From: Nitrospirota bacterium | GTDB lineage: Bacteria; Nitrospirota; Thermodesulfovibrionia; Thermodesulfovibrionales; JdFR-88 | Direction of reading: 5' to 3' | NCBI GenBank assembly: GCA_021813405.1 | Contig: JAKAKS010000013.1 | Span: 1 to 39,050, forward strand | Length of the DNA: 39,050 nt | Part shown: piece after piece, positions 1 to 39,050 of the stretch | How positions within the stretch are numbered: position 1 is the stretch's first letter | How the letters are laid out: every line of letters begins with the position of its first letter | Made by a program: the position numbers and the translations under genes | The notes under the pieces: generated by a model | What the model was told of the DNA's origin: nothing | What the model saw: only the letters and a program-made list of their open reading frames with translations | The model's database searches: none

Positions 1-99
1 CCATTTGGCCAGGCCGGTTTTATAGGCAAAATGGAAAAATTACTTGGCCGGGAGTTTTCACTAAAACGTCCGGGAAGGCCGAGGAAAGGTAAACAGTGA
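1..99 (+). pseudogene. C-terminus of a REP-associated tyrosine transposase (RAYT, Y1_Tnp), cut by the window edge
   Basis: Frame 1 is open from the first base to a TGA at 97-99 and encodes 32 residues ending in LKRPGRPRKGKQ. The order 'FIGKMEKLLGREF' followed by a GRPRK tail is what I know from the C-termini of REP-associated (IS200-like, single-strand) transposases. The catalytic HUH and tyrosine motifs would lie before the window, so I cannot tell whether the gene is intact. The stop codon lies inside the first unit of the 33-bp tandem repeat, and REP-like repeats recur 600 bp downstream, which fits a RAYT locus. Family call is from memory of the tail motif only. Confidence 0.55.
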
Positions 100-161
100 A
101 AATATGGGATGTGTCCCTAATAAGGTCTGTGAAAATATGGGATGTGTCCCTAATAAGGTCT
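96..161. repeat. Two perfect tandem copies of a 33-bp unit
   Basis: Positions 96-128 and 129-161 are identical, beginning GTGAAAATATGGGATGTGTC. Each unit contains GGGATGTGTCCC, a short palindrome able to fold (GGGA/TCCC). The first unit contains the stop codon of the transposase tail, and the second ends exactly where the open frame of the truncated IS4-type transposase takes over. It is most likely a REP-type element tied to the RAYT gene. With two units and no spacers it is not a CRISPR. Confidence 0.8.
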
Positions 162-675
162 AAAATTTTACATTATCACAACCTTGCTTGATCCAGTAGC
201 ATACCCCAAGGAAGAACTTGCTGAACTTTACTTCAGGCGGTGGGATGTCGAGCTTTTCTTTCGGGATATCAAGATAACCATGGGAATGGATATCCTGCGC
301 TGCAAAACGCCGGAGATGATCCGCAAAGAAATTCTGCTGTTTTTTATTGCGTACAATTGTATACGGAGGCTTATGTGCGAGGCGGCAAAAGCGAAGGACC
401 TGAATGTTCGACTTGTAAGTTTCAAGGGCAGTATGCAGGCGCTTCGCAACTGGGAGCCGCATCTTAATCACGCAAATATCAGCAGGGCTGAACGGACCAG
501 ATTAATCAGCGATTTGTACGAAGCCATGACGAATGCTCCACTCTCACAACGTCCCGGACGAAGCGAACCACGATGCCTTAAGCGGCGAAAGAAAAATTAC
601 CAGTTAATGACCGCGCCAAGACATGAAATGAAAGAGATTCAACATAGGAATAATTATCGTGCTGAAGCAGCTTAA
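157..675 (+). pseudogene. 5'-truncated IS4-family transposase (C-terminal catalytic part)
   Basis: The frame is open from 157 to TAA at 673-675. Protein similarity begins at about 163 with FYIITTLLDP, continuous with the normal IS4 order 'TTLLDP..YP'. The Y-(2)-R-(3)-E-(6)-K signature of IS4 transposases is complete in YFRRWDVELFFRDIK, including the third catalytic acid (Glu), followed by the usual MGMDILRCKTPEMIRKE. The N-terminal domain and the first two catalytic Asp residues are missing, and the left end abuts the 33-bp repeat exactly. It is therefore a remnant, probably created by insertion or deletion at the repeat. The nominal TTG start at 184 is only the first start-like codon of the fragment and should not be read as a real start. 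Confidence 0.85.
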
Positions 676-688
676 ACTAGCGCCATTC

Positions 689-777
689 GTCGCTGTCCCT
701 ATTTTTTCTATTGGTACGTCAAAGACTTTAAAATTACGACTCACGGGAAAACGGTCGCTGTCCCTATTTTTTCTATT
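689..777. repeat. Two direct copies of a 24-bp REP-like element
   Basis: GTCGCTGTCCCTATTTTTTC followed by TATT occurs at 689-712 and again at 754-777, 65 bp apart in the same orientation. It shares TGTCCCTA with the 33-bp tandem repeat at 96-161. I associate such GGGACA-type elements with RAYT transposases, but that link is inference. The second copy lies inside the 3' end of the neighbouring minus-strand gene and encodes its last residues. Confidence 0.75.
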
Positions 778-1394
778 TTTTGACGGCAACAGGAATGTAA
801 TATAGTTTTAGAATTATGCCCACAAGCTTTAATATCGTTTGGCAGTGCAGATCTTCCTTCCCTAAATTTATGGCTCACCCATTTCTTGAACTGTTCAACT
901 AAATCTTCGTCATGGTTAACCCGTGTCCCTCGCCCTCCGGCTAATGAGAGCAGATGCTCCGGTAATGGATGGGCTTTCTTGCCTAAATACCAGAATTTTT
1001 TGGATACAAAAACCCATGGGTGTTTCGTATCCTTTATTTGAAGGTCAGGGTCTTTATGGAAATCAGTTTTATGCTGCTGCCATTGCCCCTGGGAATCAAA
1101 ACTGTAGAAGTTATCTCCGTGCCTCTGAATCAAGGTTCCCCGCACGCGAGGCCGCTTATTTAAAAACCTTTTGTCTTTAAAATAAGCATCCATGTGGATA
1201 CATTCACTGACAATCATGGCATAGAGGAATTTATAATCTCTTTTTTTGTCGAGAAATCCTGCAATCCAGTCACCAGGCTCGACTCGTGACCCCTGGTGGT
1301 TTGGCGTACATACCGCAAGAGTGCACCAACCCCAGAACGGGTTTGGTGCAATACCAGTATCATGCTTTACTATGTAGGTATAGAGCCTGCTCAT
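741..1394 (-). CDS. Nucleotide modification associated domain 2 (Nmad2) protein
   Basis: 217 residues. The N-terminus SRLYTYIVKHDTGIAPNPF, then GWCTLAVCTP and a GDWIAGF motif, matches what I know of the Nmad2 family: 'Y.Y.V..D.G.APNPF.G.CTLA.CKP' followed by 'GDW..G'. Later HGDNFYSFDSQGQWQQ and FWYLGKKAHPLP correspond to the family's GDN.Y and YWG/IP segments. The domain was named because relatives occur with enzymes making modified DNA bases; no activity is established for this protein. No modification enzyme is nearby, so the gene is an orphan. The ATG at 1394 has no clear Shine-Dalgarno and an A/T-rich leader. The last ~11 residues, IEKIGTATVFP, come from a REP-like repeat, so the original C-terminus was probably replaced. 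Confidence 0.75.
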   Translation of the reverse strand: MSRLYTYIVKHDTGIAPNPFWGWCTLAVCTPNHQGSRVEPGDWIAGFLDKKRDYKFLYAMIVSECIHMDAYFKDKRFLNKRPRVRGTLIQRHGDNFYSFDSQGQWQQHKTDFHKDPDLQIKDTKHPWVFVSKKFWYLGKKAHPLPEHLLSLAGGRGTRVNHDEDLVEQFKKWVSHKFREGRSALPNDIKACGHNSKTILHSCCRQKIEKIGTATVFP

Positions 1395-1540
1395 TTTTGG
1401 ATAGTAATATACAATTTTTGAGAAAATTTTGGAAGTAAAACTGCGGAGCGAATCTTCGCCTCAAAAACCGACCACAAGCAGTGAGGTATAGAAGGGGAAA
1501 TTCGCATCCCGCCAAAGATATATTAATGTGATGGGTTTCA

Positions 1541-1656
1541 GGTTTACCAAACACCGGCCGCACTTAAAACCATGACATCAACTTAATGACATATGTCATA
1601 TGGACAATGTCATATCCAGCCGTTTATTATGGCCTTGTGTTAGGGGGCTTGCCCCC
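1541..1656 (+). repeat. Copy A of a diverged ~120-bp block (23-bp core plus G/C hairpin)
   Basis: Within the otherwise geneless stretch 1395-2004, this segment aligns with the reverse complement of 18824-18944. A 23-bp core (1591-1613, starting ATATGTCATATGGACAATGT) is identical to 18871-18893. ATGTCAT half-sites recur in it, and 1585-1598 is the perfect palindrome ATGACATATGTCAT. A perfect GGGGG-CTTG-CCCCC hairpin (1643-1656) lies 29 nt past the core, against 28 nt in the other copy. Left of the core, similarity continues to about 1541 with small indels. It may be a regulatory region plus flanking coding remnants; see copy B. Confidence 0.6.
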
Positions 1657-1760
1657 GATATGCTCTTTGAAAAAATTACAGAAAAAACCCGGATGCGCCG
1701 TAAAGGCCATGCAGAAAATATGGCCTACGGATAGAGTGGATTCCCCAGCCGGGCCGGAGA

Positions 1761-2120
1761 ATGACAGCCAGTGCGGAATCTGGCAAAAAGAGACTTAATC
1801 CTCAAAAACCTAAAAAAAACAGCTACTTGGGGATTGGAACAAACTTTACAGAGCGAAAAGCCAAAACCTTTAAAAATCAGGCACTTAGGGCAGATAGGGT
1901 AACGAAGCTGATGGAACAGATGGAACAAAAATTTGCGGCTAACAGGCTGAAATCAAAGGAAAGCCCCGAAAAGGCTGGAACACATAAAAAGAAAAGGGGA
2001 CCGGCTACTTCTTCATGCCTTCGCGGAGAATGGCCACCTTGCCGGTGCGCACCAGCTCCTTTATCCCGATGGGGGTCATCAGGTTTACGAAGGCGTCTAT
2101 CTTTTTTTCGTCCCCGGTAA
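1761..2120 (+). pseudogene. Possible decayed relative of the small HTH gene at 18.4-18.8 kb
   Basis: This open frame of 119 codons starts at ATG 1761 and runs 116 bp into the 3' end of ilvN, so at most its first ~80 codons can be meaningful. It is downstream of copy A just as the HTH gene is downstream of copy B. It shares GGAGAATG at its start, a QKPK segment (DNA CAAAAACCTAAAAA versus CAAAAGCCTAAAAA), and a late RADR...EQMEQ resembling the HTH protein's C-terminal RADET..IEQIEQ. The helix-turn-helix itself is absent. The resemblance is short and could be chance. The rest of 1395-2004 shows nothing else I can identify. Confidence 0.25.
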
Positions 2121-2490
2121 CCTCTATGGTGTAGGTGTCCTCGGAGGAGTCCACCACCCTGCCCCTGAAGATACCGGCCAGGCTTAAGACCTCGGCCTTC
2201 CGCTCCGCCTTTGGCTTCACTTTTATAAGCACCATTTCGCGCTCAACGTGCTCGAATTCAGTTACGTCAGTTACCTTGATAACGTCCACCAGTTTATTGA
2301 GCTGCTTGGTTATCTGCTCGATTATCAGGTCGTCCCCGCTTGTGACAACTGTCATTTGGGAATAGGCAGGGTCCATGGTCTCGCCCACGGACAGGCTTTC
2401 TATGTTGTAGCCGCGCCCGCTAAACAGCCCGGAGATTCGCGACAGGACGCCGAACTTGTTTTCTACCAGCATTGTGATGGTGTGCCTCAT
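2005..2490 (-). CDS. ilvN: Acetolactate synthase small (regulatory) subunit
   Basis: 161 residues, the usual length for IlvN/IlvH. It begins with an ACT domain ([31 protein letters not shown], described here by its parts '[15 protein letters not shown]' and 'RGYNIESL', residues ~4-34) that binds the feedback inhibitor valine in the family. It is followed by the conserved second domain (REMVLIKVK, then [13 protein letters not shown]). It pairs with the large subunit to make acetolactate or acetohydroxybutyrate. Its ATG overlaps the ilvB stop by 4 nt (ATGA), so the two are translationally coupled. It is the last gene of ilvD-ilvB-ilvN. No convincing intrinsic terminator follows. No ilvC is in the window. 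Confidence 0.95.
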
Positions 2491-4223
2491 TTTACCGCCC
2501 TCAGTTTATGCTTTTTCTCCTGTTTTTTCTCGTCAAACAGCATATGGTCTATCGGCGCGCCTGCGGGCACCATCGGAAACACCTTCTCCCTCCAGTCCAC
2601 TACAAAGTCCATGAACACAGGCTTTTTGATCTTGAAGAGGCCTTCCTTAAGCACAGGCTCCACCTCGCTGGGTTTTTTTGCCCTAAGGCCCACAGCGTTG
2701 TAAGCCTCGGCCACCTTCACGAAATCCGGCACAACATCCAGCCCCACATGGGAGTACCGCTCGCCGTAGAACAGCTCCTGCCATTGCCGGACCATGCCAA
2801 GGAACCCGTTATTGAGTATGGCCACCTTTACGGGCAGCTTGTTGATTACCGCCGTGGCCAGCTCCTGTATGTTCATCTGTATGCTGCCGTCCCCGGCTAC
2901 ATCGATCACAAGCTTGTCCGGATGGGCAAGCTGCGCCCCTATGGCCGCCGGGAAGCCAAAGCCCATGGTCCCAAGCCCGCCGGAAGATATGAAAGTGCGC
3001 GGCTTGTCGTACTTATAGAACTGCGCGGCCCACATCTGGTTCTGGCCAACTTCCGTGCAGATTATTGCGTCGCCTTTTGTAAGCTCGTATATCTTCTCCA
3101 CCACGAACTGCGGCTTTATAACTTCGCTATCCGGGTTGTAGGAGAGCGGCCTCTCGGCCTTCCATTGGTCTATCTGGGAAAGCCACGCCTTGCGCACGGC
3201 CGTCCACTGGCCCTTGGCCTCGGATTTAAGCATCTTGTTAAGCACCGTTAGCACACGCTTTACGTCGCCCACCACAGGCACGTCCACCCTTATATTTTTC
3301 CTTATCGAGGTTGGGTCTATATCCACCTGCACTATGGTTGCATTGGGGGCGAAGGCGTCGGTTTTTCCGGTGACCCTGTCGTCAAACCGCATACCAAGCG
3401 CTATTAGCAGGTCCGCTTCCTGGATGGCCTTGTTTGCGTAGTACGTGCCGTGCATGCCCGGCATCCCAAGTGAGAGCTTGTGCGTTTCAGGGAAAGCGCC
3501 GATGCCCATAAGAGTGGTGGTTACAGGTATCTGGGCCATCTCGGCCAGTTCCTTCAGCTCCTTTGTGGCCCCGGAGATTATGGCGCCGCCGCCCGCCACG
3601 ATCACAGCCTTCTTCGATTTTTGAATCTCGGCGGCCGCCTGCGCGATCATCCACTTATTGCCTTCGTACTTGGGCTTGTACCCTGCCAGGCCTATCTTCT
3701 CCGGCCAGACGAACTCGGTTTTGCCGACCGTAACGTCCTTGGGCAGATCTATAAGCACTGGGCCGGGCCTGCCGCTTGATGCTATATGGAAGGCCTCCTT
3801 TACCGTAACGGCAAGGTCGTTCACGTCTTTTACCAGGAAATTGTGCTTGGTGCACGGCCTTGTTATGCCAACGATATCGGCTTCCTGGAAGGCGTCGTTT
3901 CCGATGAGCACCGTGGGAACCTGGCCTGTAAATACCACAAGCGGCACGGAATCCATGGCGGCATTCGCTATGCCGGTTACTGTGTTGGTTGCGCCGGGCC
4001 CGCTTGTAACAAGCACCACGCCCGGTTTGCCGGTGGCCCTGGCGTAGCCGTCCGCTGCGTGGACCGCGCCCTGCTCATGCCGGGTGAGTATGAGTTTTAC
4101 GTCCTTATTGTCATAAAGCATGTCGAAGATGTTCAGCACCACGCCTCCGGGGTACCCGAAGATGTGCTTCACACCCTCGCGCTTCAGGCATTCAATGAAT
4201 ATTTCAGCGCCGGTAAGCTTCAT
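2487..4223 (-). CDS. ilvB: Acetolactate synthase large (catalytic) subunit
   Basis: 578 residues, typical for the thiamine-diphosphate enzyme that condenses pyruvate with pyruvate or 2-oxobutyrate in valine, leucine and isoleucine synthesis. The catalytic Glu is E50 in [18 protein letters not shown]. The ThDP/Mg motif runs from GDG (444-446) to LNN (470-472). The central FAD-like domain begins around residue 190 ([10 protein letters not shown]). It starts at ATG 4223, 45 nt after ilvD. The short charged tail ([14 protein letters not shown]) is a local extension. Together with IlvN it forms the holoenzyme. Confidence 0.95.
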
Positions 4224-4268
4224 AGTTAAAACCTTCTTGCATCCAAAATAGTTAATGATTTTAACATA

Positions 4269-5921
4269 TTACCGCATCACCGCGCCATCTGCCGCAGAGC
4301 TTACGTTTCTTGCGTACCTGGCAAGCCAGCCGGTTTTTATCTTGGGAGCGGGCTTTTTCCAGAGACTAAGCCTGCGCTCTATTTCCTTCTCTGGCACTTC
4401 CAGCCGGATGGTCCTTTTCCTGATATCTATAAGTATCTCGTCCCCTTCTTTTACTGCGGCTATCGGCCCGCCTTCCATAGCTTCCGGGGATACGTGGCCA
4501 ATGCATGGCCCGCGCGTGCCGCCGGAGAATCTGCCATCCGTTATAAGCGCCACGGAATCAGAAAGCCCCATCCCGGCAATGGCCGCCGTGGGAGAGAGCA
4601 TCTCGCGCATGCCGGGGCCGCCTTTGGGCCCCTCGTATCTTATTACCACCACGTCGCCGGGCTTTATCGCGCCGGCCATTATGGCCTTCATCCCCAATTC
4701 CTCGGAGTCAAAGACCCTGGCCTTGCCCTTGAATTTCATAATCCCGGCGCTCACGGCGGACTGTTTTACCACCGCACCGCCTGGGGCCAGGTTGCCCCTC
4801 AGGACGGCTATGCCGCCTTCCTTATGGTACGGGCGGTCCATGGGCCTTATTACCTCCTCATCGGAGATTTCGGCACCGGCGATAATATCAAATACTTTTT
4901 TACCGCTTACGGTTATATGGTCGGTAAGAAGCGGTTTCAGCGCCTTCATCACGGCCGGTATGCCGCCAGCCCATTCCAGGTCCTCCAGATAATGCCTGCC
5001 GCCGGGAAGCATGTCTGCTATATGCGGCGTTTTTTTGGAAAGCTCATCAAACGCCCCGATTCCCACGTCCACACCGGCTTCGTGGGCTATCGCGGGCACG
5101 TGCAGGCAGGTGTTGGTGGAGCCGCCCAGCGCCAGGTCCACAACGATAGCGTTCTCCAGCGACTGTTTTGTTACAATCTTGCGCGGGGTTATGCCTTTTT
5201 TCACCAGTTCCACAATCCGCCTGCCGCTTTCAAATGCTATGCGCTTTTTCTTGGCGGACACGGCCAGGGCGGTTGCCGCGTAAGGCAGGCTCATCCCCAT
5301 GGATTCGGTGAGGCAGGCCATGGTATTGGCCGTATACATCCCCTGGCATGAACCGCCGCCAGGGCAGGCGCACAACTCCAGTTCCTCAACGTCCCTGTCC
5401 GATATGAGGCCTTTTTTATATTTCCCCACCGCCTCAAACGTATCGTTGACCAGCGAAAGCCTTTTCCCCTTAAGGCGGCCCGAAAGCATCGGCCCGGCGG
5501 TGACGATAATAGTTGGAATGTTCACCCTAAGCGCCCCCATTATCATACCGGGCGTTATCTTGTCGCAGTTTGTCAGAAGCACCAGGCCGTCCAGCTTGTG
5601 GGCCTGCGAGACGGTCTCCACCATGTCGGCTATAAGCTCCCTGGATGGCAGCGAATAATGCATGCCGCTGTGGCCCATCGCTATGCCGTCGCATATGCCT
5701 GGAATCCCGAAGAAGAACGGATAACCACCTCCGGCGTGGACGCCTTTTTCGATGTATCTCTCCAGCTCCTTCATGCCAACGTGCCCCGGTATCAGATCGG
5801 TAAAACTGGTGGCCACCCCTATGAAAGGTTTTTCCATTTCAGAGGCGGGCACGCCGGTTGCGTACAGGAGAGCCCTGTGCGGGACACGCTCTATGCCTTT
5901 TTTTATTTCGCTGGAACGCAT
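4269..5921 (-). CDS. ilvD: Dihydroxy-acid dehydratase
   Basis: 550 residues, the shorter bacterial/archaeal class of the iron-sulfur dehydratase that makes 2-oxoacids in branched-chain amino-acid synthesis. Cluster ligands are visible in [10 protein letters not shown] (C119) and [10 protein letters not shown] (residues ~186-195), and the active-site region in [15 protein letters not shown] near the C-terminus. At the place where many family members have PCN in the first cysteine motif, this protein has PGH (LIPGHVGM, ~44-50), the variant I know from archaeal-type DHADs. The ATG at 5921 follows GGAGG 13 nt upstream. It is the first gene of ilvDBN and lies only 30 nt after a terminator-like hairpin. 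Confidence 0.95.
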
Positions 5922-5951
5922 GGCCTAACTGTTACCTCCTGGTTAGTTTGT

Positions 5952-6005
5952 AAAAAAATTCCGCCTGCCTGTCTCCCCTCGCCGGAGAGAACGGACAGAG
6001 CGGAA
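5952..6005 (-). terminator. Intrinsic terminator between the DUF465 gene and ilvD
   Basis: Read on the minus strand, TTCCGC (6005-6000) pairs with GCGGAA (5964-5959), with an inner CTCTCC/GGGGAG stem, and is followed directly by seven T residues (5958-5952). This is a good Rho-independent terminator for the upstream gene. Only 30 nt separate it from the ilvD start, leaving no room for a promoter behind it. Either the ilv promoter overlaps the hairpin (TATATAAAA lies near 6015) or the hairpin acts as an attenuator. Confidence 0.65.
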
Positions 6006-6040
6006 CATGAATTTTTATATACTCCGGGCCTGCCGGCCCT

Positions 6041-6271
6041 TTAGTGTATACTGTGTTCTTTCTTGTATCCCCTTATAATCTCCGCCATTCGGTCTTTTTT
6101 GAGGAGTTTCATCTTCTGCAGCCGTTTCTTTTCTATCTCCTCATCGGCCGTAAGATGATGCTTTACGGACATATCCAGCAACTGGGTATCAAGGTGCTTA
6201 TGTTCGTCTGAAAGTTTCCTGAACTCCTCACTCTCTCTGGACAGGATATTGGCAATCTGCTCATCCCTCAT
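6041..6271 (-). CDS. DUF465 / YdcH-family small protein
   Basis: 76 residues, highly charged and predicted to be helical throughout. The pattern FRKLSDEHKHLDTQL in the first half and EKKRLQKMKLLKKDRMAEII in the second is that of the DUF465 (YdcH) family, whose molecular role is not established. ATG 6271 has a strong Shine-Dalgarno (GGAGG, 8 nt spacing). It follows the cyclophilin gene by 62 nt and probably belongs to the tail of the hflX-hem operon. A terminator follows at 5952-6005. Confidence 0.85.
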   Translation of the reverse strand: MRDEQIANILSRESEEFRKLSDEHKHLDTQLLDMSVKHHLTADEEIEKKRLQKMKLLKKDRMAEIIRGYKKEHSIH

Positions 6272-6333
6272 TCAAATCGCCTCCTTTCGGTCAAAACTTA
6301 ACACATGACCCGGATAAAATACAACCCGTTTTT

Positions 6334-6975
6334 TCAGTCTTTGTCCTTTATAACCCGCACCTGCATTTCCACCCTTTCCAGAGGGTTGTCCGCTCTGTCC
6401 CTGGGCTGCTCCACAATCTTGTCGGCAACATCCATACCGGATACCACCTCGCCGAAAACCGTGTACTGTCCGTTCAGAAACGGCGCCGGGGCAACACAGA
6501 TGAAGAACTGTGAGCCGGCGGAGTTGGGATCGGGCGTCCTTGCCATCGAAAGAGTGCCCCGAAGATGCGGTTTAGAGTTAAACTCCTCCTTCAGAGTATA
6601 ACCGGGGCCGTGCACGCTTTGATTGGCGCCTGGCTTGGTTGCCGGATCGCCGCCCTGGATCATAAAGCCCGGGATCACCCGGTGAAACGTAGTGCCGTTA
6701 TAGAAACCTTCTTCGGCAAGCTTGATGAAATTATGGACGTGGTTGGGGGCAACGTCCGGAAAGAACCGGACCACAATAGTCCCGAATTTAGTGATGATCT
6801 CAGCCTCTGTGTGTTTCATGGTGTTTATCTCCTGCCGGGAAAATACCCTGTGTCTGGCATAATTATTTTTGTTGATACGTGCGGATGACATAACTGGAAA
6901 AACCAGGACGGCCATCAGAGATGCCAATATGATCAGATTTCTTTTGAGAGGCGGCAAAACCACTTTTACCTTCAT
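6334..6975 (-). CDS. Exported cyclophilin-type peptidyl-prolyl cis-trans isomerase
   Basis: 213 residues. The N-terminus has a basic n-region and a hydrophobic core (LIILASLMAVLVFPVMSS, ~14-31) and looks like a Sec signal peptide, possibly cleaved near SSA. The mature cyclophilin domain starts near residue 55. It carries FHRVIPGFMIQGGDP, which holds the catalytic Arg and the QGG motif, followed by FNSKPHLRGTLSMAR, SAGSQFFI and LNGQYTVFGEV. It should assist folding in the periplasm. Its ATG overlaps the hemG stop by 4 nt. Why a foldase ends a haem operon is unclear; a periplasmic cytochrome-related role would be speculation. Confidence 0.92.
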   Translation of the reverse strand: MKVKVVLPPLKRNLIILASLMAVLVFPVMSSARINKNNYARHRVFSRQEINTMKHTEAEIITKFGTIVVRFFPDVAPNHVHNFIKLAEEGFYNGTTFHRVIPGFMIQGGDPATKPGANQSVHGPGYTLKEEFNSKPHLRGTLSMARTPDPNSAGSQFFICVAPAPFLNGQYTVFGEVVSGMDVADKIVEQPRDRADNPLERVEMQVRVIKDKD

Positions 6976-8327
6976 TTACTCTCCTTTATGATCTTTTCAG
7001 CCAGCAGGGCCGAGTTTTCTATGCAGTCGTTCAGGGCGATTCCCCTGTATGCGTTGCCTGCAAGGTATAGCCCGTGATGCCCGGCCATTATGGAGTCAAT
7101 TTCACGCAGCCTTTCCGTATGCCCGGGCTCGTACTGAGGAATGGCCTTTTCATGCCTGAATATCCTTACCATATCCGGAGTGGCCTTAATTCCGAGTATA
7201 GCCCGAAGGTCCGCCATTACGGTATCCAGCAGTTTTTCGTCATCCAGCATGGCCACCTTACCCATTCTTGCACCCCCGGCCATAATCCTTAAAAGCACCT
7301 GCCCTTCAGGCGCCCTCTCCGGGAAAATGCTTGAATCGAAAAGCACGCCAAGCACGCTCTTCCTTTCACGAAAGGGCACTAAAAAACCGAATGAGTCCAC
7401 CGGGAAATTTATCTTCTGCCTGCTGAAACCCAGACAAATAACCGAGACCGGCGGATACGCTATGGCAGACAGAAGAACGGAGAGCCTTTCGTCAAGATCG
7501 CGAAGGATTTCAGCGCTTTCGTATGCCGGGCAGGCAAGCACAAGCATTTCTGCCTCTGCCGGGGCCCCCTCATCAAGTAAAAGCCTGTATCCCCCTTGCG
7601 TTTTTTCAATTGAAACAGCCCTGCTGTTAACAGCAACCTTGTCATCCAGGGCCAGCCTGAGCGCTTTTATTATCTCTTCCATACCGCCAGAAAATGAGGT
7701 CAGTGTGCCGCCGGGGCCGGGGCCCACCTTTGCCTTCCCGGTCTTCTTCGCCTCTTTCCCCAAGGCGATCATCCCTTTTATCAGGCTGCCATGTTTTTTC
7801 TCAATGGCCTTTATCCGTGGAAAACAGCTCTCCACGCTCATCTTTTCCGGGTCGCCCGCGTAAACACCCGATGCCATCGGGTCTATAAGATTTTCAAACG
7901 CATCTTTACCTAGGCGTCTTCTAGCAAAACCGGCCAGAGTTTCATCAGAAAGGTTTGGTTTTATGAAGGGCTCCAGCACAAGCCTCAGCTTTCCAAGAGG
8001 GCTTAATACACCGGAGGAAATAAATTCACCAGGCCCTTCGGGTATTTTTCTTAGCTTGCCGCCCCTGAGCACGAATCTTTTCCTTGCGGCATCCGAACTC
8101 CTGAGTGCTTCCAGGGAAAGCCTGCCCGCAAGCTCCAGAGTCCTGGGCTTGTTATCCAGGAACCCGTTTACGCCCCATTCACACAAAAATCCCTGCGCCT
8201 TTTCGGTGCGTATCTTGCCACCCGGTCTGGGCGTGGCTTCGAAAACTACCGGGGCTATCCCCCCGGCCTTAAGGAAATAAGCAAGCGACAGCCCTGATAT
8301 GCCGCCCCCGGCTATAATCGCCTTCAC
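6972..8327 (-). CDS. hemG: Protoporphyrinogen oxidase (FAD-dependent, HemY type)
   Basis: 451 residues. The N-terminal dinucleotide-binding motif is AGGGISGLSLAYFL (G7-x-G-x-x-G12), followed by FEATPRPGGKI. The C-terminal FAD motif is GLYLAGNAYRGIALNDCIENS. Length and order fit the flavin oxidase that converts protoporphyrinogen IX to protoporphyrin IX. The coproporphyrinogen-oxidising branch of the same family cannot be excluded from sequence alone. GTG 8327 overlaps the hemH stop (GTGA), and the gene's own stop overlaps the cyclophilin start (ATGA). Symbol follows the common hemG label for this type; hemY is an equivalent name. Confidence 0.9.
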   Translation of the reverse strand: MKAIIAGGGISGLSLAYFLKAGGIAPVVFEATPRPGGKIRTEKAQGFLCEWGVNGFLDNKPRTLELAGRLSLEALRSSDAARKRFVLRGGKLRKIPEGPGEFISSGVLSPLGKLRLVLEPFIKPNLSDETLAGFARRRLGKDAFENLIDPMASGVYAGDPEKMSVESCFPRIKAIEKKHGSLIKGMIALGKEAKKTGKAKVGPGPGGTLTSFSGGMEEIIKALRLALDDKVAVNSRAVSIEKTQGGYRLLLDEGAPAEAEMLVLACPAYESAEILRDLDERLSVLLSAIAYPPVSVICLGFSRQKINFPVDSFGFLVPFRERKSVLGVLFDSSIFPERAPEGQVLLRIMAGGARMGKVAMLDDEKLLDTVMADLRAILGIKATPDMVRIFRHEKAIPQYEPGHTERLREIDSIMAGHHGLYLAGNAYRGIALNDCIENSALLAEKIIKESK

Positions 8328-9316
8328 CAGCCCAGCTCCTTGCGTTTCATGCAGATTATATCCTCCATTGCTTTTATAAGCAAAGGTTCCGTGTTCAGGG
8401 ATTCAGTCCTTTCAAGCCTTATGTTGAGATTTTTAGCCAGTTTTTTATAAAGAATATCAATCTCATAAAGCGTTTCCACATGATCGGAGATGAAGCTTAT
8501 GGGGACAATCAGTACGTTTCTGGCCCCCTGCCTTGCAAGCTCTTTCAGCATCTCATCCGTGTACGGCTCAATCCATTTTACCGGCCCTGTCCTGGACTGG
8601 AAAGAAAGCGCATAGTCCATCTCCAGGAAACCCCTGACCGCGCTTATCGTACCCCTGATATGCTCAACGTAAACATCCCCCATTTCGAGGAATTTTACAG
8701 GCAGGCCGTGAGCGCTGAAAAGCACAAACACATCCTCCCCATGGCCAAACCTTGCCATGCCCTCCTTTATCTTCAATACAAGAGCGGATATATAGTCCGG
8801 CTGCCTGTACCAATGGGGGATAACCTGGCATTCAAAACTGTATTTGGCCAGTTCCCTTTTCAGCCCCCTTAATGAAGAACCGGTTGTGGCAAGAGAATAA
8901 TGCGGGTACAGAGGCATGGCTATAAGCCTCTTTATCCCTTCGGCGCTGGCCTGCGCCAAAGATTCGGACACAAACGGATGCCAGTAATTCATTCCAACAT
9001 ACACCCTGAAACCGTCCTCGGCTTGGCCAGCACCCGAAGGGCAATCCTGCCCAAGCGCCTCTTCAAGCGCCGCGGCCTGGGCCCAAGATAAATCGTTCAA
9101 AGGCGATTTGCCGCCTATAAGCTCGTACATCTTTCTGGCCTTCGGAGCGCGCATTGCCGATATTAGCCTGGCAAGAGGGCGCTGAAGAGGTTCAGGCCCC
9201 AGCCTTACAATCATCCGGTCGGAAAACAGGTTGTAGAGAAAAGGTCCGACCGCTTCAAGGCTGTCCGGCCCGCCCATGTTCAAGAGCAATATGCCTACGG
9301 GCGGCCTTTTGTTTAT
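8324..9316 (-). CDS. hemH: Ferrochelatase, probable ATA start
   Basis: Inserts Fe2+ into the porphyrin. The catalytic His lies in FSAHGLPVKF and the conserved Glu in ISDHVETLYEIDILY. Y..M.YWHPF and VIPHWYRQPDYI are also present. The first standard start in frame is TTG 9289, which would give LLNMGGPDSLEAV and cut the conserved first beta-strand. In frame upstream is NKRPPVGILLLNMGGP, preceded by ATA at 9316-9314. A GGAGG lies 7 nt before this ATA, and ATA overlaps the hemE TAA as ATAA, the same 4-nt overlap seen at the next two junctions. No ATG, GTG or TTG lies between. I therefore place the start at ATA (330 residues); TTG 9289 (321 residues) is the conventional alternative. Confidence 0.88.
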   Translation of the reverse strand: MNKRPPVGILLLNMGGPDSLEAVGPFLYNLFSDRMIVRLGPEPLQRPLARLISAMRAPKARKMYELIGGKSPLNDLSWAQAAALEEALGQDCPSGAGQAEDGFRVYVGMNYWHPFVSESLAQASAEGIKRLIAMPLYPHYSLATTGSSLRGLKRELAKYSFECQVIPHWYRQPDYISALVLKIKEGMARFGHGEDVFVLFSAHGLPVKFLEMGDVYVEHIRGTISAVRGFLEMDYALSFQSRTGPVKWIEPYTDEMLKELARQGARNVLIVPISFISDHVETLYEIDILYKKLAKNLNIRLERTESLNTEPLLIKAMEDIICMKRKELGW

Positions 9317-10344
9317 CTGCGTGCCTCCGCGCTTATTTCGTGCACCGCATCCACAAGGTACTTTACATTCTCAGCGGGTATCTCCGGCAGCACCCCATGG
9401 CCCAGGTTAAACACATGCCCTTTGGCCTTCAGACCTTTTTCTATGATGTCCCGCGCCTTACTCCTTATGTCCTCTTTGGGCATCAAAAGCGCACAGGGAT
9501 CCAGGTTGCCCTGAAGGACGGCCTTCTTTCCAAGCGATCTGGCCGCATCGGCCATGTCTATCCTCCAGTCCATGCCCAGAACATCGGCCCCGGAGGATTT
9601 TATTTCTTTTAAAAGCCCGGCGCAGCCATTTACAAAATAAATCACGGGCACGTCCAGGCCCTTGAGTTCCTTTATAATCCGTTTTACATACGGCAGAGCA
9701 TAGGCCTTGAAATCAGCCGGCGACAGTACGCCCGCCCACGTGTCGAATATCTGCACCACCTGGGCGCCCGCCTTTATCTGCGCCTTGAGGTATGCCGAGA
9801 CCGTATCGGTTATCTTGTCCATCAGACTGCCGTAAAGGCCGTTGCTCTGGAACATCATTTTCTTGGTGGCAAGAAAATTCTTAGAGCTTCCGCCCTCTAT
9901 CATATATGTGGCAAGCGTAAACGGAGCGCCGGAAAAACCTATGAGCGGCACCTTGAGCCCGGCCCGCAGTATCTTTATGGTTTCCATTACAAAAGACAAA
10001 TCATCTTCAGGCACAGGTACAGACAGCCTGTCCACATGGGCCCGGCTCCTAATAGGGTCGTGCAGGACAGGACCTTTCTTTTCGGAGAATTCCAGCCTCA
10101 TGCCCATAGCTTCAACCGGGATTAAAATATCTGAAAACAGAATCGCTGCATCCACGCCCAGCAAGTCCACAGGCTGGAAGGTGACTTTTGCCGCAAGCTC
10201 CGGGGTCTTGCACAAGGTGAGAAAATCAACCGTGTCCCTGACTTCCCTGTATTCCTTCATAAACCTGCCCGCCTGCCGCATAAGCCAAACCGGTGTATAC
10301 GGGACGCTTTCCCCCCTGCAAGCCTTCAAAAAGACATCGTTCAT
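9313..10344 (-). CDS. hemE: Uroporphyrinogen decarboxylase
   Basis: 343 residues. Removes four acetate carboxyls from uroporphyrinogen III to give coproporphyrinogen III. The signature TPVWLMRQAGRFMKEYREVR (residues ~18-37) and the catalytic Asp region AILFSDILIP are present, as is GFSGAPFTLATYMIEGGSS. ATG 10344 is chosen over the TTG three bases earlier because GGAGG sits 8 nt before the ATG. It follows the ahbD-like gene by 19 nt. The operon lacks hemF/hemN, which would be needed to link HemE to HemG. Confidence 0.95.
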   Translation of the reverse strand: MNDVFLKACRGESVPYTPVWLMRQAGRFMKEYREVRDTVDFLTLCKTPELAAKVTFQPVDLLGVDAAILFSDILIPVEAMGMRLEFSEKKGPVLHDPIRSRAHVDRLSVPVPEDDLSFVMETIKILRAGLKVPLIGFSGAPFTLATYMIEGGSSKNFLATKKMMFQSNGLYGSLMDKITDTVSAYLKAQIKAGAQVVQIFDTWAGVLSPADFKAYALPYVKRIIKELKGLDVPVIYFVNGCAGLLKEIKSSGADVLGMDWRIDMADAARSLGKKAVLQGNLDPCALLMPKEDIRSKARDIIEKGLKAKGHVFNLGHGVLPEIPAENVKYLVDAVHEISAEARR

Positions 10345-10363
10345 CAAGAAGTCCTCCGGTTAT

Positions 10364-11455
10364 TTATTTTTCGGGCGCGGGGCTTGCGGCCTTCCGCGGG
10401 ATGTAGCTGCAGAATGGTTCCTCGGCCAGATAATCGCCCGAAACCGCATATGCCCTGGCCCTGCATCCCCCGCACACGTTTATGAATTCGCAGGAACCGC
10501 ACTTCCCCTTGTAGGATTTGAAATCCCTTAGATCGGCAAAAAGAGAAGAGCCTTCCCAAATCTCTTTAAAGGGTTGTTTGCGTACATTGCCGGCAGCCAT
10601 CGGGAAATAACTGCATGGAAGAACGTTGCCGTCCACATCTATCAGGCATATGAGCTGCCCCGCTATGCAGCCTTTGGACCCGCCGGTTGAAAATTTGAGA
10701 GTGCGTTTTTTGAATTTCGAGCCCTCCGGGCTGTCCTTCTCTTTACGGGCCATCTGCAACACCACCCTGTAATAATGCGGCGCGCAGGTGGGCCTTACCA
10801 GCATTAAATCCTCGTTCTTTTCCATCTCGTAATGCCAGTCCAGTATCTCCTCATATTCCTCTTTGGATATAAGCTCGTTCATGATGTCTTCGCCCCTTCC
10901 CGTGGGCACTATCATGAACATGTACCAGGCGGTTGCGCCAAGCTCCTTAGCCAGCCTGTAAACCTTGGGTATCTCCTCCTGGTTACGCTTTGTGAACGAG
11001 GAGTTTATAATGAACTCGATCCCATGCTTTTTGAAAAGCCCGGACGCCCGCACCACGCCATCGAACGCACCCTTTACGCTCCTGAAATCGTCATGGATAC
11101 CGGTGTTTGAGCCATCCAGGCTTAAGGACACTATCCTTATGCCGGATTCCTTTATCCTGTTGCAGACGTTGTCGTCCACCAGAAGCCCATTTGTGGCAAG
11201 GCACATCCTAAGCCCAAGCTCCGTCCCTCGCCGGGCAAAATCGAATACGTCCGGCCGAAGCAGAGGCTCCCCGCCAGACAGCACCACAACCGGTTTAGCG
11301 TAAGAGGCTATATCCTCAAGCATCCTGAGCCCTTCCTGGGTTGAAAAATCCGGATGCCCCTTTACCTCGGCCTCGGAGGAGGACCGGCAATGGACACATT
11401 TAAGGTTGCATCTCCTGGTGATCTCCCAGGCTATCCACTTCGGCGTAAATTCCAT
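10364..11455 (-). CDS. ahbD: Radical SAM/SPASM haem enzyme, AhbD-like (haem b synthase type)
   Basis: 363 residues. The radical SAM cluster motif is [10 protein letters not shown] (C16, C20, C23). SGGEPLL follows near residue 60. The C-terminal SPASM-type cysteines appear in [27 protein letters not shown] and [15 protein letters not shown] and the GCIAG...AGN..KQ..KEIW arrangement are what I associate with AhbD/AhbC/NirJ proteins, and AhbD is the closest in memory. AhbD oxidatively decarboxylates Fe-coproporphyrin III to haem in the siroheme-dependent route. Here it sits with HemE, HemH and HemG of the other route, so it could instead do a related tetrapyrrole step. It follows hflX by 9 nt. 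No clear Shine-Dalgarno precedes ATG 11455. Confidence 0.7.
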
Positions 11456-11464
11456 AAGGCTATA

Positions 11465-13150
11465 TTATACCCTCACTTCCTGAGGTTTTTCCTTCCCGTC
11501 CCAAATCCGGGCCTGGATGGCCGCTAAAAGCGGGCCAAAACTGCCTTTATCAAGCGCGGACACGGCCACCGCCCCGTACCGTGTGGCGGTAGCCACCGCC
11601 TCTATAAGGGGCAGCCTGTCTGCCTTGTTAAAAACAAGCAGCCTCGGCTTTCCTGATAACCCGAGATCATCAATTATATTCAGCACCGAATCTATCTGAT
11701 GCGGGAATTGCGGGTTGGATATGTCCACAAGGTGCAGGATCAGGGTAGCGTCCTCCAGTTCCTCCAGGGTAGACTTGAAGGCGGCCACAAGGTCCTTTGG
11801 CAAATCCCGTATGAACCCTATAGTATCGGTTATGATAATCTCTCTCTCTCTTGGGAACCGGAGCCTGCGGCTTGCAGTATCCAGGGTGGCAAACATCCTG
11901 GCCTCCACATGGGTATCCGAGTTGGTAAGCGCGTTAAGCAGCGTGGATTTCCCGGCGTTGGTATAACCAACTATGGAGACCACCGGAACGCCCCTTTCAA
12001 CCCGCCTTTGCTTCCTTTGTCTTCTGGCCTCTGCTATGGTTGCCAGTTCCCTCTCCAGCAGGTGTATCCTGTCCCTGGCACGGCGGCGGTCCACTTCCAG
12101 CTTGGTTTCACCAGGTCCCCTTCCGCCTATTCCGCCCATAAGCCGGGACATGGCTGTGCCCTTTCCGGTCAATCTTGAAAGTCTGTATCTGAGCTGGGCC
12201 AGTTCCACCTGCACCTTGCCCTCCCGGCTGTGCGCCCGGCGGGCAAAGATGTCCAGTATAAGCTGGGAACGGTCTATAACCTTTAATTCGGTAAGCTCGC
12301 TTATGGATTTTACCTGCGCGGGGGAAAGCTCCTGGTCGAAAATAAGCAGGGTAGCCCGCCTGTCCAGGGCGCTTATAACCACGTCTTTAATCTTGCCCTC
12401 TCCAAGCAGGTACCTGGGGTTGATCTCTTTGACCCTCTGTATCACGGTGTCCAGCACGGCAACGTCTGCTGAATGGGCAAGCTCCTTCAGCTCATCCATC
12501 GACTCCTCAAGGTCGTAGCGCGGCCCGGAAGACACGCTAAGCAAGATGGCGCGCTCCCGCCTGTCGGACTGGTCAAAGCCTTCCCGCCTCGCAAGCCCGC
12601 TTTCTAAGTCCTTAATAAAATCAGCAAAATCAAGATGCAGCCTGGAAATATCGCGACTTGAGATAACCTCTATCCCCATACCCGCAACCATGCCTTTGCC
12701 CTCCCCGGCATCCTGCGCATTAAGGTTGCCGGGGTTGATGTATGCTACCTTTATCCCGGCAGGCTCGCCGTCCGCGGACACGCCAAGAACGGCCAGCAGA
12801 TCGAACCTCAGCAGCGCAAGGTCAGTAAAATCGTCCCTGGAAAGGTCCTCGTTCTTAAGATGGGTATGGATCAGGCGCAGCCCTCTTAAGGCCCGGCGCC
12901 CCAGAGGATAATCATCCAGCGCCGGTATCATAATACCCCTGGCGTCCCCCGATATAACGTGAGTTACCGCCCCTTGCCGGTTTATAAGCACGCCTACCTG
13001 GCGCCCCAGCTGGGCCGAAAGCGCGGTCATGTATCTGGCAAGCTCAAGGGTAATTACGTCGCGGGCAGGGATTTTCCTTCTGAATATCTTCTCAAGAGAG
13101 CGGACATCTCCGCCCTTAAGTCCTGTTATATTGCCTGAGATGGAAGGTAT
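11465..13150 (-). CDS. hflX: GTPase HflX, ribosome-associated, probable ATA start
   Basis: Ribosome-splitting GTPase family. The middle carries the HflX signature GGIGGRGPGETKLEVDRRRA, then G1 GYTNAGKST (~395-403), DTIGF and NKAD. The first standard start, ATG 13030, would give 521 residues and remove a conserved N-terminus. In frame upstream of it is ISGNITGLKGGDVRSLEKIF followed by RRKIPARDVITLELARYM, matching the HflX pattern 'GNTSGLK....L..L..RR.....V...LA'. An in-frame TAA lies 27 nt above the ATA at 13150-13148, and no ATG/GTG/TTG exists between that TAA and ATG 13030. AAAGGGG precedes the ATA by 7-8 nt. I therefore place the start at ATA (561 residues). It leads the hem operon and diverges from trpC. 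Confidence 0.9.
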   Translation of the reverse strand: MPSISGNITGLKGGDVRSLEKIFRRKIPARDVITLELARYMTALSAQLGRQVGVLINRQGAVTHVISGDARGIMIPALDDYPLGRRALRGLRLIHTHLKNEDLSRDDFTDLALLRFDLLAVLGVSADGEPAGIKVAYINPGNLNAQDAGEGKGMVAGMGIEVISSRDISRLHLDFADFIKDLESGLARREGFDQSDRRERAILLSVSSGPRYDLEESMDELKELAHSADVAVLDTVIQRVKEINPRYLLGEGKIKDVVISALDRRATLLIFDQELSPAQVKSISELTELKVIDRSQLILDIFARRAHSREGKVQVELAQLRYRLSRLTGKGTAMSRLMGGIGGRGPGETKLEVDRRRARDRIHLLERELATIAEARRQRKQRRVERGVPVVSIVGYTNAGKSTLLNALTNSDTHVEARMFATLDTASRRLRFPREREIIITDTIGFIRDLPKDLVAAFKSTLEELEDATLILHLVDISNPQFPHQIDSVLNIIDDLGLSGKPRLLVFNKADRLPLIEAVATATRYGAVAVSALDKGSFGPLLAAIQARIWDGKEKPQEVRV

Positions 13151-13242
13151 CTTTCTTACCCCTTTCTCTGATTATTCTAACATGCTGGCAAGCCCGCTAA
13201 AAACATGCATCCCCGGAGGAATAAACCACCTTCATTCGCCCC

Positions 13243-14046
13243 ATGTTAAAATCCATAATGACCGTCCTGGACAAAATTATTGAAAAAAGAAGAGAGCGGC
13301 TGAAGGAGGCCAAACGGGCCATTCCCATCGCCGATATAAAAGCACGCATCAGGGAGGCGGCCCCCCCGGAGGACTTTCATGCGGCCATAAAGAAGGGCAA
13401 AAAGGGCAGCGTCCGGCTTATAGCGGAACTTAAAAAGGCCTCGCCATCAAAGGGGCTGATACGTCCGGATTTCAACCCGGCGCAGATAGCGTCTGTCTAC
13501 GGGGAATTTGCGGACGCCGTATCCGTACTGACCGAGCCGGACTTCTTCCAGGGGGATATAGGGTACATAGATATTGTTAAAACCCGCGCAAAAAGGCCCG
13601 CCCTGCGCAAGGATTTCATATTCGACGAATATCAGGTGCTGGAGTCCAGGGCATTCGGTGCGGACGCAATATTACTGATAGCCCGCGCGCTTGAAAAGAC
13701 CCAGGCAGCCGATTACCTGGCCATGGCCGCGGAACTGGGCATGGCCGTACTCTTCGAGGTGCATGATATGTTCGACCTTGAAAAGGCGCTCCGCATAGAC
13801 GCCACGATAATAGGCGTAAACAACCGGGACCTTGCCACCTTGAAAACGGACATCAACAGAACACCGGAGATGATTAAGGAGATACCATCGGGAAGGACGG
13901 TGGTGGCCGAAAGCGCCGTGGAGAACAGGGCGGACATGCTGTTCATGGAAGAGGCCGGGGCCGACGCGGCGCTGGTGGGCACGGCCATAATGAAAGCCGC
14001 CGATATCGCTTCCAAGCTGAAGGAACTGAAAGGGATTGCCGGCTGA
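13243..14046 (+). CDS. trpC: Indole-3-glycerol phosphate synthase
   Basis: 267 residues, a TIM-barrel enzyme of tryptophan synthesis. Catalytic segments visible are ELKKASPSKGLI (Lys), LTEPDFFQG, LRKDFIFDEYQ, ILLIARAL, FEVHD, IGVNNRDLATLKTDIN and AESAVEN. ATG 13243 gives an N-terminus LKSIMTVLDKIIEKRRERL; ATG 13258 (starting MTVLDKI) is equally good by family alignment. A GGAGGA lies at about 13215-13220, rather far from either. Its TGA overlaps the trpF ATG. It diverges from hflX with 92 bp between the proposed starts. The rest of the trp pathway is not in the window. Confidence 0.95.
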   Translation: MLKSIMTVLDKIIEKRRERLKEAKRAIPIADIKARIREAAPPEDFHAAIKKGKKGSVRLIAELKKASPSKGLIRPDFNPAQIASVYGEFADAVSVLTEPDFFQGDIGYIDIVKTRAKRPALRKDFIFDEYQVLESRAFGADAILLIARALEKTQAADYLAMAAELGMAVLFEVHDMFDLEKALRIDATIIGVNNRDLATLKTDINRTPEMIKEIPSGRTVVAESAVENRADMLFMEEAGADAALVGTAIMKAADIASKLKELKGIAG

Positions 14047-14672
14047 TGGTGAAGGTGAAAATATGCGGCATCACCAATATCGAGGATGCCATGGCCGCAG
14101 CGGATTCCGGAGCGGACGCCATCGGGTTCATGTTCTATGAAAAAAGCCCAAGGTACATAACCCCTTCGCGCGCTGCGGAGATAATTAAAAAGCTGCCGCC
14201 GGTAATAACCACCGTCGGAGTGTTCGTGGACATGCCAGGCCGGGAAGTCCTTGAGATTATGAGGGGTGCCGGGCTGGATGTAGCCCAGTTCCATGGCAGC
14301 GAACCGCCTGAGGACTGCGCAATAGCCAAACGGGCCATAAAGGCCATACGCATAAGGGAACTGTCGGACCTTAACGCAATGCGCCACTATAAGGTTTCGG
14401 CATTCCTGCTGGACGCCTGGAGCCCCGACGCCCCTGGAGGGACAGGGCAGATATTCAACTGGAGCGTGGCGCTGGACGCAAAACCGCTTGGCCGGATAAT
14501 ACTTGCCGGAGGGCTTACGCCTGAGAACGTGGCCGAAGCGGTCCGCATGGTGAGGCCTTATGCCGTGGACGTTTCGACCGGCGTGGAATCCGGCAAGGGG
14601 ATTAAGGACCATTCGAAGATGAGGGAATTTATCCATCGGGCCAAGACCAGCATCACCCCTGCCGGGATCTGA
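14046..14672 (+). CDS. trpF: Phosphoribosylanthranilate isomerase
   Basis: 208 residues. Catalyses the Amadori rearrangement before TrpC. KICGITNIEDA (residues ~4-14, with the catalytic Cys), ADAIGFMFYEKSPR, VGVFVD, QFHGSEP, LLDAW..APGGTGQIFNW and LAGGLTPENV are all in place, and the catalytic Asp lies in VDVSTGVES. ATG 14046 overlaps the trpC TGA by one base, so the genes are coupled. It converges on the BON lipoprotein gene with 14 bp between stops and no obvious terminator. Confidence 0.95.
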   Translation: MVKVKICGITNIEDAMAAADSGADAIGFMFYEKSPRYITPSRAAEIIKKLPPVITTVGVFVDMPGREVLEIMRGAGLDVAQFHGSEPPEDCAIAKRAIKAIRIRELSDLNAMRHYKVSAFLLDAWSPDAPGGTGQIFNWSVALDAKPLGRIILAGGLTPENVAEAVRMVRPYAVDVSTGVESGKGIKDHSKMREFIHRAKTSITPAGI

Positions 14673-14686
14673 GGCGTAAACAACCG

Positions 14687-15001
14687 TTACTCTTTCATCT
14701 GTACCTGCAGCTCGCTTTTTACTGACCTTACGCCTTTTATCTTCCTGATCTTCCCGACCAGCCGGTCCTCGGCAATCCTGCTGTTCACAAACCCCGTAAG
14801 CACTACCTGGCCTTTTGTGGTCGTCACATGCACCTTGAAATAATGCACGTCGGGGTCATTAGCTATTATCGCCTTGGCATGGGTTGTAATGGTATTGTCA
14901 TCGATCTCCTGCCCCGCCGTCTCGCCGGTTATCGACGTACACGCCGGCATAAGCGCCATAACAAAGGCCAATAAAACTGTAATCATCAATGCTTTTTTCA
15001 T
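14687..15001 (-). CDS. BON-domain lipoprotein
   Basis: 104 residues. A signal peptide with a lipobox (ALMPAC, acylated Cys at ~21) predicts a membrane-anchored lipoprotein. One BON domain fills residues ~35-100: DDNTITTHAKAIIAND..VHYFKVHV followed by KGQVVLTGFVNSR and VKSELQ. BON domains (OsmY and similar) are thought to bind membranes and are often stress-linked; the role here is unknown. A Shine-Dalgarno AGGAGG precedes ATG 15001, and a sigma70-type promoter lies at 15032-15059. Confidence 0.9.
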   Translation of the reverse strand: MKKALMITVLLAFVMALMPACTSITGETAGQEIDDNTITTHAKAIIANDPDVHYFKVHVTTTKGQVVLTGFVNSRIAEDRLVGKIRKIKGVRSVKSELQVQMKE

Positions 15002-15031
15002 GCCGCCCTCCTGAATGGCTTATTACTTCCT

Positions 15032-15059
15032 AGTATAAATGGAATAAAGACTAAGTCAA
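15032..15059 (-). promoter_or_regulatory. Sigma70-type promoter of the BON lipoprotein gene
   Basis: On the minus strand TTGACT (15059-15054), a 16-bp spacer and TATACT (15037-15032) form a good -35/-10 pair about 31 bp above the ATG at 15001. Confidence 0.55.
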
Positions 15060-15097
15060 TAATAGCAATTCCGGAGAATGAAAGCCGTGCAGCAGGC

Positions 15098-15541
15098 TTA
15101 TTTTTCCGGCGAGGCAACGCGGATAACCGTTTTTAAATTTCCGCGCGGATTGAAATCCCCGGCAACTTCAAGGCGGCGGGGTTTCAACTTTGTTTCAAGC
15201 TCCTCATATATTTTGTTTACGGCCTCCTCGTGGGAGATATATGAGCACCTGAATGAGTTCAGGTAAAGCTTGATGGACTTGAGCTCCACTATTTTTTTAT
15301 CGGGGACATACTTTATCGATATGGTGGCGAAATCCGGGTAACCAGACCTTGGGCACAGGCAGGTGAACTCCGGAAATTCCATGTGTATTTCATAGTCCCT
15401 TTGCGGGCTGGGGTTGTCCCACAGTTCCAGCTTACCTTTGGATACGGCCTCCTCGCCGTATTTAAGGGCGATTTTTCCCTTTCGCCGCGCTGTCGCACTA
15501 TCGCGCTGCCGCACTGTTTTTTCAGTCTTTCTGGCCTTCAT
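15098..15541 (-). CDS. queF: NADPH-dependent 7-cyano-7-deazaguanine reductase
   Basis: 147 residues, the unimodular (B. subtilis-like) QueF that reduces preQ0 to preQ1 for queuosine in t[19 protein letters not shown] (catalytic Cys C63, Asp D70) and the QueF motif [13 protein letters not shown] (~86-98) are intact. Residues 1-24 (rich in Arg/Lys, around [10 protein letters not shown]) are extra and encoded by a near-repeat, so translation might start later. ATG 15541 lies 20 nt inside the 3' end of the upstream dtxR/feoA gene, making this the third gene of feoB-dtxR/feoA-queF. No other queuosine gene is in view. Confidence 0.92.
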
Positions 15542-16223
15542 TTTCCTTTACAAAAATCCCCTTTGCCACATCCTCGTCTATGGCGATAGTGGTCTCGTCT
15601 ATTTTCAAAACATACGACGGTCTTTTCTGAAGCAGTTTTATTGTGGAGCCCGTTACCAGCCCTATCGAGGCCAGCCTGTCTATCATCGGGGTCCTAAGGA
15701 AAACAACCTTGAACTCGCCGCCCACGCCGGAATCCGACAGGGCGGAGACCAGCGGCGTTATCTTCCGGGTATACAGCCTGCAGCAGTTGCCCCGCGGTAT
15801 CGGCCTTCCGTGGGGGCAGGTGGGCGGGTGCCCAAGAAGAGTGCAGATTGCCTCTTCCACCTCGGAGCTTATCGCGTGTTCAAACCGGCAGGCGTCCTGC
15901 TCGTAATTGTTCAAATCCAGCACGTCGGCAAAAAGGCGCTCCGCAAGCCTGTGCCGCCTTATGATGTCCCTGGCTCGGACCCTGCCGCTCTCGGTAAACG
16001 CCACCTTGCCATCCGTTACGGTTATAAGCCCGCTTTCCGCCATTAGGTCTGAAGCCTGCGGTTCGCCCATCTCTTCGTTAAGAAGGCCCGGTGAAACCTT
16101 GTTCTCGCCGTTCTTCTCTATCAGCTCCCACAGGCCTTCCAGTGCTTCATCCTCAAATTGGGTTTTTTCCGCTTCAGGGGCTACCCTGGGTTTACAGACT
16201 TTTTCTGGAGTATTTTCTTCCAT
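15522..16223 (-). CDS. DtxR-family metal regulator with C-terminal FeoA (SH3) domain
   Basis: 233 residues. After a ~20-residue polar leader comes a helical DNA-binding part ([18 protein letters not shown]...). The DtxR metal-binding/dimerisation region follows: HRLAERLF (H91, E95) and [15 protein letters not shown] (C112, E115, H116), with E108 where DtxR has His98. [13 protein letters not shown] follows. The C-terminal ~75 residues ([20 protein letters not shown]...) form a FeoA/SH3-like domain. Such fusions sense Fe2+ (or Mn2+) and may also serve as the FeoA partner of FeoB. It lies 14 nt after feoB and probably represses that operon. An N-terminal wing less canonical than DtxR leaves the metal unassigned. 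Confidence 0.88.
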
Positions 16224-16237
16224 TGCTTATTCTAACC

Positions 16238-18220
16238 TTAAACCCTGAAACCAGACCAGCTTAAAAACCAGTTCAGGGCGGCCCCGATGACAATGGCAAG
16301 CGGCGTGATAATAGCTATCATCGAGATCGCGGTTTTCATCCCCCTTTCTTTAATGATGATAAAAAAGCTCGCCAGGCACGGGATAAATACTGTAATGGTC
16401 ACCAGGCTCACCAGCGCCTGAGCGGGCGTCATCAGCCCTTTCTGGAACATCGCAAAAAGCCCGGCCGCCCCGTAGTCCCTGCGCAGGAACCCGATAATAA
16501 ACGCCTCCGTTGTCTGTTGCGGCAACCCAAGCAGGCCCACCACAACCGGCCTGCAGGCCTTTTCAATGAGCACCAGAAGCGAAAGCTTGTCCAGCGCAAA
16601 AAGTATCAGCGTGCCAAGAATGAAAAGCGGCACGGCCTCTTTGAGGTACCATACGGACCTGCTCATGGTTTTTAAAATTACGTTGGACGGCTGCGGCCTC
16701 CTGAATGGCGGTATCTCAAGGAAAAACTCGCTCCTTTTGCCGGGCAGTACGCGGGCCGCAAGCCATCCCCCGGCAACCAGAATCAGAAGCACTGTAAGCA
16801 CCCAGATTATCATGGCCCTGCCTGAAAGCGAGGCCAGCATGCCAAGAATGACGCCAAGCTGGGCGGAGCACGGTATGGCCAGGGCCAGAAGGAATGTGGC
16901 TATCAGCCTGTCGCGCCTGCTCTCAAGGATTCTTGTGGTCATCACCGCCATCGTCCCGCAGCCAAGGCCAAGCACCATCGGCAGCACAGCCTTGCCGCTA
17001 AGGCCCATCACGTTGAAAATCCTGTTGGACATAACGGCCAGCCTGGGCAGATAGCCGCTGTCCTCCAGGATTGCAAACGCTATAAAAAAAGTGGCGGTTA
17101 TCGGCAGCACTATCGCTATGGAATAAGTAAGCGCCATGGTTATAACGCCATATTTGCCTATAAGCAGTTCCTGTATTATGGGCACCGGGATGAGTTTATC
17201 GATTACCGCCGTAAACATCGGGTTTAAATACTGCCCGAATATCACCTTCTCCATGAAATTCACCATAACCCCTGCCCCAAAGACGCCCACGAATTCGTAT
17301 ATGCCGTAGAGCACCGCAAACAAGACAGGGATGCCCCACACAGGGTGCGTGCTGATTTTGGCTATGAAGTTCATCAACCTGTTTTCTTCTTCCGGGGCCT
17401 TTTTCATGAACACCGAAACAAGCTGTGACGCCTTTTTGAGCCTGGCCTCGTTTATCACAAGCCCGGCGGACTTGCCCAGCTTCTGCACGCATTCCTCCCT
17501 GAAGGCATCCAGGGCGGCTATTGAGGCGTCGTCCATGTTGGCCTTAAGCCATCTCTTTAAAGACTCGTCCCCTGCCAGCACCATCAATGAAACGGAGCGC
17601 CTGGATATGCCGGACTTTGGCAGCAACCCGGCAATTTTAGAAGCGTATTCCTCAAGCACCGGCCCGTAATCGACGGACAGGGCCGGCTTTTTAGGGGTTT
17701 CAAGTATCGCCTGCCCCAGTTCCTTTATCCCTTTTCTCTCCGGGGCCACCGTGCCGGCCACGTGAATGCCCAGTTCCCTGGACAGCCCTTCCTTGTCCAC
17801 GGTTATGCCGCGGTCCCTGGCCTCGTCCTCCATGTTGAGGGTCAGCACAACCGGCAGCCCCATCTCGGCAAGCTGTGCGGTTATGACAAGCGTGCGCTTG
17901 AGGTTTTTGGAGTCGCCAACCTGCACCACCAGCGACGGCCTGTCGGAAAGAAGGATGTCCCTTGTGACTCTTTCGTCCTCGCTCATCGGCAGAAGGCTGT
18001 TAACGCCAGGGGTGTCCACCAGCAGAAGGCGTGTGCCGCCAATGTTGACATTGCCGGAAGACACCTCCACTGTGGTGCCGGGGTAATTGGACACCGTTAC
18101 ATATTTGCCGGTAAGGAGGCCGAAGATAACGCTTTTGCCAACATTGGGGTTTCCGATGAGGGCTATCTTTTTGAGGGCCGCGCCCTTTTCGTCTTCCTTA
18201 CACTCCCCATGACAGCCCAT
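16238..18220 (-). CDS. feoB: Ferrous iron transporter FeoB
   Basis: 660 residues. N-terminal GTPase: G1 GNPNVGKS (23-30), G2 YPGTT (46-50), G3 DTPG (69-72), G4 NMED (129-132). Beyond ~300 come the membrane segments with Gate motifs (VLPMVLGLGCGTMAVMTTR and ALAIPCSAQLGV) typical of the Fe2+ pore. The start is set at ATG 18220 (GCHGECKED): AGGGG lies 8 nt before it, while the TTG at 18238 has no Shine-Dalgarno. The Cys/His-rich first residues resemble metal-binding tips of other FeoBs. No separate feoA is present; the FeoA-like domain is on the next gene. Confidence 0.95.
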   Translation of the reverse strand: MGCHGECKEDEKGAALKKIALIGNPNVGKSVIFGLLTGKYVTVSNYPGTTVEVSSGNVNIGGTRLLLVDTPGVNSLLPMSEDERVTRDILLSDRPSLVVQVGDSKNLKRTLVITAQLAEMGLPVVLTLNMEDEARDRGITVDKEGLSRELGIHVAGTVAPERKGIKELGQAILETPKKPALSVDYGPVLEEYASKIAGLLPKSGISRRSVSLMVLAGDESLKRWLKANMDDASIAALDAFREECVQKLGKSAGLVINEARLKKASQLVSVFMKKAPEEENRLMNFIAKISTHPVWGIPVLFAVLYGIYEFVGVFGAGVMVNFMEKVIFGQYLNPMFTAVIDKLIPVPIIQELLIGKYGVITMALTYSIAIVLPITATFFIAFAILEDSGYLPRLAVMSNRIFNVMGLSGKAVLPMVLGLGCGTMAVMTTRILESRRDRLIATFLLALAIPCSAQLGVILGMLASLSGRAMIIWVLTVLLILVAGGWLAARVLPGKRSEFFLEIPPFRRPQPSNVILKTMSRSVWYLKEAVPLFILGTLILFALDKLSLLVLIEKACRPVVVGLLGLPQQTTEAFIIGFLRRDYGAAGLFAMFQKGLMTPAQALVSLVTITVFIPCLASFFIIIKERGMKTAISMIAIITPLAIVIGAALNWFLSWSGFRV

Positions 18221-18246
18221 TTTAGCGGCCCCTTTCAATTTTAATA

Positions 18247-18263
18247 TTGAGACTCAGTTTCAA
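18247..18263 (-). promoter_or_regulatory. Palindromic iron-repressor-like operator before feoB
   Basis: TTGAGACTCAGTTTCAA is an 8-1-8 inverted repeat with one mismatch, similar in form to Fur/DtxR-class iron boxes. It lies just downstream of the -10 element, 26 bp before ATG 18220, where a bound repressor would block transcription. The product of the next gene (DtxR/FeoA) is the natural candidate; Fur is the alternative. Confidence 0.6.
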
Positions 18264-18264
18264 A

Positions 18265-18294
18265 ATTATATTTTAAAGGGCTTGTACCTGTCAA
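18265..18294 (-). promoter_or_regulatory. Near-consensus sigma70 promoter of feoB
   Basis: Minus strand: TTGACA (18294-18289), 18-bp spacer, TATAAT (18270-18265). Both hexamers are perfect. The expected start of transcription (~18258) falls inside the palindromic operator at 18247-18263, so a strong promoter appears to be held by a repressor. Confidence 0.75.
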
Positions 18295-18371
18295 GCCGCA
18301 CGCGGGAGGCCTTTTTTTTAGTGTTCAAATGAAGACTTGCAAGTTGCTGTTTTAAAATCATTTTAAGGATT

Positions 18372-18800
18372 TTACTGTTCAATCTGTTCAATCCTGCCGG
18401 TTTCATCAGCCCGGCTTTCCCCGGCTTTTTGTTTGCGGGCCATCTGCATGGCCTTATCAGTCAATATGGCGGCGCAAACCACTTTATCTTTAAGGGAAGC
18501 GGCATCCACGTTGTAATCCGTAATTCTGTTTAAGAAGTGGTCGGCCAGAAGCAGATTTTTTGCGGCGGACCGCTCCCGTACCTCCCTCAGGAGCGGGGCG
18601 GTCTTCTCATGCGGCTCCTTCATAATGTTGTGCACACTGCCGATACTAATCTCCAGAGCCCCGGCAACCTCCCTGTAAGAGCGCCCGGACTCCAGGAGCA
18701 CGCGGGCCATATCCCTTTTGGCCTCCGCAATCCTCTCTCTTTTGTTTTTAGGCTTTTGCAACTCCAAAATACCGGGCATTAAATCCAGTGGTGAATCCAT
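18372..18800 (-). CDS. Small helix-turn-helix protein of unknown function
   Basis: 142 residues. Residues ~39-61 (GRSYREVAGALEISIGSVHN) form a clear helix-turn-helix of the kind found in resolvases and phage small-terminase-like proteins. The rest is charged helix ending in IEQIEQ. I do not recognise the family. ATG 18800 is chosen because AGGAG precedes it; the open frame continues upstream but through non-conserved sequence. The region 23-145 nt upstream is copy B of the ~120-bp block, with its palindromic half-sites and hairpin, so the protein may act on that DNA. It lies upstream of feoB, but feoB has its own promoter. Confidence 0.75.
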   Translation of the reverse strand: MDSPLDLMPGILELQKPKNKRERIAEAKRDMARVLLESGRSYREVAGALEISIGSVHNIMKEPHEKTAPLLREVRERSAAKNLLLADHFLNRITDYNVDAASLKDKVVCAAILTDKAMQMARKQKAGESRADETGRIEQIEQ

Positions 18801-18823
18801 CCCATTCTCCTTTCGTGCGCCTG

Positions 18824-18944
18824 GGCGGGGTAAACCCCCGCCGCGCCCGCATATCATAAAACGGCGAAACATGACATTGTCCATATGACATATTTCATGA
18901 AGTTGATGACATGGGTTTTGGGCGCTACCGGCTCTCCGGGTAAA
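18824..18944 (-). repeat. Copy B of the diverged ~120-bp block upstream of the HTH gene
   Basis: It is the reverse-oriented counterpart of 1541-1656. The 23-bp identical core is at 18871-18893. A hairpin GGCGGGG-loop-CCCCGCC (18842-18824, minus strand) lies 28 nt past it, then AGGAG and the HTH start. On the other side similarity runs through CATGGGTTTT and CCGG to GGTAAA. The hairpin sequence differs from copy A but its place and G/C character are kept, which suggests selection on structure. ATGTCAT half-sites spaced 14 bp apart could be protein-binding sites. Confidence 0.6.
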
Positions 18945-19064
18945 TGGATTTCTTTTTGGGTTGATTTTGACGAAAAGGGCAATGCGGCAGCGGTAGTGAG
19001 CGAAGTGGGCCGCGCGTGCCGGCGTCTGCAAGCGCCTTGCTGGAGACAGCTCCGGCGCCAGTAA
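18897..19064 (+). CDS. Possible 55-residue protein divergent from the HTH gene
   Basis: ATG 18897 opens a frame of 55 codons to TAA 19062-19064. The product contains SPGKWISFWVDFDEKGNAAA, which reads like genuine protein sequence, followed by a Cys/Arg-rich tail. There is no Shine-Dalgarno and the start overlaps copy B. In copy A the matching sequence is broken (VLSAAGVW then stop, with a one-base shift), so the frame may once have been coding. The remaining 19065-19204 shows nothing I can identify. Confidence 0.3.
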   Translation: MKLMTWVLGATGSPGKWISFWVDFDEKGNAAAVVSEVGRACRRLQAPCWRQLRRQ

Positions 19065-19204
19065 TGCCGCAAGGCTTGTATGAGGTGAGGCGCGGTACCA
19101 ACAAAGACGAACACCGCCCGCTAAAAAAGCAAACCCCGGCTGTTAAGATTCAGGTATATCGGCGAACGCCGCAAACAAGCTTGCCCCAACGGGAAACCCA
19201 GACC

Positions 19205-22200
19205 TTAGGCTTCAGCTCTCTTTTCCAGCAGTCCGGAGTAAATGGCCTTTGTTTTTGACGACGGCTCTATTTCCAGCAGCGAATTCAGTTTTACCTGGCA
19301 ATTTTTATAGACGCTAATGGCCTCGGTCCTGCGGCCAAGGCGGGAAAGAGACAGCATAAGCTTCTGATAGAATTCCTCTGCCGTATTTATAAGTTCCGTC
19401 CCCTTCCTGTATACCGCCGCCGCCTTCTCAAGCTCCCCGCGCTCTTCGTATATTTCCCCAAGCCTAGCAATCAGGCCGGAAACCATGAAGCTCAATTTGT
19501 CCTGTTTTGACAACACCCACGGAATGAAGGAATCCGAAGGCAAAAATTTGCCCTTATACAGTTTCAGCGCGTCTTCCAGCAGCCCGGCCACTCTTGCAGG
19601 CGCATTTTCTTTTTCCGCCCTCGCGCACAATGATTGGAAGGCGCGCAGGTCCGTCCATACGTACCGCTGGTTGAGGCTTATCCGCCCGTTCCTAAGCACA
19701 ACGGCCTTTTCATTTCTTATTATTTTGCGAATGCGATGCATTGTGGTGTCCAGGGATTGCATTGCAAGGTCCCCGTCTGTCTCAGGCCACAGGGAATCGG
19801 TTATTTCTTCCTGCGTTGCACCATCCGGGTCCTTTGCGGCCAGCAGCTTGAGCAGCGCAAGCGGCTTTTTAGGCATCTTGCCGCCGGATTCCAGCGGCTG
19901 CCCGTCTATTGAAAGCTCAAACCGGTCAAATGTATATATTTTCAATGGGTAAGGCCACAGGCCGGTTACAGGCAGAGGATCGGGCAGCAGGCCGCGCTTC
20001 CGTATCAGGGCCGTCACGTACTGCGTTTCAATCCCTTCAGCGAGCGCCTTTTCGCATAGCCGGGCCATTACAGCGGGCCGCCACCAGTACATATTGGCAA
20101 GCCCGTGCTTGCGCGCAATGGGAAATGCGCGCTTAAGGAGAGCTGCCGCATCCGCACCGCCCCCGCTTTCAAGCGCAATCCCGGCCCTTATAATCAGGAC
20201 CATGAATTCCAGGCAGGCGCTTTTCATGTGGCGCGCCATGTCAGTGGCCATTTTAAATTCAGCCCCGGAAGCCCGATGGTCTCCCTTGATATGCAGCAGT
20301 TCAGCCTGGGCGGCGTGCACGGCGGCAACAGTAGGCAGATAGCCGGACTTGGGCACCAGGCCGCCGGACAGTTGCAGATATTCATGTGCGCCCTCAAAGT
20401 CGTCCCGCAGGGCGGAGTGCCAGCTTTTAAGAAAATAGCAGTAGGCCTGGTCCAGCACCCTTGCAGTGCCGGGGGCCGCGCACATACTGGCCAGCGCCTT
20501 TCCGGCGGCTTTCGAATCTCCCTGGCTAAGGGCCGCTGCCGCGGCAGTTCCAAGAAGATGGTCGTCCCACACATGCACGCCGTTTAGCCCTGATAATTCC
20601 AGGGCGTCTTCAACCGTCCCGATGCACTGGGCGCACATGCCCGAAAAAAATTCGTACAGGGCCTTGGCCGCCTGCATGCCAATCAGAGACAGGTCTGTGA
20701 TTGGTTTGCCTGCCGGCGCTTTGGCCTTCAGGTTTTCAAACATGTCCATGATGATGCCGGCGCGGGCCATGTCCCCATTCCAAAGGAAATAGAAACATAG
20801 AAAGACCCCGGTTGTAACCTTTAGCTCCGCGTCTATCTGCTCCTCCGAAAACATCAGGCTGAACGCGCGGTTGTAGTATGCGTCTACATCGAACCCTTCG
20901 TGCATCTTTATAGTGAGCAGGTTGAAGATATTCAGTATCACGCGGGTCTCGATCTCTGCCGATGGAAACACGGGAGACTCGTCCGTTATCTCTTTTAACA
21001 GCCGCAGCCATGCCTCGATGCCGCTGAATTCATTGCAATGGAGAGTAATCCCCGCGGCGTCACACCATGCCAGGAACATCGGCGCGCGCTCATTTCTGGC
21101 CCTGAAAGTATGAAATGCCTTCTCCAGACATGCCCTGCCCTCCAGCGGGTTTTCCGCCGCAAGTGATATGCCCTTCCAGTACAGGAGCCACGGGTTTGCC
21201 GCAACGTGCTCCGCAGGCAGATATCCGATCCACTTCCCCACAGTGCCGGCCCTGCCCTGCCGGGCAAGCGCCCCGGCATTTTCAAGTATAAGGCGCTCTA
21301 TATCCCCAAAAGCCCCGGCTTCTTCGTAAAGAAGGGCCGCATCCTCCACCCTGCCAATCCCGGCAAGCAGCCCTGCCGCCTGCGTCTTTATCTCAAGCAG
21401 TTCTGCGGCTCCGTAAACTTCCTTTGCCTTTGAAAGCAAAAATTCCCGGAAGAGCGGATGATACTGATAAACCGGGTTTTCGCCGGAATGCCTGGTGGTA
21501 AAAAAATGCCCCCGGCTCAGCCTGGACAATATGCTGTTTGCATTGGGAGCGCCGGTGAGCCTTTCGGCCATCACGGGGTCTGTCTGGGAAAGAAAGGATG
21601 TCTTTAAAAGAAATTCCTGGTCACCTTTGCTGCAACCGGCAAAGACCTCAACGGCAAAATAATTGAAGAGGTTATCAGGGCTGGCAATGGATTCTGCGGC
21701 GGCTGCGCAGGCGCCTCTTTTTGAGTTTTCATTGAGAAGTATCATCCCGGAAACCCAGCCATCGGCCCTTTGGTGGAGCTGCCTTATATATGAATGGGCA
21801 AGCCTGCCGTTGGGATTGAACAGCCTTTTAGTTTCCTCCAGTGTGAATTTCAGGTCCTTCCAGCCAAGCGTTTCTATCAGCCTGTTTGCATACATCCTTG
21901 AAAACCGGGCCGGCAGCCCATTGCGGCTAAGCACAAATACTTTAACCCCATCCGGCGCAATGGACAGGCCGGTTTCCATCATCTCCTGAAAAATCCCCTC
22001 ATCGGGTACCTCCTGGTAATTATCCAGAACCATGGCAAACGGCGGCTTTACGATATCAAATAGGCGCTCGAAATAACGGCTGGCGAAGGCCTTCATGCCG
22101 GCAGACACTGGTGCAAGCTGCGGCAGTGCGCCGCCACGTTTGGGCGCCCATTTTTTTGCGGCCATTGTCATATAGTAAAAAAAAGTTGCCGGATCGGCAT

Positions 22201-22411
22201 CGCCCTGGTCCACCTGGTACCAGATGCAGGGCAATTTGATGAAATCCAGATAGCTTGAAACAAGTGTGGTCTTGCCGGAGCCGCCAGGTGCCGATACCCA
22301 GGTGACCGGCTTTGCCATAGCCTCATTCAGCCTGCTGAAGAGGCGTTTTCTGGGCACGGCGGCAGACAGTTTGGGACGTGTTATCTTGGCGGGGGGCGAA
22401 AGCCCCTTCAT
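19205..22411 (-). CDS. Large STAND ATPase regulator with C-terminal OmpR-type wHTH and BTAD
   Basis: 1068 residues. The N-terminal MalT-like STAND ATPase has Walker A APGGSGKTT (41-49) and Walker B FAMVLDNYQEV (D130). A long helical-repeat region (~330-800) probably senses a ligand or protein. The C-terminus holds a winged-helix domain starting near 823 (LKIYTFDRFELSIDG) and a bacterial transcriptional activator domain (~930-1065, with YEERGELEKAAAVYRKG). This architecture predicts a signal-gated transcription activator; the signal is unknown. ATG 22411 follows GGAGGGG by 11 nt. It is transcribed away from the 74-residue gene at 22561, its most obvious possible target. Confidence 0.88.
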   Translation of the reverse strand: MKGLSPPAKITRPKLSAAVPRKRLFSRLNEAMAKPVTWVSAPGGSGKTTLVSSYLDFIKLPCIWYQVDQGDADPATFFYYMTMAAKKWAPKRGGALPQLAPVSAGMKAFASRYFERLFDIVKPPFAMVLDNYQEVPDEGIFQEMMETGLSIAPDGVKVFVLSRNGLPARFSRMYANRLIETLGWKDLKFTLEETKRLFNPNGRLAHSYIRQLHQRADGWVSGMILLNENSKRGACAAAAESIASPDNLFNYFAVEVFAGCSKGDQEFLLKTSFLSQTDPVMAERLTGAPNANSILSRLSRGHFFTTRHSGENPVYQYHPLFREFLLSKAKEVYGAAELLEIKTQAAGLLAGIGRVEDAALLYEEAGAFGDIERLILENAGALARQGRAGTVGKWIGYLPAEHVAANPWLLYWKGISLAAENPLEGRACLEKAFHTFRARNERAPMFLAWCDAAGITLHCNEFSGIEAWLRLLKEITDESPVFPSAEIETRVILNIFNLLTIKMHEGFDVDAYYNRAFSLMFSEEQIDAELKVTTGVFLCFYFLWNGDMARAGIIMDMFENLKAKAPAGKPITDLSLIGMQAAKALYEFFSGMCAQCIGTVEDALELSGLNGVHVWDDHLLGTAAAAALSQGDSKAAGKALASMCAAPGTARVLDQAYCYFLKSWHSALRDDFEGAHEYLQLSGGLVPKSGYLPTVAAVHAAQAELLHIKGDHRASGAEFKMATDMARHMKSACLEFMVLIIRAGIALESGGGADAAALLKRAFPIARKHGLANMYWWRPAVMARLCEKALAEGIETQYVTALIRKRGLLPDPLPVTGLWPYPLKIYTFDRFELSIDGQPLESGGKMPKKPLALLKLLAAKDPDGATQEEITDSLWPETDGDLAMQSLDTTMHRIRKIIRNEKAVVLRNGRISLNQRYVWTDLRAFQSLCARAEKENAPARVAGLLEDALKLYKGKFLPSDSFIPWVLSKQDKLSFMVSGLIARLGEIYEERGELEKAAAVYRKGTELINTAEEFYQKLMLSLSRLGRRTEAISVYKNCQVKLNSLLEIEPSSKTKAIYSGLLEKRAEA

Positions 22412-22560
22412 TTTTATCAGTTCCCCTCCGGAGTCCGATTAAATGAACCGCCAGATTGTACAACGCAACAATTTGAAATTTCAATAAAAAAATTACATGT
22501 AAGTGATTTGTAAGCTTTCGAATGTTATTGTGTTGCCAGCAGCGCAGGGAGGCCTTCATC
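22412..22560. promoter_or_regulatory. A/T-rich divergent intergenic region between the STAND regulator and the 74-residue gene
   Basis: 149 bp and clearly more A/T-rich than its surroundings. It contains the palindrome TTACATGTAA (near 22494) and an imperfect pair TTGTACAACGCAACAA. Both neighbours should have their promoters here, but no strong -35/-10 pair stands out. A bound regulator could control both sides. Confidence 0.4.
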
Positions 22561-22785
22561 ATGGCAACCGGGAAAAGTGCCGGGGATACATCAGAGCAAT
22601 CTTTGCAGGGGATAGCCCTCTTTAATTCAATAATCGAGGCCTGCCCCGGGCAGCGCAACAATGTAATGAGGCTGTGGGTGCATCTGCTGGAAATAGGCCA
22701 GGCCGTCCGGGCGCACGGCAACAGCGATTGCGCAAAAAAAGTCGGGGGCGTGCTTCAGAAAATGGGTATTAACCTGGAAGACTAG
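22561..22785 (+). CDS. Small protein of unknown function (74 residues)
   Basis: ATG 22561 has a good Shine-Dalgarno (GGGAGG, 8 nt spacing), favouring it over the TTG/ATG-like starts upstream. The product is soluble, probably all-helical, with a central GIALFNSIIEACPGQRNNVM and a C-terminal KKVGGVLQKMGINLED. I do not recognise a family. It is divergent from the STAND/BTAD regulator, which may control it. After the stop a small GTAAG-TT-CTTAC hairpin occurs but without a T-run. Confidence 0.6.
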   Translation: MATGKSAGDTSEQSLQGIALFNSIIEACPGQRNNVMRLWVHLLEIGQAVRAHGNSDCAKKVGGVLQKMGINLED

Positions 22786-22809
22786 CCCGCTTTTGTAAGT
22801 TCTTACGTA

Positions 22810-23220
22810 TTAATGCCTTTCTTGCGCAATCAGTTTGCAGCGGGCATCGGCTATAAGGGACCCGTCGCGTTCTGAAAATATGCTGGCCTCCCCCACTACC
22901 AGGCCGCGCCGTGGAGGGGTTGCCTTCGCCTCTACCCTGGCAGGCTCGCCAACCTCAAGGGTTTTGCGGAACCTCACGGTTATCTCCGCTGTTACGGCAA
23001 AGTGGCCGGCAAATATGGCCGCCTGCGCCATGGCCTCATCCAGTATGGTGGTTAGTATGCCGCCGTGCGTGATATCTTTATAACCCTGATGGCATTTAAG
23101 CGGAATAAATGATGCGCACGCTCCGCCGCCGGCCACCGCCTCGAACTTCAGTTGCAGCCCGTGCGGGTTGTCCTTGCCGCAGGCGAAACAGTGATTGTCG
23201 TCTAGAAGGCGGATTTCCAC
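22810..23220 (-). CDS. PaaI-type hotdog thioesterase
   Basis: 136 residues. The hotdog-fold thioesterase pattern is seen in CFACGKDNPHGLQLKF at the N-terminus and HGGILTTILDEAMAQAA (~52-68), which carries the catalytic HGG...D/E region. V..R.RKTLEVGEP follows. It should hydrolyse a small acyl-CoA; the substrate is unknown. The only plausible start, GTG 23220, lies 6 nt after the T-run of the rho terminator and has no Shine-Dalgarno. The gene must be read through that terminator or translated from a leaderless or internal start. Confidence 0.85.
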   Translation of the reverse strand: MEIRLLDDNHCFACGKDNPHGLQLKFEAVAGGGACASFIPLKCHQGYKDITHGGILTTILDEAMAQAAIFAGHFAVTAEITVRFRKTLEVGEPARVEAKATPPRRGLVVGEASIFSERDGSLIADARCKLIAQERH

Positions 23221-23225
23221 GGTAT

Positions 23226-23274
23226 TAAAAAACGGGCCTTGTAAGTTTTACCGGACTTACAGGCCCCTTTTTTT
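23226..23274 (-). terminator. Strong intrinsic terminator behind rho
   Basis: On the minus strand GGGCCT-GTAAGT pairs with ACTTAC-AAGGCCC (one bulge), followed by six T residues (23231-23226). On the plus strand the same stem is followed by seven T residues, so it could also stop transcription from the 74-residue gene. It begins directly after the rho stop codon. Confidence 0.85.
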
Positions 23275-23276
23275 AA

Positions 23277-24536
23277 CTATTGGTTCATTCTGTCCAGGAA
23301 TTCCTTGTTGGTCTTCGTGCCTCTTAGCTTGTCCAGGAGAAACTCCATGCTCTCCACGGGGCCAAGGGGCGAGAGGACCTTTCTGAGAATCCACATCTTG
23401 CGGAGAGTGTCCTTGTCCACAAGCAGTTCCTCTTTCCTGGTGCCCGATGCGTTTATGTCCATGCTTGGGAACACGCGCTTGTCCACAAGCTTCCTGTCCA
23501 GATGCAGTTCGGAGTTGCCGGTGCCCTTGAACTCTTCGAAAATAACATCGTCCATGCGGCTGCCGGTGTCCACAAGGGCGGTGGCAAGTATGGTTAGGCT
23601 GCCGCCGTTTTCTATATTTCTTGCGGTCCCGAAGAAGCGCTTGGGCTTCTGGAGGGCGTTGGAGTCCAGACCGCCCGAGAGGACTTTCCCGCTGGTCGGT
23701 ATTATGGCGTTGTAGGCCCTGGCAAGCCTGGTTATGCTGTCCAGTAGGATGACTACGTCGCGCCTGCCTTCAACAAGCCTCTTGGCACGCTCTATAACCA
23801 TTTCGGACACCTGGCAGTGCCTCTGCGGCGGCTCGTCAAAAGTGGAGCTGATTATCTCTGCCGTGGGCACCTGCCGTTTCCAGTCGGTCACTTCCTCCGG
23901 CCGCTCGTCTATAAGGAGGATTATCAGGTGTACCTCACGCTGATTTTTCTTTATGGCCTTTGCGATGGACTGAAGGAGCATCGTTTTACCGGTCCTCGGG
24001 GCGGCCACTATCATACCCCTCTGGCCTTTTCCAAGCGGGGTAACCAGTTCCATTACCCTTGTGGAGAAATCACCGGCATCGTATTCAAGTTTAATCCGCT
24101 CGGTCGGGTAATACGGGATCAGGTTGTCAAAGAGCGCCCTGGCTACAGACTGGTCCGGAGACTCATGATTGACGGCTTCCACTTTAAGGAGGGCGAAATA
24201 CCTCTCAGCCTCCTTTGGCGGCCTGATATGGCCTGATACAAGATCCCCGGTACGCAGGTTGAAGCGCCTTATCTGGGATGGTGAAACATAAATATCATCG
24301 GGGCCGGGCAAATAGCTGTAATCCGGCGACCTCAGAAACCCGAAACCGTCAGGCAGTATTTCCAGGACCCCTTCTCCAAACACGTTGCCGGTCTTGAGCG
24401 CCTGGGCCTGGAGTATGGCGAAAATAAGATCCTGCTTCTTGAGGCCGCTTGCGCCCTCAACCTCCAGTTCCCTGGCCTTTTTGGTAAGCTCCTCGATTGT
24501 TTTTTCCTTGAGTTCGGATATGGAAACGTCCTGCAT
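23277..24536 (-). CDS. rho: Transcription termination factor Rho
   Basis: 419 residues, the standard length without inserts. N-terminal Rho_N helices ([20 protein letters not shown]) and the RNA-binding cold-shock-like domain ([20 protein letters not shown], then [14 protein letters not shown]) precede the ATPase. Walker A is AAPRTGKTM, with [10 protein letters not shown], Walker [17 protein letters not shown], the Q-loop region and C-terminal [17 protein letters not shown]. It acts as a hexameric RNA helicase. ATG 24536 follows AAAGG closely. It has its own promoter (24663-24692), a ~120-nt leader and an intrinsic terminator. Confidence 0.97.
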
Positions 24537-24572
24537 CCTTTGGTTTCTCCTAGGTTTGAGTGATCTTCCAAT

Positions 24573-24591
24573 GCAGGCAAGCCTTGCCTGC
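24573..24591 (-). other. Perfect hairpin in the rho leader
   Basis: GCAGGCA-AGCCT-TGCCTGC (7-bp stem, 5-nt loop) lies in the rho 5' leader 37 nt before the ATG, with no T-run after it. Rho is known to autoregulate through its leader in other bacteria; this hairpin may take part in that. The rest of 24537-24841 holds the promoter, the inverted repeat after rplQ and nothing else recognisable. Confidence 0.4.
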
Positions 24592-24662
24592 CGCTGCGAT
24601 GTCCTGATTTATCTTAATGAGCCAAGAAGTTCGTAGCCGGGTTTTACTACACGCCGCCATTC

Positions 24663-24692
24663 AAAATACAAAAATCCGCTCCGTTTTGTCAA
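24663..24692 (-). promoter_or_regulatory. Sigma70-type promoter of rho
   Basis: Minus strand: TTGACA (24692-24687), 18-bp spacer, TATTTT (24668-24663). The transcript would start near 24656, giving a ~120-nt leader before rho. Confidence 0.65.
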
Positions 24693-24807
24693 CAGAAAAT
24701 TTCCCTAGCGGTGCTTTTTGGGGGAACACGTCCCCTTGCCGGCGCTATGTCAGGTAGGCACGCCCAGGCGCGGGAAGATCACGAATTGAAGGAGAACCCA
24801 TCCACCC

Positions 24808-24840
24808 AGTGCCAGCAGGGCAACAAGCCAGTCTGGCACT
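24808..24840 (-). other. Inverted repeat directly after rplQ
   Basis: AGTGCCAG (24840-24833, minus strand) and CTGGCACT (24815-24808) form a perfect 8-bp stem with a 17-nt loop, beginning one base after the rplQ stop. No T-run follows, so it is not a standard intrinsic terminator. It may protect the 3' end of the long ribosomal transcript or mark a Rho-dependent stop. Confidence 0.45.
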
Positions 24841-24841
24841 C

Positions 24842-25279
24842 TTACTTTTCCTCCCCTTCTTTTTCCTTCTTCGGTTCCCGTTTCTTCGCGGCCTCATCCC
24901 GCTTTGCCTTGCCCGTTACCTCCTCATAATCCGTAAACTCTATCACTGCCATCGGGGACCTGTCGTTCACCCGGTTCCGGGTCTGCACAATCCTCAGATA
25001 CCCGCCGTTGGAACCCTTGAAGCGCGGGGCTATCACTGCAAACAGCCTGGAAATTACCTCTTTATCGGGCAGATTGGAAAGCGCCGTCCTGCGGGCGGCA
25101 AGGTCTCCCCTGATGCCCAGTGTTACCATCCTTTCGGCAATAGGCCTTATCTCCTTGGCCCTGGCCAGAGTGGTCTCTATCCTTTCGTGGAGCAGCAATG
25201 ACCCCAGGATACCCCTTAAAAGGGCCTTCCTCTGGTTTGCCGTCCTGCCGAAATGCCTTCCCGCCTTGTTATGCCGCAT
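24842..25279 (-). CDS. rplQ: 50S ribosomal protein L17
   Basis: 145 residues, with the L17 N-terminus MRHNKAGRHFGRT and LLRGILGSLLLHERIETTLARAKEIRP. The start is ATG 25279: GGAGG lies 5 nt before it, and the four extra codons upstream are unlikely. It overlaps the rpoA stop by 11 nt. A Lys/Glu-rich tail (AAKKREPKKEKEGEEK) lengthens it beyond the usual ~120 residues. It is the last gene of the alpha operon. Confidence 0.96.
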   Translation of the reverse strand: MRHNKAGRHFGRTANQRKALLRGILGSLLLHERIETTLARAKEIRPIAERMVTLGIRGDLAARRTALSNLPDKEVISRLFAVIAPRFKGSNGGYLRIVQTRNRVNDRSPMAVIEFTDYEEVTGKAKRDEAAKKREPKKEKEGEEK

Positions 25280-26285
25280 GTCCGCCTCCAAGTCTCTGAA
25301 GCGCCTCTGTGTCCACCTTCATGCCAAACCTGAGCCCCATGGTCCCCAGGATGTCTTTTATCTCATTCAGGGATTTGCGGCCGAAGTTCTTGGTTTTGAG
25401 CATGTCGTGCTCGGTCTTCTGGACCAGTTCGCCTATCGTTTTTATACTTGCGTTTTTCAGGCAGTTCTGTGCCCGAACGCTAAGCTCCAGCTCCTCAACA
25501 CTCCTCATCAGCGACTCGTTGAATATCGGCTCGTCGCCGCCGGCAAACGAGACGGACCTGGGTTCCTTATGCTCGTCATCATCCTCTTTTTCAAGCACAA
25601 AGAAATTAAGGTGCTCCATCATGATCAGCGCTGCCTGAGAAACGGCCTTTTCCGGATTGACGCTGCCGTCAGTCCAAAGCTCCAGGATAAGCCTGTCGTA
25701 GTCTGTGGAACGGCCCACCCTGGCCTTCTCCACCCAGAAATTCACCTTTGTTATGGGGCTGAAAGCGGAGTCAACCGGTATGGCATCCACCGGCAGGTTT
25801 TCGTCACGGTTCATCTCCGACGGCACGTAGCCCTTGCTTTTCCTTATGAACACCTCGGCCTCGAAGACAGCGCCCTTGTCCAGGTTGGCTATGGCCTGGT
25901 CCGGGGTGAGCACTTCGATATCGGCACCGGGCTTCAGGTCCGTGCCTCTCACCGTTCCCGGGCCTTTCATGCTTATTGTGGCGGTCTTGGTGCCATCGCC
26001 ATGCTGCACGAACCTGAGCTTTTTCAGGTTCAGGACGATATTCATAACGTCTTCCTGCACGCCGTCCAGGGACGAGAATTCGTGGACCGCACCCCTGATC
26101 CTGACGGCCGACACAGCCGCGCCTTCCAGGGATGACAGCAATATCCTGCGCAGGGAGTTACCCAGAGTTGCGCCGTAGCCCCTTTCAAGCGGCTCGGCTA
26201 TTAATTTGCCGTACGTGTCCGTAAGCGTTTCGTCTTCGAATCTTATTTTTTCCGGCAATACAAAGCCTTTTTTCTTCAGGTCCAT
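25269..26285 (-). CDS. rpoA: DNA-directed RNA polymerase alpha subunit
   Basis: 338 residues. N-terminal assembly domain with EPLERGYGATLGNSLRRILL; C-terminal domain (~260-320) with ELSVRAQNCLKNASIKTIGE and GRKSLNEIKDIL, which binds UP elements and activators. ATG 26285 is chosen because GGAGGAGG lies 4 nt before it; an upstream GTG at 26309 in the same frame would add 8 unconserved residues. It sits between rpsD and rplQ in the classic alpha-operon order. Confidence 0.97.
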   Translation of the reverse strand: MDLKKKGFVLPEKIRFEDETLTDTYGKLIAEPLERGYGATLGNSLRRILLSSLEGAAVSAVRIRGAVHEFSSLDGVQEDVMNIVLNLKKLRFVQHGDGTKTATISMKGPGTVRGTDLKPGADIEVLTPDQAIANLDKGAVFEAEVFIRKSKGYVPSEMNRDENLPVDAIPVDSAFSPITKVNFWVEKARVGRSTDYDRLILELWTDGSVNPEKAVSQAALIMMEHLNFFVLEKEDDDEHKEPRSVSFAGGDEPIFNESLMRSVEELELSVRAQNCLKNASIKTIGELVQKTEHDMLKTKNFGRKSLNEIKDILGTMGLRFGMKVDTEALQRLGGGHAA

Positions 26286-26323
26286 AAGACCTCCTCCATA
26301 AACCCCCACTTGGGAGTGATCAC

Positions 26324-26950
26324 TTACTTAGAATAGAGCTCGACTACAAGCTGCTCCTGCACGTCAAGAGGTATCTCCTCCCTGACAGGCAGATGAAGCA
26401 CTTTGCCTTTGCGGCCGGCGGGGTCAACTTCCACCCAGGACGGATAGCCCCGGTGCTCCGCTTTGGCAAGGTTATCTTCTATGTATATATGGTTTTTCTT
26501 GGGCTCGGAAACCTCTACAACGTCCCCGGTCCTCACGCAGAAAGACGGTATGCCCACGCGCCTGCCGTTCACCTTGAAAAAGCCGTGGTTCACAAACTGC
26601 CTGGCCTGGGTGCGGTTGGCAGCAAACCCCATGCGGAAAACGGCATTATCGAGCCTGCGCTCCAGAAGCTGAAGCAGCGTTTCGCCGGTTGCGCCCTTCT
26701 TCTTGGACGCCTCTTCAAAATAATTACGGAACTGCTTTTCCAGCACGCCGTAAATATTCTTGACCTTCTGCTTCTCCCTTAACTGGATGCCATAGTCCGA
26801 GAGTTTCCCCCTGCGCTGGCCGTGCTGGCCCGCGGGGTACTTGCGCCTCTCGACCGAACACTTTTCAGTAAAACACCTGTCGCCTTTCAGAAAGAGTTTT
26901 TCTCCTTCACGCCTGCACATCCTGCAATCGGCGCCGGTATACCTGGCCAT
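26324..26950 (-). CDS. rpsD: 30S ribosomal protein S4 (zinc-binding form)
   Basis: 208 residues. The N-terminus carries four cysteines in CRMCRREGEKLF...CFTEKC, the zinc-containing (C+) S4 form. The S4 RNA-binding domain follows (RLDNAVFRMGFAANRTQARQ, then VNHGFFKVNGRRV). S4 starts assembly of the 30S body and in many bacteria represses the alpha operon. Its ATG overlaps the rpsK stop by one base. Confidence 0.97.
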   Translation of the reverse strand: MARYTGADCRMCRREGEKLFLKGDRCFTEKCSVERRKYPAGQHGQRRGKLSDYGIQLREKQKVKNIYGVLEKQFRNYFEEASKKKGATGETLLQLLERRLDNAVFRMGFAANRTQARQFVNHGFFKVNGRRVGIPSFCVRTGDVVEVSEPKKNHIYIEDNLAKAEHRGYPSWVEVDPAGRKGKVLHLPVREEIPLDVQEQLVVELYSK

Positions 26951-27336
26951 CAGACTCTCCTCCTTTTGGGCGGCCTGCAGCCGTTATGCGGGACAGGGGT
27001 AACGTCCTTTATCAGGTTTACTTCAAGCCCCGCGGCCTGGAGCGCCCTTATGGCAGCCTCGCGGCCAACCCCCGGGCCTTTTACGTAAACATCCACCTGC
27101 TTCAACCCGAACTCCAGGGCCTTCTTGGCCGCGGCTTCGGCCGCCATCTGGGCCGCAAAGAGCGTGCCCTTCCTGGAGCCCTTGAACCCGAGGCTTCCGG
27201 CGCTGGACCATGAAAGCACGCCGCCCGTGGCGTCGGTTATGGTGACTACGGTGTTATTGAAGCTGGCCTGTATATGAGCCGCCCCGAACGGGACGTGCTT
27301 TTTTTCCCTTTTGCCGGTTTTCTTCCTCTGTGCCAT
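26950..27336 (-). CDS. rpsK: 30S ribosomal protein S11
   Basis: 128 residues with the S11 segments [30 protein letters not shown] and the basic C-terminus [12 protein letters not shown]11 lies on the 30S platform near the 3' end of 16S rRNA. It follows rpsM by 17 nt and touches rpsD. Confidence 0.97.
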
Positions 27337-27353
27337 CTAGACCGCGAACCCCC

Positions 27354-27722
27354 TTATTTCTTCTTCCCCGCGATAGACTTGCGAGGCCCTTTTCTTGTTC
27401 TGGCATTGGTGCGCGTACGCTGGCCCCTGACGGGCAGCCCGTGCCTGTGCCTGTAACCTTTATAACTGCCGATGTCCTGAAGGCGTTTTATGCTCATGGC
27501 CACTTCGCGCCTAAGATCGCCCTCCACTTTATAGTCGCGCTCCAGGACAGTCCTTATCTTGACAATGTCCTCGTCCTTGAGGTCCTTTACCCGGATGGAC
27601 GGGTCCACTCCGGTTTCGGCCAGTATCTTGCTGGAAAGCGTCCGTCCGATGCCGAATATGCGCGTAAGGCCTATCTCGACTCTTTCGTTCTTGGGCAGGT
27701 CCACACCGGCTAATCTGGCCAT
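27354..27722 (-). CDS. rpsM: 30S ribosomal protein S13
   Basis: 122 residues. [20 protein letters not shown] at the N-terminus and [19 protein letters not shown] near the C-terminus, followed by the basic tail that contacts tRNA. It starts one base after the rpmJ stop, giving the usual infA-rpmJ-rpsM-rpsK-rpsD-rpoA-rplQ order. Confidence 0.97.
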
Positions 27723-27723
27723 C

Positions 27724-27837
27724 TTATCCCTGCCTCTGCTTGTGCCTGGGGTTGTCGCAAATAACTCTTATCACGCCTTTTCTCCTGACGATCTTGCATT
27801 TATTGCACATCTGCTTGACCGAAGACCGCACCTTCAT
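27724..27837 (-). CDS. rpmJ: 50S ribosomal protein L36
   Basis: Only 37 residues: [20 protein letters not shown], then [17 protein letters not shown]. The CxxC...C...H set (C11, C14, C27, H32) is the zinc-binding L36 form. ATG 27837, TAA 27726-27724, one base before rpsM. Position and sequence make this secure despite its length. Confidence 0.96.
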
Positions 27838-27977
27838 GATAAAGACTCCTTCTAACTAAAAATTAAGTCCTGAATTTTATCCCGCAGGGCCAGTGCTCCC
27901 GCGGCTCGCCTGAAACCGGCAATCCTGTTGCCGGCAAATCGCGGAACCGGAGCCACAGGCCCCTCCCGCGGAAAAAA
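27838..27977 (-). other. 140-bp gap between infA and rpmJ with a perfect hairpin
   Basis: The largest gap in the ribosomal cluster. CCGGCAA-CAGGA-TTGCCGG (27934-27916, minus strand) is a perfect 7-bp stem with a 5-nt loop within GC-rich sequence; no T-run follows. In other bacteria the alpha-operon leader carries an S4-binding fold ahead of rpsM, so a control structure here is possible but not shown. Confidence 0.4.
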
Positions 27978-28196
27978 CTACTTGAACCTGTAGGTTATAC
28001 GCCCCCTGGTAAGGTCGTAGGGGGACAATTCACAAAGCACCTTGTCGCCAGGCAGAATCTTTATGAAATGCATCCTCATCTTCCCGGAAACATACGCAAG
28101 TATCACCTGCCCGCCTTCCAATTCCACCCTGAATGTCGCATTGGGCAGGGTCTCCAGGACCGTGCCCTGCACTTCTATATTGTCTTCTTTGGGCAT
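27978..28196 (-). CDS. infA: Translation initiation factor IF-1
   Basis: 72 residues forming a single OB (S1-like) fold, with [40 protein letters not shown] split over its strands and RGRITYRFK at the end. It occupies the ribosomal A site during initiation. It follows map by 21 nt. Confidence 0.97.
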
Positions 28197-28217
28197 GAAC
28201 TATATATTCTACTTTCT

Positions 28218-28967
28218 TTATACCACTTTAGTCAATATTTCCGGACTGCCGCCTGTTATGAGCACCGTATGCTCAAAGTGGGCTGAAAGGCTTCCGTCGG
28301 ACGTTACCGCCGTCCACCCGTCTTCCAGCACATCTACCTGCCAGCCACCCGCGTTAACCATGGGCTCTATGGCAAGCGTCATTCCCCGTAGAAGCCTGGC
28401 CCCCTTGCCTGGCGGGCCGAAATTCGGCACCTGAGGTTCCTCATGGAGCATCCGTCCGATACCGTGGCCCACAAAACTGCGGACTACTGAAAACCCGGCC
28501 GTTTCCACGTGCTTCTGCACCGCGTTGGAGATATCGGACACACGGTTCCCCTCTATCGCCCTCTCTATTCCCAGGTACAAAGACTCTTCAGCCGCCTTCA
28601 TGAGCCTGCGGGCAATCTCGCTTACCCGCCCAATGGCCACTGTGATTGCCGCATCACCGTAAAAGCCTTCGTAAAAAACACCAAGGTCGATGCTGAGCAG
28701 ATCCCCATCCTTCAGTTTGCGTCCGGAAGGGATGCCGTGCACCACCTGCTCGTTTATTGAAACGCAAATGCTGGCCGGATAGCCACGGTAACCCTTGAAC
28801 GCTGGCCGGCCCCCTTTTTTAATTATAATCCCCTCGGCGGCCCTTTCCAGCTCTGACGTACTTATCCCGGCAACAGCCAGCTTCTTCATCTCTTCCAGGG
28901 TCTCGGCCACTATCGCGCCGGCCCTGGCCATAAGCGCAATCTCTTCAGCCGATTTTATCTGGATCAA
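28218..28967 (-). CDS. map: Methionine aminopeptidase
   Basis: 249 residues, type I without an N-terminal extension. The metal ligands are all seen: two Asp in SIDLGVFYEGFYGDAAITV, His in FVGHGIGRMLHEEP, Glu in AIEPMV and Glu near the C-terminus (SAHFEHTVLI). The start is TTG 28967 (reading MIQIKSAEEIALM), since a stop codon lies four codons upstream and no ATG is available. It directly follows secY; the adk gene often found between them is missing. Confidence 0.96.
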   Translation of the reverse strand: MIQIKSAEEIALMARAGAIVAETLEEMKKLAVAGISTSELERAAEGIIIKKGGRPAFKGYRGYPASICVSINEQVVHGIPSGRKLKDGDLLSIDLGVFYEGFYGDAAITVAIGRVSEIARRLMKAAEESLYLGIERAIEGNRVSDISNAVQKHVETAGFSVVRSFVGHGIGRMLHEEPQVPNFGPPGKGARLLRGMTLAIEPMVNAGGWQVDVLEDGWTAVTSDGSLSAHFEHTVLITGGSPEILTKVV

Positions 28968-29002
28968 TTCTTTTTGTTATCCCGCCGGAGCGCTTAACCC
29001 AG

Positions 29003-30319
29003 TTACGCCCGGCGGCCCCTGAGCCTGCCCTTCTTTAAGAGGCCCTCGTACGAGCGCGTAACCAGATGGGACTCTATCTGTGAGACAGTGTCCAGCGCCA
29101 CCCCAACCACTATCAGGATAGAGGTGCCGCCAAAGTAAAACGGGATGTGGTACTTGGTGTAAAGGAGTTCAGGCAGCACGCATATTGCCGCAAGATAAAT
29201 CCCGCCCGCAAACGTTAGCCTGTTTAGCACCCTGAAAATGTAGTCCGACGTCTTCTGGCCCGGCCTTATGCCGGGTATGAACCCGCCATATTTTTTAAGG
29301 TTGTCCGCCACATCCACAGGGTTGAAGACCACCGCGGTATAGAAGTATGCAAAAAATATTATCAGCGAAACATAAAGGAATATGTGCAGAAAAGTGCCTG
29401 GCCCAAGCTGCCTTGAAAGGGCCTGCACCCACGGCACCTGGATAAAGCCCGTTATGGTTGCCGGGAACATCAGAAGCGACGAGGCAAATATCGGCGGTAT
29501 AACGCCGGATGTGTTTATCTTCAGGGGAAGGTGGGTGCTTTGTCCGCCGTACATCTTCCTGCCCACAACCCTTTTGGCGTACTGCACGGGGATTTTCCTT
29601 TGCCCCCGCTCAACATAAATTATGAGGACAGTGACCCCGACGACAATAACCACCAGGAACAGTGCCATGAATATCGAGATCGCGCCGCCCCTGACAAGGC
29701 TGGCTATTCCCGATACTGCCGAGGGGAACCTTGCCACAATGCCTGCAAATATGATGAGCGAAATGCCGTTGCCTATGCCCCGCTCGGTAATCTGCTCGCC
29801 AAGCCACATGATAAAGGCCGTTCCCGATGTAAGCGTTATCATGGTCATCAGCCTGAAGCCCCATCCGGGGTGCATAACGAAAGAAGCGCCGGTCTGGCTG
29901 CGCATGCCTTCAATGCCTATTGCAATGAAGGTGGACTGTATGGCGCTTATGATGACGGTTCCGTACCGGGTGTACTTAACTATCATCTTTCGCCCCTCCT
30001 CGCCTTCCTTGGCCAGCTTGGCAAGCGCGGGGAATACAACTGTCAAAAGCTGAAGTATTATCGAGGCGCTGACATAGGGCATGATGCCCAGCGCAAATAT
30101 AGTGAGCCTGGACAGCGCGCCCCCCGAAAACATATCGAAAAAGCCCATCATCGGCCCGCCCTTGGCAAGCAGGAACTTGCTGAGCGCGTCGCCGTCTATG
30201 CCGGGAGTGGGTATATGTGCGCCAATCCTGTAAACCGCAAGCAGGGCCAGCGTAAAGAAGACCCTCTTTTTAAGCTCCTCGATTTTAAATATGTTCTGAA
30301 AATTGGCAAGCAGACCCAA
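29003..30319 (-). CDS. secY: Preprotein translocase channel subunit SecY
   Basis: 438 residues with about ten membrane segments. The first (VFFTLALLAVYRIGAHIPTP) is followed by the plug region, and SecY signatures LGIMPYVSASIILQLL and GGQSTHLPLKINTSGVIPPI are present. It forms the Sec channel with SecE and SecG. The start is TTG 30319 (GLLANFQNIFKIEELKKR) with AAGGA 8 nt upstream; it begins 11 nt after the rplO stop. Confidence 0.97.
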   Translation of the reverse strand: MGLLANFQNIFKIEELKKRVFFTLALLAVYRIGAHIPTPGIDGDALSKFLLAKGGPMMGFFDMFSGGALSRLTIFALGIMPYVSASIILQLLTVVFPALAKLAKEGEEGRKMIVKYTRYGTVIISAIQSTFIAIGIEGMRSQTGASFVMHPGWGFRLMTMITLTSGTAFIMWLGEQITERGIGNGISLIIFAGIVARFPSAVSGIASLVRGGAISIFMALFLVVIVVGVTVLIIYVERGQRKIPVQYAKRVVGRKMYGGQSTHLPLKINTSGVIPPIFASSLLMFPATITGFIQVPWVQALSRQLGPGTFLHIFLYVSLIIFFAYFYTAVVFNPVDVADNLKKYGGFIPGIRPGQKTSDYIFRVLNRLTFAGGIYLAAICVLPELLYTKYHIPFYFGGTSILIVVGVALDTVSQIESHLVTRSYEGLLKKGRLRGRRA

Positions 30320-30330
30320 TTGGATTTTCC

Positions 30331-30771
30331 TTACCCGATGGCTTCGGCCTTGCCGCCGGCTGCGGAGATCTTCTGTTTGGCCGATTCGCTGAACAGATGG
30401 GCACGGACCGTAACGGCCTTCTTCAGCTCGCCCCCGCCCAGCACCTTAAGCCCGTCTTTAAGCGAACTTAAAAATCCCCGTTCAAGCAGGATCTCCGGAG
30501 TTATCTCGCTCAAGCCAAGCTCCTCTATCCTGCCTATGTTTATAATTGCGTATTCTTTATGGTTGAGGCTTTTGAACCCCCTCTTCGGGAGCCTCCTTTG
30601 CAACGGCATCTGGCCGCCCTCAAAACCCGGCCCCTTGCCGCCGCCTGAGCGCGCCTTCTGGCCCTTGTGCCCCTTTGTGGCGGTTTTGCCGTGGCCGGAA
30701 CCCGGCCCCCTGCCAACCCGCTTGCTCTTTTTCTTACTGCCTGGAGCCGGCTTTAGCTGCCCTATCCTCAT
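30331..30771 (-). CDS. rplO: 50S ribosomal protein L15
   Basis: 146 residues. The N-terminal glycine/lysine-rich stretch ([20 protein letters not shown]) and [18 protein letters not shown] are diagnostic. ATG 30771 has AAGGAG 7 nt upstream, located inside rpsE. The 38-nt overlap with rpsE replaces the space where rpmD (L30) normally sits. Confidence 0.97.
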
Positions 30772-31282
30772 CTGCCTTCTCCTTTTCAGCGTTTTCGTCT
30801 TCGCCCCTGCCCCTGGCCTTCTTGACCAGGTCGAAATCTTTCAGTTTCATCAGGCCGTCAATCGTGGCCCGCACGGTATTGAAAGGGTTGTGGCTTCCCA
30901 GGGACTTGGCCACTATGTCATGCACACCGGACACCTCCAGCAGCGCCCTGACGGGCCCGCCGGCGATCAGGCCGGTCCCCTTCTTTGCCGGATTCATCAC
31001 AACATTTATGGAACCATAAGTGCCAACTACACGGTGAGGTATGGTCGTTTCCTTGAGGGGGAATTTGACAAGCGATTTTTTTGCGCCTTCAACGGCCTTT
31101 CTTATTGCTTCAGGCACCTCAGAGGCCTTGCCCTTGCCGATGCCCACTATGCCCTGGCCGTCGCCCAGTACCACAAGGGCGCTGAACGAAAACCTCCTGC
31201 CGCCCTTGACAACCTTGGCAACGCGGTTTATGAAAACAACCCTGTCTTTCAGATTAAGCCCCTCAGGCTCTATTCTTGCCAC
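30734..31282 (-). CDS. rpsE: 30S ribosomal protein S5
   Basis: 182 residues. [50 protein letters not shown] and [10 protein letters not shown] mark S5, a decoding-site protein. The start is set at GTG 31282 (GGAGG 4 nt upstream); the TTG one codon earlier is nearly in the Shine-Dalgarno. The last ~25 residues ([20 protein letters not shown]...) are an acidic, low-complexity extension coded in the overlap with rplO. Confidence 0.96.
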
Positions 31283-31315
31283 CAAACCTCCTTATTCCTT
31301 GTTCCGTCCAGCATT

Positions 31316-31678
31316 TTAAAATTCCAGCCCGCCTTCCCTGGCTCCGTCGGCAAGCTCTTTTATGCAGCCGTGATACTTGTAGCCGCTCCGGTCAAAGACC
31401 GCCTTTTTTATGCCCTTCTGAAGCGCCCTTTCAGCCAGCACCATGCCGACCTTTTTGGCTGTCTCCTTGTTGCTCCTGTTGCCGCCCTTGCCGCCTAAGT
31501 CCTTCTCTATCGAGGAGGCGGCTGCAAGCGTGTTGCCTGCTACGTCGTCTATGATCTGCGCATAGATATGATTCAGACTCCTGAACACCGATATGCGCGG
31601 CCTGTCGGGTGCGCCGCTTACCTTCTTGCGTACCCTTTGCTGCCTTCTGTCTTTGGCTATGAGCGCATTACTGGCCAA
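31316..31678 (-). CDS. rplR: 50S ribosomal protein L18
   Basis: 120 residues with the L18 features [30 protein letters not shown] and [20 protein letters not shown]; it binds 5S rRNA. The start is TTG 31678, supported by GGAGGA 7 nt upstream. Order rplF-rplR-rpsE is standard. Confidence 0.96.
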
Positions 31679-31692
31679 GTGCTCGTCCTCCG

Positions 31693-32241
31693 TTATTTCT
31701 TGCCGGTCTTGCCAGCTTTTAACTTGATGCGTTCTCCGGCGTACCTTACACCCTTACCCTTGTAAGCATCGGGCGGCCTCAGCTTCCGGATCTCGGCCGC
31801 AACCTGGCCAAGCATCTGTTTATCAATTCCGCTTAACGTAAGCGTTGTCTGCTTCTTGTCCACTTCCGCGTTTATCCCGTCGGGAAGCGGGTACTCAACA
31901 GGATGCGAGTAGCCCAGCGAAAAATTTATCTTCCTGCCCTGCACCTGGGCCCTGTAACCGGTGCCTGTTATCTCCATCACCCTGGTGTATCCCTGGGACA
32001 CCCCGGCCACCATGTTGGCCACAAGACTCCTGGACAACCCATGAAGCGCCCTGGACTGTCTGGAATCGTCCTGCCTCTCCAGCAGAATCTGTTTCTTGCC
32101 GCCGTCTTCCTTTATGCCGATTGGCCCGGGCACTTCCCACGCCAGCTCGCCTTTTGGCCCCTTTATGGATACCATCTGCCCTGCCAGCTTTACATTTACC
32201 CCCTGAGGGATATCAACAGGTTTTTTACCTACCCTGGACAT
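31693..32241 (-). CDS. rplF: 50S ribosomal protein L6
   Basis: 182 residues. [19 protein letters not shown] at the N-terminus, [20 protein letters not shown] in the middle and the C-terminal [15 protein letters not shown], the L6 signature. L6 lies at the base of the L7/L12 stalk. ATG 32241 follows rpsH by 40 nt. Confidence 0.97.
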
Positions 32242-32281
32242 TTTATCTCCCTGCCAAATGTAACTTGTACATTTTCATTTA

Positions 32282-32674
32282 TTACCAGATATAACAGAGC
32301 AGCTCGCCGCCAACCTTGTCCTTGCGGCAAGTCTTGTCTGAAAGCACCCCGGACGGTGTTGTAAGAACTGCAAGCCCCACCCCGCCCATTACCTTGGGTA
32401 TCTCTTTCCATCCAACATATATGCGCCGGCCGGGTTTGCTGACCTTCTGAAGGTCGGTTATCACGGATTCCCCGTCCACGTACTTCAGGTTAATCCGCAG
32501 CACTCCCTGCCGCTTGTCCCTTATTACCTTGTACGCCCTTATAAGGCCTTCTTCCTTCAGGATCTTGGCTATCTCAAGCTTCATCCTGGAAGCCGGTATG
32601 TCCACCTTCTCGGCCCTGATACGCACCGAGTTCCTGATCCTGGTAAGCATGTCTGCAATCGGGTCTGTAAGCAT
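32282..32674 (-). CDS. rpsH: 30S ribosomal protein S8
   Basis: 130 residues: MLTDPIADMLTRIRNSVRIR, ILKEEGLIRAYKV, RIYVGWKEIPKVMGGVGLAV and a C-terminal GGELLCYIW in the place of the usual GGE(I/V)LC.VW. S8 binds helix 21 of 16S rRNA and represses the spc operon in some bacteria. Confidence 0.97.
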   Translation of the reverse strand: MLTDPIADMLTRIRNSVRIRAEKVDIPASRMKLEIAKILKEEGLIRAYKVIRDKRQGVLRINLKYVDGESVITDLQKVSKPGRRIYVGWKEIPKVMGGVGLAVLTTPSGVLSDKTCRKDKVGGELLCYIW

Positions 32675-32683
32675 TCGCCTCTC

Positions 32684-32869
32684 CTACCAGCTCGATTTGG
32701 CCACGCCGGGTATCTGGCCTTTTAACGCGAGTGACCTGAAGCATATGCGGCAGATGCCGAAATGCCTCATGTACGCCCTGGACCTGCCGCATATCTTGCA
32801 GCGGTTATGGGCCCTCACGGCGAATTTGGGCTGGCGCTTCGATTTTTCTATACTTGACGTCTTTGCCAT
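32684..32869 (-). CDS. rpsN: 30S ribosomal protein S14, short zinc-binding type
   Basis: 61 residues. The two CxxC pairs in [20 protein letters not shown] (C24, C27, C40, C43) define the zinc-binding short S14 (type Z) rather than the ~100-residue form. It lies between rplE and rpsH as usual. Confidence 0.97.
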
Positions 32870-32878
32870 CTGGTTCTC

Positions 32879-33421
32879 CTATTTCCTGAAGGGTACGCCC
32901 AAACGCCCCAAAAGGCTTTTGGCCTCTGCGTTCGTGCGGGCCGTGGTGCATACGGTAATGTCCATGCCATGCACGATCTCTACTTTATCGTAATTAATCT
33001 CCGGGAATATGAACTGCTCCTTTATCCCGAAGTTGTAATTTCCCCTTCCGTCGAAGGACCTGTCGGAAACCCCTCTGAAGTCCCTTATCCTTGGCAGCGC
33101 AACACTGATAAGCCTGTCCAGGAATTCATACATCCTGTCGCCCCGAAGGGTGACTTTGCAGCCTATGGGCAACCCCTTGCGTAGCTTGAACCCCGCTATG
33201 GCCTTCTTGGCCCTGGTCTGCACCGCCTTCTGTCCGGCTATCTGCGTAAGCTCGTTCTGCACGGAATCAAGCAGCTTGATATTGGAAACGGCCTCTCCCA
33301 GCCCAACGTTCAGGACCACCTTGGTTATTTTCGGCGCCTGCATAGGATTGGAGTACGCATACTCCTTCAGGAGGGCCGGAACAATCTCTTTTTTATATTT
33401 TTCTGCAAGCCTGGCCGCCAT
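32879..33421 (-). CDS. rplE: 50S ribosomal protein L5
   Basis: 180 residues. [19 protein letters not shown], the segment [20 protein letters not shown] and [19 protein letters not shown] are characteristic. L5 holds 5S rRNA and touches P-site tRNA. Its start lies one base past the rplX stop. Confidence 0.97.
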
Positions 33422-33422
33422 G

Positions 33423-33743
33423 CTAATCTATGACCTCCTTGCATTTTTTGCATACGCGAAGCCTTTTGCCCCCGTCATCCGCGGCAAGAACACCTGATCT
33501 CGTCCTGGCCTGGCATTTGGGGCACACAAGCATCACATTTGAGATGTGCAGCGGATTTTCCCTCTCCACAATGCCGCCCTGCTGGTGCTGGCGCGAGGGC
33601 TTCAGATGCTTCTTCACGACATTGATCTTCTCAATGATTACCTTGTTTTCAGACGGATGCACGGAAAGCACCCTGCCCTTCTTGCCTTTCTCCTTGCCCG
33701 TGAGCACCTGCACGGTATCACCCTTCTTTATAGCGGCCGGCAT
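33423..33743 (-). CDS. rplX: 50S ribosomal protein L24
   Basis: 106 residues. The KOW motif [20 protein letters not shown] opens the protein, followed by [21 protein letters not shown]. The C-terminus has a CPKC...CKKC zinc ribbon. L24 initiates 50S assembly. It follows rplN by one base. Confidence 0.97.
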
Positions 33744-33744
33744 A

Positions 33745-34113
33745 TTAAAGCACCTCCGGGGCTAAAGAGATTATTTTCATGTATTCCTTCCACCTTAATT
33801 CCCTTGCTACCGGCCCGAATATTCTGGTGCCCACCGGGTCGCCCGCGGCGTTTATAAGCACCACGGCATTCTGGTCGAACCGGATATATGAGCCATCCGG
33901 CCTGCGATACTCTTTTTTAGTGCGCACCACAACAGCCTTGGCCTTGGACCCTTTTTTAACAGTGCCCTCGGGAGAGGACTCTTTTACGCTGACCATTATC
34001 AGATCGCCCAGTCCGGCATAGCGCCTGCGTGATCCGCCAAGTACCTTTATGCAGGCAACTTTCTTTGCGCCGGAATTATCCGCAACTTCAAGTATGCTTT
34101 GCACCTGTATCAT
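33745..34113 (-). CDS. rplN: 50S ribosomal protein L14
   Basis: 122 residues, exactly the common length. [38 protein letters not shown] and [11 protein letters not shown] are invariant L14 landmarks. Its ATG overlaps the rpsQ stop by 4 nt. Confidence 0.98.
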
Positions 34114-34376
34114 TTAGAGGCCTCCTGACTGGCCTGACCTCCGGTGAGCACCTCGGTTATCCTCCACCTTTTGTCCTTGGAAAGCGGCCTGGTCTCAACT
34201 ATGGTCACCCGGTCACCGGTTTTAGAGCGGTTGTCCTCGTCATGGGCCTTGAATTTCAGCACCTTCTTCATCGTCTTTTTATACGTAGGGTGCTGGAACA
34301 GCCTTGTGACGGCCACAACCCTGGTCTTGTCCATCTTGTCGCTGACAATCGTGCCTGTAAAAACCTTCCTGGCCAT
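34110..34376 (-). CDS. rpsQ: 30S ribosomal protein S17
   Basis: 88 residues, an OB-fold protein with [18 protein letters not shown], the segment [20 protein letters not shown] and [13 protein letters not shown]. It starts directly after the rpmC stop with no gap. Confidence 0.97.
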
Positions 34377-34577
34377 CTACTTGCCACCCTCTTTTTTCTT
34401 TTCGGTTATTACCGTAAGGAGCCGGGCTATGTCTTTGCGGACAGCCCAGATCCTTTTGGGGTTCTCTATCTCGCCGGTGGCCTGCTGAAACCGGAGGTTG
34501 AAGAGTTCCTTTCTCAGATCGGCCTCTTTGGCCCTGAGTTCGTCAACAGTACTGTTTTTCAACTCCGCCGGTATCAT
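34377..34577 (-). CDS. rpmC: 50S ribosomal protein L29
   Basis: 66 residues, a helical hairpin: [38 protein letters not shown] and [17 protein letters not shown]29 surrounds the exit tunnel. Its ATG overlaps the rplP stop (ATGA). Confidence 0.97.
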
Positions 34578-34993
34578 AGCATCTCCTCCTGGCGTCTCAC
34601 GAAACTTGTGGACATGGGCAGCTTGTAGGACGCAAGCCTCATCGCCTCGCGGGCAACGTCTTCTGTAATGCCGGCCACCTCGTAAAGGATGCGCCCCGGC
34701 TTTATGACAGCCACCCAGTATTCGGGGGCGCCTTTGCCCTTGCCCATTCGCGTTTCAGCGGGCTTCTTGGTTATCGGCTTGTCCGGAAAAATCCTTATCC
34801 AGACCTTGCAGCCCCTCTTTGCGTGCCTTGTTATGGCAATTCTGGCTGCCTCTATCTGCCTGCTCGATATCCAGCCGGGTTCCAGCGCCTTAAGGCCGTA
34901 GTCCCCGAAGCTGACCTCGCTGCCCCTGTAGGCCTTGCCATTCATATTGCCCTTCATCGTCTTTCTGAACTTTACTTTTTTGGGCGCCAGCAT
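34574..34993 (-). CDS. rplP: 50S ribosomal protein L16
   Basis: 139 residues: [20 protein letters not shown], then [20 protein letters not shown] and [20 protein letters not shown], the L16 signature near the peptidyl-transferase centre. The sequence begins [10 protein letters not shown], where many relatives have LMPKR. It lies 14 nt after rpsC. Confidence 0.97.
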
Positions 34994-35007
34994 CTCTTAA
35001 AGACCCC

Positions 35008-35649
35008 TTATGATATCGAACTTTCGGGGAGAATGTCCCCGTGATATATCCAGACTTTTACGCCTATGATGCCATACGTGGTCCTGGCTTCGGCCAGGCC
35101 GTACTCTATGTCCGCCCTGAACGTATGAAGCGGTACCCTGCCTTCCCTGTACCATTCCGTGCGGGCAATCTCCGTACCGGCCAGCCTTCCGGAGCAGGAC
35201 ACTTTAATTCCAAGAGCGCCAAACCGCAGGGCCGATGCAACCGCCTTCTTCATGGCCCTCCTGAACGCCACCCTTTTTTCTATCTGAAGCGCAATGTTTT
35301 CGGCCACAAGCTGCGCGTCAATTTCGGGCTTTCTTATCTCCTTTATGTCCACGGCTACTTCTTTGCCCGTGGCTTCCTGGAGGTCTTTCCTGAGCTTCTC
35401 GGCCTCCGCGCCTTTCTTCCCGATAACTATGCCGGGGCGGGCCGTATGGATTATGGCCCTCAGCTTCTGCGCGGTCCTCTCGATCCCTATCCCAGACACA
35501 CCAGCGTGGTAAAGCCTGCGCTTAATCATTTTCCTGATGTGGTAATCCTCTACAAGCTGGTCCCCGAAGCCCTTCTTCTGGAACCACCTGGATTCCCAGT
35601 TCTTGACTATTCCCAGCCTTATTCCCGTCGGATGCGTCTTCTGCCCCAA
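35008..35649 (-). CDS. rpsC: 30S ribosomal protein S3
   Basis: 213 residues. [20 protein letters not shown], a KH domain with [18 protein letters not shown] and the C-terminal [21 protein letters not shown]3 lines the mRNA entry channel. It follows rplV by 11 nt. Confidence 0.98.
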
Positions 35650-35660
35650 GATCCTCCTCC

Positions 35661-35990
35661 TTACTCGTCCGAAAGCTCTATAGTAATATGCGACGTTCTT
35701 TTCCTGATTATATTGGCCCTGCCCATGGCCACGGGTTCCGTCCTCTTCAGCGTCGGCCCGCAGTCCACAACCGCTTTTTTAATCTTCATGCCCTCGGCGT
35801 CGGCGTTCTTCTGCTCCGCATTGGCCATGGCCGAACGAAGGGTCTTTGCCACGGGCTCAGCGCCCCTCCACTGCATGAACTTAAGCTCTGTTAGTGCCTG
35901 CCCGGCCTTCTTCCCTCTGATCAGATCTATGACCCGCCTGACCTTCCGGGGTGAAATCCTTATGTACTTTGTTATCGCCTTGACCTGCAC
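35661..35990 (-). CDS. rplV: 50S ribosomal protein L22
   Basis: 109 residues. [20 protein letters not shown] and the C-terminal [19 protein letters not shown] fit L22, whose hairpin lines the exit tunnel. It starts at GTG 35990, with AGGAG inside the end of rpsS as Shine-Dalgarno. Confidence 0.97.
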
Positions 35991-35993
35991 GCC

Positions 35994-36263
35994 CTACTCC
36001 TTCCCGGTGCCCGCGTGTCCCTTAAAAGTACGGGTGGGGGCAAACTCGCCTAATTTATGGCCTACCATGTTGTCCGTAACGTAAACAGGAATGAACTTCT
36101 TTCCGTTGTGCACGGCAAATGTAAAGCCTATGAAATCCGGTATTATCGTAGAGCGCCTGGACCATGTCTTTATCGGCTTCTTGTCACCGGCCTCCGCCTG
36201 CTTCTGCACCTTCTTAACGAGCTTTTCCTCTACAAAAGGCCCTTTCTTTAGGGACCTGGGCAT
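35994..36263 (-). CDS. rpsS: 30S ribosomal protein S19
   Basis: 89 residues: [39 protein letters not shown] and [17 protein letters not shown]19 lies on the 30S head. One base separates it from rplB. Confidence 0.98.
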
Positions 36264-36264
36264 A

Positions 36265-37083
36265 TTATTTCCTCCTCCTGACTATATACTTGTCAGTGGT
36301 CTTGTTCCTGCGGGTCTTTACACCCTCGGGCTTACCCCAGGGCGAGCACGCCGGACGGCCGCCGGAACTTCTGCCCTCGCCGCCGCCGAGCGGGTGGTCT
36401 ACCGGGTTCATGACCACGCCACGAACATGCGGTCTCCTGCCTTTTTTAATCATCCTGCCGGCCTTGCCGTAGGTAATATTTTCGTGCTCGAGATTCCCAA
36501 CCTGGCCGATTGTGGCCATGCACACCGCAAGCACCATTCTCACCTCTCCGGAAGACAGCTTCAACTGAGCGTATTTATCATCCTTGGCAACCAGCTGCAC
36601 AGCCGCGCCGGCGCTTCTGGCAAGCTTCGCGCCGCCGCCAGGCCTCAGCTCTATATTGTGTATGAATGTGCCAAGCGGTATCTCCCTGATTGGAAGGGCG
36701 TTGCCGGTCTTTATGTCCGCGCCAGGCCCGGAGCTGACCATATCGCCCGGTTTCATACCATCGGGAGCAACAATATATCTTTTCTCGCCGTCGGCGTATT
36801 GCAAAAGCGCTATCCGGGAGGTCCTGTTAGGATCGTATTCTATCGTTGCCACTTTGGCAGGCACGCCAAACTTGTCACGCTTGAAATCTATTACCCTGTA
36901 TGCCCGCCTGACGCCCCCGCCTCTCCACCAAACGCTTATGCGCCCGGTGTTCATGCGGCCGCCGGTCTTCCTGATGCATTTCAGGAGCCCTTTTTCGGGG
37001 GCCGTAGCTGTCAGCTCGGAAAAATCGTGTCCGGACTGAAAGCGCCTGCCCGGAGAGGTCGGATTATATTTCTTGATCCCCAT
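36265..37083 (-). CDS. rplB: 50S ribosomal protein L2
   Basis: 272 residues. [27 protein letters not shown]-type sequence [20 protein letters not shown] and a KTR tail are diagnostic. L2 is essential for peptidyl transfer and subunit joining. It starts 3 nt after rplW. Confidence 0.98.
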
Positions 37084-37086
37084 CTG

Positions 37087-37371
37087 CTACCCCTCTATGA
37101 AATCCAGTTTTTCGCCCTTTTTGAGCGTTATGACGGCCTTTTTCCTGTCAGAGGACATGCCAACCGACTTGCCCCACCTCTTTTTTTTGCCATGCGACTT
37201 TATCGTTGCCACGCTCTCCACTTTTACCTTAAAAAGTTCCTCCATGGCCTTTTTGATCTCTATCTTATTGGCCTTCGGGTTCACTTCAACCAGCACCTTA
37301 TTATAGGCTTCCTTCATAGCGGCGCCTTTTTCGGTTAAGAGCGGCTTTTTTATAATCGAATATACTGTCAT
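37087..37371 (-). CDS. rplW: 50S ribosomal protein L23
   Basis: 94 residues. IIKKPLLTEKGAAMKEAYNK, VNPKANKIEIKKAMEELFKV and the basic loop GKKKRWGKSVG. L23 docks trigger factor and SRP at the tunnel exit. It overlaps the rplD stop by 4 nt. Confidence 0.97.
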   Translation of the reverse strand: MTVYSIIKKPLLTEKGAAMKEAYNKVLVEVNPKANKIEIKKAMEELFKVKVESVATIKSHGKKKRWGKSVGMSSDRKKAVITLKKGEKLDFIEG

Positions 37372-37991
37372 AGCGGCCTCTCCTCCAGCGCCTTCATGGC
37401 CCCGGCTGTAACAAGAAGCAGGTCGGAGGCCAGGACGTCATATATATTCAGGTCTTTCGCCTGTGCAACCATCAACCCTGGCACATTCCTGGCTGAAAGC
37501 ATCAGGTTTTCGTCCTGCCCGTCCAGCACTATCATCGTGAACCTGCCCGCCGCACCCAGGGCATTCAACACACCCGCCATCTCCCTGGTTTTAGGCGCAG
37601 TGAATTTAAAGGAATCTATCACCTGCACGCTGCCTTCAACAATCTTGGTTGAAAGCGCGGCAAACAACGCTTTTCGCCTTGCCGTTTTGGGAATCTCATA
37701 AGAGTAATCCCTTGGCTGGGGGCCGAATATCGTTCCGCCGCCCCTCCACAACGGAGACCGGCTGCTGCCCGAGCGGGCCCTGCCCGTATGCTTCTGCTTC
37801 CAGGGCTTCTTGCCGCCGCCGGACACCAGCCCCTTGGTTTTTGTGGCATGGGTACCCTGCCTCTGATTGGCAAGATAGTTTACTACCGCCTCGTGCATAA
37901 GCGGCTGGCTGCCTTCTATTGAAAACCTCTCGGAGAGGTCCATCTTGCCAACCACCTTGTTGCTTGTGTCTTTTATATCAATCTGCGGCAT
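37368..37991 (-). CDS. rplD: 50S ribosomal protein L4
   Basis: 207 residues. The long loop that reaches into the exit tunnel is seen in KKPWKQKHTGRARSGSSRSP followed by LWRGGGTIFGPQPRDY. C-terminal LNIYDVLASDLLLVTAGAMK ends the fold. In some bacteria L4 represses the S10 operon; no leader can be seen here because the operon start lies outside the window. Confidence 0.98.
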   Translation of the reverse strand: MPQIDIKDTSNKVVGKMDLSERFSIEGSQPLMHEAVVNYLANQRQGTHATKTKGLVSGGGKKPWKQKHTGRARSGSSRSPLWRGGGTIFGPQPRDYSYEIPKTARRKALFAALSTKIVEGSVQVIDSFKFTAPKTREMAGVLNALGAAGRFTMIVLDGQDENLMLSARNVPGLMVAQAKDLNIYDVLASDLLLVTAGAMKALEERPL

Positions 37992-37994
37992 CGA

Positions 37995-38624
37995 TTAATC
38001 CGCCTTTCTTATTTCCACAACGGAGCCGCGCGCTCCGGGAACCGCGCCTTTAAGAAGTATCAGGTTCTGCTCGCCCCTAACTTCCACTACCTCAACGTTC
38101 TTCGTTGTTACCCGCTCCGCCCCCATATGTCCCGGCAGCGTCTTGCCTTTCCACACGCGAGAAGGAAAAGAGCTTGCGCCGATGGAACCCGGGGCCCTGT
38201 TGAACATGGAGCCATGAGAGGACGGGCCACCACTGTAGCCATGCCTTTTCATTACACCCTGAAAGCCCTTGCCCTTGGAGGTACCGCTTACGGACACTTT
38301 ATCGCCTTTGGCAAATTTTTCAACCGTTACGGTATCGCCTACCTTCAGCCCGCCCATCTTGAATTCCCTGAGCTTGCGGCAGGGGGTTTTGGCGCCGGCT
38401 TTCTCGAAGACGCCCTTCGTTGGTTTGTTCACCCGTTTGGGCTTGCTCTCCTCAAAGAAGCCGATCTTTGCTGCCTCATACCCGTGCTTTTCGAGTGTTT
38501 TCATCTCAATCACCTGGCCCGGCTTGGCCTCTATGACCGTGACCGGCACAAGCCGCCCGTCCCCGGTGAATACCTGGGTCATCCCAAGCTTTTTGCCTAC
38601 TATACCAGTGACGGCGCCGTTCAT
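37995..38624 (-). CDS. rplC: 50S ribosomal protein L3
   Basis: 209 residues. [20 protein letters not shown] at the start and the conserved loop [20 protein letters not shown] with [13 protein letters not shown]. It follows rpsJ with an ATGA overlap and precedes rplD by 3 nt. Confidence 0.98.
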
Positions 38625-38944
38625 TGTTTTATCTCCACGTCCACTCCGGCAGCTATCTCCAGCTTCATCAGTGCGTCCATAGTCTGCTGAGTGGGCTCAT
38701 ATATATCGATGATCCTCTTGTGCGTCCTGATCTCGAACTGCTCCCTGGACTTCCTGTCCACATGCGGACTCCTAAGCACGGTGTACTTGCTGATCCTGGT
38801 CGGCAGCGGCACCGGCCCCGCCACCCTTGCTCCGGTCCTGCGGGCGGCCTCCACAATCTCCCTGACGGACTGGTCCAGCAGCCTGTGATCATAGGCCCGA
38901 AGCTTTATTCTTATCTTCTGCTGATTTAAAGTAGTCACAGTCAC
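38621..38944 (-). CDS. rpsJ: 30S ribosomal protein S10
   Basis: 107 residues with [38 protein letters not shown] and [17 protein letters not shown]10 (NusE) also takes part in antitermination. GTG 38944 follows AGG closely and gives a few residues more than usual; GTG 38938 is an alternative. It begins only 6 nt after the tuf stop, so it is probably co-transcribed with tuf. Confidence 0.97.
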
Positions 38945-38950
38945 TTTTAC

Positions 38951-39050
38951 CTATTCCTGTATCGCCGTAACCACGCCGGCCCCGACAGTCCTGCCGCCTT
39001 CGCGGATGGCGAACCTAAGCCCTTCTTCCATGGCCACAGGCCCGATAAGC
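38951..39050 (-). CDS. tuf: Elongation factor Tu, C-terminal end only (cut by window edge)
   Basis: The last 32 codons read [20 protein letters not shown], then [12 protein letters not shown] and TAG (38953-38951). This is the invariant C-terminus of EF-Tu. The rest lies beyond the window. It places the str operon end directly before S10, as in many bacteria. Confidence 0.95.

Follow-up and report, generated by a model that had tools for sequence, protein, structure and literature searches.

A dispersed element of Nitrospirota with a dyad operator, a boxA-like motif and, in its complete form, an HTH gene

The window analyzed here, the 39,050-nucleotide contig C3 of the 2.9-Mb draft genome (G000) of an uncultured Nitrospirota bacterium, carries two copies of a block of about 120 bp that is probably the promoter end of a dispersed element, most copies of which would be non-autonomous, MITE-like derivatives of a cassette whose HTH gene probably controls its own promoter. 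The data support a dispersed element restricted to one family; its gene-bearing parent can be traced and its regulatory motifs are conserved. It is apparently undescribed so far: no description was found in the open-licence literature, an earlier one elsewhere being possible. The repeat family has as its only gene one for a predicted DNA-binding protein, and the stages from the complete cassette to ORF-less units are seen in living relatives. Two questions have become testable: how such a unit spreads without a recognizable transposase of its own, and what keeps the operator, the boxA of rRNA type and the GAACA sites conserved at places scattered over the chromosome.

The starting point was an earlier note reporting that two blocks of the window are homologous in opposite orientation and have an identical 23-bp core. 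Their local alignment scores 81, compared to a maximum of 23 among 1000 shuffles, and positions 18871–18893 and 1591–1613 are reverse complements of each other (23/23). In a genome search with the block as query, where the best 40 of 84 candidates were scored, the second window copy has an E-value of 3.8e-14. The half-sites described as lying 14 bp apart are present and belong to a 43-bp dyad with four half-sites, and the G/C hairpin claimed for both blocks is found at 18824–18842 (minus strand; GGCGGGGGTTTACCCCGCC) and 1643–1656 (GGGGGCTTGCCCCC). The observation was real and understated. Homology of the pair extends to a common GAACA-repeat tail (1912–1990 plus; 18322–18391 minus), and one of the copies encloses an HTH gene (18372–18800 minus). 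The interpretation of the pair as a dispersed module, regulatory or mobile, and not as a product of chance, is supported by the 42 operator sites detected at ≤3 mismatches in the window's genome and the 33 in its congener (G001), and is extended by the HTH-gene parent and the motifs; reversed-pattern controls gave 0 in this search as in the other two motif searches. The expectation of many copies beside HTH genes held in part: the element encloses such a gene in the one window copy, at G000:C47 and in copies from other genera, but almost every copy in the window's genome is without one.

The anatomy of the element was deduced from an alignment of 45 operator copies. The operator, ATGACAT-N7-ATGACAT|ATGTCAT-N7-ATGTCAT, is a 43-bp dyad that precedes the parts described next in the reading direction. 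A −35 box (TGGACA or TTGACA) overlaps the right arm of the dyad and, with TTATGATG as −10-like box, gives a promoter-like core (T[GT]GACA / TTATGATG). A GC hairpin whose sequence differs between copies is found downstream of this core. Among the stem pairs changed between orthologs (28), 12 still pair and 16 are broken, with a mean folding z of −0.54; selection on the pairing itself is at best weakly indicated. A boxA-like motif, G[CTA]TCTTTGAAAA, is present in 31 of the 45 operator copies (about two thirds), while control stretches from these loci contain 0 and a shuffled set has on average about 0.2. It matches the boxA GTTCTTTGAAAA of the 16S (rrn) leader of the window's genome, so that a boxA equal to that of the organism's own rrn lies shortly past a promoter-like core, as in an antitermination leader.

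After boxA comes a variable tail, which closes with three T[T/G]GAACA heptamers and an A-run. This terminal motif was located independently at 35 places, nearly all of them with at least the promoter core upstream; some of these elements have the core and lack the full dyad. In 36 of 37 distinct tails, against a mean of 12.3 in shuffles, the three heptamers are of one type, an agreement that may reflect two element lineages rather than one binding protein. The tail motif is duplicated in tandem at loci L036 and L026, and L036 has one motif of the TGGAACA type and one of the TTGAACA type. A protein-coding tail was ruled out because heptamer spacing shifts by single bases and several copies contain stops. 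The window gave no Rfam match at the gathering threshold, and no tRNA genes were found in it.

The complete form is exemplified by copy 1 (~18313–18912, minus strand). Motif search places its operator at 18870–18912, with four ATGACAT/ATGTCAT half-sites, one of them degenerate, and pattern matching assigns it a putative promoter core at 18852–18883 (−35 TGGACA, −10 TTATGAT). The GC leader hairpin GGCGGGGGTTTACCCCGCC (18824–18842) folds at −18.9 kcal/mol with its flanks. The HTH gene (142 aa; 18372–18800) takes up the stretch from promoter to tail; it has its own Shine-Dalgarno sequence and ATG (AAAGGAGAATGGGATG, 18798–18813) and homologs between like ends elsewhere. The GAACA tail (18313–18391) overlaps the 3′ end of this gene, and its TTGAACA heptamers (18385–18391, 18376–18382 and 18322–18328) are followed by an A-run. 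Directly upstream of this copy, at ~18986–19160 of the window, lies a second, unrelated dispersed repeat with 'GACGAACACCGCCCGC', which is also found beside other copies of the element (L024, L044, L116, L117; 83–87% identity across 200–400 nt).

Copy 2 (~1491–1997, plus strand) is of the ORF-less form. It begins with an optional left module common to a subset of copies (GAAGGGG...GGTTTCAGG..., 1491–1571), followed by the dyad operator identified by motif search (1572–1614) and, with conserved position, a promoter-like core at 1601–1632 (−35 TGGACA at 1601–1606; −10-like TTTATTATGG at 1623–1632). The GC hairpin GGGGGCTTGCCCCC (1643–1656) folds at −10.1 kcal/mol with flanks. The boxA-like sequence GCTCTTTGAAAA (1662–1673), to be compared with GTTCTTTGAAAA of the rrn leader, comes next, and the GAACA tail occupies 1912–1997 with TGGAACA at 1912–1918, 1921–1927 and 1976–1982, then ACATAAAAAGAAAAGG. 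The copy is adjoined by a gene for an Nmad2 nucleotide-modification-associated protein (741–1394, minus strand; Pfam E 2.1e-47).

The union of strict motif matches, with one or more per locus, amounts to at least 68 loci on 37 contigs of the 2.9-Mb genome. Copies were gathered through searches and selected stretches, and all copy numbers are lower bounds. Seven genomes of the family contain between 4 and 35 promoter cores each, and two more contain one; the core is absent from the 19 genomes of other families searched at the same threshold. Outside the window's genome the exact operator-promoter pattern was found only in the MAG Nitrospirae bacterium DBS2-1.bin64. Copies sit between genes in random orientation relative to their neighbors (classes of 11, 10, 9 and 9), which rules out a regulon of the downstream genes. 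At L077:1639–4709 (G000:C4) an operator copy without a GAACA tail lies ahead of genes for two secreted-looking proteins of 174 and 868 aa that have no PHROGs match, with sugar-nucleotide and polysaccharide genes alongside.

Like ends enclose genes for homologs of the HTH protein at G000:C47 and in genomes G001 (the congener), G002, G006, G011 and G039; relatives of the protein at G000:C47, in G001 and in further genera of the family occupy the same place within the element. A more distant HTH group precedes GAACA tails in a second family of this order (G039), in which six cassette copies or fragments were observed (L215–L218, L220, L221), several with the identical right end TTGAACCTATAAAAAAAGGAGATGGCAACGATT. 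Frames that are decayed or internally deleted, with promoter and/or tail kept, were identified at L196, L220 and L221. Related genomes thus hold three types of unit, namely complete, with the HTH gene partly deleted, and ORF-less. Since the HTH gene is intact in some of these like units, partly deleted in others and absent from the rest, ORF-less copies are most simply read as internal-deletion derivatives of the HTH cassette. In this respect, as derivatives of a gene-bearing parent present in many dispersed copies, they agree with MITEs; the parent carries an HTH gene and no recognized transposase.

Searches of Pfam, NCBIfam and PHROGs with the HTH protein gave weak HTH-type matches only, and this element-borne protein has no match to a transposase family above cut-off. 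A phage or plasmid origin of the gene was rejected, as no relatives of the protein were found in IMG/VR, GenBank phages or PLSDB plasmids. Homology to a 'CAP repeat' protein was not accepted: the best PDB profile hit (E 1.4e-5) spans 39 helix residues and the rest are sub-significant. Single-sequence structure prediction was unusable (mean pLDDT 51.7).

Nineteen of the 20 congener copies examined are at positions where the window's genome also has a copy; movement in this genus is therefore mostly old. In an operator-blind sample, whose loci were located by their flanking genes, the operator was kept in the sister species at 10 of 15 informative loci. The other five comprise three without the element, one with the tail only and one with a different, operator-less element. 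The locus L151/L024 has in G001 an operator-less element with a TTGAACA tail and in G000 an operator-bearing one with a TGGAACA tail. Mismatch was computed for 30 orthologous pairs: it is 4.2% in the operator, a figure biased because many loci were chosen through an operator match in both genomes; boxA shows 4.0% and the GAACA heptamers 1.8%, both free of this bias. The rest of the tail (9.7%), the upstream flank (10.6%) and the hairpin (9.1%) differ more. In shared copies the three motifs are accordingly ~2–5 times better conserved than adjacent sequence (Fisher P: operator versus flank 1e-14; boxA versus tail 0.001; GAACA versus tail 8e-5). Operator mismatch in the blind sample, from nine fully readable copies, is 27/387 (~7%), with no gaps. 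Differences between orthologous operators are located at degenerate positions.

The near-identity of five copies in G006 (90–96% across ~280 nt) suggests a later spread of the element in that genome. When copies from G000 and G006 were aligned and their left ends (TCCGGC.../ATGACAT...) inspected by eye against their right ends (GAACA..AAAAAAGG), no terminal inverted repeats were seen. A target site duplication is visible neither at the five G006 copies nor at polymorphic loci, though rearranged flanks and imprecisely placed ends limit this observation. The comparison of G000/G001 and G006/G008/G010, flanks again being rearranged, yielded no clean empty site with a duplicated target.

These properties invite comparison with known repeats. 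Correia elements are MITEs of Neisseria with terminal inverted repeats, sigma70-like promoters, a protein-binding site and dozens to more than 100 copies (PMC10969869). The Nitrospirota element resembles them as a short, non-autonomous, promoter-bearing repeat in many copies with a candidate protein-binding site. It differs in that no terminal inverted repeats were found and in its boxA, GAACA tail and HTH-gene parent, features not described for Correia elements in that review (PMC10969869). REPINs consist of two inverted REPs forming a hairpin and are associated with the tyrosine transposase RAYT (PMC3116915). Like them, the element is a dispersed, extragenic, non-autonomous unit with a single small gene as supposed partner; unlike them, it combines a single dyad at one end with a dissimilar GAACA tail at the opposite end, and its HTH protein, in contrast to RAYT, matches no transposase family above cut-off. 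Identity with REPINs was rejected, neither two inverted REPs nor a RAYT partner encoded within the element being found. The element behaves like a promoter-bearing MITE such as Correia, yet we do not file it as a MITE or REPIN because the copies compared showed neither terminal inverted repeats nor, at flanks that are rearranged, a target duplication, and no transposase was seen. Antitermination signals of rrn leaders and of the phage nut type comprise boxB, boxA and boxC (PMC10250234). The element shares with them a hairpin and then a boxA soon after the promoter-like core, the boxA matching that of the genome's 16S leader, but it has no rRNA following and no lambda-N-like gene was found.

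The mechanism we propose starts from the complete cassette of operator-promoter, leader hairpin, one gene of about 142 aa and GAACA-repeat tail. Most copies, including the one at ~1491–1997, would have lost the HTH gene, apparently via internal deletion, while keeping the ends and usually boxA. Our best guess is that the four half-sites are occupied by the HTH protein or one of its relatives, which would thereby mask the −35 box of its own promoter. Circumstantial support for this autorepression comes from the operator covering that box and from the half-sites on its two sides, which change alike between lineages (TGTCAT, TTTCAT; TGTCATATGGACAATGTCAT here and TTTCATATGGACAATTTCAT in G039). Once the block is lifted, a boxA-equipped transcript would run towards the GAACA tail. 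In rRNA operons boxA equips the transcript against Rho-dependent termination, and by analogy the element transcript may be protected likewise. An enzyme acting on the element ends would have spread the unit. What we infer from the sequences is that the core acts as a promoter, that the operator is bound by the HTH protein, that boxA brings about antitermination and that an enzyme mobilizes the unit; the anatomy, the copy number, the series of HTH-gene states, the random orientation, the presence or absence of copies between species and the motif conservation are observed directly.

Conservation of the motifs at fixed loci is unexpected of inert remnants and speaks against this explanation. The missing inverted repeats, target duplication and clean empty site, the lack of a transposase-like match for the HTH protein and the mostly old movement in this genus weigh against it as well. 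It may be, though we hold this rather unlikely, that the HTH cassette seeded dozens of operator-controlled boxA units since recruited by the cell, with operator, boxA and GAACA sites under selection as a regulatory RNA or chromosome-wide network. Equally tentative is a host regulon or non-coding RNA family, in which copies would be host units making a regulated boxA transcript or serving as binding sites. The conservation of all three motifs (operator, boxA, GAACA) at fixed places across the 30 orthologous pairs, the location of operator differences at degenerate positions and the identity of boxA with that of the rrn leader would all fit such units; the inconsistent downstream gene and orientation, the divergence of the tail sequence between motifs to the level of the flanks and the missing operator at 5 of 15 informative loci of the sister species do not.

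A chromosome-organizing site like matS or parS, where a nucleoid or partition protein would occupy the dyad and the other parts would be incidental, would account for many conserved, dyad-symmetric sites in random orientation on 37 contigs. It is hardly credible, as the dyad is tied to the −35/−10 core and to the downstream tail, and many elements with promoter core and tail are without the full dyad. Derivation from a phage late promoter and leader, the operator-promoter coming from a Mu-like phage and the scattered copies being debris, is improbable too, if somewhat less so. The hairpin and boxA resemble phage antitermination sites, and one copy heads an endolysin-terminase-portal-capsid operon in both species; however, the exact operator pattern is absent from IMG/VR and the HTH protein from IMG/VR, GenBank phages and plasmids, no recognized phage genes flank other copies, and units with an HTH gene occur in other genera without phage genes. 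The element as a promoter-bearing derivative of the HTH cassette is the reading we retain.

The operon just mentioned (L075, G000:C50:1–3143; L131, G001:C81) is a Mu-like head operon at the same chromosomal place in the two species, with the operator at its head and genes for an M15 endolysin, terminase, portal, protease and major head protein. It is possibly a defective prophage or gene transfer agent. As for its operator, either a domesticated phage cluster captured the promoter, or the operator hints at a more ancient connection with phages.
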